From positions 62,001-126,000 of the forward strand of contig NZ_AULF01000010.1 in NCBI RefSeq assembly GCF_000425145.1: 64,000 nt of DNA, in the 5' to 3' direction. Positions within the stretch are counted from its first letter, which is position 1. Each line of letters begins with the position of its first letter. The notes under the pieces are model-generated. The model saw nothing but the letters and a program-made list of their open reading frames with translations, had not been told where the DNA came from and searched no databases. Position numbers and translations under genes: made by a program. Source of the DNA: Pedobacter glucosidilyticus DSM 23534. GTDB taxonomy: Bacteria > Bacteroidota > Bacteroidia > Sphingobacteriales > Sphingobacteriaceae. Below, one piece after another: positions 1-64,000 of this stretch.

Positions 1-1
1 A

Positions 2-499
2 ATAGATGATATGGATGTAGAAATCATTGCAGATGGAATTCACCTACCAGCGCCTTTACTAAAACTTGTTCATAAAATAAAGGGTGTTTCTAAAACTGCC
101 TTGATTACTGATGCGATGAGAGCTGCTGGGATGCCGGAAGGAGAGGCTATACTTGGAGATTTTGAAGACGGCATTAAAGTAATTGTAGAAGATGGTGTAG
201 CTAAACTTCCCGATAGAACTGCTTTTGCAGGAAGCGTAGCAACAGCAGATAGGCTAGTAAGAACAATGATTAATGAAGCTGGAATAGCTTTAAAAGAAGC
301 TATTGAAATGATTACTGCTACACCTGCCAGAATTATGGGAATACATCATCATAAGGGTTCTATAGAAATAGGTAAAGATGCTGATTTAGTAGTATTTGAT
401 GATGATATAAATGTTAAAACTACCATTGTTAATGGAGATATTTTGTACAATAAACTTTCTCCAGCTTTCAATCCGGAAGAACTTATAAACAAAATTTAA
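2..499 (+). CDS. nagA: N-acetylglucosamine-6-phosphate deacetylase, C-terminal part
   Basis: This is the C-terminal part of NagA, the cytoplasmic amidohydrolase that deacetylates N-acetylglucosamine-6-phosphate to glucosamine-6-phosphate. The reading frame is open to the left window edge, so the N-terminus lies outside. The visible part has the family signature EIIADGIHLP and then LITDAMRAAG, where the Asp matches the metal-binding/catalytic Asp of NagA enzymes. The C-terminus shows the amidohydrolase ending GKDADLVVFDDD. The NagB-like gene follows after only 11 nt, so the two are probably co-transcribed. The substrate could be a different N-acetylated hexosamine phosphate, given the atypical NagB-like partner. 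Confidence 0.9.
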   Translation: MDDMDVEIIADGIHLPAPLLKLVHKIKGVSKTALITDAMRAAGMPEGEAILGDFEDGIKVIVEDGVAKLPDRTAFAGSVATADRLVRTMINEAGIALKEAIEMITATPARIMGIHHHKGSIEIGKDADLVVFDDDINVKTTIVNGDILYNKLSPAFNPEELINKI

Positions 500-510
500 A
501 TAGCAATATA

Positions 511-1242
511 TTGAAAACACAAATTTTAGAAAACAGAGAAAAATTAGGAGAAGTAGCTGCTAAAGAAGTTGCAGATTGTATCCATAAACTTTTACAAACC
601 GAGGAATTTATCAATCTTATTTTTGCTGCTGCCCCTTCGCAAAATGAGTTTCTTTCAAACCTATTAAACTTACCTATAGTATGGAATAGGATAAATGCTT
701 TTCACATGGATGAATATGTAGGCTTACCAGAAGACGCACCACAGGGTTTTGGAAATTTTTTAAAGAGAAATATTTTTGATAAAGCTCCTTTCAAGAGCGT
801 TAACTTGATTAATGGTAATTCCTCTTTTGTACAGGGAGAGTGCGAAAGATATACTAAAATTCTTCAAGAATTTCAGCCACACATGGTATTAATGGGCATA
901 GGAGAGAATACGCATATTGCTTTTAACGACCCTCATGTCGCAAATTTTAACGATACAGAAGCGGTTAAAGTTGTTGATTTAGACACTGCTTGTAGGCAAC
1001 AACAAGTTAATGATGGTTGTTTTGAGAATTTAAATGAAGTGCCTCTTTATGCATTAACTTTAACTATTCCAACTTTAATGTCGGCACCTCATATATTTTG
1101 CATGGTTCCCGGAGAAAAAAAATCACAAGCAGTTTTACATACACTTAAAGCAGAGATTACCGAAAATTATCCATCAACCATACTTAGAAATCACCCAAAT
1201 GTAAGTTTATTTTTAGATAAAGATAGTGCAAAGCTTATTTAA
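511..1242 (+). CDS. NagB-like glucosamine-6-phosphate deaminase/isomerase, atypical active site
   Basis: This 243-residue protein belongs to the NagB/6-phosphogluconolactonase family, whose deaminase members convert glucosamine-6-phosphate to fructose-6-phosphate and ammonia. The MDEYVGL motif (D67, E68) is intact. The second catalytic motif, normally GxxDGHIAFNEP, reads GIGENTHIAFNDP (129-141). The Asp of the His-Asp relay is therefore Asn133, and the distal Glu is Asp140, while His135 is kept. The length is slightly short of E. coli NagB (266). The start is a TTG 11 nt after nagA, and no ATG is available until Met66 inside the conserved motif. It may be a true deaminase with relaxed chemistry or an enzyme for a different phosphosugar. 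Family membership is sure; the reaction is not. Confidence 0.75.
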   Translation: MKTQILENREKLGEVAAKEVADCIHKLLQTEEFINLIFAAAPSQNEFLSNLLNLPIVWNRINAFHMDEYVGLPEDAPQGFGNFLKRNIFDKAPFKSVNLINGNSSFVQGECERYTKILQEFQPHMVLMGIGENTHIAFNDPHVANFNDTEAVKVVDLDTACRQQQVNDGCFENLNEVPLYALTLTIPTLMSAPHIFCMVPGEKKSQAVLHTLKAEITENYPSTILRNHPNVSLFLDKDSAKLI

Positions 1243-1316
1243 GGTCTCACTTTAATAAATTTCTTTGATAAAAACCAATTAAAATTTTAGTTTAGTTTTA
1301 GGAAATTTAAATATTA

Positions 1317-2381
1317 ATGGATAAAGATTCGGAAAAAGAGCTGGTAGGTGTTAAAGAAATAGCCAGAAGAGCAAAAGTATCTATTGCCACTGTAGATAGA
1401 GTTTTACACAATAGGTCTGGTGTATCAGAAAAAACCAAAGCTAAAATACAGGCAATTATAGAAGAGCTAGATTATAAGCCAAATATTTTGGCTCGCCGGC
1501 TGGCCTCAAAAAAAGTTCTTAATCTTGCTATATTAATACCAGCAGTATCTCAAGAAACAGATTATTGGAACGCTCCTTTAACAGGAATTATACAAGCAGA
1601 AGAAGAAATAGCTTCTTATGGTGTTAAAGTAAATAAGTATTTTTTTGATCAAAATGATAAAGGTTCTTTTGTACAACAAGCGAATTTTATTGTTGATAGT
1701 AATTGCGACGGAGTTTTGCTTGCACCAATGTTTATAGAGGAATCTAAATATTTTATCCAAAATTGTATTTCAAAAGGTATTCCTTATGTATTCATAAATT
1801 CTGATGTTCCAGAGCAAAATAGTTTATGTTATATTGGTCCAAATCTTTATGCTAGTGGTTATCTTGCCGCACATCTTTCAGGATTTTTAGTTGCAGATAC
1901 TGATCAAATCTTAATCGTAAATATCTCTAAAGAAATAGATAACCATCATCATCTTTTAAGAAAAGAAGAAGGTTTTAGAGAGTATTTTTCAGTTAACAAC
2001 AGAAGTAATGATATTTTCAAAATAGATATCAGGCAAACAGCATACGAATCTGTAAAAGCAAGCATGCAAAAAGCATTAGAAAATAAAAATATCAAATTAA
2101 TTTTTGTTAGTAATTCTAGGGTTTCATCAGTAGCCAGATTTTTAGAAGAATCTCATATTACAGGCTTAAAAGTGATAGGCTTTGATTTTTTAAAAGAGAA
2201 TATAGATTTCCTTAAAAAAGGAACTATTGATTTTTTAATCTGCCAAAAACCAATTGAGCAGGGATATAAAGGTATTATGACTTTGTATAACTATTTGGTT
2301 TTATCTTTAGAAGCAGAAAAAGTATACTATATGCCTATAGATATTATAACAAAAGAAAATTATCTTTATTATAGAAACTAG
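1317..2381 (+). CDS. LacI-family transcriptional regulator
   Basis: This 354-residue protein begins with a LacI helix-turn-helix (about residues 10-58: VGVKEIARRAKVSIATVDRV, then a hinge helix near PNILARRLASKK). A periplasmic-binding-protein-like effector domain (about 65-345) follows. The diverged effector domain resembles the Peripla_BP_4 group used for sugar sensing. It lies between the nagA/nagB-like pair and a series of oxidoreductase genes on the same strand, so it is the natural local regulator. Two candidate operators downstream, at 2499 and 3762, share an 11-bp core. The inducer cannot be read from the sequence. Confidence 0.9.
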   Translation: MDKDSEKELVGVKEIARRAKVSIATVDRVLHNRSGVSEKTKAKIQAIIEELDYKPNILARRLASKKVLNLAILIPAVSQETDYWNAPLTGIIQAEEEIASYGVKVNKYFFDQNDKGSFVQQANFIVDSNCDGVLLAPMFIEESKYFIQNCISKGIPYVFINSDVPEQNSLCYIGPNLYASGYLAAHLSGFLVADTDQILIVNISKEIDNHHHLLRKEEGFREYFSVNNRSNDIFKIDIRQTAYESVKASMQKALENKNIKLIFVSNSRVSSVARFLEESHITGLKVIGFDFLKENIDFLKKGTIDFLICQKPIEQGYKGIMTLYNYLVLSLEAEKVYYMPIDIITKENYLYYRN

Positions 2382-2498
2382 ATAAAGCTTTTAAGCAAAT
2401 AAATCATTATTCAGACTGATATCAACACCTTAATCTAGCTAAATATCAAAAAGTATTTTTTTAAATAATTTGGATATTTTAAAATAATAGATTAATTT

Positions 2499-2514
2499 CG
2501 GTTACGTACACGAA
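2499..2514. promoter_or_regulatory. Candidate LacI-type operator (site 1)
   Basis: The 11-mer TTACGTACACG (2502-2512), built around the palindrome TACGTA, lies 24 bp upstream of the ATG at 2536. The same 11-mer occurs on the opposite strand at 3763-3773, in front of the next oxidoreductase gene. A CG-centred palindrome beside a lacI-type gene fits LacI binding. Assignment to this regulator is inference. Confidence 0.5.
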
Positions 2515-2535
2515 AGATAACGCAATTTATAAACC

Positions 2536-3744
2536 ATGTATCACAAAAAGGCAATTACTAGAAGAAAGTTTATATCCAGAAGTGCTCTAACAATAGCTAG
2601 TTTAAGTGCATTAAACTTAACTTCTTTAGCTCAAGATAAATCAAAAAAGGTAAGATTAGCACTTATCGGTTGCGGACAAAGAGGTGCTGGTATTATAAGC
2701 GTAACAAAAAACAACCCCGAGATTCAATTTGTGGCTTTTTGTGATAATGATCCTCGTAGGTTAGCGCAAGCAAAAAAGTGGGGTAATGCACAAACTCAAT
2801 ATTATGCTGACTATAAAAAGCTGTTAGCACAAGCAAATATAGATGCCGTTGTTATTGCTAGTCCTTTATTTCTTCATTATCCAATGTGTTTAGAAGCTAT
2901 TAAAAATAAAAAACACATTTATGTAGAAAAAACCATGTCTTTTAATATTAAAGAGGCAATTTCTTTGTCTCAGATAGTCCAGAAAACTGATTTGGTTTTC
3001 CAAGTAGGACATCAATATCGTTATTACGATATGTATTACAAGGTTAAAGAAATTATAGATAAGGGATGGCTAGGTAAAATATCACATATTGAAAGTCAGT
3101 ATAACAGAAATTCTGATTGGCGCAGACCAGTTTTAAATGACCAAGAGGAGCGTGTTATAAACTGGAGATTATACAAAGAGTTTTCTGGAGGGCTAGTAGC
3201 AGAGCTTTGCGCTCATCAAATAGATGTTGTAAATTGGTTACTTGGTTCGAACCCTAAGAAAGTAATGGGTTTAGGAGGTATAGATTATTGGAAAGATGGG
3301 AGAGATACCTATGATAACATTAGGGTAATTTATGAATACGAGGATGGTATAAAATCTTGTGTAACATCAGTATCTAATAATCAACACAATAGTTATAATA
3401 TAAAAATATTAGGTTCTAAAGGAACTTTAGATATCAAAAGAAGTAGCGTTTATTTTTATCCTGAACCAGCGAAAAAAGAAATTGGAACTGTAGATGGAGT
3501 TAGCGGTGCAACTCTTGAAGTTTATAAACCTGGTGAGGCTAAGGAAATTAAATATTCGTCTCCAGATGGAGCGGATAGAGACCCAACTGTTTATGCGTTA
3601 TTAGATTTTGTAAGTTGCATTGCAAACAATAAAAAACCATTTTGTGATGTAAATGTAGGTAAGAACGTTGCTATTGCTGTTCACATGGCAAATACTGCAA
3701 TAGAAACGGGTAATACACAATATTGGAAAGAAGAATATTCTTAG
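2536..3744 (+). CDS. Gfo/Idh/MocA-family oxidoreductase with Tat leader (1)
   Basis: This 402-residue NAD(P)-dependent sugar oxidoreductase family protein starts with a twin-arginine-type leader (TRRKFISRSA, then a hydrophobic stretch to about residue 32), predicting folded export to the periplasm. The Rossmann motif is GCGQRG (45-50). The usual catalytic EKP motif reads EKT (131-133): the Lys is kept but the Pro is lost. A conserved substrate-side His is seen in AELCAHQIDVVNW. The gene lies directly downstream of the LacI regulator, with a candidate operator 24 bp before the start. The substrate is unknown. GH109-type glycosidases also belong to this fold, so hydrolysis by redox chemistry is an alternative to simple dehydrogenation. 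Confidence 0.82.
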   Translation: MYHKKAITRRKFISRSALTIASLSALNLTSLAQDKSKKVRLALIGCGQRGAGIISVTKNNPEIQFVAFCDNDPRRLAQAKKWGNAQTQYYADYKKLLAQANIDAVVIASPLFLHYPMCLEAIKNKKHIYVEKTMSFNIKEAISLSQIVQKTDLVFQVGHQYRYYDMYYKVKEIIDKGWLGKISHIESQYNRNSDWRRPVLNDQEERVINWRLYKEFSGGLVAELCAHQIDVVNWLLGSNPKKVMGLGGIDYWKDGRDTYDNIRVIYEYEDGIKSCVTSVSNNQHNSYNIKILGSKGTLDIKRSSVYFYPEPAKKEIGTVDGVSGATLEVYKPGEAKEIKYSSPDGADRDPTVYALLDFVSCIANNKKPFCDVNVGKNVAIAVHMANTAIETGNTQYWKEEYS

Positions 3745-3761
3745 TAATATACTTACCTAAA

Positions 3762-3777
3762 ACGTGTACGTAAACGT
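3762..3777. promoter_or_regulatory. Candidate LacI-type operator (site 2)
   Basis: ACGTGTACGTAAACGT is a 16-bp palindrome with a single mismatched pair, centred on TACGTA. Its core CGTGTACGTAA is the exact reverse complement of the core at 2502-2512. It lies in the 136-bp gap before the second oxidoreductase gene (start 3881). Near-perfect symmetry and the repeat near a lacI-type gene support an operator. The binding protein is inferred. Confidence 0.6.
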
Positions 3778-3880
3778 AAATTTCTTTAGTTTAGATTTTG
3801 ATTTTTAAAAATTATTAACATATTAAGGAGCTTTATAATTAATTTACGAAATTATTAGCTATAAATTTAAATATAGGGAT

Positions 3881-4900
3881 ATGAAACACCAATATAACAG
3901 AAGAAAATTTATTGAAATGGCAGCCGTAGCTGGTACTAGCATAGGTTTATCAGGAATATTAAATCCTGTGATGGCTAAAGCTCCTTTGCAGAAAGGTAAA
4001 AGGGTAGGTATCATAGGTTTAGATACCTCACATGCTGTAGCCTTTACAAAAACATTAAATGCAGCAGACACAGCAGGTGTTTATTTAGGTTATAAAGTAG
4101 TAGCTGCGTACCCTCAAGGTAGTTTAGATATTAGAAGTAGCATAGAACGTGTACCTGGTTACATAGAAGATGTTAAAAAACTAGGTGTAGAAATTGTTTC
4201 ATCTATTGATGAATTATTAAAAAAAGTTGATGTTGTTTTGCTAGAAACCAATGATGGTAGGAGACATTTAGAACAAGCTTTACCTGTTTTAAAAGCTGGT
4301 AAACATATGTTTATTGATAAGCCTATTGCTGCTTCTTTAGCAGATGCTACGGCTATATTTAAGGCTTCAGAAAAATATAAAACTCCAATATTTTCATCCT
4401 CATCATTAAGGTATATGGAAGGTTTGGAAGAGGCCAGAAATGGAAAATTTGGCAAAGTATTAGGTGCTCAAACTTATAGTCCTTCTCCTTTAGAACCTAC
4501 GCATCCTGATTTCTTTTGGTATGGTATACATGGTGTAGAAATGCTCTTTACGATTATGGGAACAGGTTGTAAATCGGTATCCAGAGTACATACAGCAGAT
4601 ACCGATTTAGTTGTTGGGCTTTGGGAAGGTAACAGAATTGGAACTTTTAGAGGTTTAAGATCGGGTAAAAGAGATTATGGCATTACTGTTTTTGGAGAGA
4701 ATGATATTGTTGAGCTTAATAACTTTAAAGGTTATAATCCTCTATTACAAAAGATTGTGAGATTTTTTGAAACGGGAGAGGCACCGGTAAATCCAAAAGA
4801 AACACTAGAAATTTGCGCTTTTATTGAGGCTGCAGATGAGAGTAAGAAAAATAACGGTGCATCAGTAAATATTGAAGCTGTTTTTAATAAGGTTAAATAA
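3881..4900 (+). CDS. Gfo/Idh/MocA-family oxidoreductase with Tat leader (2)
   Basis: This 339-residue protein is shorter than its neighbours. The leader NRRKFIEMAAVAG followed by a hydrophobic run to about residue 33 is Tat-like. The dinucleotide-binding loop is unusual (IIGLDTSHAVAF, 44-55) rather than GxGxxG. The catalytic motif is DKP (146-148) and the C-terminal half has WYGIHGVEML, where the His is a candidate catalytic residue. The unusual GLDTSH loop places it in a distinct Bacteroidota subgroup of the family. It is separated from the preceding gene by a gap with a near-perfect palindrome, and the next gene starts 17 nt after its stop, so it likely begins the transcript of the next genes. 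Confidence 0.82.
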   Translation: MKHQYNRRKFIEMAAVAGTSIGLSGILNPVMAKAPLQKGKRVGIIGLDTSHAVAFTKTLNAADTAGVYLGYKVVAAYPQGSLDIRSSIERVPGYIEDVKKLGVEIVSSIDELLKKVDVVLLETNDGRRHLEQALPVLKAGKHMFIDKPIAASLADATAIFKASEKYKTPIFSSSSLRYMEGLEEARNGKFGKVLGAQTYSPSPLEPTHPDFFWYGIHGVEMLFTIMGTGCKSVSRVHTADTDLVVGLWEGNRIGTFRGLRSGKRDYGITVFGENDIVELNNFKGYNPLLQKIVRFFETGEAPVNPKETLEICAFIEAADESKKNNGASVNIEAVFNKVK

Positions 4901-4916
4901 AATTTGTACAAATAAG

Positions 4917-6272
4917 ATGAAACAAGATAACGAAAATACAAGAAGAAGTTTTATAAAAACAGCGGTAACAGGTGCTGCTGCTGTTACTTTTGGAGGTATA
5001 TTACCCGGTTTTAGTGCCAAAAGTTATGCAAGTATTTTAGGAGCCAATGAAAGAGTAAGAGTAGCCATGATGGGAGTAAATGCAAGAGGTTTAGCTTTAG
5101 CTACTAACTTTTCATCTCAGCCAAATTGTGAGGTTATATATGTTTGTGACGTTGACGAAAGAGCAACAAACAAATGTATTGCTAAAGTAGAGGCAGCTCA
5201 AAATAAAAAAACTAAAGCTCAGCCAGATTTTAGAAAAGCCCTTGAAGATAAAAATTTAGATGCTTTGGTTGTAGCAGCGCCAGATCATTGGCATGCACCT
5301 GCAGCTATTCTAGCATCAAAAGCTGGTAAACATGTTTATTTAGAGAAACCTTGTGGACATAACCCGAATGAGGGGGAGCTACTGATTGCTGCTGTTAACA
5401 AGTATAAAAATGTTATACAAATGGGTAATCAAAGGAGATCTTGGCCAAATGTTGTAGCAGGTATTAAGGAGTTACATAATGGGCTTATAGGTAGACCATA
5501 TTTTGCTAAAACATGGTATACTAACAGTCGTAAATCTATTGGAATAGGAAAAGAAACACCGGTACCAGCATGGCTTAACTATGATTTATGGCAAGGTCCT
5601 GCTCCGCGTAAAACGTTTAAAGATAATCTTATACATTATAATTGGCATTGGTTCTGGCATTGGGGAACAGGTGAGGCATTAAACAATGGTACACACATGG
5701 TAGATCTTGCTAGATGGGGTTTAGGGGTTGATTACCCTACTAAAGTTACCTCAAATGGTGGAAGATATCATTATAAAGATGACTGGGAAACTCCAGATAC
5801 CCAAATTATTAATATGGAGTTTGATAACAATACTTTTATCAGTTGGGAAGGAAGAAGTTGTAATGGTGCACCAATAGAAGGAAGTGCTGTTGGGGTTATT
5901 TTTTATGGAGAAACAGGATCTTTACAAATTGATGGAACAAACGGATATAAAGTTTATGATTTAAAAGGGAAGCTTATCAAAGAAGTTAAAGACGATAACA
6001 AAGTAGAAACTTCTAGTCTTACGAACCCTTCTCAAGCATTAGATGCTTTCCATCTTCAAAACTTTTTTGATGCTATTAAGGAAGGAAGCGCATTAAACTC
6101 AGATATTATTAGCGGACATCAAAGTACTCTACTAGTTCAATTAGGAAATATTTCATTAAGATCGGGTACTGCATTAAATATTAATCCTAAAAATGGTAGA
6201 ATTTTAAATAATCCTGAGGCAATGAAATATTGGAGCAGAACTTACGAACCAGGTTGGGAACCTACAATTTAA
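4917..6272 (+). CDS. Gfo/Idh/MocA-family oxidoreductase with Tat leader (3)
   Basis: This is a 451-residue protein. The start is placed at the ATG at 4917, because the upstream in-frame codons overlap the previous gene and would mask the twin-arginine leader NTRRSFIKTAVTGA. After the leader come a Rossmann domain with GVNARG (53-58), the motif APDHWHAPAA (121-130) and a canonical EKP (143-145). The long C-terminal domain is rich in Trp and His (HYNWHWFWHWGTGEALNNG). These traits are typical of the large Tat-exported Gfo/Idh/MocA group of Bacteroidota, some of which act on glycosides. The permease follows 20 nt downstream. The substrate is unknown. Confidence 0.85.
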   Translation: MKQDNENTRRSFIKTAVTGAAAVTFGGILPGFSAKSYASILGANERVRVAMMGVNARGLALATNFSSQPNCEVIYVCDVDERATNKCIAKVEAAQNKKTKAQPDFRKALEDKNLDALVVAAPDHWHAPAAILASKAGKHVYLEKPCGHNPNEGELLIAAVNKYKNVIQMGNQRRSWPNVVAGIKELHNGLIGRPYFAKTWYTNSRKSIGIGKETPVPAWLNYDLWQGPAPRKTFKDNLIHYNWHWFWHWGTGEALNNGTHMVDLARWGLGVDYPTKVTSNGGRYHYKDDWETPDTQIINMEFDNNTFISWEGRSCNGAPIEGSAVGVIFYGETGSLQIDGTNGYKVYDLKGKLIKEVKDDNKVETSSLTNPSQALDAFHLQNFFDAIKEGSALNSDIISGHQSTLLVQLGNISLRSGTALNINPKNGRILNNPEAMKYWSRTYEPGWEPTI

Positions 6273-6292
6273 TTCAAAGCCGAGAATCAAAC

Positions 6293-7627
6293 ATGAAAAA
6301 TCAATTAGCATCAGTAGATGTAAACTCATTAAGTAAGCGTGATACTACTATTTCTATCGTTATCATAGCACTTCTATTCTTTATTTTCGGTTTTGTAAGT
6401 TGGATAAACGCTATTCTTATACCATATTTCAAAATAGCTTGTGAGCTTACTAATTTTCAATCGTATTTAGTAACCTTTGCATTTTATATATCTTATTTTG
6501 TAATGTCGGTGCCATCATCATTTCTTTTAAAAAAGGTTGGTTTTAAAAGAGGAATGATGATTGGTTTCTGGACAATGGCTGTTGGTGCATTCATTTTTGT
6601 ACCCGCAGCCTTTACCAGAACTTATGAGATTTTTTTAATAGGGTTATTTACTTTAGGTTCTGGTTTAGCTATACTTCAAACAGCGGCAAATCCGTATATT
6701 ACCGTTTTAGGAGCAAAAGAAAGAGCAGCCCAGCGCATCAGTATTATGGGGATATGCAATAAAGGAGCTGGTATTTTGGCACCTTTAATTTTTGCAGCCG
6801 TTATTCTTAAAGCTACAGATGGCGAATTATTTAAGCAACTTCCTACTATGGATGTTGCCGAAAGAAATGCCGCTTTAGATGAACTTATTAGAAGGGTAAT
6901 AGTGCCTTATGCTTGTGTAGGCACTGTACTACTTGCATTAGGTTTATTTGTAAGATATTCACCGCTGCCCGAAATAAATACTGAAAAGGAAAGTGAAGAA
7001 GTTGCTATGGCTAATTCTGATAAAACAAGTATTTTTCAGTTCCCACATTTAATTTTAGGTGCAATTGCTATATTCTTACATGTAGGTACACAGGTTATCG
7101 CTATTGATACGATTATTGGATACGCAGGTTCAATGAATATCCAATTAATGGAAGCAAAAGTATTTCCTTCCTACACTTTATTTTTAACCATTTGCGGTTA
7201 TTTACTAGGTATTATCACTATTCCAAAGTTTATTAGCCAAGTTAATGCTTTAAGAATATGTACTTTTTTAGGAGCTCTTTTTACTTTGGCTATTGTATAT
7301 ACAGATGGAAATATTAATTTCTTAGGACATAATGCTGATATCTCTATTTGGTTTGTGGTCCTTTTAGGGTTTGCAAACTCCTTAGTATGGGCTGGTATTT
7401 GGCCTCTAGCTCTTGATGGTTTAGGCAGATTTACCAAACTAGGTGCTTCTATTATGATTATGGGTTTGTGTGGTAACGCTATCATACCACTGTTTTACGG
7501 TTATTTTGCCGATGAATATAGTTTGAAACAAGCTTACTGGGTTTTATTTCCATGCTATTTATATCTTATTTTTTATGCTATAAAAGGTTTTAAATTAAGA
7601 GAATGGGGCTTTAAAGCTCAATCTTAA
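6293..7627 (+). CDS. FucP/GluP-type MFS sugar permease
   Basis: This 444-residue inner-membrane protein has 12 predicted hydrophobic segments and belongs to the fucose/glucose/GlcNAc-proton symporter branch of the major facilitator superfamily. The signature GSGLAILQTAANPYITVLG (residues about 122-140) is diagnostic of that branch, as is the later GFANSLVWAGIWPLALDGLG. The start is taken at the ATG at 6293; an earlier in-frame ATG at 6230 lies inside the upstream gene. A short AT-rich palindrome follows the stop. In context it would import the product of the exported oxidoreductases, possibly an amino sugar given nagA nearby. Confidence 0.9.
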   Translation: MKNQLASVDVNSLSKRDTTISIVIIALLFFIFGFVSWINAILIPYFKIACELTNFQSYLVTFAFYISYFVMSVPSSFLLKKVGFKRGMMIGFWTMAVGAFIFVPAAFTRTYEIFLIGLFTLGSGLAILQTAANPYITVLGAKERAAQRISIMGICNKGAGILAPLIFAAVILKATDGELFKQLPTMDVAERNAALDELIRRVIVPYACVGTVLLALGLFVRYSPLPEINTEKESEEVAMANSDKTSIFQFPHLILGAIAIFLHVGTQVIAIDTIIGYAGSMNIQLMEAKVFPSYTLFLTICGYLLGIITIPKFISQVNALRICTFLGALFTLAIVYTDGNINFLGHNADISIWFVVLLGFANSLVWAGIWPLALDGLGRFTKLGASIMIMGLCGNAIIPLFYGYFADEYSLKQAYWVLFPCYLYLIFYAIKGFKLREWGFKAQS

Positions 7628-7678
7628 AAAAAGTACTTTTTAACTTTTCTATTAATAACTTCTATATTATTCTTTTTA

Positions 7679-9055
7679 ATGAAGTATATAAATTTCTATA
7701 AACTTTCAGTTATCGTTACACTTGTACTGGTGTGTACATCATGTGCTCTTCAAAAATCAAGTAAGCCCAATATGATTAGATTACTAACACTAAATCCGGG
7801 GCATTTTCATGCTGCTTTAATTCAAAAAAGCATGTTTGATGATGTTAATCATGAAGTTCATGTTTATGCTCCCGAAGGGCCAGAACTTGCAGCACATCTG
7901 AAGCTCATCAATAGTTATAACTCACGTCAAGAAAATCCAACATCTTGGAAAGAAAACGTTTATAAAGGGGATGATTATTTGGAAAAAATGCTTCAAGAAA
8001 GAAAAGGTAATGTTTTAATACTTGCTGGAAATAATCAAAAAAAAACCACTTACATCAATAAAGCTGTAGATGCTGGATTAAATATTTTAGCCGATAAACC
8101 TATGGCTATTGATGATAAAGGATTTGAAGTACTTGAGAATGCTTTTAAAACAGCAGAAGAAAAACGTTTGCTATTGTATGATATGATGACAGAGCGTTAT
8201 GAGATTACAAACTTATTACAAAAAGAACTAGCACAAAGCAAAGATATTTTTGGAACTATAGAGAAAGGAAGCCTTAAACAACCTGCTATAGAAAAGCAAA
8301 GTGTACATCATTTTTTTAAATACGTTTCTGGAGCGCCTTTAATTAGACCCGCATGGTATTTTGATGTTAAACAAGAGGGAGAAGGTTTGGTAGATGTTAC
8401 TACCCATTTAGTAGATTTAATTCAGTGGTCGGTTTTTCCTGAGACGGTTTTTGATTATAAAAATGATGTGGTAATACTTTCCGCACAAAGATGGTCAACT
8501 CCTTTAAGTTTAGCTGAGTTTACTAAGTCAACAAAGCTAGAGGAGTTTCCGGGTTATTTAAAAAAAGATATCAAGAATAATATCTTACATGTAAATGCCA
8601 ATGGAGAAATGAATTATACTTTAAAAGGAGTTCATGTTAAAGTAGGTGTTATATGGAATTTTGAAGCCCCTACTGGTACAGGTGACACGCATTACTCTGT
8701 AATGCGTGGTTCAAAAGCGAATTTATTAATCAAACAAGGTAAAGAGCAAAACTATAAGCCAGTTTTATATATAGAACCATTAAATCAAACCTCTCAGTAT
8801 CAAGAGAAATTAAATCAAAATTTTAAAAAAATAGCTTTAAAATATCCTGGTGTTAGTTTAAAACCTAGAGATAAAGGTTGGGAAGTTATCATTCCAGAAA
8901 AATATCATGTAGGTCACGAAGCCCACTTCTCAGCAGTTGCTCAAAAATATTTCAGTTATTTTAAAAACGGTAAGCTTCCATCATGGGAAAAATCTTATAT
9001 GTTAACTAAATACTATACCACAACTGCAGCTTTAAGCAAAGCATCGCTAAAATAG
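7679..9055 (+). CDS. Lipoprotein with Gfo/Idh/MocA-like fold (oxidoreductase C-terminal domain family)
   Basis: This 458-residue protein has a lipoprotein signal (lipobox VCTSC, Cys22), so it should be membrane-anchored in the periplasm or at the outer membrane. It resembles the putative oxidoreductase family of Bacteroidota that carries a dedicated C-terminal domain. The Rossmann glycine loop is replaced by LTLNPGHFHA (37-46), but the DKP motif (139-141) and the conserved DVTTHLVDLIQW segment are present. The weak nucleotide-binding loop makes cofactor use uncertain. It is the fourth protein of this fold within 6.5 kb and the only one with a lipobox instead of a Tat leader. Confidence 0.78.
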   Translation: MKYINFYKLSVIVTLVLVCTSCALQKSSKPNMIRLLTLNPGHFHAALIQKSMFDDVNHEVHVYAPEGPELAAHLKLINSYNSRQENPTSWKENVYKGDDYLEKMLQERKGNVLILAGNNQKKTTYINKAVDAGLNILADKPMAIDDKGFEVLENAFKTAEEKRLLLYDMMTERYEITNLLQKELAQSKDIFGTIEKGSLKQPAIEKQSVHHFFKYVSGAPLIRPAWYFDVKQEGEGLVDVTTHLVDLIQWSVFPETVFDYKNDVVILSAQRWSTPLSLAEFTKSTKLEEFPGYLKKDIKNNILHVNANGEMNYTLKGVHVKVGVIWNFEAPTGTGDTHYSVMRGSKANLLIKQGKEQNYKPVLYIEPLNQTSQYQEKLNQNFKKIALKYPGVSLKPRDKGWEVIIPEKYHVGHEAHFSAVAQKYFSYFKNGKLPSWEKSYMLTKYYTTTAALSKASLK

Positions 9056-9082
9056 GTCATCATATTAAATAAATAAGTAGTT

Positions 9083-11452
9083 ATGGATGTTTCTAAAGTA
9101 TCAAACCTAAACCATAGAAGAGATTTGCTAAAAAAGTTTAGCTTAGCTGCTTTATCTTTAGCTGCTTTACCTACCATCGCAAAAGATCATTTGCCATCAA
9201 AGTTTAATGATAAAATTTATACCACCAAAGCTGATTTTTTAAAAGATAAAGGTTTAAAACCAACAGATCTAGTTAGAATTTTAGGCTATTATAGTTTAAA
9301 TGATGGTGGTGGTGCAGAGTATGTTGTGGTAAAAAATAATACTTATGATTTAAGTGATGAATATACGATTCGTATAAACGATAATATAAGCGCAGTTTTA
9401 ATAACACCACAAGCAATTCATTATAAAATGTTTGGTGCTGTTGGTGATGGTGTAAATAACGATGCAGTACAAATTCAACAAGCACACCAATATGCTAATA
9501 AAAAAAATATACCTGTTATTAATCTTGCTGGCGAGTATTGGCTTAAAGAGGTAAAAAAAATTACCATTCAAACTCCAGTACAATGGGGTAGTACAATTTT
9601 TCATATTAACGAGGAATACAATACAAAATCATCTAATCGGTTTGAAATTATCCCTTCTACCAAACCAGTTCCAATAACTTTATCTAAAGAAGCTAAAGAA
9701 AGTGTATTATCGAAAGTAAAGCCTGGCGTACAAAATATAACAGAATTTGAACCTTATAAAAATCATTTAATCATAATGAGTGATAAAAATGATCAGATTG
9801 GGTTTAGATCAGGAGCTAGGTTTACGGGGCAAGCTTGGGCCAAAGAAGAGCTGTTTTATGTAGAAGAGGATGGTAGAATTATTGGAGATATTGCCTGGGA
9901 ATTTAAAAATTATACAACGCTAATGGCCTATACGGCAGAGCAAAGCTATCTCACTGTAGAAGGAGGCACTTTTCTGCTATCAGGAAATAGTCCTGGTATT
10001 AAATACGAGGGTTATAAAAAAAATGGCTTTGCCATCACCAGAAGTAGAACGATTATCAAGAACCAGTGGGTTGGTTTAGAAAAAAATAGTATCGATGCAG
10101 CTTTAGACCCTAGAAGTGGTTTTTACACCATATCTACTGCTTATGAAGTAACCTTAGAACACATAAGATTAATACCCTATATACAAGATAGAGAAGGAGA
10201 TGAATATGATGTAAAGGCTGGAACTTATGGCATTAGTATGGGCCGAGTTTTAAAAACAACTTTTAGAAATATTACTGCTGAAGGTGGCAAAATGCACTGG
10301 GGAGTTTTTGGTACCAACCTGAATAAAAATTTTAAGTTAGAAAACTGCCAACTAAACAGAATTGATGTACATTTTCATTGTTGGAATCTATATATTAAAG
10401 ATTGTATCATCGGTTATAGAGGGATTTCTGTAACTGGTGGAGGAGACCTTTTTATAGAAAATACAAGTTGCAGTTCTAGGTCGTTTATTAATTTCAGGAG
10501 AGATTTTGGTTCTAAATGGGATGGAGATATCTACCTTAGAAACTGTAAGTTTTTGCCTTCTGGTTCGTCACAGGTTTTTGTATTAGATTTTAATCCTATG
10601 AACTTTGATTATAAATATCCCGTAGGATTTGGGCGCAGTATAATTATTAAAGATTTAAAAATTGATTTTACTGGTTCAACAGATAAAAACGCAACTTGCT
10701 GGCTTATTAACATCCCCAATTTTTCAAAAATAAAAAATGGAGATAGGCTTTTTTTACCGCAATTTATAGAGGTTAAAAATGTTTTAATGAGAGGGCGTGA
10801 AAAAGGACTCAGAATCATGAGCATCCCAAACGCAGGAGATTACAAACTTCAACAACAAGGAAGTTATCAGGAGGGGCAACTTTTTACGAATGCAAAATTA
10901 AATTTTATAAATATTCCTCTAGAAAAAATAACACATCCTAACGAGGCTCATTTCGCTATTTTAAATGAAGAAAACCACAACTATACGGATGATTATTCCT
11001 TATATCCAATAATAAAATTTGAGGATTGCCATCACCTTGTTATACAACACCTAAATGCTGTAGGAAGTTATATTTTTGAACAGTGCCAGATTGCTGGGTT
11101 TAGAGGGGCAGATACCAAAAATGTTAAAGGTAGAATCATCTTTAATGATTGTAATTTTAATCCAATAATTGTTGATCCTAAAGAAAATTGTTACCATTTA
11201 GATGCAGAACATGGCACAAGTTTTACCAATTGTTGTATACATATTCCTCAGTATAATAATTTACCTGATGCGTACTATTTAGATAAATTAGGTTTTATAA
11301 AAATTAATAAATCTTTAAAATTCAATCATTTAAATACGATTATAGGAAGAGATGTGTTGAGCTATTTGCAAAAAAATGCTATAAGTATCTCACCTAAATT
11401 TATAGCGATGTTAAAATCTCATCACGAGTTAGAAACAGAAAATTTAAGCTGA
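9083..11452 (+). CDS. Exported right-handed beta-helix protein (pectate-lyase-3 superfamily)
   Basis: This is a 789-residue protein. The leader NHRRDLLKKFSLAALSLAALP is twin-arginine-like. Around residues 110-150 the segment YKMFGAVGDGVNNDAVQIQQ matches the N-terminal signature of the pectate_lyase_3 superfamily (also found in GH28-like and phage tailspike helices). A long stretch of beta-helix-like repeats rich in N, G and aromatic residues follows. No lyase catalytic set can be assigned by eye, so it may be a lyase, a hydrolase/epimerase or a binding protein. It is followed after 7 nt by a CBM9-like gene. This is the largest protein of the cluster and probably acts on the polymer or glycoside substrate. 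Confidence 0.72.
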   Translation: MDVSKVSNLNHRRDLLKKFSLAALSLAALPTIAKDHLPSKFNDKIYTTKADFLKDKGLKPTDLVRILGYYSLNDGGGAEYVVVKNNTYDLSDEYTIRINDNISAVLITPQAIHYKMFGAVGDGVNNDAVQIQQAHQYANKKNIPVINLAGEYWLKEVKKITIQTPVQWGSTIFHINEEYNTKSSNRFEIIPSTKPVPITLSKEAKESVLSKVKPGVQNITEFEPYKNHLIIMSDKNDQIGFRSGARFTGQAWAKEELFYVEEDGRIIGDIAWEFKNYTTLMAYTAEQSYLTVEGGTFLLSGNSPGIKYEGYKKNGFAITRSRTIIKNQWVGLEKNSIDAALDPRSGFYTISTAYEVTLEHIRLIPYIQDREGDEYDVKAGTYGISMGRVLKTTFRNITAEGGKMHWGVFGTNLNKNFKLENCQLNRIDVHFHCWNLYIKDCIIGYRGISVTGGGDLFIENTSCSSRSFINFRRDFGSKWDGDIYLRNCKFLPSGSSQVFVLDFNPMNFDYKYPVGFGRSIIIKDLKIDFTGSTDKNATCWLINIPNFSKIKNGDRLFLPQFIEVKNVLMRGREKGLRIMSIPNAGDYKLQQQGSYQEGQLFTNAKLNFINIPLEKITHPNEAHFAILNEENHNYTDDYSLYPIIKFEDCHHLVIQHLNAVGSYIFEQCQIAGFRGADTKNVKGRIIFNDCNFNPIIVDPKENCYHLDAEHGTSFTNCCIHIPQYNNLPDAYYLDKLGFIKINKSLKFNHLNTIIGRDVLSYLQKNAISISPKFIAMLKSHHELETENLS

Positions 11453-11459
11453 TAATTTT

Positions 11460-12113
11460 ATGTTTAACATTTCAAATAAAATTCAGGTACCAGATATTTC
11501 AAAAGAATTAAAATCTAATGATTTAAATAATATCTCTAATCTTTTAAGAACCAAAACATCTTATGAGCTTATAAATTCTTCTTGGTCTAAGTTTCAAACA
11601 CAAACGAAAGTATTATTTAGTATTGCCCATTTACAAGATACATTATTATTAAAGTATCAAGTCTCAGAAACATATTTTAAAGCCTCTATCAGAGAGGCGA
11701 ATACTCATGTTCATTTAGATAATTGTGTAGAATGTTTTATATCTTTTTTGGATGATAAAAATTACTATAACTTAGAGTTTAATTGTTTAGGTAGTGTAAA
11801 AGTAGGTTATGGAGCTGGTAGAGCTAATAGGGAATTGTTATCAGAACAAATATTAAAATCTATAAAAACGCATATTACACTTCAACATGATAAAATGTTA
11901 AATGAATTTAATTGGGAGATATTGATTTTAGTCCCGATTGATGTTTTTATGTTTTCCCATTTAAAAACTTTAAAGGGATTATCTGCAAAAGCCAATTTTT
12001 ATAAATGTGGAGATGATTTACCAGAGCCTGATTATCTTTCGTGGACACTCATACAAACAAGTGAGCCAGATTTTCATCAACCACAGTTTTTTGGAACGCT
12101 TATTTTTGATTAA
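11460..12113 (+). CDS. CBM9-like carbohydrate-binding protein
   Basis: This 217-residue protein has no signal peptide and resembles the stand-alone family-9-like carbohydrate-binding (DOMON-type) proteins of Bacteroidota. Diagnostic features are DNCVECFISF followed by YYNLEFNCLG in the middle, and the C-terminal pattern LSWTLIQTSEPDFHQPQFFG, which matches the usual SW-x-PDFHxPxFFG ending of the family. The absence of a leader suggests a cytoplasmic location, or an unrecognised start. It is the last gene of the + strand cluster and starts 7 nt after the beta-helix gene. The ligand is unknown. Confidence 0.78.
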   Translation: MFNISNKIQVPDISKELKSNDLNNISNLLRTKTSYELINSSWSKFQTQTKVLFSIAHLQDTLLLKYQVSETYFKASIREANTHVHLDNCVECFISFLDDKNYYNLEFNCLGSVKVGYGAGRANRELLSEQILKSIKTHITLQHDKMLNEFNWEILILVPIDVFMFSHLKTLKGLSAKANFYKCGDDLPEPDYLSWTLIQTSEPDFHQPQFFGTLIFD

Positions 12114-12173
12114 TAATTGTAAATAGTTTAAAGAACATTTATGAAGCTCTAAACTTGAGCCTTTAAAACTTAA

Positions 12174-14012
12174 TCAGCCAATTTTATATAAACTTCCTCC
12201 TTTATCCCATAACCTGTTAATTTTCTTTTCCACCTCAGGATTTTGAACGAGTGGAGGAGCATGATGAGGTTTTATTCTGGCATCAATAACGATAGGACCA
12301 TGACATCCCCAATGTTTATGCTCTACAAAGCTATTGATACCATAAATATCATGCGACGGATTGCTTCTGGTAAAACTTACCCAAACAAAATTGTGAGGTG
12401 TTTTAGCAGTAAACTCAGCATCATCACATAAAATTATAAGTCCTAAACCATTGAGGTCCTGTGTTTTTAAGTAGTCGTTTAAAATTTGAGTTTCTTCCTC
12501 AGCTTTATTATAAGCCGTAAAAGTTGGTGCTTGTATGGCTACTACACCTGGCATTACCATCTTAAATCCCGAGTATAGATTTGGGATGCTAAAATTTGCC
12601 GGAATTTCATTCCATAATTTACGTTTTACTTCCCCAGCAATGGCAATAGCTACCTTAGATCCTGCATTAATGTCTGTTCCGCTATAATCAAGGGTGTCAA
12701 TAGTGGTTTTGGTATAAAAATGTAAATCGCGGGTAAAATCTATCCTTTCTAAAACATGCTGTATAAAAGCAGGAATATCATGAATATCTAAATCAGGATT
12801 ATCTTCCTTAGCACATATAAATAAATATTTAGCTAAGCTGAGTTGGTTTTTACCTAAAATATGGTTGGCGATAGTTAGTATTTCCTGAGGTTTACGCTCT
12901 TTCAAATAGGGTGTATAACGCTCGCTTCCTAAAGCAAAAAGCAAAGGATGAACGCCGGCTGCATCTACCGCGTTTACAGCATGTAAACCAGGTACTTCTT
13001 GCGGAATAGCTGCTCCGGTAATTTCATGAATAAGCGCACCAAAACTGGTGTCTTCTTGTGGCGGTCTTCCTACAACAGTAAAGCTCCAGATGGCATCTTT
13101 TCTATGATAAACCTGATGCACTTTCATTAAAGGGAAAGGATGCGTTAAGCTATAATAGCCTAAATGGTCTCCAAATGGTCCTTCAGGTTTATTTTCTTGA
13201 GGATAAACGGTTCCAGTAATCACAAAGTCTGCATCAGCAGAAATACAAAAACCTTCATCATCATAAAAATATCTGAACCTACGATTTCCCAAAGCACCAG
13301 CAAAAGTCATTTCAGATAAACCTTCTGGTAAAGGCATTACAGCAGCTAAAGGATGTGCCGGTGGTCCGCCAACAAAAATACTCACTTTTAAAGGTTTACC
13401 TAATGCGTTTGCCTTAGTTTGGTGTACCCCAATACCTCGGTGTAGTTGGTAATGTAAGCCAATTTCTTTATCGGTGATGTATTCGTTTCCGCTTAATTGT
13501 ATACGATACATTCCTAAATTAGCATTCATAATACCGGGTTTGGTAATGTCTTCTGTATATACTTGAGGCATAGTCACAAAAGGGCCGCCATCCATTGGCC
13601 AATTTACAATGGGAGGGATATCAGAAATTTTAGCTCTACCATAATTGATAGGACTATTTTTACTGGTTTTCATGGGTAAGGCAGAAAGTGCTGTTAAAGA
13701 AACATCCAAGTATTTAAAAGGTGCTTTTAAAGCTCTCATAGGGTCTCCTTTTAAATCCACTAATATTTTAAGCTTTTCAAGAGTATCTCTAAACATAAAC
13801 TTACTGCGCTCTAGCGTTCCAAAAAGGTTAGATACGGCAGGAAATTTACTTCCTTTAATATTTTCGAAATATAATGCTGGTCCTTGTTGTTCGTAAACAC
13901 GATGATGAATAGCTGCGGCTTCTAAATAGGGGTCTATTTCTTCTTTAATCCTTACTAAATGTCCGTTACGTTCTAAATCGTTTACGCAGTCTCTTAAACT
14001 ATGATATCCCAT
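12174..14012 (-). CDS. ubiD: UbiD-family decarboxylase
   Basis: This 612-residue protein belongs to the prenylated-FMN-dependent UbiD family, which decarboxylates aromatic acids in ubiquinone/menaquinone or aromatic metabolism. The hallmark motif NKPEGPFGDHLGYYS is present, with its conserved Glu and metal-binding His. The N-terminal ALYFENIKG region, the central PLAAVMPLPEGLSEMTFAG segment and the C-terminal HWGCHGPIVIDARIKPHHAP also fit. At over 600 residues it is of the longer type common in Bacteroidota, where it is usually linked to menaquinone synthesis. The ATG at 14012 is preferred over a TTG three codons upstream. It is convergent with the CBM9-like gene. Confidence 0.88.
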   Translation of the reverse strand: MGYHSLRDCVNDLERNGHLVRIKEEIDPYLEAAAIHHRVYEQQGPALYFENIKGSKFPAVSNLFGTLERSKFMFRDTLEKLKILVDLKGDPMRALKAPFKYLDVSLTALSALPMKTSKNSPINYGRAKISDIPPIVNWPMDGGPFVTMPQVYTEDITKPGIMNANLGMYRIQLSGNEYITDKEIGLHYQLHRGIGVHQTKANALGKPLKVSIFVGGPPAHPLAAVMPLPEGLSEMTFAGALGNRRFRYFYDDEGFCISADADFVITGTVYPQENKPEGPFGDHLGYYSLTHPFPLMKVHQVYHRKDAIWSFTVVGRPPQEDTSFGALIHEITGAAIPQEVPGLHAVNAVDAAGVHPLLFALGSERYTPYLKERKPQEILTIANHILGKNQLSLAKYLFICAKEDNPDLDIHDIPAFIQHVLERIDFTRDLHFYTKTTIDTLDYSGTDINAGSKVAIAIAGEVKRKLWNEIPANFSIPNLYSGFKMVMPGVVAIQAPTFTAYNKAEEETQILNDYLKTQDLNGLGLIILCDDAEFTAKTPHNFVWVSFTRSNPSHDIYGINSFVEHKHWGCHGPIVIDARIKPHHAPPLVQNPEVEKKINRLWDKGGSLYKIG

Positions 14013-14357
14013 GATAAGCAAATATCATGATTATGGATTTTGTTTTAAGGAAAAGATTAATTTTTTGGTGAAATTATAGTTTTATAAGATAAGAGTGCCT
14101 TTTAAAATGTTATTGCATGATGATTTAATCATTGGAGCAGGACACAGCAGGTTGCAAGCCGTTTTTGATTCTTATAATTTTGGATTTCCTTATGCAAAAA
14201 ATGTTATCTCATTTTGCGTAATTTAAAATTGGTTTAATAAGAGTGGCTCCCGCTACTAATAAAGGTCGTTTTTTAAACGACCTTTATTTTTTAATAGCTA
14301 CAGCATTATCAATTGGCTCTTTTGAATAAAAATGTTTTTTATGATTTTATTCTTAAA
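14013..14357. other. Gap between two minus-strand genes, with a + strand terminator and a small ORF
   Basis: This 345-bp stretch lies between the UbiD and dehydrogenase genes, both on the minus strand. It holds a 39-codon + strand ORF (14107-14226, beginning MLLHDDLIIGAGHSRLQ) and, 34 bp after it, a strong hairpin with a T-tract oriented for the + strand. The peptide is not recognised; the IIGAGHSRLQA stretch faintly recalls ParB-like domains but is too short to decide. Either a short RNA, a small protein, or a decayed gene fragment with its terminator could explain it. Confidence 0.4.
14261..14292 (+). terminator. Rho-independent terminator without an obvious gene
   Basis: AAAGGTCGTTT (14261-14271) pairs perfectly with AAACGACCTTT (14275-14285) around a TTT loop and is followed by ATTTTTTT. 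The T-tract lies on the + strand, while both flanking genes are on the minus strand. Confidence 0.8.
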
Positions 14358-15347
14358 TTAAATGTTCAATAATTTATTCCACATTTGTTCATCAACAGGA
14401 ATACCCTTTTCGGTGTTTTCTTTTCTGATGTGGAGGGTTCTTTCTCCGGGATAGTAAATTTCTTGTCCTTCAATAGTTTCTGCGGATTTGGTATAAGCTA
14501 CTATTTCATCAATAATATTTTGGCTGTTTGGAAATAGCTTGGTATCTATACACATATAAACTTGTGAAATACCTGTTTCTTTCTCGCTTTGGGTAATTTT
14601 AGCAGTAGAAGAGCCTCCGCTTAAAATGCTAACCAGCAAATCTAGCATGATACTTAATCCAGAGCCTTTCCACATACCAACAGGTAAAGTTCTTCTGGTT
14701 TTATATATAGCTGATGGATTTTTAGTCAACTCGCCATCAGCATCATAACCGCCAAAATAGGGTAACTCTTGTTCTTTAAGTTTGTATTCCTGAAGTTTTC
14801 CATAAGAAAACTGCGACATCGCCATGTCTAGAACTAGATGTCCGTTTGGATGCGGTACTGCAATAATAAGCGGATTGTTACCAATAGTAGGTTTTTTTGC
14901 GCCCCAAGGAGGCATAATAGCAATGGTATTGGTAAAACTGATGCTGATACAACCTGCTTCTGCTGCTTGCCAGCCATAAGTGCCGCCACGCATCCAGTGG
15001 TTGGTGTTTTTTAATGCTATACAAGCTATACCGTTTTCTTTTGCAACATCAATTGCTCTTTGCATACAAAAACTAGCGTTTAGCATACCTGGTCCAAAAT
15101 TGCCATCCCATTGTTCTAATAAACCGTGTTTGGCTATTTGAGTAGGCTCTGCATCAACATTTACCAAACCTTGTTTTACGTAGTCTGCAAAAACTTCAAA
15201 CCTGTTTAAACCATGAGAATAAACGCCATCTAAACTATTATTGGTGAAAATTTGGGCACAAGCTTGGGCTTTTTCATCTTTAAAACCAAGTTTTTTTAAC
15301 ACCCTAACAAATTCCTGATAAAGTTCTTGATAGCTTACTCTTTTCAT
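14358..15347 (-). CDS. dlgD: 3-dehydro-L-gulonate 2-dehydrogenase-like (Ldh_2 family)
   Basis: This 329-residue cytoplasmic NAD(P)H-dependent oxidoreductase belongs to the malate/L-lactate dehydrogenase type-2 family. The segments DGVYSHGLNRF (conserved active-site SHG), GNFGPGMLNA and IALKNTNHWMRGGTYGWQAA match the YiaK/DlgD subgroup, which reduces 2,3-diketo-L-gulonate/3-dehydro-L-gulonate. NNPLIIAVPHPNGHLVLDMA also fits the family. It stands alone between UbiD and the ABC-F gene. A 2-keto-sugar-acid reductase of another specificity is possible. Confidence 0.82.
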   Translation of the reverse strand: MKRVSYQELYQEFVRVLKKLGFKDEKAQACAQIFTNNSLDGVYSHGLNRFEVFADYVKQGLVNVDAEPTQIAKHGLLEQWDGNFGPGMLNASFCMQRAIDVAKENGIACIALKNTNHWMRGGTYGWQAAEAGCISISFTNTIAIMPPWGAKKPTIGNNPLIIAVPHPNGHLVLDMAMSQFSYGKLQEYKLKEQELPYFGGYDADGELTKNPSAIYKTRRTLPVGMWKGSGLSIMLDLLVSILSGGSSTAKITQSEKETGISQVYMCIDTKLFPNSQNIIDEIVAYTKSAETIEGQEIYYPGERTLHIRKENTEKGIPVDEQMWNKLLNI

Positions 15348-15380
15348 GTTTTAAAATTAATACTTTAATATCCTTTAAAA

Positions 15381-15418
15381 AAACAAAAACCCGATTGTTA
15401 TTTCTAGCAATCGGGTTT
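15381..15418 (-). terminator. Terminator of the ABC-F gene
   Basis: Read on the minus strand, AAACCCGATTG/CAATCGGGTTT form an 11-bp stem (arms at 15408-15418 and 15387-15397) with a 10-nt loop, followed by a T-rich tract. It lies 20 bp after the ABC-F stop codon. Confidence 0.85.
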
Positions 15419-15438
15419 ATCAATATCAAAATTAAAGC

Positions 15439-17070
<1,632 letters not shown>

Positions 17071-17080
17071 TTATTTTGCG

Positions 17081-17088
17081 CAAAGGTA
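17081..17088 (-). promoter_or_regulatory. Candidate -7 element of the ABC-F promoter
   Basis: On the minus strand TACCTTTG matches the Bacteroidota -7 consensus TAnnTTTG and lies 19 bp before the ATG. No clear -33 TTG is visible, so support is moderate. Confidence 0.45.
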
Positions 17089-17130
17089 AGGTTTATCTGT
17101 GATAAATAAGGCTGGCTTTTATATTAATTG

Positions 17131-17694
17131 ATGGATAAAGAACAATTAACCAACTTTTTAAAGCATCATTACCATAAACAAAAAACTATTGATTTAGCAA
17201 AACAGGTAGAAAGTAGTTCTATCAGTATGGATGATGTTTTACAGCTTTGCTTTCAGCAAGATAAACAAATTGCTTTTAGAGCGGCTTGGCTTTTAGAATA
17301 TGCAGAAATTGAAGCTCCTGCTGTTTTTAAACCATTAGTTCATCATTTTCTAAAACTTTATAAAACTACGGATAACCCTAGCGTACAAAGACACTTTTCT
17401 AAAATTGGAATGCGATTGGTGCATCGCAAGTGGAAAGATTTTTATCAATTAACAACTCAAGATTTAAGTATCTTATTAGAACCATCTTTTGATTGGTTGA
17501 TAAATCCTAAAGTACCAGTTGCCGTGAAATGTAATTGCTTAGATATCATTTATGCACTTTCTGATGAGCAAGATTGGACTTTAGAAGAACTTAAAGTTGT
17601 TTTACAGGATTTTTTAACTTCTTCTTCTCCAGCTTTAATCTCCAGAGCAAAAAGAGTATTGTATAAAATAAAGAGGAAAGAGCAAAAGCGTTAA
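17131..17694 (+). CDS. Conserved hypothetical helical (HEAT-like) protein
   Basis: This is a 187-residue soluble protein without a signal peptide. It is predicted all-helical, with repeated helix pairs of HEAT-repeat character, for example QDKQIAFRAAWLLEYAEIEA and KVPVAVKCNCLDIIYALSDE. The ATG at 17131 is preferred over a TTG immediately before it. It is divergent from the ABC-F gene and convergent, with a single base between stops, with the next minus-strand gene. I do not recognise a function. HEAT-like helices usually mediate protein contacts. Confidence 0.7.
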   Translation: MDKEQLTNFLKHHYHKQKTIDLAKQVESSSISMDDVLQLCFQQDKQIAFRAAWLLEYAEIEAPAVFKPLVHHFLKLYKTTDNPSVQRHFSKIGMRLVHRKWKDFYQLTTQDLSILLEPSFDWLINPKVPVAVKCNCLDIIYALSDEQDWTLEELKVVLQDFLTSSSPALISRAKRVLYKIKRKEQKR

Positions 17695-17695
17695 T

Positions 17696-18151
17696 TTATC
17701 TAGCAGTTCTGCGTTTGCCTTCTGCTGATAATGCAAAGCTATTGCTTCGAGTAAGTTTTTTAATATAATCAGTTTTTCTAAAACGTAAAGCGCTCCAATC
17801 TTCATCAATAGCTATTTGCCTCACAGGTTCTAAATTATATTTTCCTATGGCTTTCCAACCGTTATCCCTGTTAAATTCACAAGTGTACTTTTTTGATGTT
17901 CCTTTTGGATAGCAGTACCATAAAATAGCATCTCCCTCAAGTTTTGGATAAATGACGGAGATGCTATTGTCTATTTCTTCTTGCTTGGTTGCAAATACCA
18001 TAATGAAATTAATTTCTTTATCATCCAAAGCTTTATGAATTGTTGTAAATTGCTTCATAACTTCTAATTCATCATCAAGGCTTTTTGGAGCATTAATGAT
18101 GTAAATAGCTTTCTGATCTTTGAAATTTAACTTCTTAAATAATGGTGTCAT
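17696..18151 (-). CDS. Conserved hypothetical protein, DUF3052-like
   Basis: This is a 151-residue soluble protein of alternating beta/alpha character with no signal or membrane segment. The segment LEGDAILWYCYPKGTSKKY and the C-terminal DEDWSALRFRKTDYIKKL resemble small uncharacterised proteins of the DUF3052 type, which have a predicted methyltransferase-like or ferredoxin-like core. It is the last gene of a compact minus-strand run, and the stop is one base from that of the convergent HEAT-like gene. The function is unknown. Confidence 0.65.
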   Translation of the reverse strand: MTPLFKKLNFKDQKAIYIINAPKSLDDELEVMKQFTTIHKALDDKEINFIMVFATKQEEIDNSISVIYPKLEGDAILWYCYPKGTSKKYTCEFNRDNGWKAIGKYNLEPVRQIAIDEDWSALRFRKTDYIKKLTRSNSFALSAEGKRRTAR

Positions 18152-18161
18152 CTGTTTTGGT

Positions 18162-18950
18162 TTATGCCATCACTTGTTTTTTAGCCAAAAGTTCATGGTA
18201 AACACCATCCCAAAGTTGTATGCGTTTTTGTAATGATGCTATGGTTGCCGTTTTAGCTTCTTCCCAATATTGCTCATCATCGCTACATAAATTGGCTGTC
18301 ATTTGTAAGGCTAAATGACTGTGATGATCGCCATCAACTTCTATATGCCTTTCTAAATAATACTTGAAAATAGAGATGTTATCCGGAAATTCTTTATTGA
18401 TATCGTTAATGATAGACATAAACATACCCGGAATTAAATCTTCTCTGCCAAACGTAAAAATTGCCGACTGTAAATGACTTTTTTGGCTGGCAATAGTTTC
18501 AAAAGTGAAGTTTACGAAAGCTTTGGCTGCTTCCGGAGTATGTGCAATATCAAAAGCTTGATTTAAATCTTTGCTGCTTTTTAGGGCATCAATAAAAGTA
18601 TTAATTTCACTTACATCGGCACCACATTGTTGCATAGCATCTAAGTAAATTTCAAAATGACTTTTACGTACACCATGCATATCTACATCCGATTCTTCGC
18701 CAACCACAATTTCATTAATAAGAAAACGTGTATCAGCATCACCAACCGGAAACCAAGGCGTGTTTACACAGGTAAGACTGTTTTGCAGGGTTTTTAAGAG
18801 CGACATAAAATCCCATACAGCATAAACATGATGTTTCATAAAAAGCTTTAAATCATCTAAATCTTTAATAAGATGATAAACTTTATGATTGATGATTTCT
18901 TGTCTTAAAGGCTCTATTTCTTCTTGAATTTTTTGAATTTGATATTGCAT
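18162..18950 (-). CDS. DUF3050 family protein (heme-oxygenase-like helical fold)
   Basis: This is a 262-residue soluble helical protein. The segments FMKHHVYAVWDFMSLLKTLQ, EIVVGEESDVD and YYLERHIEVDGDHHSHLALQ carry regularly placed His, Glu and Asp residues. They are characteristic of the DUF3050 family, related to heme-oxygenase/TenA-like di-iron folds. The HxxxxxEVDGDHHSH cluster could bind metal. It starts a minus-strand pair with the DUF3052-like gene (10 bp apart). The reaction is unknown. Confidence 0.75.
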   Translation of the reverse strand: MQYQIQKIQEEIEPLRQEIINHKVYHLIKDLDDLKLFMKHHVYAVWDFMSLLKTLQNSLTCVNTPWFPVGDADTRFLINEIVVGEESDVDMHGVRKSHFEIYLDAMQQCGADVSEINTFIDALKSSKDLNQAFDIAHTPEAAKAFVNFTFETIASQKSHLQSAIFTFGREDLIPGMFMSIINDINKEFPDNISIFKYYLERHIEVDGDHHSHLALQMTANLCSDDEQYWEEAKTATIASLQKRIQLWDGVYHELLAKKQVMA

Positions 18951-19028
18951 GTTCTAATGTTTAATATTCTTTAATCATTAGTTTAAAAACGAGGGTATGA
19001 GGGTATTGGTTTTGAGATTATTTAAATT

Positions 19029-19319
19029 TTACCATTTAGAAAACCATTTGCTATCTGCATAAAAAGTTCCGAAAGGTATTAATGAAACCAGAAATGCTAA
19101 AGTCATTTGCCAAAATTTCCATTTTAAAACATAGCTAACTCTTAGCAACAAGAATACATAAAGCACAAAAAGAAGTCCGTGTGCCATACCTACCACATAA
19201 TTGGGTTGTGGCATAGCAAACTGATATTTTAAAATCATGGTGAAACCTAGTAAGATATAAGACCATCCTTCTAAAATGGCTATAGATCTAAATTGTTGGA
19301 GAGGCGTTTTAAATTGCAT
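19029..19319 (-). CDS. DUF3817 family small membrane protein
   Basis: This 96-residue protein has three predicted membrane helices (about 15-35, 40-62, 68-88) and the pattern FRSIAILEGWSYILLG followed by GMAHGLLFVLYV. That is the typical form of DUF3817 proteins, including YdzA-like members. It lies 2 bp from the next gene of the run. The function is unknown. Confidence 0.8.
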   Translation of the reverse strand: MQFKTPLQQFRSIAILEGWSYILLGFTMILKYQFAMPQPNYVVGMAHGLLFVLYVFLLLRVSYVLKWKFWQMTLAFLVSLIPFGTFYADSKWFSKW

Positions 19320-19321
19320 AA

Positions 19322-19699
19322 TTATAATTGTTCTGAAACTCTTTTGAAAATGAAGGCACTTAATCTTTTATTAATTTCTGATGCGTTTTGTAAATAAAAA
19401 TCTAATTCCTCAGAAGTTAAAAAACCGGCAATTATGCCAAATAACAGCGTTTTTAGTTGGATGTTTGATTTTAAAGCCTGCTGTAAAAGTTTAACCTTAT
19501 CTAAGCTTTTCTGCTGAGAGAAATTTTTATAGTTTTTTTGTAAGAAATCTGTACAAATACGAACTAAAACTTCATTCTGAAGTTTTAAAACGGATCTTAA
19601 AGTAAAGTTTTGAAACTTGCTTAAATCTTCTGTTATGCTTTCTGGGTTTTCAATAACAATTGCAGGTCTGTTATGTAACAGAAATTCGTCTCGGGTCAT
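19322..19699 (-). CDS. Hypothetical protein
   Basis: This 125-residue soluble protein is mostly helical and charged, with no signal peptide, Cys pair or recognisable motif. It sits between a MATE exporter and a DUF3817 membrane protein, with 1- and 2-bp gaps, so it is surely translated in the same operon. I do not recognise its family. Confidence 0.65.
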   Translation of the reverse strand: MTRDEFLLHNRPAIVIENPESITEDLSKFQNFTLRSVLKLQNEVLVRICTDFLQKNYKNFSQQKSLDKVKLLQQALKSNIQLKTLLFGIIAGFLTSEELDFYLQNASEINKRLSAFIFKRVSEQL

Positions 19700-19700
19700 C

Positions 19701-21050
19701 TTAAATTAATTTTTTAGAAAGCTTTTGAAAACGTAAAAAGAGGAGAATACTGGCTACTAATAAGCCTAAAGTAAGACCTATCCAAATGCCACTTACGCCA
19801 AAATTTAGTGTTATACCTAAATAGTATCCAACCGGCAAGCCAAATACCCAATAAGCCATAAAAGTAATAAGAGTAGGCAAGTTTACATCGCCCATACCTC
19901 TTAAAATACCTAAGCCAACTACCTGTGCGCCATCAAATAATTGGAAAATAGCAGCTATCAATAATAAACCAGCGGCAATTTCTATTACCGCAGTATCTTT
20001 AGAATAAAAAGCTGGTAAAATATTATTAAGTCCCATAAAAAGGGCTGCTGTAATACTCATAAACACCAATACAATGTGGTAACTGCTAATGGCAGATAAG
20101 CGTAGGTATTGGAAATCACTTTTACCAAAATTATTTCCGGTTTTAATAGTGGCTGCTGCCGATATTCCGCTGGCCATCATGTAAGTTGTTGCGGCTAAAT
20201 TGATAGCAACTTGGTGCGCAGCTTGCTCCACGGCGCCAATGGTACCAATTAAAATGGCGGCCCCACCAAATGCGCTCACCTCAAAAGTGTATTGCATAGC
20301 TGTTGGAGCTCCTTGTTTAAATATTCTTTTTAGTCTTATTTTATCGATAAAATTCCAAACGAAGTTTTTAAGATATTTTCTAAAATGAACCGACTTAAAT
20401 ACATAAATCACCATTACAATAGCCATAATACTTCTATCGATAAGTGTACTGTAGCCCACACCTTTAACGCCCATGGGGCTAATGCCAAATAAGCCTTTAA
20501 CAAAGATTATCCCTAAAATAATATTGATGACATTTCCCCAGATAGAAATCATCATAGCTTGTTTGGTAAAACCTAATCCCTCAGCAAACTGCTTAAAAGT
20601 TAGAAATACCATTAATGGGATAACAGATAAGCCTAACAAATTGAGGTATGGCTTGGCGTGGTAAACAACCTCTGGAGATTGGTCTAAATGATCAATAAAC
20701 AATACCGAGCCAAAGTAGATGAAGCAAAACAAAGCAATGCCTGTAAATATATTGATGATTAAGCTGTTGCTTAAGAGTTTACCACATTCTTCAAAATTGT
20801 TTTTGCCATTTTCTTGAGCTACCAAAGGGGTTAAGCCATAAGAAATTCCTATACCTAATACCATAATAATCATGAAAATGCTATTCACCAATGAAACGGC
20901 AGCTAGGGGTATAGTGCCAGCAAATTGGCCAACAATAATACTATCTGCCGTGTGTACTAATGTATGTCCTAATTGAGAAATTACTACCGGAATAGCCAGC
21001 GTTAAATTCTCTTTATAATGTGGTTTATATTTATAATAAATTCTTTTCAT
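19701..21050 (-). CDS. MATE-family multidrug/Na+ exporter
   Basis: This 449-residue inner-membrane protein has 12 hydrophobic segments in two halves. MATE hallmarks are visible: AIPVVISQLGHTLVHTADSI in helix 1, GAVEQAAHQVAINLA in the second half, and the QVVGLGILRGMGDVNLP motif. It belongs to the NorM-like branch and should export cationic compounds using Na+ or H+. The start is followed by a basic stretch before helix 1. It belongs to a minus-strand series from about 22165 down to 19029. Confidence 0.9.
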   Translation of the reverse strand: MKRIYYKYKPHYKENLTLAIPVVISQLGHTLVHTADSIIVGQFAGTIPLAAVSLVNSIFMIIMVLGIGISYGLTPLVAQENGKNNFEECGKLLSNSLIINIFTGIALFCFIYFGSVLFIDHLDQSPEVVYHAKPYLNLLGLSVIPLMVFLTFKQFAEGLGFTKQAMMISIWGNVINIILGIIFVKGLFGISPMGVKGVGYSTLIDRSIMAIVMVIYVFKSVHFRKYLKNFVWNFIDKIRLKRIFKQGAPTAMQYTFEVSAFGGAAILIGTIGAVEQAAHQVAINLAATTYMMASGISAAATIKTGNNFGKSDFQYLRLSAISSYHIVLVFMSITAALFMGLNNILPAFYSKDTAVIEIAAGLLLIAAIFQLFDGAQVVGLGILRGMGDVNLPTLITFMAYWVFGLPVGYYLGITLNFGVSGIWIGLTLGLLVASILLFLRFQKLSKKLI

Positions 21051-21063
21051 GATGTAAACCCCT

Positions 21064-21699
21064 TTAAGAGGCTGTATAAAATTCTTCTTTTTCTGTGGTA
21101 TGCACCCTAATAACGCCTGATAGAATAAGATTTACCATAATTCTTGATGCTCTTCTTCTAGAGATATTGAGCATTTGGGCATATTCTTTCAGGGTGATAC
21201 GCTCGTTTTCTTCTAAATACTCTAAAAGAGCTTTTTCTTTAGAAGAGTAAGTAATCATAACACCTTCTTCATCTTGTTGTTTACGTAAAACGTCTACAAC
21301 AATTTTACTCGCTAATACGCTTTTATCTTTAACCCTAATATAAACCCACCATTTTTGGTCTTCGCCAAGTGCATAATGTGGCTTGGTATCGCTTGAGGAT
21401 ATTGAAACTACCAGTACCAATTTATCATCAACATAAACCTCTTCAAAAATGGGCTCTAGCATAGGTTTTGCATAAAAAGTACAGGCTTTCTCAATCATGT
21501 ACTTTTCTTCATCTTCTGCTTTTACACCTTTAATTGTTCCATCATCGGCCACGCCAATTAATAATTTTCCACCCTTGTTATTAGCAAAAGAAACCATGGT
21601 TTTGGCAATTTTCTCGCAAGAGGTAATGGTTCTTTTAAAATCCAACGCTACACCTTCGCCTTCAAAAATTAGTTGCTTAATATGGTAGGGCCTCAGCAT
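21064..21699 (-). CDS. AlbA_2/Schlafen-type domain protein with C-terminal helix-turn-helix
   Basis: This 211-residue protein has an N-terminal AlbA_2 domain (about 10-125), recognised by FEGEGVALDFKR and SFANNKGGKLLIGVADDGTI. Its C-terminal winged helix (about 150-205) contains LKEYAQMLNISRRRASRIMV. This layout resembles bacterial transcriptional regulators with a Schlafen-like N-terminal part, here in a short form without an ATP-binding-domain extension. The gene is 13 bp upstream of the MATE exporter and could control it. The target is unknown. Confidence 0.75.
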   Translation of the reverse strand: MLRPYHIKQLIFEGEGVALDFKRTITSCEKIAKTMVSFANNKGGKLLIGVADDGTIKGVKAEDEEKYMIEKACTFYAKPMLEPIFEEVYVDDKLVLVVSISSSDTKPHYALGEDQKWWVYIRVKDKSVLASKIVVDVLRKQQDEEGVMITYSSKEKALLEYLEENERITLKEYAQMLNISRRRASRIMVNLILSGVIRVHTTEKEEFYTAS

Positions 21700-21700
21700 A

Positions 21701-22165
21701 TTAATTGTTTTGATAAGGAGTTAAAATCTCTAAAAATCTATCTGCTGATTTTAAAGGTTCAAAACCAAATTGTTGATATAAACCATGCGCATCTAAGGTT
21801 GCCAAAAGCCAGCGTTTTATTCCTTTAAAATCATCATGATTTATAATAGTTTGTACCAGCCATTTGGATAAACCTTGCTTTCTATAAGCCGGTAACACAA
21901 ATACATCGGCTACATAAGCAAAGGTACTTTCATCGGTAATTAAACGAGCAAAACCTATTTGTTTTTGCTCATGATAAAGTCCGTAACAGATAGAATGCTG
22001 TATCGCTTTTGCTAAACGTTCTTTGCTGATGCCTTTTGCCCAATAAGATTCTTGGCTCAGGAAATTATATATCACCTCAAAATCTAACAAAGATTTATCT
22101 GTAGAAATGTTGAAACCTTTTTTTAAGAAAGCATCATCATTCATAAACGTTTTTATAATCCCCAT
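21701..22165 (-). CDS. GNAT-family N-acetyltransferase
   Basis: This 154-residue soluble protein has the acetyl-CoA binding core: VADVFVLPAYRKQGLSKWLV (motif A, with RxxGL) and a C-terminal LLATLDAHGLYQQFGFEPL (motif B). The variant is the short type seen in many small-molecule acetyltransferases. It is within a tight minus-strand run, one base from the AlbA_2 protein and abutting the DUF4442 protein. The acceptor is unknown. Confidence 0.88.
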   Translation of the reverse strand: MGIIKTFMNDDAFLKKGFNISTDKSLLDFEVIYNFLSQESYWAKGISKERLAKAIQHSICYGLYHEQKQIGFARLITDESTFAYVADVFVLPAYRKQGLSKWLVQTIINHDDFKGIKRWLLATLDAHGLYQQFGFEPLKSADRFLEILTPYQNN

Positions 22166-22651
22166 TTAATAAGCTATTGTGTGATGTTCTCCCTGATATA
22201 AATTTCTAACGTAAACCTCATTACTTACTACCGCACAAACTTCTCCTTTTTTATTGGTAATAGATATAGGTAATGCTTTTACAAATTTACCAACTGTTTT
22301 AAGCTGATGTTCTGCTTCTTCAATATCTTCATCAGAAATAGAAATCTTAAAATACAAATCGGTATTTCCGGGTTTTAAATATTGTATATGCGCACTTTTA
22401 AGCCATACCCTGGTTTTATAGCCTTTTTTTCTGAAAATATGATCGAAAAGTAAAGCGTAAAAAGGGTCTGATGCGCTAAAAATAGTTCCTCCAAAAATGG
22501 TTTTATTGTAGTTGGTGTTAAAAATGCTTTTGAAGATTTTTACCTCTACCGATTTAAAATCGCTACTAAACTTTTGTACCCAAATCCTTTGAAAGAATAA
22601 GGGTGGGTAAAATCTGAGTGCCCACTTTAAAGTTTTTGGAGATACTTTCAT
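22166..22651 (-). CDS. DUF4442 hotdog-fold (thioesterase-like) protein
   Basis: This 161-residue soluble protein matches the DUF4442 group of hotdog-fold proteins, related to acyl-CoA thioesterases. Seen are RFYPPLFFQRIWVQKFSSDF near the N-terminus and NKTIFGGTIFSASDPFYALL in the hotdog helix. No catalytic Asp/Glu can be assigned with certainty. Its stop directly abuts the next gene's start, so they are translationally linked. The substrate is unknown. Confidence 0.78.
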   Translation of the reverse strand: MKVSPKTLKWALRFYPPLFFQRIWVQKFSSDFKSVEVKIFKSIFNTNYNKTIFGGTIFSASDPFYALLFDHIFRKKGYKTRVWLKSAHIQYLKPGNTDLYFKISISDEDIEEAEHQLKTVGKFVKALPISITNKKGEVCAVVSNEVYVRNLYQGEHHTIAY

Positions 22652-22724
22652 GAAGCATAAATATCTACAATATAAATAGTACCCTAAAATTTAGCCCGCT
22701 TTATGAGCTAAATTTTACAAAGCC

Positions 22725-23243
22725 TTATTGGATGTCTTGCATGCTAAAGTATTTACGCTGAGTTTTAACTTCTGCAATTAAAGCGTCAAACTCTTGTTGA
22801 TAATCAAACTGCAAATCTTCATCTAGCTTAGGAATAAGCTTATAAATTCTTTTCAATTGTCTGTATAATAAACCAATAAGCGGTTTATGGCTAGTATGGC
22901 ATATCCCAGTATTTAAAAATAGTCGACAAAAATGTATGCTAATGTCAAGCTCGAAAACTTTAACACCTATAAATTTAATATGCTTATTCATGATTCTGAT
23001 GGTTTTTCTTAAAACCTTAGTACAGGTATAATCAGAATAGGGGAGTTTCTTGAAATCTTCGTCTAACAACTTTTTTACATCCTCAACATAATCATCTGCT
23101 CGCTCTCCAAAAAAGAGTAGAAAGTTTAATAATTCTTTATTCTCTGTCTTGTATTTTGCTAATCTCAAACAATATTCTGCTAAAACCTCTTTAGGTAATT
23201 CTTGTAGCTCTTTTCGTATCAGATTTAATTTTGGGGCTTCCAT
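22725..23243 (-). CDS. Conserved hypothetical helical protein
   Basis: This 172-residue soluble protein is rich in Lys, Leu and Glu with long helices (ELQELPKEVLAEYCLRLAKY, then FLLFFGERADDYVEDVKKLL). It has several Cys and His in ISIHFCRLFLNTGICHTSH, but no metal motif of a known family. It stands apart from the downstream run by 73 bp and diverges from the symporter. I do not recognise it. Confidence 0.65.
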   Translation of the reverse strand: MEAPKLNLIRKELQELPKEVLAEYCLRLAKYKTENKELLNFLLFFGERADDYVEDVKKLLDEDFKKLPYSDYTCTKVLRKTIRIMNKHIKFIGVKVFELDISIHFCRLFLNTGICHTSHKPLIGLLYRQLKRIYKLIPKLDEDLQFDYQQEFDALIAEVKTQRKYFSMQDIQ

Positions 23244-23254
23244 CAGGATATGCT

Positions 23255-23285
23255 TTTGTGCTGTAAGCCAAAATAGTTACTTTTG
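23255..23285 (+). promoter_or_regulatory. Promoter of the dicarboxylate symporter gene
   Basis: TTTG (23255-23258), 19 bp, then TACTTTTG (23278-23285) exactly match the Bacteroidota -33/-7 pattern TTTG-N19-TAnnTTTG. The ATG follows 22 bp later. Confidence 0.75.
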
Positions 23286-23307
23286 TTGAATTCCCAACAA
23301 GCAATGC

Positions 23308-24687
23308 ATGAAATTTAAAGCAAGTACTTTATTTACGCTCATCAGTATTTTTGTAGCGGCACTTCTCACCTTACTAAATCATTATCAAATAGCAGCTATA
23401 GACAGCCAGGTTCTTATTGGCTTTAGATGGTTAGCTATTGTAGGTTTGTTTTTATATGGTTTGAGGAAAAAATCTTTAACATCATGGATATTAATATCTA
23501 TGGTAGTTGGGGCCGAGATTGGAAATGATTTTCCTCATATCGGGATGGAATTACAGGTTTTAAGTAAGGTGTTCTTGAAAATGATTAAAACCATTGTAGC
23601 ACCTTTATTATTTGCCACACTAGTTTTCGGTATTGCTGGTCACTCAGATTTAAAACAGGTGGGTAGGATGGGCTGGAAATCTTTGGTTTATTTTGAGGTT
23701 GTTACCACCATTGCGCTATTTTTAGGTTTAGCAGCTATCAATATTTCCAAAGCAGGTGTGGGCATTGGGAATCCTCCAGGTGTTGCAGAAGAGCTCCCTA
23801 AAGTAGAAGCTCAAACCACCTCAGATATTATCTTGCATATTTTCCCAGAAAACGTTGCGAAATCTGTAGCAGAAGGTCAGGTATTGCAAATTGTAGTATT
23901 TAGTATTCTGTTTGGTATTGCCTTAGCTATGGTAAGGGAAGATAAACGTCAACCGATGTTAAAGTTTACAGAAAGCTTATCGGAAGTGATGTTTAAATTC
24001 ACCAATTTAGTAATGTATTTCGCTCCAATAGGGGTTGGTGCAGCCATAGCTTATACCGTTGGTCACATGGGCTTAGGTATTTTGGTGAATTTATTCCAAT
24101 TACTAGCTACTTTGTACGTTGCTTTAATTGTGTTTCTATTGGGCGTTTTATTCCCAATAGCGCTTATAGTAGGTGTTCCTATTAAAAAGTTTTTAAAAGC
24201 TATTGCCGAGCCTGTTTCTATTGCATTTGCTACCACAAGTTCGGAAGCAGCCTTACCAAGAGCCATGGAAGCTATGGAGCGTATTGGTGTTCCACGTAAA
24301 ATTGTTGCTTTTGTAATGCCTACGGGTTATAGTTTTAATCTGGATGGAACTACGCTTTATTTATCTTTAGCAGCTATATTTGTGGCGCAAGCCGCCGGGA
24401 TGGAGTTTAGTTTTGGACAGCAGCTGGTCATCGTTTTTACTTTAATGCTAACCAGTAAAGGTGTTGCGGGTGTACCGAGAGCTTCTTTGGTGATATTATT
24501 AGGTACAGCAGCTTCTTTTGGGATGCCTGTTTGGCCAATATTTATCATTTTAGGTATAGATGAACTGATGGATATGGCCCGTACATCGGTTAACGTGATA
24601 GGAAACTGCTTAGCTACCGTAGTGATAGCGAAATGGGAAGGCGAGTTTGATGAAAATGCAAATAACGAAGATATAACCACGATATGA
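23308..24687 (+). CDS. Dicarboxylate/amino acid:cation symporter (DAACS family)
   Basis: This is a 459-residue inner-membrane protein of the GltP/DctA family. It moves glutamate/aspartate or C4-dicarboxylates with H+ or Na+. Family motifs are plain: serine-rich TTSSEAALPRAME in the first re-entrant hairpin, MPTGYSFNLDGTTLYLSLAA with the NxDGT motif, and KGVAGVPRASLVIL. There are 8 main membrane segments and an N-terminal hydrophobic extension. The next gene overlaps it by 4 nt (ATGA), so both form an operon driven by the promoter at 23255. Confidence 0.92.
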   Translation: MKFKASTLFTLISIFVAALLTLLNHYQIAAIDSQVLIGFRWLAIVGLFLYGLRKKSLTSWILISMVVGAEIGNDFPHIGMELQVLSKVFLKMIKTIVAPLLFATLVFGIAGHSDLKQVGRMGWKSLVYFEVVTTIALFLGLAAINISKAGVGIGNPPGVAEELPKVEAQTTSDIILHIFPENVAKSVAEGQVLQIVVFSILFGIALAMVREDKRQPMLKFTESLSEVMFKFTNLVMYFAPIGVGAAIAYTVGHMGLGILVNLFQLLATLYVALIVFLLGVLFPIALIVGVPIKKFLKAIAEPVSIAFATTSSEAALPRAMEAMERIGVPRKIVAFVMPTGYSFNLDGTTLYLSLAAIFVAQAAGMEFSFGQQLVIVFTLMLTSKGVAGVPRASLVILLGTAASFGMPVWPIFIILGIDELMDMARTSVNVIGNCLATVVIAKWEGEFDENANNEDITTI

Positions 24688-25184
24688 GTAACAAATCAAA
24701 AAAAATATTCTTAGCATTAAGTATTGTAGTACCCTTTCTTTTATACTGTGTTTTTTACTACAGTAAAATGATTAGTAATGCGCCTTATAAATATTCAGAG
24801 TTTACTTCTATCACTTTAAAAGCAGGTTTAGGAGGAAATTACGAAAAGACTTTTAACTCTAAAACTCAAGATTTTCAATATGTTGATGTAAACGATTCAT
24901 TAATAAAAACGAAGGTTCGTTTAAATAAAGATGATTTACTTTTCTTACACAGAAAAGCTGCTGAACTAGGTTTTTGGGATTGGCCAGAGCAAATGATAGG
25001 CGATAAAACTGGTAAAGCGCCTCGTTATTATTTGGAGTATGAATACCAGCGTAAGAAAAAGTTTATGGAGATTGATGCTGAGTATAATGAGAATACAAAA
25101 TTAAGAGATGCTGCTTTACAATTGGTTAAAACTGTAGATCAAGCTATTTTGGATGCTCAAGACCGAGAAAGTAAGGCAAAATAA
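24684..25184 (+). CDS. Membrane-anchored hypothetical protein
   Basis: This 166-residue protein has one N-terminal membrane segment (about 8-27, IFLALSIVVPFLLYCVFYYS) and a soluble remainder that should face the periplasm. No Cys is placed as a lipobox. The C-terminal part alternates charged beta/alpha segments with no recognised motif (for example RYYLEYEYQRKKKFMEIDAE). It overlaps the symporter by 4 nt, so translation is coupled. The function is unknown. Confidence 0.7.
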   Translation: MSNKSKKIFLALSIVVPFLLYCVFYYSKMISNAPYKYSEFTSITLKAGLGGNYEKTFNSKTQDFQYVDVNDSLIKTKVRLNKDDLLFLHRKAAELGFWDWPEQMIGDKTGKAPRYYLEYEYQRKKKFMEIDAEYNENTKLRDAALQLVKTVDQAILDAQDRESKAK

Positions 25185-25209
25185 CAGGAAAAATTAATTG
25201 TTTTATAGC

Positions 25210-25239
25210 TTGTATTAAATAATTATATCCGTATATTTG
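25210..25239 (+). promoter_or_regulatory. Promoter of the rplU-rpmA operon
   Basis: TTG (25210-25212), 19 bp, then TATATTTG (25232-25239) match the strong Bacteroidota consensus TTG-N19-TAnnTTTG. The rplU ATG is 35 bp downstream, giving a leader of about 25-30 nt. Confidence 0.85.
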
Positions 25240-25274
25240 CACCTCATTTTTAAAACAAAATAAATTATTTAACC

Positions 25275-25586
25275 ATGTACGCAATAGTAAATATAGCAGG
25301 ACAGCAATTTAAAGTTGCTAAAGACCAGCATCTTTTTGTACACAGATTACAAGGTGATGAAGGCGCTAGTATTGAATTTGACAATGTGTTATTAGTTGAA
25401 AACGAAGGTAAATTTACCGTAGGTACACCTGCAGTAAAAGGAGCAAAAGTTTCTGCTAAAATCGTGTCTCATTTAAAAGGTGATAAAGTAATCGTTTTCC
25501 ACAAGAAAAGAAGAAAAGGATATAAAAAGAAAAACGGACACCGTCAGTTCTTCACTAAAATCCAGATTGATAGCATTACTATATAA
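25275..25586 (+). CDS. rplU: 50S ribosomal protein L21
   Basis: This 103-residue protein is full length for bacterial L21. The N-terminus [20 protein letters not shown] and the C-terminal [21 protein letters not shown] are the family signatures. It binds 23S rRNA domain VI and helps assembly of the large subunit. It has a consensus promoter directly upstream and is followed 52 bp later by rpmA, the usual order. Confidence 0.97.
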
Positions 25587-25638
25587 TTAATTAGGTAACA
25601 AAACGTTAAACATCGTTTAGCAAAAAAGATATAAAACC

Positions 25639-26055
25639 ATGGCACATAAGAAAGGAGCCGGTAGCTCTAACAACGGTAGAGAATCACAAAGTAAACGTTT
25701 AGGTATTAAAATTTTTGGCGGACAAGCTGCTATCGCAGGAAATATCATCGTTCGTCAGCGTGGTACCAAACACCATCCTGAGAAAAACGTAGGAATGGGT
25801 AAAGACCATACTTTGTTTGCCTTAATTGATGGTAAAGTAGTTTTCAGAAAGAAAGCAGACAACAAATCTTATGTTTCTGTAGTTCCTTTTGAGGTTGCTG
25901 CACCAGTTGTAGAAGATAAACCAGCAAAAAAGGCTGTTGCACCTAAAGCAGAAGTAGCTGTTGAAGCTGCCGCAGAAGAGCCTAAAGCAGAGAAAAAAGT
26001 TGCTGCTAAAAAAGCACCAGCAAAAAAAGCTGATAAAGCAGAAGACGCAGAATAA
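25639..26055 (+). CDS. rpmA: 50S ribosomal protein L27 with a long Lys/Ala-rich tail
   Basis: Residues 1-88 form a normal L27 (start [20 protein letters not shown], then [20 protein letters not shown]), which lies near the peptidyl-transferase centre. The total length is 138, against about 85-90 usual. The last 50 residues are a low-complexity tail of Ala, Lys, Glu and Pro (for example [17 protein letters not shown]), presumably disordered. The mature N-terminus needs no cleavage of the Firmicute type. It is co-transcribed with rplU and ends before a strong terminator. Confidence 0.97.
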
Positions 26056-26075
26056 TCATATTCTAAAAATATAGC

Positions 26076-26108
26076 AAAGCCTGTTAGATGTTCTAGCAGG
26101 CTTTTTTT
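26076..26108 (+). terminator. Terminator of rplU-rpmA
   Basis: A 13-bp stem with one G-T pair (26076-26088 with 26092-26104) and a 3-nt loop is followed by a run of seven T, 20 bp after the rpmA stop. Confidence 0.9.
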
Positions 26109-26272
26109 GTTTGCATGGTTAATAGCCAGTACTATTTATAAATTTCTATGCTGGTTTTATCAATTTCTTATGAAGAATTGCTTGTTAGGTGCAAGTTTAA
26201 AAGAATTACCAATAAGATATTTCTACAATTAAATTCAAAATGTCTACAAAATTGAAATACTAAATTTGATAA

Positions 26273-26950
26273 ATGAAAATACTGATTATAGAAGACGAAA
26301 ATGAACTAGCCGAAAGCATCTCTGAATATCTTTCGGAAGAAAACTATTTGTGTGAGTTTGCCCGAACATATAGTCAAGCTTTAGAAAAAATCGAATCATT
26401 TAATTACGACTGCATCTTACTAGACATCATGTTGCCAGACGGCAACGGAATAAACATTTTACAAGAACTTAAAAAACGAGATAAACAAGAAGGTGTAATT
26501 ATAATTTCAGCAAAAAACGCATTAGACGATAAAATAAATGGCTTGCAAATCGGTGCTGATGATTACTTAACCAAACCTTTTCATCTTTCAGAATTAGCAG
26601 CAAGAATATATTCCATTATCCGCAGAAAACAGTTTAGAAATACTAATATAATTCAGCAGAATGAGCTGCAAATTGACTTACTTGGCAAAACTGTTAAATT
26701 CAAAAATCACCCTATTGAGCTTACAAAAAAAGAGTTTAACTTACTCTTATATTTTATTGGTAACAATAACAGGATAATTTCAAAAAGTACCTTAGCAGAA
26801 CATCTTTCAGGCGATTTTGCCGATATGTTAGACAATCACGATTTTGTATATGCTCATATCAAAAATCTGAAAAAGAAATTGAATGAAGTAGGTTGTAAGA
26901 ATTATTTGAAAACTGTTTACGGAACAGGTTATAAATGGGAGGATGAATAA
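26273..26950 (+). CDS. OmpR/PhoB-family response regulator
   Basis: This 225-residue two-domain protein has a receiver domain (1-115) with acidic pair E7-D8, phosphoacceptor Asp51 (ILLDIMLPDG) and Lys of TKPFH. A winged-helix DNA-binding domain (about 130-223) follows, with the recognition motif LTKKEFNLLLYF and C-terminal KTVYGTGYKWEDE. The gene overlaps its histidine kinase by 8 nt. A -7-like TAAATTTG lies only 4 bp before the ATG, which would give a leaderless transcript if used. The likely target is the outer-membrane gene downstream. Confidence 0.93.
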   Translation: MKILIIEDENELAESISEYLSEENYLCEFARTYSQALEKIESFNYDCILLDIMLPDGNGINILQELKKRDKQEGVIIISAKNALDDKINGLQIGADDYLTKPFHLSELAARIYSIIRRKQFRNTNIIQQNELQIDLLGKTVKFKNHPIELTKKEFNLLLYFIGNNNRIISKSTLAEHLSGDFADMLDNHDFVYAHIKNLKKKLNEVGCKNYLKTVYGTGYKWEDE

Positions 26951-28232
26951 ATTATTAAACAAATCACTCAAATCATTTACCATTTACGCTCTACTTGTTT
27001 TAGCGTCAAGTGTACCAGCATATTATTATTTAGTGGACAGCATTTGGCTAAGAGAATTAGATGAGCATAATGAAATTATTGCTAATAGAACTGAAAAAGA
27101 ATTAAATAATTTAAAATTAAATGAAACTGAATTAAACCGAAGTGTAACACTTTGGAACAAAATTAAGCCCGGAACTAACTTAGAAAAAATCATTTTAAAC
27201 AACAATAATAAAACAGATAGCATTTATACTATTTTAAGAAAGAATATATATGTTGAACACAATGAAATAGATAGATTCAGGGGACTTTCAAGAGTGATTA
27301 AAATAAAAGGAGAAAACTATTTGTTAACCGTTGAAACCAATGTTGAAGAAACCGAAGAAACGGCAATTGCGATAGCTATACTTACTTTTTTATTTTTCTT
27401 GATTTTAGTTGTGGGTTTTCTAATTCTTAATAAACGATTATCCATAAAATTATGGCAACCGTTTAGAAACACCTTATCAGAGTTGAAAACATTTAATCTT
27501 AATGCACAAAGCAAAATTTCGTTTGAAAAATCAAACATCCTTGAATTTGAAGAATTAAATGTGGCTTTGAATAAATTAATAGAACACACTGTTTCGGTTT
27601 ACAAATCCCAAAAAGAGTTTACCGAAAATGCTTCACACGAATTGCAAACTCCTTTGGCAATCATCAAAAATAAATTGGACATACTTTTGCAAAAGGAAGC
27701 ATTAACAGACAGGCAGTACCAAATTATTGAAGACATAAATAAAGCATTGACAAGAGTTTCACGCATCAATAAAAACCTATTGTTGCTTGCCAAAATAGAA
27801 AACCATCAGTTTGATGAAAGTGAAACAATAAACTTGAGCGAATTGACCGAAGAATGCTTGAAGCAATTGCAGGAACATTTTTCAAATAAAGAATTAAGCG
27901 TAAATACTTCAATAGAAAAAGATTGTGTCGTTACAGGAAATAGAGTTTTGATTGAAGTTCTCATCAATAATTTATTACTCAATTCGATTAGACATAACTC
28001 ACAAAAAGGAATTGTCGAAGTTAAATTGAACCAATCAGGCTTGTTTATCAGCAATTCAGGAATAAAAACATTAGAGAAGGAACATCTATTTAAGCGGTTT
28101 AAAAAATCTTCAGAAGAAAGTTCAGGAAGTGGGCTTGGCTTGGCTATTGTTGAGCAAATCTGCAAAAGACATCAATGGACAATAGGCTATGAATTTCAAC
28201 AAGAAAAACACACATTTAAAATCAGTTTTTAG
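26943..28232 (+). CDS. Two-component sensor histidine kinase
   Basis: This is a 429-residue membrane kinase. It has two membrane segments (about 11-31 and 141-163) flanking a periplasmic sensor of about 110 residues. A short HAMP-like linker, then HisKA with the phosphoacceptor His232 (SHELQTPLAI), and a HATPase domain follow, with the N-box ILIEVLINNLLLNSIRHN and GSGLGLAIVEQIC. There is no periplasmic family signature, so the stimulus is unknown. It overlaps the regulator upstream by 8 nt and is followed by the barrel gene after 67 bp. Confidence 0.92.
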   Translation: MNKLLNKSLKSFTIYALLVLASSVPAYYYLVDSIWLRELDEHNEIIANRTEKELNNLKLNETELNRSVTLWNKIKPGTNLEKIILNNNNKTDSIYTILRKNIYVEHNEIDRFRGLSRVIKIKGENYLLTVETNVEETEETAIAIAILTFLFFLILVVGFLILNKRLSIKLWQPFRNTLSELKTFNLNAQSKISFEKSNILEFEELNVALNKLIEHTVSVYKSQKEFTENASHELQTPLAIIKNKLDILLQKEALTDRQYQIIEDINKALTRVSRINKNLLLLAKIENHQFDESETINLSELTEECLKQLQEHFSNKELSVNTSIEKDCVVTGNRVLIEVLINNLLLNSIRHNSQKGIVEVKLNQSGLFISNSGIKTLEKEHLFKRFKKSSEESSGSGLGLAIVEQICKRHQWTIGYEFQQEKHTFKISF

Positions 28233-28299
28233 GGCAATTCAAAATTTCTTCTAAATCGCTTCGGAGTTTTGCAGGGTAACTTAAAAATTTATCCAATTT

Positions 28300-29643
28300 A
28301 TGAAGCGTATTATAGCAACTCTGTTTATTCTGTTTTCAATCACAATCGTAAAGGCTCAAGAAATAGACAGTCTTTCATTCATTAAATCGAAACGAATGTC
28401 GGATGATGACCTTGCTAAAAAGCGAGAAGGAATATTTTTTACTGGAATACCTGATTTTTCATCTGACCCAGTTACAGGTTTCGGCTTTGGTGTAAGAACA
28501 AACACTTATTGGAATGGAAATCGTGATAATCCTTTATTTCCTTACACACCATATCTGGCAAAGCTAAAAGCGAATGCAGCTTATTACACTTCAAATGCAA
28601 GAGAATTAGCTCTTTCGCTTGATGTTCCCTATTATAAAGGAACTCGTTGGAGATTTAAAATAGATTTTAAAGCGCAACAAAACCCAGTCAATTTATATTT
28701 TGGATTAACAGAATCAACACTTGGAAAACTTCGCCTACCATCTGACGAAAACACAATTTTTTCAACCTACAAAGAATTTGACCGAGCAAGAAAAACATTA
28801 AGACCAGGCAGTATTGGCGAAGCTGATTTTGTAACAGATGCTTTATCAAACCGATTTAGGGAAACCGAATTTATGCTCAATCTAAAAGCCGATTATGCAC
28901 TTGGAAATGGCAAATGGCGTATAATGGGTGGTTATGAAATTCAGCATTTGAGCTATAAAACTTTTGAAGGAATGGAAGCGGAAGCAATTGACCCGATTAC
29001 AGGACAAAACACAACTGTACCAAACGGCATTTCACTTTTAAGACGAGATTTTGAAGACGGTTTAATATCAGGTGTTGGTGGTGGTTGGGTTTCAATAATT
29101 CAAACAGCATTGATTTTTGACACAAGAGATTTTGAACCCGACCCAACGAAAGGATATTATTTTGAAGTTGCGAATGAATATTCGAGTAAATACATTGGTT
29201 CACAATTCGATTTTGACAAATTATTCATTCAAGGAAGAGTATACCAAAAATTACCAGTTGGTAAACGTACGGTTTTGGCAGGACGATTTGGAGCAGGCAA
29301 CATTTTTGGAAACAACGCACCATTTTTTGAATTTCAAGACCAATGGAGTCCAGAAGGAAGTATAAACGCTTTAGGTGGCAGACAGTCACTGCGTGGCTAT
29401 CGAGCCAACCGATTTTTGGCTCGTTCAATGTGGTTTACTAATGTAGAATTGAGAGTACGACTAGCAGAAACAAAATTAGGAAAGCAAAGATTTGCATTTG
29501 GTGTAGCACCGTTCTTTGACGCTGGAACAGTGAGAGACCGTTGGCAAGACTTAAATTTTAAAAATATTAAAACTTCTTTTGGTGGTGGACTCAGAATTGT
29601 TTGGAATCAATCCACTATTTTATCGTTTGACTACGGAAGCTAA
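28300..29643 (+). CDS. Omp85/BamA-like outer-membrane barrel protein, ending 15 codons early
   Basis: This 447-residue protein has a Sec signal (MKRIIATLFILFSITIVKAQ). Its barrel domain has surface-antigen-type motifs, including FDTRDFEPDPTKGYYFEV and GGRQSLRGYRANRF, the latter resembling the conserved loop-6 RGY motif. No POTRA region is visible. The frame ends at a TAA (29641) right after ILSFDYGS. In the same frame, 14 further codons reading KEDRLFYISIGQAF precede a TAG at 29688. That is the expected last beta strand with a C-terminal Phe. The gene may therefore be a nonsense-mutated form, a readthrough case or a sequencing error. It lies downstream of a two-component system that may control it. 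Confidence 0.8.
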   Translation: MKRIIATLFILFSITIVKAQEIDSLSFIKSKRMSDDDLAKKREGIFFTGIPDFSSDPVTGFGFGVRTNTYWNGNRDNPLFPYTPYLAKLKANAAYYTSNARELALSLDVPYYKGTRWRFKIDFKAQQNPVNLYFGLTESTLGKLRLPSDENTIFSTYKEFDRARKTLRPGSIGEADFVTDALSNRFRETEFMLNLKADYALGNGKWRIMGGYEIQHLSYKTFEGMEAEAIDPITGQNTTVPNGISLLRRDFEDGLISGVGGGWVSIIQTALIFDTRDFEPDPTKGYYFEVANEYSSKYIGSQFDFDKLFIQGRVYQKLPVGKRTVLAGRFGAGNIFGNNAPFFEFQDQWSPEGSINALGGRQSLRGYRANRFLARSMWFTNVELRVRLAETKLGKQRFAFGVAPFFDAGTVRDRWQDLNFKNIKTSFGGGLRIVWNQSTILSFDYGS

Positions 29644-29688
29644 AAAGAAGATAGATTATTTTACATTAGTATTGGACAAGCATTTTAG
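29644..29688 (+). other. Missing last strand of the barrel protein, beyond the stop
   Basis: In frame with the barrel gene, this 15-codon stretch (14 sense codons, then TAG) encodes KEDRLFYISIGQAF. The aromatic-alternating pattern and terminal Phe are the usual C-terminal strand signal recognised by the BAM complex. It is separated from the coding region only by the TAA at 29641-29643. Confidence 0.7.
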
Positions 29689-29854
29689 ACCTCACAATAC
29701 TTAATTTAAGTAAAAGAGTACCTTAATCGGGCTAAAAACAAGAATATTGACTATTCCAAAATGGATATTCTATTGATTAAATTAAGCTTAGTAAGTCTGT
29801 TAAATTGCATTATTATTGTTATTCAGAATGATCAATTCAAGTAACTAAACAGCA

Positions 29855-31726
29855 CTAATAATCTAAATAATCCTGATAAACGCTTTGCATCATCGCTTTG
29901 GCTTTTAATAAGAGTTCTTCCTGTTTTTTTGGAATTATCATTTTAGGTTTTTGATAAATAATAGTCTTACTAATTGGATCATAAGAAATAGCTTGATTAT
30001 CTTCTACAATACCAAATCCATTATCCCAGTTATAAAAAGAAAAACCTTTAGTATCTGTATTAAGCAAGTTATTGCTGTATTTATAAGCTTGTATTTGCAA
30101 GTTTAATTGACCAAGCAAGGTTGCCGCAATATCTGTTTGATTACCAATTTTATCAACCACTTTGCCTTTGTATGCAGTTTGTAATGCGCCGCCAAAAATC
30201 AATAAAGGGATATGATATCTTTCTGTCATGTAGCTTTCGTAAATGTTTTTTGGTAAACGATGACCGTGATCTGCAACAACAACAAACAGCGTATTATTGT
30301 ACCAAGCTTCTTTTTTAGCTTTTTCAACAAAATTTAATAAGCATTCTGCTGTATAATGGCTAGTGCTTCTAAATTTATTTTCTGTAGTTTGCTTACCAAA
30401 AGCACCTTCTTTAGGAAGTTCAAAGGGTTCATGATTGCTTAAAGTTAAAAGAGTAGAAAAGAATGGCTGATTTTCATGATTTAAAAACTGAAGTTGTTTT
30501 TTAAATGTAACTTCATCATAAGCACCCCATTTAGACGTTAGATCCTCACTATTAAAATCAGAAGCATCTTTTAATGTATGAATTTGGCTACTTATTAAGT
30601 AGGATTTAAAATTTGAAAATTCTGTATCACCACCATAAAAAAATGATGTTTTATATCCTGCTTGTCTAAAAGATTTAATTAATGATGGAAGCTTTTCTTG
30701 TTTATCATTTTCTTTAATAATACTTCTAATAGCTTGCGAAGGAAAACCACTTAAAATGGCTACTAAGCCTTTGTCTGTTCTATCACCAGAAGCATAAATA
30801 TTACTAAATAACAAACCTTCTTTAGCTAAAGTGCTAAAACCAGGGGTAATTTGTTCATCTCCGCCTAATTCTTGTACAACATCAGCAGTGAAGCTTTCCA
30901 GAATAATTAAAACAACATTTGGTTTTTTTACACTTAATATAGGCAATGTATTTGTAGAGTCGGTTTTTGGATAAAGTTCTTTTAAAATAGCTTCCCGTTG
31001 CGTTTGCTCTAAGTATTGATAAGGATTTTTTTTGTCTGCTTTTTTAATGTAATTAGAAAGTAAAAGCCAATCGGTATTAATAGCTGCGTGGTTTAAGATA
31101 GGTTTATCACTAAAATAAACTTTACTTGGGTTCATTGGAGCAATTCCCCAGCCGCCTCTGATAGCTAAAAAGGTTAAACCTAAAATCAATAAAGCTATAG
31201 GAAATTTTACTAGAAAATAAGATTTATTTAAGTCTGGTTCTTGCTTAAAGATGATTTTATTGCTGAGATAAAATCCAAACATACTTAAAACAAAAACGAT
31301 AAATAAGCTACTAAAAAGCGGAGAAGACGCAGCTGAAGCCATTGCTTCAGATGGAGATTCGAACAAGAAATCTACCGCTCTAGCGTTAATTTTTGTGCCC
31401 CACTCGGTATAAATGTTAAAATCTACAGCTGTGATTACAGCTGTTAAAAAAGTGAAAACGAATGTATAGTTAAGGATAACTTTGCCTTGCAAAGGTATTT
31501 TAGGAATTAACCAACTGATGATAAATAGGATAAACGGTATAACTGATAAATAACCCGCCATGGATGCATCCATTTGCATACCATAAAGGAAGGCTAAGAA
31601 AATTTCATCATTAGAAACATCATCTAATCGTTCTATATTCCAACCGAAGAATACCACACGGTTAACCAGAAAAAAAACTATCCAGAAAAGGAAATACCTG
31701 ATAAAAAAAGAAAGGCTTTTAAGCAT
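29855..31726 (-). CDS. LTA synthase-family sulfatase-fold membrane protein
   Basis: This 623-residue inner-membrane protein has about five N-terminal membrane segments (residues 10-190) and a periplasmic sulfatase-fold domain (about 265-600). It resembles lipoteichoic-acid synthase relatives used for phosphoglycerol or phosphoethanolamine transfer. Metal/nucleophile positions are visible: Glu277 in ILESFT, Thr317 in GDRTDKG as candidate nucleophile, and VADHGHR late in the domain. A Gram-negative has no lipoteichoic acid, so it probably modifies an envelope glycan or lipid. The gene stands alone on the minus strand. Confidence 0.85.
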   Translation of the reverse strand: MLKSLSFFIRYFLFWIVFFLVNRVVFFGWNIERLDDVSNDEIFLAFLYGMQMDASMAGYLSVIPFILFIISWLIPKIPLQGKVILNYTFVFTFLTAVITAVDFNIYTEWGTKINARAVDFLFESPSEAMASAASSPLFSSLFIVFVLSMFGFYLSNKIIFKQEPDLNKSYFLVKFPIALLILGLTFLAIRGGWGIAPMNPSKVYFSDKPILNHAAINTDWLLLSNYIKKADKKNPYQYLEQTQREAILKELYPKTDSTNTLPILSVKKPNVVLIILESFTADVVQELGGDEQITPGFSTLAKEGLLFSNIYASGDRTDKGLVAILSGFPSQAIRSIIKENDKQEKLPSLIKSFRQAGYKTSFFYGGDTEFSNFKSYLISSQIHTLKDASDFNSEDLTSKWGAYDEVTFKKQLQFLNHENQPFFSTLLTLSNHEPFELPKEGAFGKQTTENKFRSTSHYTAECLLNFVEKAKKEAWYNNTLFVVVADHGHRLPKNIYESYMTERYHIPLLIFGGALQTAYKGKVVDKIGNQTDIAATLLGQLNLQIQAYKYSNNLLNTDTKGFSFYNWDNGFGIVEDNQAISYDPISKTIIYQKPKMIIPKKQEELLLKAKAMMQSVYQDYLDY

Positions 31727-31784
31727 GCTGCAAGTTAAATAACTTACATTTAGCCTAAAAGCCTTTTGTGAAATTTTAAGAAAA

Positions 31785-32456
31785 TTATCTTCCAGACATG
31801 CTCATCAACTCTTCCATAGTCATTTGAGTATAACCTTCTGGAATTGTAAGATTTAAGCCTGTTACGCTTTCTGCTTTTAATTCTTTAAAGCTTAATTTCA
31901 CTTTCATACCATTCATGTTGGTAACAAAAACCAAAGGAGTACCTTCTATTTTGTCTTTAAAAGCTTGGGTAAAGCTATTGCTAGGTATTTCTAAATCTTT
32001 GGTTGTCCAAATTTCTATTTCATTACCGCTTTCCTTGTCTTTAGCGTTGTACTTAATGGCATTATATCCTGATATTGCTTTACTTTCTGTAGTTTTAGTA
32101 AACTCGTAATCTGGCATCATTTCTTTTTGTTTTTCGTAATCTGCCTCTGTAAATTTTACCGCAATTTTTTGTTTAGCCATTGGAATATCCATTAACATTA
32201 AGCCCGTATTGGTTTTACTGTCTGAGGTCATTTGGTTGGTCATCATACCTAAATCCATTACAAATTTGCTTAAATTTTCTTTGTAATAGATTTTATATTC
32301 TTTTGGAAGCATAGCAGCAGCCATTTGTTGGTCTGGTGGCAAATCATATTCTGCCGCATAGCTGATATAGCCTTCAGTAACTTTTTTTTGCGCTTGTGTA
32401 GCTAAGGATCCTAGGCAGATGAATGCGATAAGACCGAATGTTATCTTTTTTATCAT
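31785..32456 (-). CDS. Secreted protein, DUF4412-like
   Basis: This is a 223-residue protein with a clear Sec signal (ITFGLIAFICLGSLATQAQ). The body is a repeated beta structure with the pattern TTESKAISGYNAIKYNAKD and EIWTTKDLEIPSNS, as in Bacteroidota DUF4412 and GLPGLI-like periplasmic proteins that bind lipids or ligands. It has an unusually Met-rich stretch (QQMAAAMLP, MTMEELMSMSGR), giving methionines that could bind metal or be redox-sensitive. The function is unknown. Confidence 0.65.
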   Translation of the reverse strand: MIKKITFGLIAFICLGSLATQAQKKVTEGYISYAAEYDLPPDQQMAAAMLPKEYKIYYKENLSKFVMDLGMMTNQMTSDSKTNTGLMLMDIPMAKQKIAVKFTEADYEKQKEMMPDYEFTKTTESKAISGYNAIKYNAKDKESGNEIEIWTTKDLEIPSNSFTQAFKDKIEGTPLVFVTNMNGMKVKLSFKELKAESVTGLNLTIPEGYTQMTMEELMSMSGR

Positions 32457-32543
32457 AAATTTATTTTTATACTATGAAAGTAATGATTTTATTTCATCAC
32501 CCATACACTTAGCTTTAAAATAAGTGTATTTAGACTAAAAAAA

Positions 32544-34613
32544 TTATAGGTTTATTTCTAATGCTGGTTGTCTTTTTAAAACATGGGTATAAATTCCATT
32601 TTTTCGAGCTTGTTCTAACATATTTTCTATTTTATAATCTTTGTTTTTACCATCTATAATAAAGCTTTTTGTTTCATAAAGTTTTGCTAAGTGTGGCAAA
32701 TCAAAAATTTTATCTCCACTTAAAAGCAGCCAATCATGCTTGGTTTGGTCATCATCCAGATGTCGTATTATTTTTAAGCTTTTACGCTTAATTTTTATTA
32801 CGTTATTATATTCTTTATGGGTTTGGGTATTGATGATAGATAGTTTAGTAATTCTGCAACTATCTAAGTAAGGTTTAACAGAAAATTTATAAGTGTATTC
32901 ATCAGGATTTAAATCGGTAAATAAAGTAGCTGTTCTTCCTTTTAATAGGGCAACAGCCGTATTTTTACGTAGGGTAAAGAATAGTATTTTTTCTTGCTGT
33001 ATGTGCTGTAAAGTATGATAACTATGTATAGCTATTAGAAGTACTGTTAACGAGCTTATGATTTTTAGCTTTAAAATAGGATGTAAAAACTTTATCAAAA
33101 GGAGTAGTAAAATGATATACATCAGGATGATTTCAGATTGATAAAGCCAAACCTGAGTGATATTGGCATAAGGAATTTGTTCTATCAGAATCAAAAACTT
33201 ATTGGTGAGATAAATGGCTTGATTAAGAAATGCACCTAGGATGTTCGCTAGCACATCTGAAATTGGCGCTATAAGCAAAAATCCTATGCCTCCGTACATG
33301 ATAATAATAGCGGGTAAAGCCATGTATAAGTTACTTATGATAAAATAAAGAGGAAATTGATGAAAATAATATAAGCTTATAGGTGTAGTGGCTATTTGTG
33401 CGGCTATAGATACACTGGCACATTGCCACATCCAATCTAAAATTTTGTTTTGTGGTTGGTACCAATGGTAAATAATAGGTTGTAGGTATACCAAAGCCAT
33501 CACTGCTAAAAAAGATAACTGGAAACCAACATCCATTAAATTAAACGGATTGATGATTAAAATAACGAATGCTGCTACGCCTATAACATTAAAAATATTG
33601 GTTTTAATACTTTGATATTTAGCAATCAATATCAGCGAAAGCATTAAAGCGGCTCTTAAAATAGAAGGAGCAAGACCTGTTATCAAAGCATAAAACCATA
33701 TTAAACCCAGCATCAGCATAAGCTTAACTATTTTTCCATAACGCAGTTTCTCTAAAGGTTTAAAAAGAAGGTTTAACAGTAAGACCACAATAGCCACATG
33801 CATGCCCGAAACAGACAAAATATGTAAAGTACCTGTATTGGAATAAGCTTGAAGAATTTGAGGATCTAAATCTGCCCGGTAGCCCAAAATTAAGGTAGAA
33901 GCAACTGCTTTAGAATCTTCATAAGCCAAATATTTTTTAAACTTTTCTACTTGTTTTTCCCTAAATTTTAAAGCAAAACTGATGATAGGATTCCCTTTTT
34001 CTGATGCCAGTTTAACCGTTTCTTTTAGGTTTATAAAGCTTTGATGATAGATTTGTTTATACGCTAAAAACCTTTTATAATTAAACTCGGCAGGATTATA
34101 AGCAGGTTCTGTATCTTTAATTTTTGATTTTATGAGTAATAAATCTCCATACCTGTAAGGAAATTTTTTGGTGGTATCATAACGCATGGCTAACAATAAG
34201 TTGCCTGATGTTTTTAAAAGCTTTTGATTGACCACATTATGTTTTACACTAACTGTAAACCTTGCTATATCTCCTTTAAGCTTGGGTTGCTCGGTAATAA
34301 TAACTAAATGATGATGGGCCTGATGTTTAGAAAAATGATGCTTTTGATAAATTTCTTTAGACGAGTTGCAAAGGATAATACCTGTAAAAATAAACTGTAG
34401 CGCAATTAAACATGCAGGTATATAATTATATTGGTAAAGCTTCAAGTACTTGGTTATAAGTAAGTATACCATTAACACAATTATATTACTTATCCATAAA
34501 ATACACCAAAAAGCATGAGGTTGTATAGCTAAACCGATAGCCAAAGAAATACCGATAATGAAAAACCATAAATACCTGAAGAATGGAATTTCTCCTTTAA
34601 AATATGCAATCAT
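32544..34613 (-). CDS. comEC: ComEC/Rec2-family DNA-uptake channel
   Basis: This is a 689-residue inner-membrane protein. It has an N-terminal soluble DUF4131-type domain (about 90-200), then a competence domain with the signature GTLHILSVSGMHVAIVVLL (about residues 262-280), and eight or more membrane helices. The C-terminal metallo-beta-lactamase nuclease domain seen in many ComEC proteins is not evident: no HxHxDH motif is present. Bacteroidota forms are often shortened like this. It is transcribed in the same direction as a helix-hairpin-helix/barrel gene 62 bp upstream, suggesting a joint DNA-uptake role. Confidence 0.88.
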   Translation of the reverse strand: MIAYFKGEIPFFRYLWFFIIGISLAIGLAIQPHAFWCILWISNIIVLMVYLLITKYLKLYQYNYIPACLIALQFIFTGIILCNSSKEIYQKHHFSKHQAHHHLVIITEQPKLKGDIARFTVSVKHNVVNQKLLKTSGNLLLAMRYDTTKKFPYRYGDLLLIKSKIKDTEPAYNPAEFNYKRFLAYKQIYHQSFINLKETVKLASEKGNPIISFALKFREKQVEKFKKYLAYEDSKAVASTLILGYRADLDPQILQAYSNTGTLHILSVSGMHVAIVVLLLNLLFKPLEKLRYGKIVKLMLMLGLIWFYALITGLAPSILRAALMLSLILIAKYQSIKTNIFNVIGVAAFVILIINPFNLMDVGFQLSFLAVMALVYLQPIIYHWYQPQNKILDWMWQCASVSIAAQIATTPISLYYFHQFPLYFIISNLYMALPAIIIMYGGIGFLLIAPISDVLANILGAFLNQAIYLTNKFLILIEQIPYANITQVWLYQSEIILMYIILLLLLIKFLHPILKLKIISSLTVLLIAIHSYHTLQHIQQEKILFFTLRKNTAVALLKGRTATLFTDLNPDEYTYKFSVKPYLDSCRITKLSIINTQTHKEYNNVIKIKRKSLKIIRHLDDDQTKHDWLLLSGDKIFDLPHLAKLYETKSFIIDGKNKDYKIENMLEQARKNGIYTHVLKRQPALEINL

Positions 34614-34675
34614 AGGATAGAAAAAATGAACAGATTTTTTGTAGATGAAAAATCAATTCATGAAAAACATGTTAA

Positions 34676-36739
34676 TTAAAATTGATACCTTATTTGAGCT
34701 CTAATTTCTGATCTTAAATTCCCATCTATCTGGTCTAAACCAGAGCCAATGGTCTCTAAATCTGTATAATGTGTAAAGCTGTATTTAAGCCAAAAATCAA
34801 TACCTCGTTTTAAAGTATATCTGCCGTTTAGATAAAATCTAAATCCTTTATTTTGAAAGCCTGGGATAGAGAAACCGTATAATACATCATTTTCATAGGC
34901 ATATATTCTGGTATCAAAACCTTCGGTATTGAAATAAGCTATCCTGGCATTTCCTGATAATTTAGAGCTTAGTGGATTATAAAGTACATCCTGATAAAGC
35001 AATAAACCATAATTATTTTGAGTACTTTCTCTCTTAAACTGCGTTACTTCTGCCCGGTTTCTTAAGCTAAAACTTTTGTTAAGGGCATATTGAATTTCGA
35101 AGCGATAGTTTTGCCGTCTTACAGTTTCTAAAGTATTAATAGCTGTATTTGCTCCAGAAATATTTTGTTGTTTTTCTTCTATTCTATATCTCAGAATAAA
35201 TTTAGTGGTTCTTTTTGGCGTATAAGTAAACTGGCTAAAAAGCTCGTGTCCTACAGAAGGTGCATCAACTCTAAATCTTAACCATGGGAATTTAAATAAA
35301 TCTGTATATACGTTAAATTCATATTTTTTTCCAGATTTAAATTGTAAACCTCCAAAAAATCCTCGTTCATTAAATGCCAAACTACCTTCGCTAATCCCTT
35401 GGTTAAAATAAGAGTAATAGTCTTTCTGGTAATTTCTATGGAAAACCAAAGCAGAAATTTGTGGTGTTAAACTAGCAATGGCTCCATTTATAAAAGCTAT
35501 GCCCGAGTTTACACTATGGGCAAGTTCTCCAAATAAATAAATATTATTTACCGTATAACTATAGTTTGCGCCTAAATTGGTAAGTTTTCTTCCTGTAAAT
35601 TCAAATTGATTGTAAACAGCATTTCCGGGTGCGAAATTCTCACTGTAGTTAGATTGATAAGCCGTTAAACCAACCGATAATTTGCGATGGTTGTATTGTA
35701 AATTGCCTCCTAATACCAATTGTCCTATTCGGTTTTTATTGGCTAACTCGTTTGGAGTGCGGTGTAAACCACTTATTTGTAAGGATGTTATTTCTGATAA
35801 ATTGGTAGCTGCGTTTAAGCTACTTCCTGCATCTAACCTTCTGAAGGATATGAAAGGTGTGAAATCAAATTTTCCGAAATTTATTTGGGTAGCAAAGCCT
35901 CTAAAAAAAGAAAACTCATTAATAGAAGTATAAGGTCTTAAACCTAAATCTTGTTTAGCGATAGAAAATAAATCGGCACCCTTACCAAAGCTTAAACCGC
36001 TCCATAAAGTTAAGCCTTGTCCAAATTGTAAAGAGAAATCGCCTAAAACTATTTTTTTAAATCTAGATACATCTTTAACATATAAACTAGCAGAGACAAA
36101 ATCTGGCCCCAGCGTACGATTTTGGGTAGTCCAAAATTGCTCGCCAGCATCTTTATCCATATTTAAAGAAAACTGTAGGTTGTTAAGGTAGTTAAATCTG
36201 TAACGCGTAAAAACTCGGTCTGGTGTTCCTAAATAACGTGATCTACCTGATTCTTCCGGGATATTAAAACCTGCTTGTTCTTCTAAAATGCGACCGTATC
36301 TTACAATTAAATCGCTTCTACCTTCTTTCCTTAAATTTGCCCAACTGAAGTTTTCAAAGCCTGTAGGCGAATTAATATTGCTAAAGTTTAGTAAAGTTCT
36401 AATGGTTTGTAAATCAAATCCATCAATACTTTGCAGTTCTAAAACATCAATCAATTTACCGTTTACTGCAATATGATCTAATAAGTTGCTTATTTGTAAA
36501 GGGTTTAAAAATACCAATTCTTGCAACTCGTCTCTGCTGGCTTTATTAAGGTTTAATGGGTTTCTGCGATAGAAATTTAAGCGTTCAACAAGTTCGGTAT
36601 AATCAAAATCTTCTGATTGATTTTCGGCTATTACTTCTAAAATATATTCAATAATGGGGTCGTTAGACTGCTGTGCCTTAACTCCCATACTTAAGAAAAG
36701 AAATCCCGAAAGAAATAAAAATTTAATTTTAGAAAGCAT
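34676..36739 (-). CDS. Helix-hairpin-helix domain plus outer-membrane beta-barrel protein
   Basis: This is a 687-residue protein. It has a Sec signal (MLSKIKFLFLSGFLFLSMGVKA), an N-terminal helix-hairpin-helix region (about 30-125, with LNLNKASRDELQELVFLNPL and LIDVLELQSIDGFDLQTI) and then a long barrel-like part of alternating strands ending RAQIRYQF, with a terminal Phe. HhH units of the ComEA kind bind DNA, so a barrel with such a domain near ComEC suggests a DNA-uptake port. The ATG at 36739 is preferred over a TTG four codons upstream, and it overlaps the preceding gene by 11 bp, so translation is coupled. Confidence 0.75.
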   Translation of the reverse strand: MLSKIKFLFLSGFLFLSMGVKAQQSNDPIIEYILEVIAENQSEDFDYTELVERLNFYRRNPLNLNKASRDELQELVFLNPLQISNLLDHIAVNGKLIDVLELQSIDGFDLQTIRTLLNFSNINSPTGFENFSWANLRKEGRSDLIVRYGRILEEQAGFNIPEESGRSRYLGTPDRVFTRYRFNYLNNLQFSLNMDKDAGEQFWTTQNRTLGPDFVSASLYVKDVSRFKKIVLGDFSLQFGQGLTLWSGLSFGKGADLFSIAKQDLGLRPYTSINEFSFFRGFATQINFGKFDFTPFISFRRLDAGSSLNAATNLSEITSLQISGLHRTPNELANKNRIGQLVLGGNLQYNHRKLSVGLTAYQSNYSENFAPGNAVYNQFEFTGRKLTNLGANYSYTVNNIYLFGELAHSVNSGIAFINGAIASLTPQISALVFHRNYQKDYYSYFNQGISEGSLAFNERGFFGGLQFKSGKKYEFNVYTDLFKFPWLRFRVDAPSVGHELFSQFTYTPKRTTKFILRYRIEEKQQNISGANTAINTLETVRRQNYRFEIQYALNKSFSLRNRAEVTQFKRESTQNNYGLLLYQDVLYNPLSSKLSGNARIAYFNTEGFDTRIYAYENDVLYGFSIPGFQNKGFRFYLNGRYTLKRGIDFWLKYSFTHYTDLETIGSGLDQIDGNLRSEIRAQIRYQF

Positions 36740-37529
36740 ATCCAACGGCAATTTGAGGTGAATAACCTAGTACAGGATGAGAGCTAATAGCGAAATCAAG
36801 ATTTATCTTTTGATAAAGAATTCCGAAACCTCCAAACTGCTGGAAAGTATTAACAGAAGTGCCGCCTCTTAAAGCTAAGAAAGGAGCAATTTTATATTCT
36901 AAACCAGTTTTAAAATCTAATTTTCCGTTCAAAACCTGTTCTACTTCTGATGTTAGCAACAATTTATCTGAAAAAGTATAACTAGCACCAATTTGATATA
37001 AAGCAGGCAGTGTGTTACTTTCTGTTTCTGTATATTGACTTTTGTTAGGATTTGCTGCATGAGCTGCTATCCAGAAATTTTTAAAAATTTGATATTGAAA
37101 ACCAACTTGAAAGCTAAAAGTGTTAGTATTACCGTAATTTTGGATGCTTAATTGATGATAGTTAAGTGTTAAAGCTGTAGAGAAATTTTCTCCGAAAGAT
37201 TTGGCAAAACTAAGGCCCGATTTTAGCTCTTGATATACAGGAGAGCCATAAGATTGAAAAGATGCGCCTAAAGTGTATTTTTTTAAAGGTATTGCGATAG
37301 CGGCAGATTTAGTGCTGAGTTCTTTTACAGAAAATCTGTTCTCATAAGCAAGGGCAAATGTTATATTTTCAAGAGATGTAATACCTGCTGCATTGTTTTT
37401 AAGTGTCCAAATATCCTGAATAGCAACGCCGGCATTACCCATAGCTTGTATACGCGGACCGTTTAAGGTTTGGGTAAAAACCGTTTTAGAACAAAGTATA
37501 AAAATGAGAATGGTGTAAAATTTTATCAT
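36729..37529 (-). CDS. PorV/PorQ-like outer-membrane beta-barrel protein
   Basis: This is a 266-residue protein with a Sec signal (MIKFYTILIFILCSKTVFT). Its barrel repeats begin with GPRIQAMGNAGVAIQDIWT, which matches the N-terminal pattern of PorV/PorQ-type proteins (RxxGMGNAxVA). The C-terminus is PQIAVGYAF, with a terminal Phe. Such proteins form 14-strand barrels of the FadL fold, and some carry type IX secretion clients. Its stop overlaps the start of the HhH/barrel gene, so the two proteins likely function together with ComEC downstream. Confidence 0.8.
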   Translation of the reverse strand: MIKFYTILIFILCSKTVFTQTLNGPRIQAMGNAGVAIQDIWTLKNNAAGITSLENITFALAYENRFSVKELSTKSAAIAIPLKKYTLGASFQSYGSPVYQELKSGLSFAKSFGENFSTALTLNYHQLSIQNYGNTNTFSFQVGFQYQIFKNFWIAAHAANPNKSQYTETESNTLPALYQIGASYTFSDKLLLTSEVEQVLNGKLDFKTGLEYKIAPFLALRGGTSVNTFQQFGGFGILYQKINLDFAISSHPVLGYSPQIAVGYAF

Positions 37530-37610
37530 CCATATTAAGTTGATGGATTGAAAATAGTAAAAAGCTGTTAAATAAGTGAAAAAAATCCTGATAAGGATAA
37601 AAATTTTTAA

Positions 37611-38657
37611 ATGATTAATAATAATTTAACATTCGAGGTGCTTTTAGTAGGAGATTCTGGTAATATCAGTAGAAATAAACCTGATGAAGCTTTAGAATTA
37701 CTAAAAAAACATTTACCAGTACATGAAAATTCTGCTGTAATTTTTTTAGGAGATAATATTTACCCCAATGGTTTGCCAGCTTTGGGTACTATTTTAAGAG
37801 AAGATGCAGAAACAGTTCTTAAAAAGCACCATGAAGCTTTAAAAGATTTTAAAGGCAGGGTGATTTTTATATCGGGTAACCACGATTGGAACAAGGGAAA
37901 AGCTAATGGCTTAGCCTTTGTACTTCGGCAAGAAGAATACTTACATCAATTATTTGATGATAAATTTTCTTACTTACCACCTCAGGGTTGTCCAGGTCCG
38001 TCGGAAGTTGTTTTAAATGATGATTTTGTACTTATTGCTATAAATACGCAATGGTGGGTGCAAAAAGGAGTGAGGCCTATAGGTAAACAATATGGCTGCG
38101 ATGTAGAGAACGAAGCACAATTTTTTAATAAGTTAGAGGAGCTTTTAAGCAAACATCAATCAAAGAAAATTTTAGTAATAGGGCATTATCCTATCTACAG
38201 CTATTCTTTACATGGTGGCAGATATAAACTCAAACATCATTTATTTCCGTTTACACTGTATAAAAAGAAAGCCTATTTACCTTTGCCTTTTGTTGGTTCT
38301 TTATTACCGCTTTACCGTAAATATGTTGGTGCTAGGGAAGATTTGGCCCATCCAAGGTTTAAAATCTTAAGAAAACGTTTAAAAGAAATATTTAGAAAGT
38401 ACCCGGGTTTAATTTATGCCGCCGGACATGAACATAATTTGCAATACATAGAGAAATATCACAACCATTATATTGTAAGTGGTGCGGCATCAAAAGCTAC
38501 TTATGTTTTAGATGGTAAATATTCTAGGTTTGGTATATCTGGAAAAGGTTTTTTTAAACTCAAACTCTATAAAAACCTAAAAATTAAAACAGAGGTTTTA
38601 ATAACAGATAAAGATAACCCTTTGGGCGAATTAGTTTATCAAGGTTGGATAGTCTAA
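37611..38657 (+). CDS. Metallophosphoesterase
   Basis: This 348-residue protein of the calcineurin-like phosphoesterase fold has all five motifs: VLLVGDSGN (metal Asp), FLGDNIYPNG, ISGNHDW, IGHYPIYSYS and AAGHEHNLQ. The GDxxY spacing resembles purple-acid-phosphatase-like enzymes. There is no clear signal peptide, so it may be cytoplasmic or start earlier. It is divergent from the PorV-like gene and convergent with the lipid kinase, overlapping it by 27 bp at the ends. The substrate is unknown. Confidence 0.88.
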   Translation: MINNNLTFEVLLVGDSGNISRNKPDEALELLKKHLPVHENSAVIFLGDNIYPNGLPALGTILREDAETVLKKHHEALKDFKGRVIFISGNHDWNKGKANGLAFVLRQEEYLHQLFDDKFSYLPPQGCPGPSEVVLNDDFVLIAINTQWWVQKGVRPIGKQYGCDVENEAQFFNKLEELLSKHQSKKILVIGHYPIYSYSLHGGRYKLKHHLFPFTLYKKKAYLPLPFVGSLLPLYRKYVGAREDLAHPRFKILRKRLKEIFRKYPGLIYAAGHEHNLQYIEKYHNHYIVSGAASKATYVLDGKYSRFGISGKGFFKLKLYKNLKIKTEVLITDKDNPLGELVYQGWIV

Positions 38658-39530
38658 ATGGGCAGGAATAATTACCTGTAAAGCAGCTGGTAAACAAGTT
38701 AAATTGATTTCTTTTGTTCTGCCAATAACTTCGCCATCTATTTGCAAAAGTGTTCTTCTTTTACACCTTATGGTAGCTTTTTTACAACTAATGGTTTCAA
38801 AGTATGCCGAATAATTCAATCGGTTTCTAAACATCTTTAGAGCTATAGAGAATAAATGAATCTTGGCAAAAGGTTTAACAATACAGATTTCAAAAAATCC
38901 ATCGTTTAGTTTTCCTTCCGGATTAATAACAGCGCCAGTGCCATATTTGGTAGCATTGGCAAAGGTTAAAGAAACAGCTTTTACTTTTCTGGTTTTTTCT
39001 TCTGTCTCTATTAAAAAAGTTTTGGATTTGATGAAGAAAATCTCGTTAAACAAATGTTTAGCATAAGTTAAAAGTCCACGCTTACGATCTAACTGAAACC
39101 TTCTCACTATTCTGGCATTAAGGCCAACATCTGCTAAATGAGCCGATATATTTTGATTGATGAGTAATAAATCAATTGTAGCGGTTTTTCCGGTTTGTAG
39201 TAATTTAATGCACTCATCCGCAGCAGCAGGCATATTAAATTCTTTAGCCATACCATTGGCAGAGCCATTAGGGATAATTAATAATTTGATTGCACTGTTC
39301 TTAATGATACTGGCTACCAAATTTATGGTTCCATCACCTCCGGCAGCAGCCACAGTAGTGGGTTCATATTGATGAATAGCACTTTTAATACCTTGTTCGG
39401 GATTATCTCCTAAATAATAGATGTGAAATTTGTAGTTTAATTGCTTACTTAAATCAACAATAGTGTCCTTAAGATTGGTTGGTTTATCATCACCGGCTTT
39501 ATGGTTTATAATAAACAAGATATTCTGCAT
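38631..39530 (-). CDS. Diacylglycerol kinase-family lipid kinase
   Basis: This 299-residue soluble protein of the DAGK/sphingosine-kinase family has the ATP-binding motif AAGGDGTINLV and the IPNGSANGMAKEF segment after it. The region LIINQNISAHLADVGLN and a C-terminal QIDGEVIG (conserved DGE) match the bacterial YegS/DgkB-type members. It phosphorylates diacylglycerol or a related lipid. The 27-bp tail overlap with the convergent phosphoesterase gene is within coding sequence on both strands. Confidence 0.88.
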   Translation of the reverse strand: MQNILFIINHKAGDDKPTNLKDTIVDLSKQLNYKFHIYYLGDNPEQGIKSAIHQYEPTTVAAAGGDGTINLVASIIKNSAIKLLIIPNGSANGMAKEFNMPAAADECIKLLQTGKTATIDLLLINQNISAHLADVGLNARIVRRFQLDRKRGLLTYAKHLFNEIFFIKSKTFLIETEEKTRKVKAVSLTFANATKYGTGAVINPEGKLNDGFFEICIVKPFAKIHLFSIALKMFRNRLNYSAYFETISCKKATIRCKRRTLLQIDGEVIGRTKEINLTCLPAALQVIIPAHLDYPTLIN

Positions 39531-39575
39531 CGTGGGCTTTTTTACGATGAATGATAAACAAGAATCATACCCGCT

Positions 39576-39911
39576 TTATAGCTCTTCATTAAGGTTAAGC
39601 ATAAAAGCTTTTAATTTTTCTAAAGAATCTATAATTTTTTGATTCTCAGCAACTTCATTTCTATTGCCTTTCATATAGTCTTTGGCTCCCTGTAAGGTAA
39701 AACCTTTATCTTTAATCAGGTAGAAAATTATTTTTAAGTTCTCAATATCTTCTGGTCTAAATAAGCGATTACCCTTAGCGTTTTTCTTAGGTTGCAGTAT
39801 CTCAAATTCTTTTTCGTAGAATCTTATCATCGATGTGTTTACCTGAAACATATCTGCAACTTCACCTATTGGGTAATACAGCTTGTTTATTTCTTTCTCT
39901 TTGTAAGGCAT
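39576..39911 (-). CDS. MerR-family transcriptional regulator
   Basis: This 111-residue protein has a MerR winged helix (YYPIGEVADMFQVNTSMIRF, FYEKEFEILQPKKNAKGNRL) in the form common to Bacteroidota small MerR proteins, without an effector domain. The C-terminal helix is a dimerisation coil. The ATG at 39911 is preferred over a TTG at 39950, which would add 13 residues and run into the peptidase gene. It is 31 bp downstream of the M23 peptidase gene. The target is unknown. Confidence 0.85.
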   Translation of the reverse strand: MPYKEKEINKLYYPIGEVADMFQVNTSMIRFYEKEFEILQPKKNAKGNRLFRPEDIENLKIIFYLIKDKGFTLQGAKDYMKGNRNEVAENQKIIDSLEKLKAFMLNLNEEL

Positions 39912-39942
39912 TTTATTGATATTGATAAAATGAAAATCAAAA

Positions 39943-40911
39943 TTAATCAAAAGATTGGTTTTCTCTTGATGCTACTTCTAACATAGCCATATATTCTGAT
40001 GGTGTTAAATCATTAAAGAAGAAATTAATAGGATTAATAGGTTTACCACCTTTATAAACTTCATAATGTAAGTGTGGCCCGGTAGAAGCGCCTGTATTTC
40101 CAACATAACCAATAACATCGCCACGTTTAACTCTTTGTCCTTTTTTAACTTTAAACCTACTCATGTGTGCATATTTGGTGGAGTAGCCGTAACCATGACT
40201 AATAACAACCCTATTACCATAGCCTCTTTCATTACCAACGGCTGCAATATAACCATCGCCAGTGGCATAAATAGGCGTACCAATTGGGGCGGTAAAATCC
40301 ATACCTTCATGCATTTTTCTAATTTTATAGATGGGATGTATCCGATACCCAAAACCAGATATGGCACCTCTTAGTTTTCTGCTATCTACAGGTTGTACAG
40401 CCGGTATAGAAGCCATCATTTTCTCCTTGGAGTTTACGGCTTTGGCCAATTCATCATAAGATTTAGATTGTACATAAAGTTGTTTAGAAAGAATGTCTAC
40501 TTTTTTAGTAGCCTCAATCATCAGGTTGGCATAATCATAGTTTTCCAGATTTTTATATCGGTTTATCCCACCAAAACCAGCATTTCTAACGTCTTTAGGT
40601 ATCGGCTCAGCCTCAAAAATTACACGATAAATATTATCGTCTCGCTCTTGCAAATCATCCACAACAGCATTCAATTGCTTTAAACGATCTTGTAAAATTT
40701 CGTATTGTAGGGTTAATTGGTTAATCTCTCTTTTCAATTGCTTTTCCTTTGGCGAATCAAAAAAAGTATAAGCAAAGGCGATAATAATGAAAGAGAATAC
40801 CAAAGCAGTAGAGATAAAACCAAAGGCTTTTAAAACTTTAATCCCAAGGCTAAGCCTTACCTTTTCGTATTTAAGGGTTTGGGTGTTAAAATAGTATTTT
40901 GTTTTTGCCAT
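39943..40911 (-). CDS. M23-family (LytM) peptidase
   Basis: This is a 322-residue protein with one membrane segment (about 30-50), a coiled coil (56-95) and a C-terminal peptidoglycan endopeptidase domain. Zinc ligands are visible: H201 and D205 in HEGMDF, and H280/H282 in GPHLHYE. It belongs to the Bacteroidota MepM-like group that remodels the cell wall, or activates amidases if the domain were degenerate, but here the ligands are intact. It is adjacent to a MerR regulator on the same strand. Confidence 0.92.
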   Translation of the reverse strand: MAKTKYYFNTQTLKYEKVRLSLGIKVLKAFGFISTALVFSFIIIAFAYTFFDSPKEKQLKREINQLTLQYEILQDRLKQLNAVVDDLQERDDNIYRVIFEAEPIPKDVRNAGFGGINRYKNLENYDYANLMIEATKKVDILSKQLYVQSKSYDELAKAVNSKEKMMASIPAVQPVDSRKLRGAISGFGYRIHPIYKIRKMHEGMDFTAPIGTPIYATGDGYIAAVGNERGYGNRVVISHGYGYSTKYAHMSRFKVKKGQRVKRGDVIGYVGNTGASTGPHLHYEVYKGGKPINPINFFFNDLTPSEYMAMLEVASRENQSFD

Positions 40912-41077
40912 TTCTGATTTATTATAGCCAGCATGAGCATTCGCTATCTTTCAAATTTAATTAAAATATTGAAAACGCATGAATTTATAAAAAGGTATAG
41001 GCTATGATATATATCATTTGGGGTAAGATTTAAGACCTAAATTCGCTAACATTTAATATTTGATTATTTTTGCCCTC

Positions 41078-42850
41078 ATGAATTTTTTACCAGCAGCCAT
41101 AAGCCAAGCTTTTAAAGCTTTATTCGATATTGAAATTGCAACAGAACAGATTATTTTAGAGCAAACTAAAAAGGAATTTGAAGGTCATTTTACTTTGGTT
41201 GTTTTCCCTTTTGTAAGACAAACAAAAAAATCTCCAGAGCAAACTGCAGTCGTTATTGGAGAATATTTAAAAAACAATTACCCAGAAGTTGCAGATTTTA
41301 ATGTGATAAAAGGCTTTTTAAACATTGTTTTGGCAGATGCTTTTTGGTTAAATGTTTTACAAAACGATATTGCTTCTTCAAGCTTTGGAAGTGTTTCTCC
41401 AAATGGTAAAAAAGTGATGGTAGAATATTCATCGCCAAATACCAATAAGCCGCTGCATTTAGGACACGTAAGAAATAATCTTTTAGGTTACGCTGTTGCC
41501 GAGGTTTTGAAAGCCAATGGTTATGAGGTTACCAAAGCCAATTTGGTTAACGATAGGGGAATCCATATCTGTAAATCTATGTTGGCATGGCAAAAATTTG
41601 GTGCTGGTGAAACGCCAGAATCTTCTGGTTTAAAAGGCGACCATCTGGTAGGTAAATATTATGTTATTTTTGATAAAGAATATAAAAAAGAGATAGATGC
41701 TTTAAAAGATACTGGTAAAACAGAAGACGAAGCTAAAAAAGAAGCTCCTTTAATGAAAGAAGCCCAAGCGATGTTGCTAAAATGGGAAGAAGGAGATGAA
41801 GCTGTAATCTCTTTATGGAAAACCATGAATGGTTGGGTTTATGAAGGTTTTGATAGCACTTACCGCAAACTAGGCGTTGATTTTGACAAATATTATTACG
41901 AGTCTGATACCTATTTATTAGGTAAAGATATTGTTGAAGAGGGGCTTGCTAAAGGTATTTTCTTTAAAAAAGAAGATGGCTCTGTATGGATAGATTTAAC
42001 CAGCGATGGCCTAGATGAGAAATTGGTACGTAGGTCTGATGGTACTTCTGTTTACATCACTCAAGATTTAGGAACAGCACAGTTAAAGTACGATGAATTT
42101 GGTGTAGATAAATCTATTTATGTGGTTGGTAACGAGCAAGATTACCATTTTAAAGTGCTATTCTTAATCTTAAGTAAACTAGGAAAAACCTGGGCCGATG
42201 GTTTATACCACCTTTCTTATGGCATGGTAGATTTGCCCAGCGGTAAAATGAAATCAAGAGAGGGTACTGTGGTTGATGCTGATGACTTGATACGTGAAAT
42301 GGAAGATACCGCCAGAGAAAAAACAGAAGCCTTAGGTAAAGTAGACCATTTTAGTGAAGAAGAAAAAGCTAAACTATTCTACATGATAGGTATGGGGGCT
42401 CTAAAATACTTCTTACTAAAAGTAGAGCCTAAGAAACGTCTTTTATTTGACCCTAAGGAGTCTATAGATTTTCAAGGAAATACAGGGCCTTTTATCCAGT
42501 ATACGCATGCCAGAATTCGTTCTGTCGTAAATAAAGCTCATTTTAACGAAGCTACAACAGGTTTCGAAAACATCCATAGTTTAAAAGAAACCGAATCTGA
42601 ATTGATTCAGATTTTAAGTCGTTACCCACAAATATTATCCGTAGCCGCCAGAGATTATAACCCAGCAGCCATTGCCAATTACGCTTACGAGCTTGCAAAA
42701 AGTTACAATAAATTCTACCAAACAGAAAGCATTTTAAAAGTAGAAGAGGAAGATATTAAAAACTTTAGATTGTTCATTTCTTACCATACGGCATTAACCC
42801 TTAAAAAAGCAATGGGTTTATTAGGTATTGATGTTCCGGAGAGGATGTAG
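41078..42850 (+). CDS. argS: Arginyl-tRNA synthetase
   Basis: This is a 590-residue class I enzyme that charges tRNA-Arg. It has the N-terminal ArgRS additional domain (1-100), the HIGH motif as HLGH in SSPNTNKPLHLGHVRNN, and the KMSKS-like loop MKSREGTVV. A C-terminal anticodon-binding DALR helix bundle follows. The ATG at 41078 is preferred because the upstream TTG at 41060 would add only six non-conserved residues. Full length for the family (about 580-600). Confidence 0.96.
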   Translation: MNFLPAAISQAFKALFDIEIATEQIILEQTKKEFEGHFTLVVFPFVRQTKKSPEQTAVVIGEYLKNNYPEVADFNVIKGFLNIVLADAFWLNVLQNDIASSSFGSVSPNGKKVMVEYSSPNTNKPLHLGHVRNNLLGYAVAEVLKANGYEVTKANLVNDRGIHICKSMLAWQKFGAGETPESSGLKGDHLVGKYYVIFDKEYKKEIDALKDTGKTEDEAKKEAPLMKEAQAMLLKWEEGDEAVISLWKTMNGWVYEGFDSTYRKLGVDFDKYYYESDTYLLGKDIVEEGLAKGIFFKKEDGSVWIDLTSDGLDEKLVRRSDGTSVYITQDLGTAQLKYDEFGVDKSIYVVGNEQDYHFKVLFLILSKLGKTWADGLYHLSYGMVDLPSGKMKSREGTVVDADDLIREMEDTAREKTEALGKVDHFSEEEKAKLFYMIGMGALKYFLLKVEPKKRLLFDPKESIDFQGNTGPFIQYTHARIRSVVNKAHFNEATTGFENIHSLKETESELIQILSRYPQILSVAARDYNPAAIANYAYELAKSYNKFYQTESILKVEEEDIKNFRLFISYHTALTLKKAMGLLGIDVPERM

Positions 42851-43251
42851 GTAAAAGAAATAGTGTTTTTTTGGGAAGTTTAGAGATTTAAGTCTTTAGC
42901 TAAAACTAAATTATTGGTCAAATTTCTGATTATTAATAGTACACCCGCAAGCTGTATACTATAAATTTAAAACTCATTAAACAATCCAAACAGTTTAAGA
43001 GTCCTAATGATCAGTAAATCATTCTTTTAACAGAATTCTAGGTTAAAAATTAAAAGCTTCATGATAGAAATCATCAGCCCTATAATAGGTTGATAATGAT
43101 AGAGATGATTAAGTAAATAATCACAAAATTTTAATGATAATATCCTATAAAAAATTGATAAAAATAAGCATGAATCATTTTTTATTATTGATGTACTTTG
43201 TGTAAGACCATTATAGGTAGCCAATTATCATATTTTTTTATCAATCCAAAA
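42851..43251. other. Gap between argS and DUF3826, with a long-range inverted repeat at its end
   Basis: This 401-bp AT-rich stretch shows no ORF of interest and no clear terminator of argS. Its last 100 bp hold the inverted repeat described at 43154-43245. TAC-TTTG near 43194 looks like a -7 element shortened by one base, and is not convincing. Confidence 0.5.
43154..43245 (+). repeat. Inverted repeat in the DUF3826 leader
   Basis: ATTGATAAAAA (43154-43164) is the exact reverse complement of TTTTTATCAAT (43235-43245), separated by 70 nt. The second arm ends 6 nt before the ATG at 43252. In RNA it would form a long-range stem that covers the T-rich segment next to the start codon. Confidence 0.7.
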
Positions 43252-43938
43252 ATGAAAGTTACTTCTCTAAAATTATTGCTTTTTATTTTCCTTATCATTA
43301 TAGGGTTTAATCATGTAAAAGCGCAAGGTAGTAAGCAAGATAAAACTTCGTATCAGGAGATTATTAAAAAAAGGGCAGAGAAAATTGTTTCTCAACTAGG
43401 TATTTCAGATTCCATTCAGTACAAAAAAGTAACAGCTATCATAGCCAATCAATATCAAATTATCAATCAGCATCACGAAGAAAGAAACGATGTTATTAGT
43501 AAGCTTAAGACTAATTTAAAAGATCAGAAAGCTGAACTCGAAAAACAATCTAAAGCTTATCAAGAAAAGGCAGACCAAAAGCTTTCTAAAATCCATAAAA
43601 ATTATATCAGAGCTTTAGAGAAAGAGCTTAATGATGGGCAAATAGAACAAGTTAAAGATGGTATGACGTATGGTGTTCTACCTTTGACCCTTAAAGGCTA
43701 TCATGAAATGTTACCAAACCTAAATGAGGAGCAAAAAGCGCAAATCAAAGCTTTTTTAACAGAAGCTCGTGAGCATGCTATGGATGCACCATCATCAGAG
43801 AAAAAGCATGCTTGGTTTGGGAAATACAAAGGTAAAATCAATAATTATCTTTCTGCGCAAGGTATAGATATGAAAAAAGCTGGACAAGAGTGGGAGCAAC
43901 GCATAAAAGAGGCTAAAGAAAGGAAAAATAGGGAATGA
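43252..43938 (+). CDS. DUF3826 secreted protein
   Basis: This is a 228-residue protein with a Sec signal (LKLLLFIFLIIIGFNHVKAQ) followed by a long helical domain rich in charged residues (for example KNYIRALEKELNDGQIEQVK and YGVLPLTLKGYHEMLPNLNEEQ). These traits match DUF3826, often found beside pectin utilization loci in Bacteroidota. The ATG at 43252 gives a proper signal peptide. Its function is unknown, but it is expected in the periplasm. SusC follows 272 bp later. Confidence 0.82.
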   Translation: MKVTSLKLLLFIFLIIIGFNHVKAQGSKQDKTSYQEIIKKRAEKIVSQLGISDSIQYKKVTAIIANQYQIINQHHEERNDVISKLKTNLKDQKAELEKQSKAYQEKADQKLSKIHKNYIRALEKELNDGQIEQVKDGMTYGVLPLTLKGYHEMLPNLNEEQKAQIKAFLTEAREHAMDAPSSEKKHAWFGKYKGKINNYLSAQGIDMKKAGQEWEQRIKEAKERKNRE

Positions 43939-43955
43939 TAATATGCTATAGTATT

Positions 43956-43988
43956 TTGAAAAAATGCTATACAAAAGCAGTATTTTTG
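43956..43988 (+). promoter_or_regulatory. Candidate promoter of the susC operon
   Basis: TTG (43956-43958), 22 bp, then TATTTTTG (43981-43988) match TTG-N17-23-TAnnTTTG. A second -7-like TATATTTG lies at 43994-44001 without a suitable -33. Use of this site would give a leader of about 215 nt to the susC ATG. Confidence 0.5.
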
Positions 43989-44099
43989 ACTCCTATATTT
44001 GATATATAAATGTTTTAACCAATATTTTATAACCTAAATTATCATAACGTATTTGAAGATTATAAGCTACAATTTATAGGTATATAATCCGATAAAAAA

Positions 44100-44158
44100 G
44101 CAATAAAAATTATTTGAAACAGTAATCATACGATTTACTGTAAAGTGGTTTTTATTGC
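44100..44158 (+). repeat. Nested inverted repeat upstream of susC
   Basis: The outer arms GCAATAAAAA (44100-44109) and TTTTTATTGC (44149-44158) are perfect reverse complements. Inside lie ACAGTAA (44119-44125) and TTACTGT (44135-44141), also perfectly complementary. Together they would fold into a two-level hairpin 52 nt before the start codon, within the predicted leader. Confidence 0.75.
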
Positions 44159-44210
44159 CTAAAAAGAACTAACCAAAATCTAATAATAACCAATTGAATC
44201 AAGAAGAACT

Positions 44211-47200
44211 ATGAAGTTATCTTTACAAAAGCCACTTAACAAGCGTAACGTAATAAGGGCAGCCTGCGCTCCTTTGTTATTAGCTTTGTTTTTGCCAGGT
44301 TCTGGTGTGGCTACAGAGCGAAACGCCGGGTTGTCACTTCATTCGGGAGCAATAAGCACATCATCCCGTTGGGTAAATGTTACCGGTACGGTAAAAGACA
44401 GTAAGGGAGAGCCATTAATTGGTGTTGCTGTAAGAGTAAAAGGTACAAATACAGGTACCACAACAGATATTAACGGAGTTTTCAGAATAAATCTTCCTAC
44501 GGGTAATGAAACTCTTATCGTATCATTTCTAGGTTTTACTACAAAAGAAATTCCTGTTGCTGGTAGAACAAACATTAGTATCACTATGGAAGAAAGTACT
44601 AATGCTATGGATGAAGTAGTGGTAACAGGTTATGGTCAGAAAAAGCGTTCAGAAATCATTGGTTCTGTAGCTACCGTAACCGGAGAAGAATTAATGGATA
44701 TTCCTGCTCCGAACATAGCTGGGGCATTAAGAAATAGAATAGCTGGGGTAGGCGTAAGCGAGGCCTCTGGAAGACCTGGTGCTGGTATCAGATTAAACGT
44801 ACGTGGATCTTCTGCATCTAATAATTTATTTGGCGTTACAGATGAGCCTTTATACATCATTGATGGAATTACTGTTCCTGCCGAAAGCTTTGAGAACCTA
44901 GACCCATCGATGGTAGAGACTATAACCATTTTAAAAGATGCATCTGCCGCTATTTACGGGGCTTCTGGTGCTAAGGGTGTTGTGTTAGTGACCACAAAAA
45001 GAGGTAAAATAGGCAAGCCAAGTATTACTTATAATGGATACGTAGGTGTTTCTGATGCTGCAACATCGCCAAAGATGCTATCAGCTTATGAACATGCTTT
45101 ACTACTTAATGGTGACTTTGCTGTTAATAATGCACCAGCAGCTAACTTTTTCACTCCGGCAGATTTAGAAGTGCTTAAAAACTCTCAAATTAAAAGCTGG
45201 TATGATGAATTATGGCAAGCATCAACAACTCAAAGACATAATCTTAGCATTTCTGGAGGAACAGAAAAAATAACATTCTTTGTAGGCGGAAGTTATCAAA
45301 ATGAAAATGGTAATTATGCAGGTACAAAGCAAGACAAATACTCTTTTAGAAGTGGTTTAACAGCTGAAATTATTCCTGGTTTAAAAGCGGATCTTAATTT
45401 TAACGTTGACCATAGAATAAGAGAAAGTCAGAATGATTTAGGTAACGAAACAGATGCTACTTTCTTTGAGTCTATTGTTACTGTACCACAGTGGGTGCCT
45501 ATAAGTATTGATGGTAAACCTGTTAACTTTAATAATAGAAATAATAGTCCGTTGGGTATCATATCATCTGGATATGAGGATACTAGAAGATCTCAAGGTT
45601 ATCGTATAAACGCTAGTTTATCCTACGAACCAAAATTCCTAAAAGGTTTTAAAACAAGATTTCAAATTTCTCAAGGTGGTGGTAATACCAGTAACAAAGT
45701 TTACAGGCCACCATTTAATGTTTATGATTTTACAAGAACCGGTGGAAATAATTTGTTTTATACTGATCAGGTTTCTGCAACAAGAGTGGTTTCTGGAGGC
45801 ACAAACAGCTTGTTAGAGCCTATTTTAGGAAGAGATAATAGCTACCAAGGCTTTATTACCTTACAATATGGTAGATCTATTGGTAAGCATACTTTTGATT
45901 TAACAGTAGGTGGCGAGCAAACTATAGGTTACTCAGAAAATTTAGGGGTAAGATGGATTAACCAATTGTTACCTAATATAGGGGATTACTGGGCATTTGA
46001 TCCTAATCTTATCACAAGTCGTGGTCTAAATATTACAGAAAGTTCCAAACGCTCTTTCTTTGGTCGTTTTAATTACGACATAGATAAGAAATATATTCTG
46101 GAAGCGGTTGCTCGTTTAGATGCGTCTTCAAATTTTGCAACCGGAAATAGATGGGGGCTTTCTCCAAGTATTGGTTTAGGATGGATCGTGAGTAAAGAAA
46201 ATTTCTTTATTGATAATGTTCCTTTTATCAACTTCTTAAAACTAAAAGCTAATTTCGGTATAACAGGCGATGATAGGGTAAATGCTAGGTTGTGGCAAGA
46301 AAGATATGGAGTTGATGTTACCAATGGTTACATCTATGGAGAAACTAATACCGTTGGGATGAACCCTTCTGTTTTAGCAAATCCAGATATTACTTGGGAG
46401 AAGAAAAGTACTTTCAATGCCGGTATAGAAATGTCTATGTTGAATAATAAAATAGATGTTGGTATTGAGGTATTTAGAAATTACACTTATGACGGTTTTG
46501 ATGGTGGTGTAAATGAAATATTCCCAATGTATGTAGGTTTTGAGTCGCCTACGGTAAATTACAGACAGGCTTATTCTTGGGGTTCTGAGTTTACTTTAGG
46601 ATATAAAGCTAAAGTTGGAAAAGACTTATCTATTAATACCAGTATCAACTTTGGATATGGTAACTCTGTAGTAGATAGAACTTATTATAATATCTATCAA
46701 TTATTTGAAAATACTCCACCAGATTGGAGAATTATGTTTGGTACAGACCCTAGGAGATTTAACAGCAGCAATATAGGTTTAATCAGTAAAGGGATGTTCA
46801 GAACTCAAGAAGAAGTTGATGCTTTCTTAGCACAAAACCCTAACTATACAATTGATGGTAAAGTACCACAACCAGGATGGTTATATTTTGAAGATACCAA
46901 TGGCGATGGAAGAATTACTGATAGAGATATGGTTCCTATGTTTAAAAGAACAACTCCTGCTTTTGCGTCAGGTATTAATTTAAGCTTAGGTTATAAAGCA
47001 TTTAATTTAAGCACAAATATAGCAGCAAGGTTTGGAGGAAAGGTGTTTTATGACAGTAGAGCATTAACTGCGCCTACTACTACCACTAATGCACTTGCTT
47101 TTTGGACAGACCGCTGGACACCAGAAAATCCAATGGAGGGCAAATTCCCAAGATTTGATGATGCCGCCTCAGTTAGAAGATGGAATTCAACTTTCTGGGC

Positions 47201-47423
47201 AGTAGATGGTACTACTATAAGAATCAATAACATGACCCTAAGTTATAAAGTGCCAGCAAAAGTTGCTAGTAAGTTAGGTTTGGGTAGTGCAAGAATATTG
47301 GCTACTGGTAATAACTTGTGGACAATCGTAAATCCATTACCTTATAAAGATCCATATACATCAAGTGCATATAACTACCCTACATTAAGAACTATTTCTT
47401 TGGGGTTAAGTGTTAACTTATAA
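44211..47423 (+). CDS. susC: SusC/RagA-type TonB-dependent outer-membrane transporter
   Basis: This 1070-residue protein imports glycan oligosaccharides across the outer membrane with SusD. It has an N-terminal signal, a carboxypeptidase-D-regulatory-like domain (56-127, with VTGTVKDSKGEPLIGVAVRV), a TonB box region DEVVVTGYG (134-142), a plug and a large barrel ending LRTISLGLSVNL. No N-terminal STN domain is seen, so it is not directly an anti-sigma-linked receptor. SusD begins 13 nt after its stop. A structured leader precedes it. The substrate is inferred as pectic from the neighbours. Confidence 0.95.
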   Translation: MKLSLQKPLNKRNVIRAACAPLLLALFLPGSGVATERNAGLSLHSGAISTSSRWVNVTGTVKDSKGEPLIGVAVRVKGTNTGTTTDINGVFRINLPTGNETLIVSFLGFTTKEIPVAGRTNISITMEESTNAMDEVVVTGYGQKKRSEIIGSVATVTGEELMDIPAPNIAGALRNRIAGVGVSEASGRPGAGIRLNVRGSSASNNLFGVTDEPLYIIDGITVPAESFENLDPSMVETITILKDASAAIYGASGAKGVVLVTTKRGKIGKPSITYNGYVGVSDAATSPKMLSAYEHALLLNGDFAVNNAPAANFFTPADLEVLKNSQIKSWYDELWQASTTQRHNLSISGGTEKITFFVGGSYQNENGNYAGTKQDKYSFRSGLTAEIIPGLKADLNFNVDHRIRESQNDLGNETDATFFESIVTVPQWVPISIDGKPVNFNNRNNSPLGIISSGYEDTRRSQGYRINASLSYEPKFLKGFKTRFQISQGGGNTSNKVYRPPFNVYDFTRTGGNNLFYTDQVSATRVVSGGTNSLLEPILGRDNSYQGFITLQYGRSIGKHTFDLTVGGEQTIGYSENLGVRWINQLLPNIGDYWAFDPNLITSRGLNITESSKRSFFGRFNYDIDKKYILEAVARLDASSNFATGNRWGLSPSIGLGWIVSKENFFIDNVPFINFLKLKANFGITGDDRVNARLWQERYGVDVTNGYIYGETNTVGMNPSVLANPDITWEKKSTFNAGIEMSMLNNKIDVGIEVFRNYTYDGFDGGVNEIFPMYVGFESPTVNYRQAYSWGSEFTLGYKAKVGKDLSINTSINFGYGNSVVDRTYYNIYQLFENTPPDWRIMFGTDPRRFNSSNIGLISKGMFRTQEEVDAFLAQNPNYTIDGKVPQPGWLYFEDTNGDGRITDRDMVPMFKRTTPAFASGINLSLGYKAFNLSTNIAARFGGKVFYDSRALTAPTTTTNALAFWTDRWTPENPMEGKFPRFDDAASVRRWNSTFWAVDGTTIRINNMTLSYKVPAKVASKLGLGSARILATGNNLWTIVNPLPYKDPYTSSAYNYPTLRTISLGLSVNL

Positions 47424-47436
47424 AATATTAAATAAA

Positions 47437-49305
47437 ATGAAAACAATATTTAAAAAGGCTTTAAGAAATGCCCTTGTTTATTATACTGTGATAGTTTCTT
47501 TTTCAGCTTGTGTAAACAAAGATGAATTTTTTGAACTGCCAGATAGGGGTGGGATAGATGCAAGAATTTGGAGTAACGAAGGTGCTATCCAAATGTTATT
47601 AGATGGTACATACCGTTTAATTATGCCAGAGTTTCCTTATCAATATACTATAAATCAGTATGGTATACATTTAGCCAGTGATGAAAACTATTTCTCTGGA
47701 ACAGAAGCTTGGGCTAGAAGAGCTATTGGCGTAAATGGTACATTAGCAAATAATGATGTAAGATATGTAGCTACAAAATACCAAGGCTCAAACGTAGGTG
47801 ATAATAGATATTTTGATATCGCTCGTTGTAATAATGCAATTAAGGGTATTCCAACAGGAACTTTACCCAAGGCTACGCAAGATAAACTATTAGGTCAATT
47901 TTACGCCTTAAGAGCAATGGCTTATTTTGAATTAACAAGAATTTATGGTGGTGTACCTTTAGTTTTAGAACCTCAAGATCCAGACAATATTACGGTATCT
48001 GGAAGAGCAAAAGCAGCAGATTGTATCAATGCCATAGTGAATGATTTAGATTCTGCAATGGTTAAGTTAAATGGTATTAGCTGGGCAGATGCAACAGAAA
48101 GAGGTAAAATTAATAGAGCTGCCGCAGCTTCTTTAAAAGCAAAAGTACTCTTGTACTGGGCTAGTCCGCAGTTTAATCCTGTTAACGATCCTCAACACCC
48201 TTATGACGCAGCCAGATGGCAAAGAGCTTTAGAGGCCAATAGAGAAGCTTACGATATTTGCTTGGCTTCCGGTAGAAAATTAATGGCTAATTATGCAACT
48301 ATTTTTCAAACAGAAGGTACGTCTAATACCGAAGCCATTATGGTAAGATCTTATTCTAGCACATTAGAAAGAAGAGGGCATAATGTGGAGTCTAGAATAA
48401 GACCAGCTTCTGAAGGTGGTTCTCCAAACGATGCTTATTTTGCTACTACAAAATTGTTAAATGCATATCCAATGAGAGATGGAAGACCAATTCAAGGTCA
48501 TCCAGATTATGATGCTACTTTGTTCTGGAGAAATCGCGACCCAAGATTTGAAGCAACTATTGCTTATAATGGTAGTAATTGGAAATTAAGTGGTAATAAT
48601 AATAGAAGACAGTGGACTTACACCAATGCAATTAATGAAAGCGGTAATAGAGGTGTGTATTGTAAACGTTTTTCAAGCCCAGATTTATCTGCATCAGCGG
48701 TTAACTATACTTCTAATATTGGAGGTAGCGGTATGGATTGGATAGAGTTACGTTTTGCTGAAGTAATGCTAAATTATGCAGAATGTGCTAATGAAACAGG
48801 CGATATGGTATTAGCAAAAACATTAGTAAGAGAAATTAGAAGAAGAGCTGGTATTATAGAAGGTACTGCAGGTAATGATTTTGGCTTAGGTTTAGCAACT
48901 ACCATAGAACAAATGAGAGAACTCATAACTAATGAAAGAATGGTAGAGTTTGCATTTGAAGCTAAACGTCATCATGACTTAAGAAGGTTAAGAAAAATGC
49001 ACACTTTAACAGGTACCATAGAAGGTATACAAATAGCAACTAAAACTACTGCCTTAAGAACGCATCTAGAAGCTATTAATCCAACAACAGGATTAAGAAA
49101 TAGAGATACTTTAAATATAAATGTTAAAAGTACCTATCTATTCTATTTTAATCCTCATACAGTGGTTATACCAGGAGGTAATGGTCCGTTTAGTGTTCCA
49201 GAGTATCATTATTTCTATACTTTCCACAACCAATTTATGAATTCTAGTCCCTTACTAGAGCATACTATTGGCTGGGAAGGTGGAACCTTTGATCCTCTTA
49301 AATAA
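47437..49305 (+). CDS. susD: SusD-family glycan-binding lipoprotein
   Basis: This 622-residue protein has a lipobox (SFSAC, Cys25) and the SusD-like TPR-containing fold (RGKINRAAAASLKAKVLLYW and the terminal FEAKRHHDLRRL, where the tail is characteristic of SusD). It sits on the outer face and caps the SusC barrel. The ATG at 47437 is preferred over the in-frame TTG at 47410, which would overlap the susC gene and mask the signal. The glycan cannot be read from the sequence. Confidence 0.93.
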   Translation: MKTIFKKALRNALVYYTVIVSFSACVNKDEFFELPDRGGIDARIWSNEGAIQMLLDGTYRLIMPEFPYQYTINQYGIHLASDENYFSGTEAWARRAIGVNGTLANNDVRYVATKYQGSNVGDNRYFDIARCNNAIKGIPTGTLPKATQDKLLGQFYALRAMAYFELTRIYGGVPLVLEPQDPDNITVSGRAKAADCINAIVNDLDSAMVKLNGISWADATERGKINRAAAASLKAKVLLYWASPQFNPVNDPQHPYDAARWQRALEANREAYDICLASGRKLMANYATIFQTEGTSNTEAIMVRSYSSTLERRGHNVESRIRPASEGGSPNDAYFATTKLLNAYPMRDGRPIQGHPDYDATLFWRNRDPRFEATIAYNGSNWKLSGNNNRRQWTYTNAINESGNRGVYCKRFSSPDLSASAVNYTSNIGGSGMDWIELRFAEVMLNYAECANETGDMVLAKTLVREIRRRAGIIEGTAGNDFGLGLATTIEQMRELITNERMVEFAFEAKRHHDLRRLRKMHTLTGTIEGIQIATKTTALRTHLEAINPTTGLRNRDTLNINVKSTYLFYFNPHTVVIPGGNGPFSVPEYHYFYTFHNQFMNSSPLLEHTIGWEGGTFDPLK

Positions 49306-49373
49306 TTTTATTTAGAATTTAGGCATTACTATTCTAAGAAGAATGGTAGTGCTTAAAGCAAACCTTTATTAAA

Positions 49374-50303
49374 ATGAAAATAGTAAGAAGTTTAAAAATA
49401 TTTGGGGTTATAGCTGGTGTTATAATTTCCTTATCGTCTTGTGAAAAAGAATCTGAAAACATTTTTAATATGTTTACGGATGTTACAGTAACTTTTAAAG
49501 GAGACCATCCTTTTAGCGTAACTGATTACAAAGAAGTAAATGATGGTGATAGTGTTTATATAGATTATACCGTTACGTCTGCTAAGCAAGATATGTATCA
49601 GATTAACGTGTTAGAAGTAGGGAGTGCTGTTCCTTTCTTAAGAATTCCTATCACTGATGAAACCAAAAGAAGAAGTTTTTCAGGAGTTGTAAAACTTAGA
49701 GCTAATGTGAAATCTGGAAAAACATCTTATCGTGTTTGGCCTGTAGATAGACGCGGTGTGTATATGGGCGATGGATATAAACAAGTAACTATCGACGTTA
49801 AGCCTAATTTTAATCATATTTCAAATAGAAGAGTATATCTCCCTGATACGGTAGCTAAAGTATTGCCATGTTATTTCTCAATAAAAACAGGAAATACTTA
49901 CAGTTACACTACAGGCGAAGCAAGTTCAGCAGATATTGATTTTGGTATATTTAGAACAAGCAGTACCACCCCAGTAATTAATTTATACTCATTAAGTGCA
50001 AACCCTCTGCCTTTTGCTCCCTACAATATTAGTACATGGACAAAAAGAGCTACTTTATTTAGTGCGCCAGTAAATGGGCATGCAAATACGTTTAACAATA
50101 CTTTAAGGACCGGTACGATTGTTGAAACCGAGGCTAGAAGAAGAACTATTAATTTAAGGGCAACAACAACAGGTTTGGTGGCAGGTAGTGCTGTTTATTT
50201 TTTAACACCAGAAAATAAGTATGGTTGTATATTAGTAAATGCAGTAAGTACTGATATTGAAGGTAAGCCTTTTATAAATATTAGCGTTAAAGTTCAAAAT
50301 TAA
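49374..50303 (+). CDS. Surface lipoprotein, probable glycan-binding protein
   Basis: This 309-residue protein has a lipobox (SLSSC, Cys23). An Ig-like beta domain follows (about 35-140, strands such as TYRVWPVDRRGVYMGDGYK), and then a second beta domain. The position directly after SusD, in the same operon, is that of surface glycan-binding proteins (SusE/F-like), which are diverse in sequence. No family is recognised. A terminator follows. Confidence 0.75.
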   Translation: MKIVRSLKIFGVIAGVIISLSSCEKESENIFNMFTDVTVTFKGDHPFSVTDYKEVNDGDSVYIDYTVTSAKQDMYQINVLEVGSAVPFLRIPITDETKRRSFSGVVKLRANVKSGKTSYRVWPVDRRGVYMGDGYKQVTIDVKPNFNHISNRRVYLPDTVAKVLPCYFSIKTGNTYSYTTGEASSADIDFGIFRTSSTTPVINLYSLSANPLPFAPYNISTWTKRATLFSAPVNGHANTFNNTLRTGTIVETEARRRTINLRATTTGLVAGSAVYFLTPENKYGCILVNAVSTDIEGKPFINISVKVQN

Positions 50304-50324
50304 TATTTAAAAATCAACATAGTT

Positions 50325-50355
50325 AGCCGCTCCTTTATTAAGAGCGACTTTTTCA
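50325..50355 (+). terminator. Terminator after the susC-susD-lipoprotein operon
   Basis: AGCCGCTC (50325-50332) and GAGCGACT (50342-50349) pair with one mismatch around a short loop, followed by TTTTT. It lies 22 nt after the lipoprotein stop codon and separates this operon from the lyase gene. Confidence 0.75.
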
Positions 50356-50415
50356 TTGGCTAAAATCCTACAATACTTCGTAAAAATGATACAAATATGA
50401 TAGGTTAGATATGTA

Positions 50416-50423
50416 TATATTTG
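50416..50423 (+). promoter_or_regulatory. Candidate -7 element of the lyase gene
   Basis: TATATTTG matches TAnnTTTG and lies 51 bp before the ATG at 50475. The -33 region is not evident, so support is weak. Confidence 0.35.
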
Positions 50424-50474
50424 AAATATTATACTTTATCAACATCGTATATTTTCCTAAATTAAACTAATCAA

Positions 50475-52127
50475 ATGAAGAAACTGATGAAGTCTACCCT
50501 GCTGGGGGCAGCAGTTATGTTAACTACTTATCAAGTAAAAGCGCAATACCCAAGCATACCAGACGATGTACAAAAAGCAACGGCAGAATTAATGAAGCAA
50601 GCTACCAAGCAATCTGATTTAGCTTGGCAAAAAGCACTACCTATTATAGAGCAAGAGGCAAAAGAAGGAAAACCTTATATTCCTTGGGCAGGTCGTCCTA
50701 CAGATTTACCACAGGCAGATATTCTAGCTTTCCCTGGTGCAGAAGGTGGCGGTGCTTATGCTTTTGGTGGTCGTGGCGGTAAAGTTTATGTGGTTACTAA
50801 CCTTAATGATAGTGGCCCCGGTTCTTTACGTTGGGCCTGCGAGCAAGGTGGTGCCAGAATAGTAGTTTTCAATGTAGCAGGCATCATCAGATTAAAAACT
50901 CCTTTAATCATCAGAGCACCGTATATTACCATAGCAGGTCAAACTGCTCCTGGAGATGGGGTTTGTGTAGCAGGAGAATCAGTTTGGTTAAATACCCACG
51001 ATGTAGTAATTAGATATATGCGCTTTAGAAGAGGCGAAACCTATGTGGGTAGAAGAGATGACGCTATTGGTGGTAATCCGGTAGGAAATATCATGATAGA
51101 TCACGTATCAGCAAGTTGGGGATTAGACGAAAACATGTCAATGTATCGCCACATGTATAACGATAGTACAGGTAAGCCAGAAGTTAAATTAGGTACAGTA
51201 AACATAACCATCCAAAATTCTATTTTCTCTGAAGCTTTAGATACTTGGAACCACGCTTTTGGCAGTACTTTAGGAGGAGAAAATTGTGCTTTTGTTAGAA
51301 ACCTTTGGGCAGATAATGCAGCAAGAAATCCATCAATTGGTTGGAATGGTATTTTTAATTTTGCTAACAATGTGATGTTTAACTGGGTACACCGTTCTAT
51401 AGATGGTGGCGATTATACAGCACAATACAATATCATCAATAACTATTTTAAACCAGGTCCTTTAACACCAAAAACTCAACCTATAGGTTATCGTATTTTA
51501 AAGCCAGAATCAGGTCGTAGTAAACTACCTTATGTTGTTTTTGGAAGAGCACATGTGGAAGGCAATATTGTGGAAGGTAATACTAAAGTAACCCAAAATA
51601 ATTGGGATGGCGGTATACAGTTAGAGAATAAAAAAGGTGAATCTATGACTTATGATGAAGCAAAGCCCTACTTTGCTGCCATGCGAGTTCAAAAGCCTTT
51701 ACCAATGCCTAAAATGACAATTATTCCGGCACAACAAGCATACAATTATGTGTTAGATAATGCAGGTGCTACTTTACCAAAAAGAGACCCAGTTGATGCC
51801 AGAATTGTGAAACAAGTAAGAACTGGCGAGATAGAATATATAAAAGATGTAAAACTTCCTGAAGCTGATTTTAAACATCGCAGATTACCAAAAGATTCGT
51901 ACAAAGGAGGTATCATTACCGATATCAGTCAAGTAGGAGGTTATCCAAAATATGAAGGTAAACCCTATAAAGACAGTGATCAAGATGGTATGCCCGATGA
52001 TTATGAAACAAGAAATGGTTTAAACCCTAAAGATGCTTCTGATGCGAGTAAAATTACTGCTTCGGGTTATTCAAACATAGAGGTTTATTTAAATAGTGTT
52101 GTTGATATTAAGAATGTAACACCTTAA
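50475..52127 (+). CDS. PL1-type pectate lyase
   Basis: This is a 550-residue secreted protein with a Sec signal to about residue 23 (ending YQVKAQ). It has a parallel beta-helix of the polysaccharide lyase family 1 type: FPGAEGGGAYAFGGRGGKVY at the N-terminus, GPGSLRWACEQG, and IMIDHVSASWGLDENMSMYR with the conserved family segment. A calcium-type repeat (DSDQDGMPDDYE, residues 500-511) and a tail follow. It should cleave the polygalacturonan backbone or a related pectin. The stop precedes a 3' region with two hairpins. Confidence 0.88.
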   Translation: MKKLMKSTLLGAAVMLTTYQVKAQYPSIPDDVQKATAELMKQATKQSDLAWQKALPIIEQEAKEGKPYIPWAGRPTDLPQADILAFPGAEGGGAYAFGGRGGKVYVVTNLNDSGPGSLRWACEQGGARIVVFNVAGIIRLKTPLIIRAPYITIAGQTAPGDGVCVAGESVWLNTHDVVIRYMRFRRGETYVGRRDDAIGGNPVGNIMIDHVSASWGLDENMSMYRHMYNDSTGKPEVKLGTVNITIQNSIFSEALDTWNHAFGSTLGGENCAFVRNLWADNAARNPSIGWNGIFNFANNVMFNWVHRSIDGGDYTAQYNIINNYFKPGPLTPKTQPIGYRILKPESGRSKLPYVVFGRAHVEGNIVEGNTKVTQNNWDGGIQLENKKGESMTYDEAKPYFAAMRVQKPLPMPKMTIIPAQQAYNYVLDNAGATLPKRDPVDARIVKQVRTGEIEYIKDVKLPEADFKHRRLPKDSYKGGIITDISQVGGYPKYEGKPYKDSDQDGMPDDYETRNGLNPKDASDASKITASGYSNIEVYLNSVVDIKNVTP

Positions 52128-52276
52128 TTAAAGAGAATCATTTTTTTTAAGTCTTTAACTTGAGCTTAAAAGGTTTTGAAACATAAAAATTTTTATATTA
52201 AAATTTTCATTATAGTTTATTGATGCACTATTTATCCAACATGGTTAAGCTTAGTAATAAAAGTTAGTAAAAAGCT

Positions 52277-52303
52277 TTCTTAGTCGAGTGGTTTCACTAA
52301 GAA
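52277..52303 (+). repeat. Hairpin in the lyase 3' region
   Basis: TTCTTAGT (52277-52284) and ACTAAGAA (52296-52303) pair perfectly across an 11-nt loop. No T-tract follows, so it is not a terminator. Confidence 0.65.
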
Positions 52304-52346
52304 TCTATAAACCTCATACCTTAGGTATTTTGTTTGGCTTATAAAA

Positions 52347-52379
52347 GAGGAGAACTGCCCATCAGTATCTCCTTTTTTT
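52347..52379 (+). terminator. Terminator downstream of the lyase gene
   Basis: AGGAGA (52348-52353) with TCTCCT (52368-52373), extended by ACTG/CAGT with a one-base bulge, is followed by seven T. It lies 220 nt after the lyase stop. Confidence 0.85.
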
Positions 52380-52582
52380 GTATGAAATTGTTATAGTAAA
52401 GACTTGATGTTTTTTCCATAAGAATAAAAATTTGAAGGGATTATGTCTTTTTTATAAATAATAATCACTTTTTTTTGATGATTCATCATATTTTATTTCC
52501 TATGACAAAATCATATAAGACATAGAGAAAATACTACAAAAATAAAAGTGCTTTAACCATTAAATTTGTATTAGAAAATCCA

Positions 52583-52655
52583 ATTTATATCTAAAAAAAT
52601 ATATCTGTTGACCTAAATGAGTAATTTGCTACAACAATTTTTTTTAGATATAAAT
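52583..52655 (+). repeat. 17-bp inverted repeat before the beta-helix/DUF6298 gene
   Basis: The 17-nt arm ATTTATATCTAAAAAAA (52583-52599) has its exact reverse complement at 52639-52655, with 39 nt between. The right arm ends 9 nt before the ATG at 52665. A 17-bp stem of this kind would place the translation start region at the foot of a hairpin. Confidence 0.8.
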
Positions 52656-52664
52656 CAAACCTAA

Positions 52665-55600
52665 ATGACAATAATTTTGCTTAAAAAAGTACTTAAACAT
52701 GGTGTGTATAGTTTTAGCTTAAACTTCTTTAGTTTAGGTGTTTATTTGTTTTTAGGATTATCTCCACTAGTTGTTAAAGCACAAAAAAAAGAAGCTCCAA
52801 AATCTCCTGTTTATCTTCAAAAAGAAGGCAAATTGGCTTATACGCCAGATGCTTTAGGTAATCGTATCCCTGATTATTCTTACAGTGGCTACCAAGCAGG
52901 GGAAAACGCTATTCCAAATGTTCCTGTGAAAGTTGTTGTGCCAACCATATTGGGCGATGCAACCGCCACTATACAAGCAGCTATAGATGAAGTAGCTAAA
53001 TTACCTTTAGATAAAAATGGTTTCAGAGGTGCTGTACTCTTGCAAAAAGCTGTTTATCAAGTTTATGGAACTATCAAAATAAATGCTTCTGGTGTTGTTT
53101 TAAGAGGTAGTGGATTTCTAGTAAATGGTACTACCATTTTAGGTAAAGGCACAAACAGAGAAATATTAATTCGGGTTTTAGGAAAACAAAATCAGGTAAA
53201 GCAAACACCTGTTTCTATTGTAGATGATTACGTACCTGTAAACGCTTTTCAGTTTAAAATTGCCGACGTGAGCTCATTTAAAGTAGGAGATCAAATCCTG
53301 ATCCATCGTCCATCTACACAAGAATGGATAACCAAACTAAATACCGTAACCTTTGGTGGTGGTTTAAGTAGTTTAGGATGGAAGCCCGGTCAAAGAGATA
53401 TTTTTTGGGATAGAAAAATTATAGCTATCAATGGTAACAACATCACCATTGATGTACCCATTACCACAGCTTTAGATAAGCAATTTGGACAAGCTACGGT
53501 GGCCAAATATCAGTGGAATGGCCGTATAACCAATATCGGAGTAGAAAATTTACAATTAGTATCAGATTACAATCAACAAAATAAAAAAGACGAAGACCAC
53601 CGCTGGAATGCTATCAACATAGAAAATGCAGCCGATGTTTGGGTAAGACAAATCAACTTTAAGCATTTTGCAGGTTCTGCGGTTTATGTAAATCAAAACA
53701 GTAAACGCGTAACGGTAGAAGATTGTAAATCTTTAGCACCAGTTTCTGAAATTGGTGGCGAGCGTAGAAATACTTTTTACACCAAAGGCCAACAAACATT
53801 ATTTCAAAGGTTATATGCTGAATTTGGTTACCATGATTTTGCCGTAGGTTTTATGGCAGCAGGGCCAAATGCTTTTGTACAATGCCAAGCTGTAAATTCT
53901 CATAGCTTTAGCGGAGCTATAGATAGCTGGGCTTCAGGAGCTTTGTTTGATGTTATGAATATAGACGGACAAGCTTTAAGTTTTGCAAATAGAGGACAAG
54001 ATGGGCAAGGTGCAGGATGGACAGCTGCTAACAGTCTTTTCTGGCAATGTAGTGCAGCTAAAGTGTATAACGAGCAACCACCAACAGCTCAAAATTGGGC
54101 TTTTGGTACTTGGGCACAATTTGCTGGCGATGGCTTTTGGGATATGTCTAATGAACATGTAAACCCAAGAAGTTTTTATTATGCACAGTTAGAAGATCGT
54201 TTAGGAAAATCGGCAACAGCCAGAAAATTTTTATTACCTGTAGCATCAGAAGCATCTTCTAGTCCTTCTATAGAAACAGCTTTAGCATTAACGCAGCTAG
54301 CAGCAAAACCTATTTTACAATTAAGTCAGTTTATTGATGATGCTGGCTCAAGAACACCTATAAATACCGATGCAAACGGAGCTAAAATATTAAAGCCTAT
54401 TATCGCTAAAGAAAATCTTAAAGCTGGCGATATGAAATTGAAAAACGGTTTTATCATTTATAAAGACAAGGTTGTTACAGGTGCCAAGCAAGATATACAA
54501 TGGTGGTCTGGCAGTGCTAGACCATTCGCTTTAGATAAAATGCGTCCACATATTACCCGTTTTGTACCTGGCGAAATTGGTAATGGTTTAACCGATGATT
54601 TAGAAGAACTTACAACAAGCATGCAACAAAAAAATGTAGTTGCAATGGATCATAACTACGGTTTATGGTACGAGCGTAGGAGGGATGACCACCAGCGTGT
54701 AAGAAGAATGGATGCAGAAGTTTGGCCGCCTTTTTACGAGCAACCTTTTGCCCGCAGCGGCCAAGGTATCGCCTGGGATGGCTTAAGTAAATACGATTTA
54801 ACTACGTTTAACAAATGGTATTGGGGTAGGTTACAACAGTTTGCCAACCTTGCTGATGAAAAAGGCCTGGTACTTTTACATCAAAACTATTTTCAGCACA
54901 ATATTCTAGAAGCTGGAGCACATTATGCAGATTTCCCTTGGCGACCAGCAAATAACATCAATGATACAGGTTTTCCAGAGCCTGTACCTTATGCAGGCGA
55001 TAAACGCATTTTCATGGCAGAGCAGTTTTACGATGTTAATCATCCCGTAAGGAGGGCTTTGCATCGTAACTATATCCGCCAATGTTTAGAGAATTTTAAA
55101 GATAATTCATCAGTGATACAACTTACTAGTGCAGAGTATACTGGGCCAACGCATTTTGTAGCTTTTTGGTTAGATGTAATTAAAGAATGGGAATTAGAAA
55201 CAGGTAAAAAGCCTATCATTGGTTTAAGCGCTACTAAAGATGTACAAGACGAGATTTTAGCAGACCCCGAGCGTTCTAAATATGTTAATGTTATTGATAT
55301 CAGATATTGGTTTTACCAAGAAAACGGTATGGCTTATGCACCTAAAGGCGGACAAAATTTAGCGCCAAGGCAGCATGCTCGTTTAACCAAAGTTGGTAAA
55401 TCGTCTTTTGAGCAGGTTTATAGGGCTGTGGCCGAGTATCGTTCTAAATATCCAGATAAAGCGGTTATCTATAATGCAGGTAATTACGATAGAATGGGTT
55501 GGGCAGTATTCATGGCTGGCGGGTCTCTGGCAGATTTGCCTCTTATTACTGATGAAAATTTCTTAAAAGACGCTGCAACCATGAAACCACAGCCACAATC

Positions 55601-55817
55601 ACAAAAAGGCTTTTATACTTTGGCAAATGAATCATCGGCTATTGTTTACCAAAATAATCAGGCAGAGGTAAAACTAGGAAACGGAACTTATGTGCTCAGC
55701 TACATCAGTCCACAAAGCGGTAAAGTTTTAAAGCAAAGCACTATAAAAATTAATAATCAAGCCATTAAAACAGAAGATTTAAAAAGTGATGTGGTGGTTT
55801 GGATAAAGAAAAAATAA
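52665..55817 (+). CDS. Beta-helix plus DUF6298 fusion protein
   Basis: This is a 1050-residue secreted protein (signal near residues 10-38). The N-terminal half (about 60-560) is a right-handed beta-helix (pectate-lyase-like, with VVLRGSGFLVNGTTI and VENLQLVSDYNQQ). The C-terminal half (about 620-960) has DUF6298 features such as VAMDHNYGLWYERRRDDHQR and RMDAEVWPPFYEQPF, rich in aromatic, Asp and Glu residues. The latter looks like a TIM-barrel-type hydrolase, so a dual-function pectic enzyme is likely. Catalytic residues cannot be assigned by eye. The GH140 gene starts 7 nt after it. Confidence 0.8.
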   Translation: MTIILLKKVLKHGVYSFSLNFFSLGVYLFLGLSPLVVKAQKKEAPKSPVYLQKEGKLAYTPDALGNRIPDYSYSGYQAGENAIPNVPVKVVVPTILGDATATIQAAIDEVAKLPLDKNGFRGAVLLQKAVYQVYGTIKINASGVVLRGSGFLVNGTTILGKGTNREILIRVLGKQNQVKQTPVSIVDDYVPVNAFQFKIADVSSFKVGDQILIHRPSTQEWITKLNTVTFGGGLSSLGWKPGQRDIFWDRKIIAINGNNITIDVPITTALDKQFGQATVAKYQWNGRITNIGVENLQLVSDYNQQNKKDEDHRWNAINIENAADVWVRQINFKHFAGSAVYVNQNSKRVTVEDCKSLAPVSEIGGERRNTFYTKGQQTLFQRLYAEFGYHDFAVGFMAAGPNAFVQCQAVNSHSFSGAIDSWASGALFDVMNIDGQALSFANRGQDGQGAGWTAANSLFWQCSAAKVYNEQPPTAQNWAFGTWAQFAGDGFWDMSNEHVNPRSFYYAQLEDRLGKSATARKFLLPVASEASSSPSIETALALTQLAAKPILQLSQFIDDAGSRTPINTDANGAKILKPIIAKENLKAGDMKLKNGFIIYKDKVVTGAKQDIQWWSGSARPFALDKMRPHITRFVPGEIGNGLTDDLEELTTSMQQKNVVAMDHNYGLWYERRRDDHQRVRRMDAEVWPPFYEQPFARSGQGIAWDGLSKYDLTTFNKWYWGRLQQFANLADEKGLVLLHQNYFQHNILEAGAHYADFPWRPANNINDTGFPEPVPYAGDKRIFMAEQFYDVNHPVRRALHRNYIRQCLENFKDNSSVIQLTSAEYTGPTHFVAFWLDVIKEWELETGKKPIIGLSATKDVQDEILADPERSKYVNVIDIRYWFYQENGMAYAPKGGQNLAPRQHARLTKVGKSSFEQVYRAVAEYRSKYPDKAVIYNAGNYDRMGWAVFMAGGSLADLPLITDENFLKDAATMKPQPQSQKGFYTLANESSAIVYQNNQAEVKLGNGTYVLSYISPQSGKVLKQSTIKINNQAIKTEDLKSDVVVWIKKK

Positions 55818-55824
55818 GATAAAG

Positions 55825-57219
55825 ATGAAGAGAATCATAAACATTGTTTTTTTGATAGCGATAGCATTTACTGCATGTCAAACTACTGAAGAGTATCATG
55901 GAGTGCAATTGCTTAAAATATCAGAAAACAAGAGGTATTTAATGACAGAGGATGGTAAACCTTTTTTCTGGTTGGGGGATACAGGCTGGTTATTATTCAA
56001 TAAACTAAACAGGGCAGAGGCAGAAACTTATCTTGAAGACCGCAAGCAAAAAGGCTTTAATGTGGTACAAGCTATGGTTTTACATACCGTTCCTTCGGTA
56101 AATGTATACGGAGACTCTTCTTTAATAAACGCAAATGTTGCTACGCCAGATACCACAGCAGGAAACAACCCGCAAGATTCTTTGGCTTATGATTATTGGG
56201 ATCATCTAGATTTTATCATCGATAAAGCTAGCGAAAAAGGTATTTACATGGCTTTAGTGCCTGTTTGGGGTACTAATGTTAAAGATGGAAAGGTTAGCGT
56301 AGCACAAGCAGAACAATACGCTAAATTTTTAGCTAAGCGATACAAAGACCGCAACAATATCATTTGGTTAAACGGTGGCGATATCAAAGGCAGTGATTCT
56401 TTAGCTGTATGGAAGAAAATAGGTGAAACTTTAAGAGCTCATGACGATAGGCATTTGATAACTTTTCATCCGAGAGGCAGAACAGCTTCATCAGACTGGT
56501 TTCATAAGGAAAGTTGGTTAGATTTTAATATGGTACAATCTGGCCATAGAAGGTACGACCAAGATACTTCAAAAAAAGAAGTGAAGCATTACGGCGAAGA
56601 CAACTGGAAGTTTATGGAAGCCGATTTAAAATTAAGCCCGCTTAAACCAACTATAGATGGAGAACCTTCATACGAGGGCATCCCGCAAGGTTTACATGAT
56701 ACTTTAGAACCACGTTGGACAGATGCTGATGTTCGCAGATACGGCTACTGGTCGGTTTTTGCTGGTGCTTTTGGGTATACTTATGGTCATAACTCAGTGA
56801 TGCAAATGCATCAAAAAACAGATTCTACAAGCGCTTATGGCTCAAAAGAATTATGGAGCCAAGCTATTCATGCGCCAGGAGCTAAGCAAATGGTTCATTT
56901 AAAAAATCTAATGCTGTCTAAACCTTATTTCAATCGTATTCCAGACCAAAGTCTAATTGCAGAAAACGGAGAAAAATATAACCGATTGATAGCTACCAGA
57001 GCAGATGATTACGCCATGATTTATACCTATACGGGTAGAAATATGAAAATCAATATGGGTAAAATTAAAGGTGATGAGGTGAAAGTTTCTTGGTTTAACC
57101 CACGCGATGGTAAATACAAAGAAGAAGCTAAAGTAGAAAATAAAGGTGTAAAGGAGTTTAACCCACCGGGCGATGTTAAAGAAGGGAATGATTGGGTGTT
57201 GGTTTTGGAGAGTTTTTAA
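55825..57219 (+). CDS. GH140 apiosidase-like hydrolase (DUF4038 plus collagen-binding-like tail)
   Basis: This 464-residue lipoprotein (lipobox AFTAC, Cys18) has a DUF4038-type TIM barrel: FFWLGDTGWLLFN near the N-terminus, candidate catalytic Asp186 in WLNGGDIKGSD and Glu280 in TIDGEPSYEG. A C-terminal collagen-binding-like beta domain follows. GH140 includes the apiosidase from Bacteroides thetaiotaomicron that acts on rhamnogalacturonan II. The aceric/apiose-bearing side chains of this polymer are the likely substrate. A direct repeat follows the stop. Confidence 0.87.
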   Translation: MKRIINIVFLIAIAFTACQTTEEYHGVQLLKISENKRYLMTEDGKPFFWLGDTGWLLFNKLNRAEAETYLEDRKQKGFNVVQAMVLHTVPSVNVYGDSSLINANVATPDTTAGNNPQDSLAYDYWDHLDFIIDKASEKGIYMALVPVWGTNVKDGKVSVAQAEQYAKFLAKRYKDRNNIIWLNGGDIKGSDSLAVWKKIGETLRAHDDRHLITFHPRGRTASSDWFHKESWLDFNMVQSGHRRYDQDTSKKEVKHYGEDNWKFMEADLKLSPLKPTIDGEPSYEGIPQGLHDTLEPRWTDADVRRYGYWSVFAGAFGYTYGHNSVMQMHQKTDSTSAYGSKELWSQAIHAPGAKQMVHLKNLMLSKPYFNRIPDQSLIAENGEKYNRLIATRADDYAMIYTYTGRNMKINMGKIKGDEVKVSWFNPRDGKYKEEAKVENKGVKEFNPPGDVKEGNDWVLVLESF

Positions 57220-57220
57220 G

Positions 57221-57260
57221 AGTAGAAAGTATAAAGTACAAAGTAGAAAGTATAAAGTAC
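57221..57260 (+). repeat. Direct repeat between GH140 and GH43 genes
   Basis: The 19-mer AGTAGAAAGTATAAAGTAC occurs at 57221-57239 and 57242-57260 with a 21-bp period, followed by imperfect copies (ATAAAGTAGAAAG) to about 57275. The whole gap to 57320 is purine-rich on the + strand. Confidence 0.85.
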
Positions 57261-57320
57261 TGATTATAAAGTAGAAAGAACTGGGTAAAGAGAGTAATAG
57301 ATAGTAGATAAGAATAAACA

Positions 57321-58304
57321 ATGCAAAGAATTAATCATATAAGGAAATTAAACAAGCAAGCATGGCAATTCTTCTCCTTTAGAGAGGGATTTAGGCTGAT
57401 GTTTCTTTTTTTCTTAGCGATGTTTTTTTCTTCATGCAACCCAAATGTTTACATGTTTACTTCTTTTCATGAGCCAGCAACAGATGGCTTAAGATTGCTT
57501 TATAGTAAAGACGCCTACCATTGGGAAGATTTAAATCAGGTTTTCTTAAAACCAGAGATAGGTTCCCAAAAAGTAATGAGAGACCCATCTATTGTACAAG
57601 GTCCAGACGGGGTTTACCATTTAGTATGGACAAGCAGCTGGAAAGGCGATAAAGGTTTCGGCTATGCCAGTTCTAAAGATTTAATGAATTGGTCGGCACA
57701 GCAATTTATTCCAGTAATGCAGCATGAAGCAACTACGGTAAATGTTTGGGCGCCAGAGTTGTTTTATGATGATGAGGAAAAGCAATTTATCATTATTTGG
57801 GCTTCTACCATTCCTTACCGCTTTGAAAAAGGAATAGAAGAAGAGCAGAACAACCACCGTATGTATTACACTACCACTAAAGATTTTAAAACTTTTACGC
57901 CTACAAAATTATTTATAGACCCCGGTTTTAGTGTCATAGATGCTGTAATAGTGAAAAGGGCTCAACAAGATTATGTTTTGGTTTTGAAAGATAACACTCG
58001 GCCAAACCGGAACATGAAAGTAGCTTTTGCTAAACATCCATTGGGGCCATATAACCAAGTTTCTGCTGCTTTTACGCCTCATTTAACAGAAGGTCCATCC
58101 GTAGTAAAAGTAGCTAACAACTGGCTTATTTATTACGACTCTTACGGAGATAAAAAATATGCCGCAGTAAGTACCCAAGATTTCAAAAGCTTTAAAAATA
58201 TCAATACAGAAATTAAACTGCCTGAAGGGCACAAACACGGGACTATTTTTAAAGCCAAAGCAAAACATCTGAAGGCAATCATCAATAAAGCCGAAAAAAA
58301 TTAA
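57321..58304 (+). CDS. GH43-family glycosidase
   Basis: This 327-residue lipoprotein (FFSSC, Cys39) is preceded by a long N-terminal region, so the ATG at 57399 (residue 27) is an alternative start. The five-bladed propeller shows the three GH43 acids in the proper order: Asp in MRDPSI, Asp in VIDAVIVK and Glu in TEGPSVVK. Family 43 enzymes remove arabinofuranose, xylose or galactose from pectin and hemicellulose side chains. Membrane anchoring fits action on pectic oligosaccharides. The sialidase-fold gene starts one base after its stop. Confidence 0.87.
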   Translation: MQRINHIRKLNKQAWQFFSFREGFRLMFLFFLAMFFSSCNPNVYMFTSFHEPATDGLRLLYSKDAYHWEDLNQVFLKPEIGSQKVMRDPSIVQGPDGVYHLVWTSSWKGDKGFGYASSKDLMNWSAQQFIPVMQHEATTVNVWAPELFYDDEEKQFIIIWASTIPYRFEKGIEEEQNNHRMYYTTTKDFKTFTPTKLFIDPGFSVIDAVIVKRAQQDYVLVLKDNTRPNRNMKVAFAKHPLGPYNQVSAAFTPHLTEGPSVVKVANNWLIYYDSYGDKKYAAVSTQDFKSFKNINTEIKLPEGHKHGTIFKAKAKHLKAIINKAEKN

Positions 58305-58305
58305 T

Positions 58306-60150
58306 ATGAAAATCATTCAAACCTGTATAGCCATAGCATTAAGCACCTCTAGTTTGCTAGCCCAGCAAGACACGGTGAGATATATTGGAAAAACGCTTTC
58401 TAATGTAGATTACCACCATGGGCAGTTAAGTTTGGCGGTAGGTGTACATAATATACAAGTGATGCGAGCAAACAGAATGCATCCAGAATATAACGCTGGC
58501 CATAATTTTACTTATAACCACCAACCCATGTTGGCTTATTGGAACAATACTTTCTTTTTAGAGTATTTGAGTAACCCCGTGGGCGAGCATATCGCAGAAG
58601 GTAAAACCTTGCTGCAAACATCTAAAGATGGCTACCAATGGTCGGCACCAGCAGTAGTTTTTCCGCCTTACAAAGTGCCAGATGGCTTTACAAAACCCAA
58701 TCATCCCGGTAAGGCTAAAGATTTATATGCCATTATGCACCAACGCATGGGATTTTATGTAAGTGCTAGCAATAGGTTATTGGTTTTGGGTTATTATGGT
58801 GTGGCTTTAGATGCTAAAGACGACCCTAATGATGGTAATGGCATTGGCCGAGTAGTGCGTGAAATTTATAAAGATGGCACTTATGGCCCTATCTATTTCA
58901 TCCGTTTTAATGCTTCTTTCAATACCAAATTGGCTCAATATCCTTTCTATACAAAAAGTAAAGACAAAGGCTTTGTAGCTGCTTGTAACGAGTTACTTTC
59001 TAAACCTTTATTGATGCAGCAATGGTCTGAAGAGGCTGATAGAAACGACCCTTTAGTGCCTTACAAAAGAGCTATTAAAGCTTTTAGCTATTATACTTTA
59101 CCTGATGGCAGAATTGCTGGCTTTTGGAAACATGCTTTAACCAGCATTAGCACCAATGGAGGTAAAAGCTGGCAATACGATGCTGTAAGAGCACCAGGTT
59201 TTGTAAATAGCAATGCTAAAATATGGGGGCAAAAAACTTCCGATGGTAAATATGCTACGGTTTACAATCCTTCAGAATACCGTTGGCCTTTGGCTGTTTC
59301 TGTGAGTGATGATGGTTTAAATTATCGCAATTTATTATTGGTAAATGGCGAAATATCTCCTATGCGTTACGGAGGAAATTATAAATCTTACGGCCCGCAG
59401 TATGTAAGAGGTATTTTAGAAGGTAACGGCATCCCGGCTGATAAGAATATGTGGGTTGGCTACAGCATGAATAAAGAAGATATGTGGGTAGCAAAAATTC
59501 CTGTTCCGGTTAAAGATAAAGTAGAAACGCCTGTAAATGATGTTTTTGCAGATTTAAAAACTGGCGAAGAATTAAAAGAATGGAATATTTATAGTCCGCT
59601 TTGGGCTTCCGCAAAAATAGAGCAAGCTCCTAATGGTAAAAAAGCTTTGGCTTTACGCGATAAGGATTTGTACGATTACGCTAAAGTAGAAAGAGTCATC
59701 CCTTCGGCAGAGCAAGTTTCTATCGAGTTTTCTTTTACGCCGGCTCAGGCTGATAAAGGCTTGTTACACATAGAACTATTAGACCAAAAAGGTATTGCCG
59801 CAACCCGCATTATTGTTGATGCTGATGGAGAATTGAAATCTAAAGCAGGTTATCGCAACAGTGGGATTGCTAAATACGAAGCCGGTAAAACCTATACTTT
59901 AAGATTAGAGGTAAATACTAAAACCCGTTCTTACAAACTGTTTTTAAACGGACAAGAGAAGGGGACAAAACTGTTTTTTGCTCCGGTAGCAGAAATTAGT
60001 AGGGTAGCTTTTAGAACAGGTGAAGTTAGTCGTTTTCCAGATGCGGATACACCAACCGATCAGGATTATGATTTAAAAAATCCGGGCGAGCCTGTAAAAG
60101 AAGCCGTTTATTTTATTCACGCTTTAAAAACATCAGCGCTAAGCAAATAA
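58306..60150 (+). CDS. Sialidase-fold (BNR-repeat) protein with lectin-like C-terminus
   Basis: This is a 614-residue secreted protein (Sec signal ending ALSTSSLLAQ). The N-terminal two-thirds form a six-bladed propeller with Asp-box-like repeats (SKDGYQWS, STNGGKSWQY, SDDGLNYRN). The C-terminal part (about 410-560) is a beta-sandwich of concanavalin type (EFSFTPAQADKGLLHIELLD). Exo-sialidases, rhamnosyl-glucuronate-acting enzymes and others share this fold. A canonical sialidase Arg triad cannot be identified, so the glycan is probably a pectic sugar and not sialic acid. The GH2 gene starts 3 nt after the stop. Confidence 0.78.
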   Translation: MKIIQTCIAIALSTSSLLAQQDTVRYIGKTLSNVDYHHGQLSLAVGVHNIQVMRANRMHPEYNAGHNFTYNHQPMLAYWNNTFFLEYLSNPVGEHIAEGKTLLQTSKDGYQWSAPAVVFPPYKVPDGFTKPNHPGKAKDLYAIMHQRMGFYVSASNRLLVLGYYGVALDAKDDPNDGNGIGRVVREIYKDGTYGPIYFIRFNASFNTKLAQYPFYTKSKDKGFVAACNELLSKPLLMQQWSEEADRNDPLVPYKRAIKAFSYYTLPDGRIAGFWKHALTSISTNGGKSWQYDAVRAPGFVNSNAKIWGQKTSDGKYATVYNPSEYRWPLAVSVSDDGLNYRNLLLVNGEISPMRYGGNYKSYGPQYVRGILEGNGIPADKNMWVGYSMNKEDMWVAKIPVPVKDKVETPVNDVFADLKTGEELKEWNIYSPLWASAKIEQAPNGKKALALRDKDLYDYAKVERVIPSAEQVSIEFSFTPAQADKGLLHIELLDQKGIAATRIIVDADGELKSKAGYRNSGIAKYEAGKTYTLRLEVNTKTRSYKLFLNGQEKGTKLFFAPVAEISRVAFRTGEVSRFPDADTPTDQDYDLKNPGEPVKEAVYFIHALKTSALSK

Positions 60151-60152
60151 TC

Positions 60153-62927
60153 ATGTTCAAGAGCCTAAACATATATTTTACTTTGATTCTGTTTTTGATA
60201 ACAGCTGGTTTATCTGCGCAACAAACAGAAAAAGTTATGCTTTCTGGAACTGGTTTTGGCAATACTAAAAACTGGGATTTTTTCTGTACCGATGGTGCAA
60301 ACTCTGGCAAATGGACAAGTATTGCCGTACCTTCTAACTGGGAGTTACAGGGCTTTGGTAAATATAATTATGGCTTTAATAAAGAGGTAAATAAAGGCAA
60401 AGAAAAAGGACTTTATAAATATAGTTTCACAGTTGCCGATGCTTGGAAGAACAAGAAAATCAATTTGGTTTTTGATGGTGTGATGACTGATGCCGAAGTT
60501 AAAATTAACGGAAAAGTAGCAGGAGAGATACATCAAGGTTCTTTTTATCAGTTTAAATATAATATTACCGAGCTAGTAAAATTTCAGGAAAGCAATTTGT
60601 TAGAGGTTACGGTAAGCAAGCATTCTGCAAATAAATCTGTTAATGCAGCAGAACGCGAGGCTGATTACTGGATTTTTGGAGGCATTTTTAGACCTGTTTT
60701 TTTAGAAGCTTTACCAAAACAACATATCCAACAAGTTTCTATAGATGCTAAAGCCGATGGCTCTTTTCAAGCTAAAGTTGCACATCAGGGCGAAGCCCAA
60801 AAACTAGTTTTAGAAGTTTTTGACCAAGCTGGTAAAAGGTTAGGGAAACATCAACAAGCATTATCGGGTAATTTAAATCTTATTAAAACAACTTTTAAAG
60901 CCCCTAAATTATGGTCGGCAGAGTTTCCAAACCTGTACAAAGCTGTTTTTTCTTTATACGATGGTTCTAAATTGCTTCATCAAATCAGTAAAAATATTGG
61001 TTTCCGTACGGTAGAGCTAAGGGAGCGTGATGGCGTTTACATCAATGGCGTAAAAATTAAATTTAAAGGGGTTAATCACCATTCTTTTTGGCCAGAATCT
61101 GGCAGAACAACAAGTAAAACCATCAGCATAAATGATGTAAAACTTATCAAAGAAATGAATATGAATGCCATCAGGATGGCACATTATCCGCCTGATAGTC
61201 ATTTACTTGAAGCTTGCGATTCTTTGGGTTTATATGTGATGAACGAGCTAGCTGGCTGGCATGGGCATTACGATACGCCAACAGGTACTAAACTGCTCAA
61301 AGAAATGTTTGTTAGAGATGAAAATCATCCATCCATTATTTTTTGGGCAAATGGTAACGAGGGTGGTCATAATACAGATTTAGACCCATTATTTACACAA
61401 TTAGACATCCAAAAAAGACCTGTTGTACACCCTTGGGAAATTTACGGAGGTTTTGAAACTACGCATTACCGCGAATATAATTATGGCATTGGCAATTACG
61501 ATCAAGGTAGAAATATCATCATGCCTACCGAGTTTTTACATGGGATGTTTGACGGTGGTCATGCCGCTGGTTTAGAAGATTATTGGAAAGCCATGTGGAG
61601 CAATCCGCTATCGGCAGGTGGTTTTTTATGGGATTTTGCCGACCAAGGCGTGGTACGTACCGATAAAAATGGAATATTAGATACCGATGGTAACCACGGT
61701 GCTGATGGTATTGTTGGTCCGCATCACGAAAAAGAAGGTAGCTTTTATGCTATAAAAGAAATTTGGTCACCGGTTTTTATAGAACGCAGAGAAATTACCC
61801 CAGCTTTTGATGGTAAACTCATCATAGAAAACCGCTACCATTTTACCAATCTTAACCAATGCAGTTTCAGTTATAAACTAAGCAAGTTAGCCACACAAGG
61901 CGAAAACTTGGTTAAAACAGGTCAAATAGAAGCTCCAAATCTAAAACCTTTAGAAAAAGGGGCATTACAAATACTTTTACCGTCAGACTGGAACACTTTT
62001 GATGTTTTATTTGTAACGGCTAAAGATGTATACGGACAAGAAATTTTTACCTGGAGTTTCCCTATCACTAGGCCAGAAAATACCTTGAAAATAGCTTTAT
62101 CTAATTCATTCAAAAACAAGGTAGAAGCTACAGAAAGTACTAATGCTTATGTTTTAAAAGTTGCCGATTTACAACTCAGCATCAATAAAACAACAGGAAT
62201 TTTAGAGCAGGTACAAAATCAAAAAGGAGTAATTCCTTTTAACAATGGGCCTTTTATACAAGAAGGAGCTACAAACTTTAAAAATTTCAGCTTAAAGCAA
62301 GACGGCGATAATATCATCATCTCTTCATCTTTTGATAAAAAGGAAAGCTTTAACACTTTACAGTGGACAATATATCCATCGGGAATGGTGAAAATGCAGG
62401 TTAAATATTTCCCCGAGAGCTATTTTACCAGATATGTAGGTGTAAACTTCTCTTTTCCAGAAGAGCAAATAAAAGGGGTAGAATTTATGGGTTTTGGTCC
62501 TTACCGTGTTTGGAAAAACCGTATGAAAGGTAACCAATTTGGCATCTGGAAAAAAGATTATAACGATAATTCTACCGGAGAAATTCCTTTTGAATATCCA
62601 GAGTTTAAAGGTTATTACGCCAATATGTACTGGTGCAAATTCATCACCAAAGAACAAAGTTTTAAGGTTTATACCGATAAGGAAGATATCTTTTTAAGGT
62701 TGTTTACGCCTAAAAAGCAAAAAGATACCGAGTGGGAAAATATGCAAATGACTTTCCCTTCCGGGGATATTTCTTTCATGAATGGTATTGCAGCTATAGG
62801 TACTAAAACTCAAAAACCAGAAACTACTGGTCCAATGGGGATGAAACATATTTATTATGATTTTGAGAAAGAACCTAAAAGAGCTTTAGATATGACATTG
62901 TATTTTGATTTTACAGGGAAAGATTAA
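60153..62927 (+). CDS. GH2-family glycosidase (beta-galactosidase/glucuronidase type)
   Basis: This 924-residue secreted enzyme (Sec signal to about residue 23) has the GH2 layout: sugar-binding jelly roll (50-180), Ig-like domain (200-285) and TIM barrel. Acid/base Glu403 sits in the motif NGNEGG and the nucleophile is probably Glu460 in MPTEFLHG. C-terminal beta domains follow (about 560-920). The catalytic region is that of beta-galactosidases. The substrate is likely a beta-linked galactose, glucuronate or arabinose unit of pectin. Confidence 0.9.
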   Translation: MFKSLNIYFTLILFLITAGLSAQQTEKVMLSGTGFGNTKNWDFFCTDGANSGKWTSIAVPSNWELQGFGKYNYGFNKEVNKGKEKGLYKYSFTVADAWKNKKINLVFDGVMTDAEVKINGKVAGEIHQGSFYQFKYNITELVKFQESNLLEVTVSKHSANKSVNAAEREADYWIFGGIFRPVFLEALPKQHIQQVSIDAKADGSFQAKVAHQGEAQKLVLEVFDQAGKRLGKHQQALSGNLNLIKTTFKAPKLWSAEFPNLYKAVFSLYDGSKLLHQISKNIGFRTVELRERDGVYINGVKIKFKGVNHHSFWPESGRTTSKTISINDVKLIKEMNMNAIRMAHYPPDSHLLEACDSLGLYVMNELAGWHGHYDTPTGTKLLKEMFVRDENHPSIIFWANGNEGGHNTDLDPLFTQLDIQKRPVVHPWEIYGGFETTHYREYNYGIGNYDQGRNIIMPTEFLHGMFDGGHAAGLEDYWKAMWSNPLSAGGFLWDFADQGVVRTDKNGILDTDGNHGADGIVGPHHEKEGSFYAIKEIWSPVFIERREITPAFDGKLIIENRYHFTNLNQCSFSYKLSKLATQGENLVKTGQIEAPNLKPLEKGALQILLPSDWNTFDVLFVTAKDVYGQEIFTWSFPITRPENTLKIALSNSFKNKVEATESTNAYVLKVADLQLSINKTTGILEQVQNQKGVIPFNNGPFIQEGATNFKNFSLKQDGDNIIISSSFDKKESFNTLQWTIYPSGMVKMQVKYFPESYFTRYVGVNFSFPEEQIKGVEFMGFGPYRVWKNRMKGNQFGIWKKDYNDNSTGEIPFEYPEFKGYYANMYWCKFITKEQSFKVYTDKEDIFLRLFTPKKQKDTEWENMQMTFPSGDISFMNGIAAIGTKTQKPETTGPMGMKHIYYDFEKEPKRALDMTLYFDFTGKD

Positions 62928-62929
62928 AG

Positions 62930-64000
62930 ATGAAAAAGAACCTGTTCAACTATAAGACTTTTATATTAACGCTGTTATGGCTCATAACAGCTGATGTATG
63001 CTTAGCGCAAATAAGTGTACAAAAACTAAGATGCGAGTCTTTAGAAAACCCATTAGCTATAGATAATAGCCAACCTCGTTTAAGCTGGCAAATTAGCAGT
63101 CTGCAAAGAGGGGTTATGCAAACAGCTTGGCAAGTTTTGGTAGCTTCTTCTCCTGAAAAATTAACAGAAAAAGATGCTGATTTATGGAACTCTGGTAAAG
63201 TAAATACCAGCGAGTCTTTACACAACCCCTATGCAGGTAAAACTTTAAAAGCCAGAGAAAAATGCTTCTGGAAAGTTAAAGTTTGGACAAATAAAGGCGA
63301 AAGCGCTTGGAGTGAAACGGCTAACTGGACAGTTGGTTTATTGTATTATAAAGCTTGGAATGGCCGCTGGATAGGTTTCGACCGTCATTTTCCTTGGGAT
63401 AATGAGGAGGAACAAAAGTTATCTGCTCGTTACTTCCGCAAAGAGTTTGAGGTAAAAAAGCAAATCAAATCGGCAACAGCCTACATCATGGGCTTAGGTT
63501 TGTATGAGTTTTATGTAAACGGACAAAAAATTGGCAATCAGGTTTTAGCGCCTGCACCAACAGATTATCAGGAAAATATCCAGTACAATGCTTTTGATAT
63601 TACTTCAAACATGAACCAAGGTAAACAAGCTATTGGTGTAATTTTAGGGAATGGTAGGTATTATGCCATGCGTCAGGCTAAGCCTTATAAAGTAAAAACT
63701 TTTGGTTTCCCTAAGTTATTGATGCAAATCCATGTACAGTATACCGATGGAACCTCAGAAACCATTAAAACTGATGAAAGCTGGAAAGGTACTGCAAACG
63801 GCCCGATACTAGCCAATAACGAGTATGATGGTGAGGTTTACGATGCCAGAAAAGAATTTATAGGCTGGGCGCAACCTGGTTTTAATGATCAAGAATGGCT
63901 TAAAGCCGAGTATGTGCAAGAGCCAGGCGGTAAGTTTGAAGCTCAGAAAATAGCACCAATGAAGGTGATGCAAGATATTTATCCGGTTAGCATCACACCA
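62930..64000 (+). CDS. GH78-type alpha-L-rhamnosidase, N-terminal part
   Basis: The first 357 residues of a protein that runs past the window edge. A Sec signal (LTLLWLITADVCLAQ) is followed by an N-terminal Fn3-like domain (LRCESLENPLAIDNSQPRLS). Next comes the Bac_rhamnosid_N jelly roll: LGLYEFYVNGQKIGNQVLAP and GVILGNGRYYAMRQ. The layout of the visible part is that of Bacteroidota family-78 rhamnosidases. The catalytic domain lies outside. The start is 2 nt after the GH2 stop, so the whole PUL is tightly packed. Confidence 0.85.
   Translation, partial: MKKNLFNYKTFILTLLWLITADVCLAQISVQKLRCESLENPLAIDNSQPRLSWQISSLQRGVMQTAWQVLVASSPEKLTEKDADLWNSGKVNTSESLHNPYAGKTLKAREKCFWKVKVWTNKGESAWSETANWTVGLLYYKAWNGRWIGFDRHFPWDNEEEQKLSARYFRKEFEVKKQIKSATAYIMGLGLYEFYVNGQKIGNQVLAPAPTDYQENIQYNAFDITSNMNQGKQAIGVILGNGRYYAMRQAKPYKVKTFGFPKLLMQIHVQYTDGTSETIKTDESWKGTANGPILANNEYDGEVYDARKEFIGWAQPGFNDQEWLKAEYVQEPGGKFEAQKIAPMKVMQDIYPVSITP

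Follow-up and report, generated by a model that had tools for sequence, protein, structure and literature searches.

We tentatively propose that two adjoining genes of Pedobacter glucosidilyticus DSM 23534, here called PORV and HHB, encode an outer-membrane gate, or part of one, for transforming DNA in those Bacteroidota that do not carry the barrel known from transformation in Riemerella. PORV is a FadL/PorV-like barrel, whereas HHB joins a helix-hairpin-helix (HhH) domain to a much larger barrel. HHB is probably co-transcribed with ComEC in this lineage and is substituted elsewhere by a transformation barrel, so the simplest account is that both barrels would take DNA across the outer membrane during its uptake. 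The pair was previously unstudied (our literature searches found no paper describing the HHB family), and it may be the missing outer gate in many Bacteroidota.

The initial annotation of the window (the whole 64,000-nt stretch of DNA that was analysed) described three consecutive minus-strand genes, PORV, HHB and ComEC, and the reading frames of all three are present at the positions given in Table 1. The identification of ComEC is certain: its match to PF03772 scores 191 bits (cut-off 23), DUF4131 is matched as well, and this is the only gene with a Competence domain in the source genome. The 11-nt overlap between the first two genes is likewise real, and -11 is the most frequent spacing among relatives.

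Table 1. Features of the PORV-HHB-ComEC locus; positions are those of the window.
Feature	Position	Strand	Basis
PORV, 266-aa FadL/PorV-like outer-membrane barrel, 14 strands, N-terminal plug helices	36729..37529	-	model, profile
HHB, 687-aa helix-hairpin-helix and large outer-membrane barrel protein, ATG start	34676..36739	-	ORF, profiles, model
HHB signal peptide, residues 1-22, then conserved Q23	36674..36739	-	sequence
HHB (HhH)2 domain, residues 60-118, ComEA-type, degenerate hairpins	36386..36562	-	profile, alignment
HHB barrel region, residues 141-687, ~24 strands	34679..36319	-	predicted model
PORV/HHB reading-frame overlap, 11 nt	36729..36739	-	ORFs; spacing conserved
ComEC, 689 aa, DUF4131 and Competence domains	32544..34613	-	ORF, domain profiles

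PORV scores only 55 bits against the NCBIfam PorV/PorQ model (NF033709), under its curated cut-off of 90. Its likeness to PorV and PorQ is nevertheless borne out by the fold: the predicted structure (pLDDT 91.5) is a FadL-type barrel with an N-terminal plug, and its best match in the PDB is PorV from the type IX secretion system (T9SS) translocon of Flavobacterium johnsoniae (8gl6_F, TM 0.79). PorV is also recovered by sequence with a profile built from PORV.

Of 28 loci drawn from 17 families, all but a few have PORV next to HHB, and so do most named loci. The exceptions are L047 and L057, according to their lists of reading frames, and L063, which has an intervening gene. An apparent fusion of the two genes in L057 was discarded as an overlapping start in the wrong frame. 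The pair is an ancient unit, spread across Bacteroidota. Linkage to ComEC has a much narrower range. HHB is followed by ComEC only in the Sphingobacteriaceae (our family f1) and close relatives, and loci and coordinates alike yielded no case of HHB beside ComEC outside that family. Within it, the consecutive order of all three genes persists at HHB identities down to ~39-45%, and the spacing from HHB to ComEC has a median near 0 (n=54). Because the genes overlap or abut, a PORV-HHB-ComEC operon is likely in the Sphingobacteriaceae on the evidence of gene spacing. The linkage first read from this locus therefore holds as an operon-like arrangement in one family; it is not general, and loss of PORV-HHB has not entailed loss of ComEC. 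One example is G253, where the pair is gone and ComEC is kept in the same neighbourhood.

In ~20 species of Pedobacter and Sphingobacterium, PORV is absent from the site while HHB and ComEC are kept, and HHB may therefore work without PORV in those species. Loci of this kind are L079, L081-L083, L085, L091, L097-L099, L101, L105-L107, L114, L118, L132, L141 and L147. Separately, HHB is split into two reading frames by apparent frameshifts in L087 and L146 (Pedobacter fastidiosus and a metagenome bin).

Profile matches to HHB occur in 212 of the 247 genomes sampled from the phylum, usually as a single copy, compared with 243 for ComEC and 190 for SprA; the weak matches among them (E ~1e-4 to 1e-25) are probably other HhH proteins. 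A match to HHB in G317 (C1:833116-834888) has 13 in-frame TGA codons and no TAA or TAG, and is probably a frameshifted or decayed copy. HHB is absent from the Flavobacteriaceae and other families, and has been lost in some lineages that retain ComEC. Family f20 carries SprA without HHB; the close resemblance of its SprA to the F. johnsoniae protein identifies the family as Flavobacteriaceae. Family f32 carries HHB without SprA. We accordingly rejected HHB as a component of the T9SS. The only sampled family without ComEC is f52, and all four of its genomes (G206, G246, G254, G285) also lack HHB. Across these genomes HHB follows neither the T9SS nor, informatively, ComEC. As side observations, the four f52 genomes carry SprA, and HHB lies ~19 kb from sprA in many f18 genomes (e.g. 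G330 C77, G390 C27, G365 C8).

The distribution of HHB is complementary to that of a second barrel. In R. anatipestifer, the barrel RA0C_RS04915 and the adjoining DUF5689 protein RS04920 are both needed for transformation, markerless mutants being non-transformable (PMC8459023). A barrel of ~900 aa with a CarboxypepD_reg domain adjoins a DUF5689 gene in HHB-less Flavobacteriaceae and in the families f18 and f19; it resembles the Riemerella pair in architecture and distribution, the match being one of domains, neighbour and distribution rather than of Riemerella sequence. Among 149 genomes of f18, representing 94 genera, 62 carry HHB and 67 the other barrel, yet only 5 carry both, where 28 would be expected, and 25 carry neither (Fisher 1e-15, ignoring phylogeny). 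On an SprA tree of 97 f18 genomes, a model of correlated evolution is preferred (LR 14.8, p 0.005), with 1 of 60 parametric bootstrap nulls as large, which places p at about 0.005 to 0.03; the test rests on few changes in HHB (7 by parsimony), single-gene trees and modest FastTree supports, and was run on this pair of barrels alone after the pattern had been seen. Where HHB is absent, the model fits a ~17x higher rate of gain for the other barrel. The three HHB-less f18 clades of more than one member, with 30, 21 and 2 genomes, each have the other barrel, and three HHB-less single tips have neither. Across the class (58 genomes), 19 have HHB only, 32 the other barrel only, 4 both and 3 neither, and the same test again prefers correlation (LR 14.5, p 0.006). 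ComEC was found in 7 of the 7 f18 genomes tested for it, and also in two Sphingobacteriaceae with neither barrel (G138, G253). A weak DUF5689 match in the source genome itself (C16) was considered as a pair of the Riemerella type; the neighbouring 1080-aa reading frame shows no similarity to the other barrel by BLAST, and so it is not one.

The main rival to our proposal, doubtful but quite possible, holds that PORV-HHB is a general outer-membrane unit for transporting or assembling protein, lipid or polysaccharide, and that its place beside ComEC is incidental. The pair is widespread whatever the position of ComEC, each occurs without the other alongside, and the recurring neighbours outside the Sphingobacteriaceae, named from their sequences, are housekeeping-like (purE, purK, hpt, adk) and give no other hint of function. 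It is also built like PorV-SprA or BamG-BamA, and the nearest fold to PORV is that of a T9SS shuttle partner. Against it, the pair is dispensable, being missing from the Flavobacteriaceae and other families and having been lost repeatedly, and HHB does not follow the T9SS. Such a role also leaves unexplained why HHB should be replaced by a barrel of the transformation type.

A fusion of ComEA-type HhH units to a barrel had been anticipated at this locus, and both halves are recovered. The family profile matches ComEA, and structure prediction, the check suggested at the time, gives helices up to residue 139 followed by ~24 strands (pLDDT 86, pTM 0.82). No solved barrel is close, the best match in the PDB being MtrB at TM 0.40, and a search of PHROGs gave no match. 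The inward-facing barrel residues have a median net charge of +10, compared with -1 in PORV, by a crude parity estimate on the predicted model, and a positively biased lumen would fit the passage of DNA, if weakly.

The same features could describe a large porin or receptor whose specific substrate is a nutrient polymer, the ComEA-derived HhH domain being a structural relic. The weak PDB matches do include TonB-dependent receptors and AlgE beside MtrB, and a positive lumen would suit such a substrate as well. We nonetheless regard this reading as improbable, as no transporter or polymer-degradation genes recur beside HHB, the gene is usually present in one copy per genome, and the predicted model has no plug-like domain between the HhH domain and the barrel.

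The HhH domain itself is ComEA-type but has degenerate hairpins. In a single sequence it reaches 18.9 bits against PF12836, under the cut-off of 27, whereas the family profile matches solved structures of ComEA (8dss and 8dfk) with E-values of 2e-4 and 1e-3 over residues 63-123. This suggests that the fold is probably derived from ComEA. HhH proteins usually grip the DNA backbone through GhG hairpins. Both GIG hairpins of ComEA align opposite non-GhG residues in HHB, GhG is kept in either hairpin in 0 of 105 homologues, and residues 24-118 have a median net charge of -11 across the same set. On this evidence the usual grip on the DNA backbone is gone, and we rejected the role of DNA binder that the initial annotation gave to the HhH domain. 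That annotation also supposed an uptake system without a separate ComEA, which is contradicted by the source genome: it encodes a ComEA-like protein of 292 aa (C6:134470-135348) that is anchored in the membrane at its N-terminus and has three HHH_3 units, a canonical GIG hairpin being present in one of them, and such a protein is present in 41 of 41 relatives. Its architecture matches that of RS02645 of R. anatipestifer, a protein with three HhH that is essential for transformation (PMC8459023), and a separate ComEA is required in Porphyromonas gingivalis too (PMC11532111). The original model of a one-piece receptor-channel, in which the HhH domain of HHB binds DNA, replaces both ComEA and a secretin and feeds ComEC directly, draws on the ComEA-type domain, its fusion to a barrel and the adjacency of ComEC, but the lost hairpins, the acidic domain and the separate ComEA-like protein make it very unlikely.

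Two observations concern the ComEA-like gene alone. It is directly followed by an adenine phosphoribosyltransferase-like gene (L065, 4471-5349 for the ComEA-like gene itself), and in the close relative G013 (C1:310090-310963) in-frame stops and a change of frame interrupt it, HHB being intact there.

We therefore return to PORV-HHB as a gate for transforming DNA. Hypothetically, the large, positively biased barrel of HHB would let DNA through the outer membrane, and PORV would be in contact with this barrel as its FadL-family partner, as PorV is for SprA and BamG for BamA. A FadL-family partner beside a large barrel is an established theme in Bacteroidota (PMC10994853, PMC12611786, PMC12578637). 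The separate ComEA-like protein would hold the DNA once it is in the periplasm, and ComEC would then take it across the inner membrane. Rather than binding DNA, the HhH domain at the N-terminus of HHB would serve in the periplasm for docking, for instance to the ComEA-like protein, or as a plug. In other words, the outer-membrane role in DNA uptake first suggested for this locus is made plausible by the complementary distribution with the Riemerella-type barrel, whereas its DNA-binding and ComEA-free parts have fallen away. In favour of the gate we count the gene order in the Sphingobacteriaceae, the anti-correlation of the two barrels, the absence of both ComEC and HHB from f52, the charge of the lumen, the theme of FadL-family partners and the gap stated for P. 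gingivalis (PMC11532111); against it, the confinement of ComEC linkage to one family and the genomes that have ComEC but neither barrel.

A wider evolutionary version, which we advance with much the same caution, is that PORV-HHB is a pilus-independent gate for DNA import, ancestral to much of Bacteroidota and replaced several times by the RS04915/DUF5689 pair, with its ComEA-derived HhH domain converted from DNA binding to docking. For R. anatipestifer, one outer-membrane barrel pair essential for transformation is known (PMC8459023). For P. gingivalis, DNA is said to reach the periplasm by an unknown route that does not depend on pili (PMC11532111), and it is this gap that PORV-HHB would fill if the proposal is true; two unrelated barrels would then replace each other in the same task. 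PORV-HHB is a named and widespread candidate for lineages without the RS04915-type pair, and the question becomes testable by gene deletion.

Compared with known systems, the ComEC of this locus is ordinary. A domain profile search found no Lactamase_B domain, and DUF4131 with Competence in its absence is the usual profile in Bacteroidetes (PMC6299819); relative to other ComEC genes, only the operon partners are out of the ordinary. PORV shares its 14-strand FadL-type fold with the PorV/PorQ family, BamG and FadL, and differs from them in its small size (266 aa), its short loops and its place beside HHB rather than sprA or bamA. HHB can be aligned over residues 63-123 with solved structures of ComEA (COG1555, HHH_3), but is unlike ComEA in having lost both GhG hairpins, in being acidic there and fused to a barrel, and in sharing its genome with a separate ComEA-like gene. 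Another close parallel is RS04915/RS04920. Both are two-gene outer-membrane units of Bacteroidota built around a large barrel, and their distributions are complementary. They nevertheless have no Pfam domain in common: the RS04915 type combines CarboxypepD_reg with a region resembling a TonB plug and is partnered by a DUF5689 protein, whereas HHB has an HhH domain and a PorV-like partner. For HHB, neither CarboxypepD_reg nor a DUF5689 partner was found by domain search or among its neighbours.
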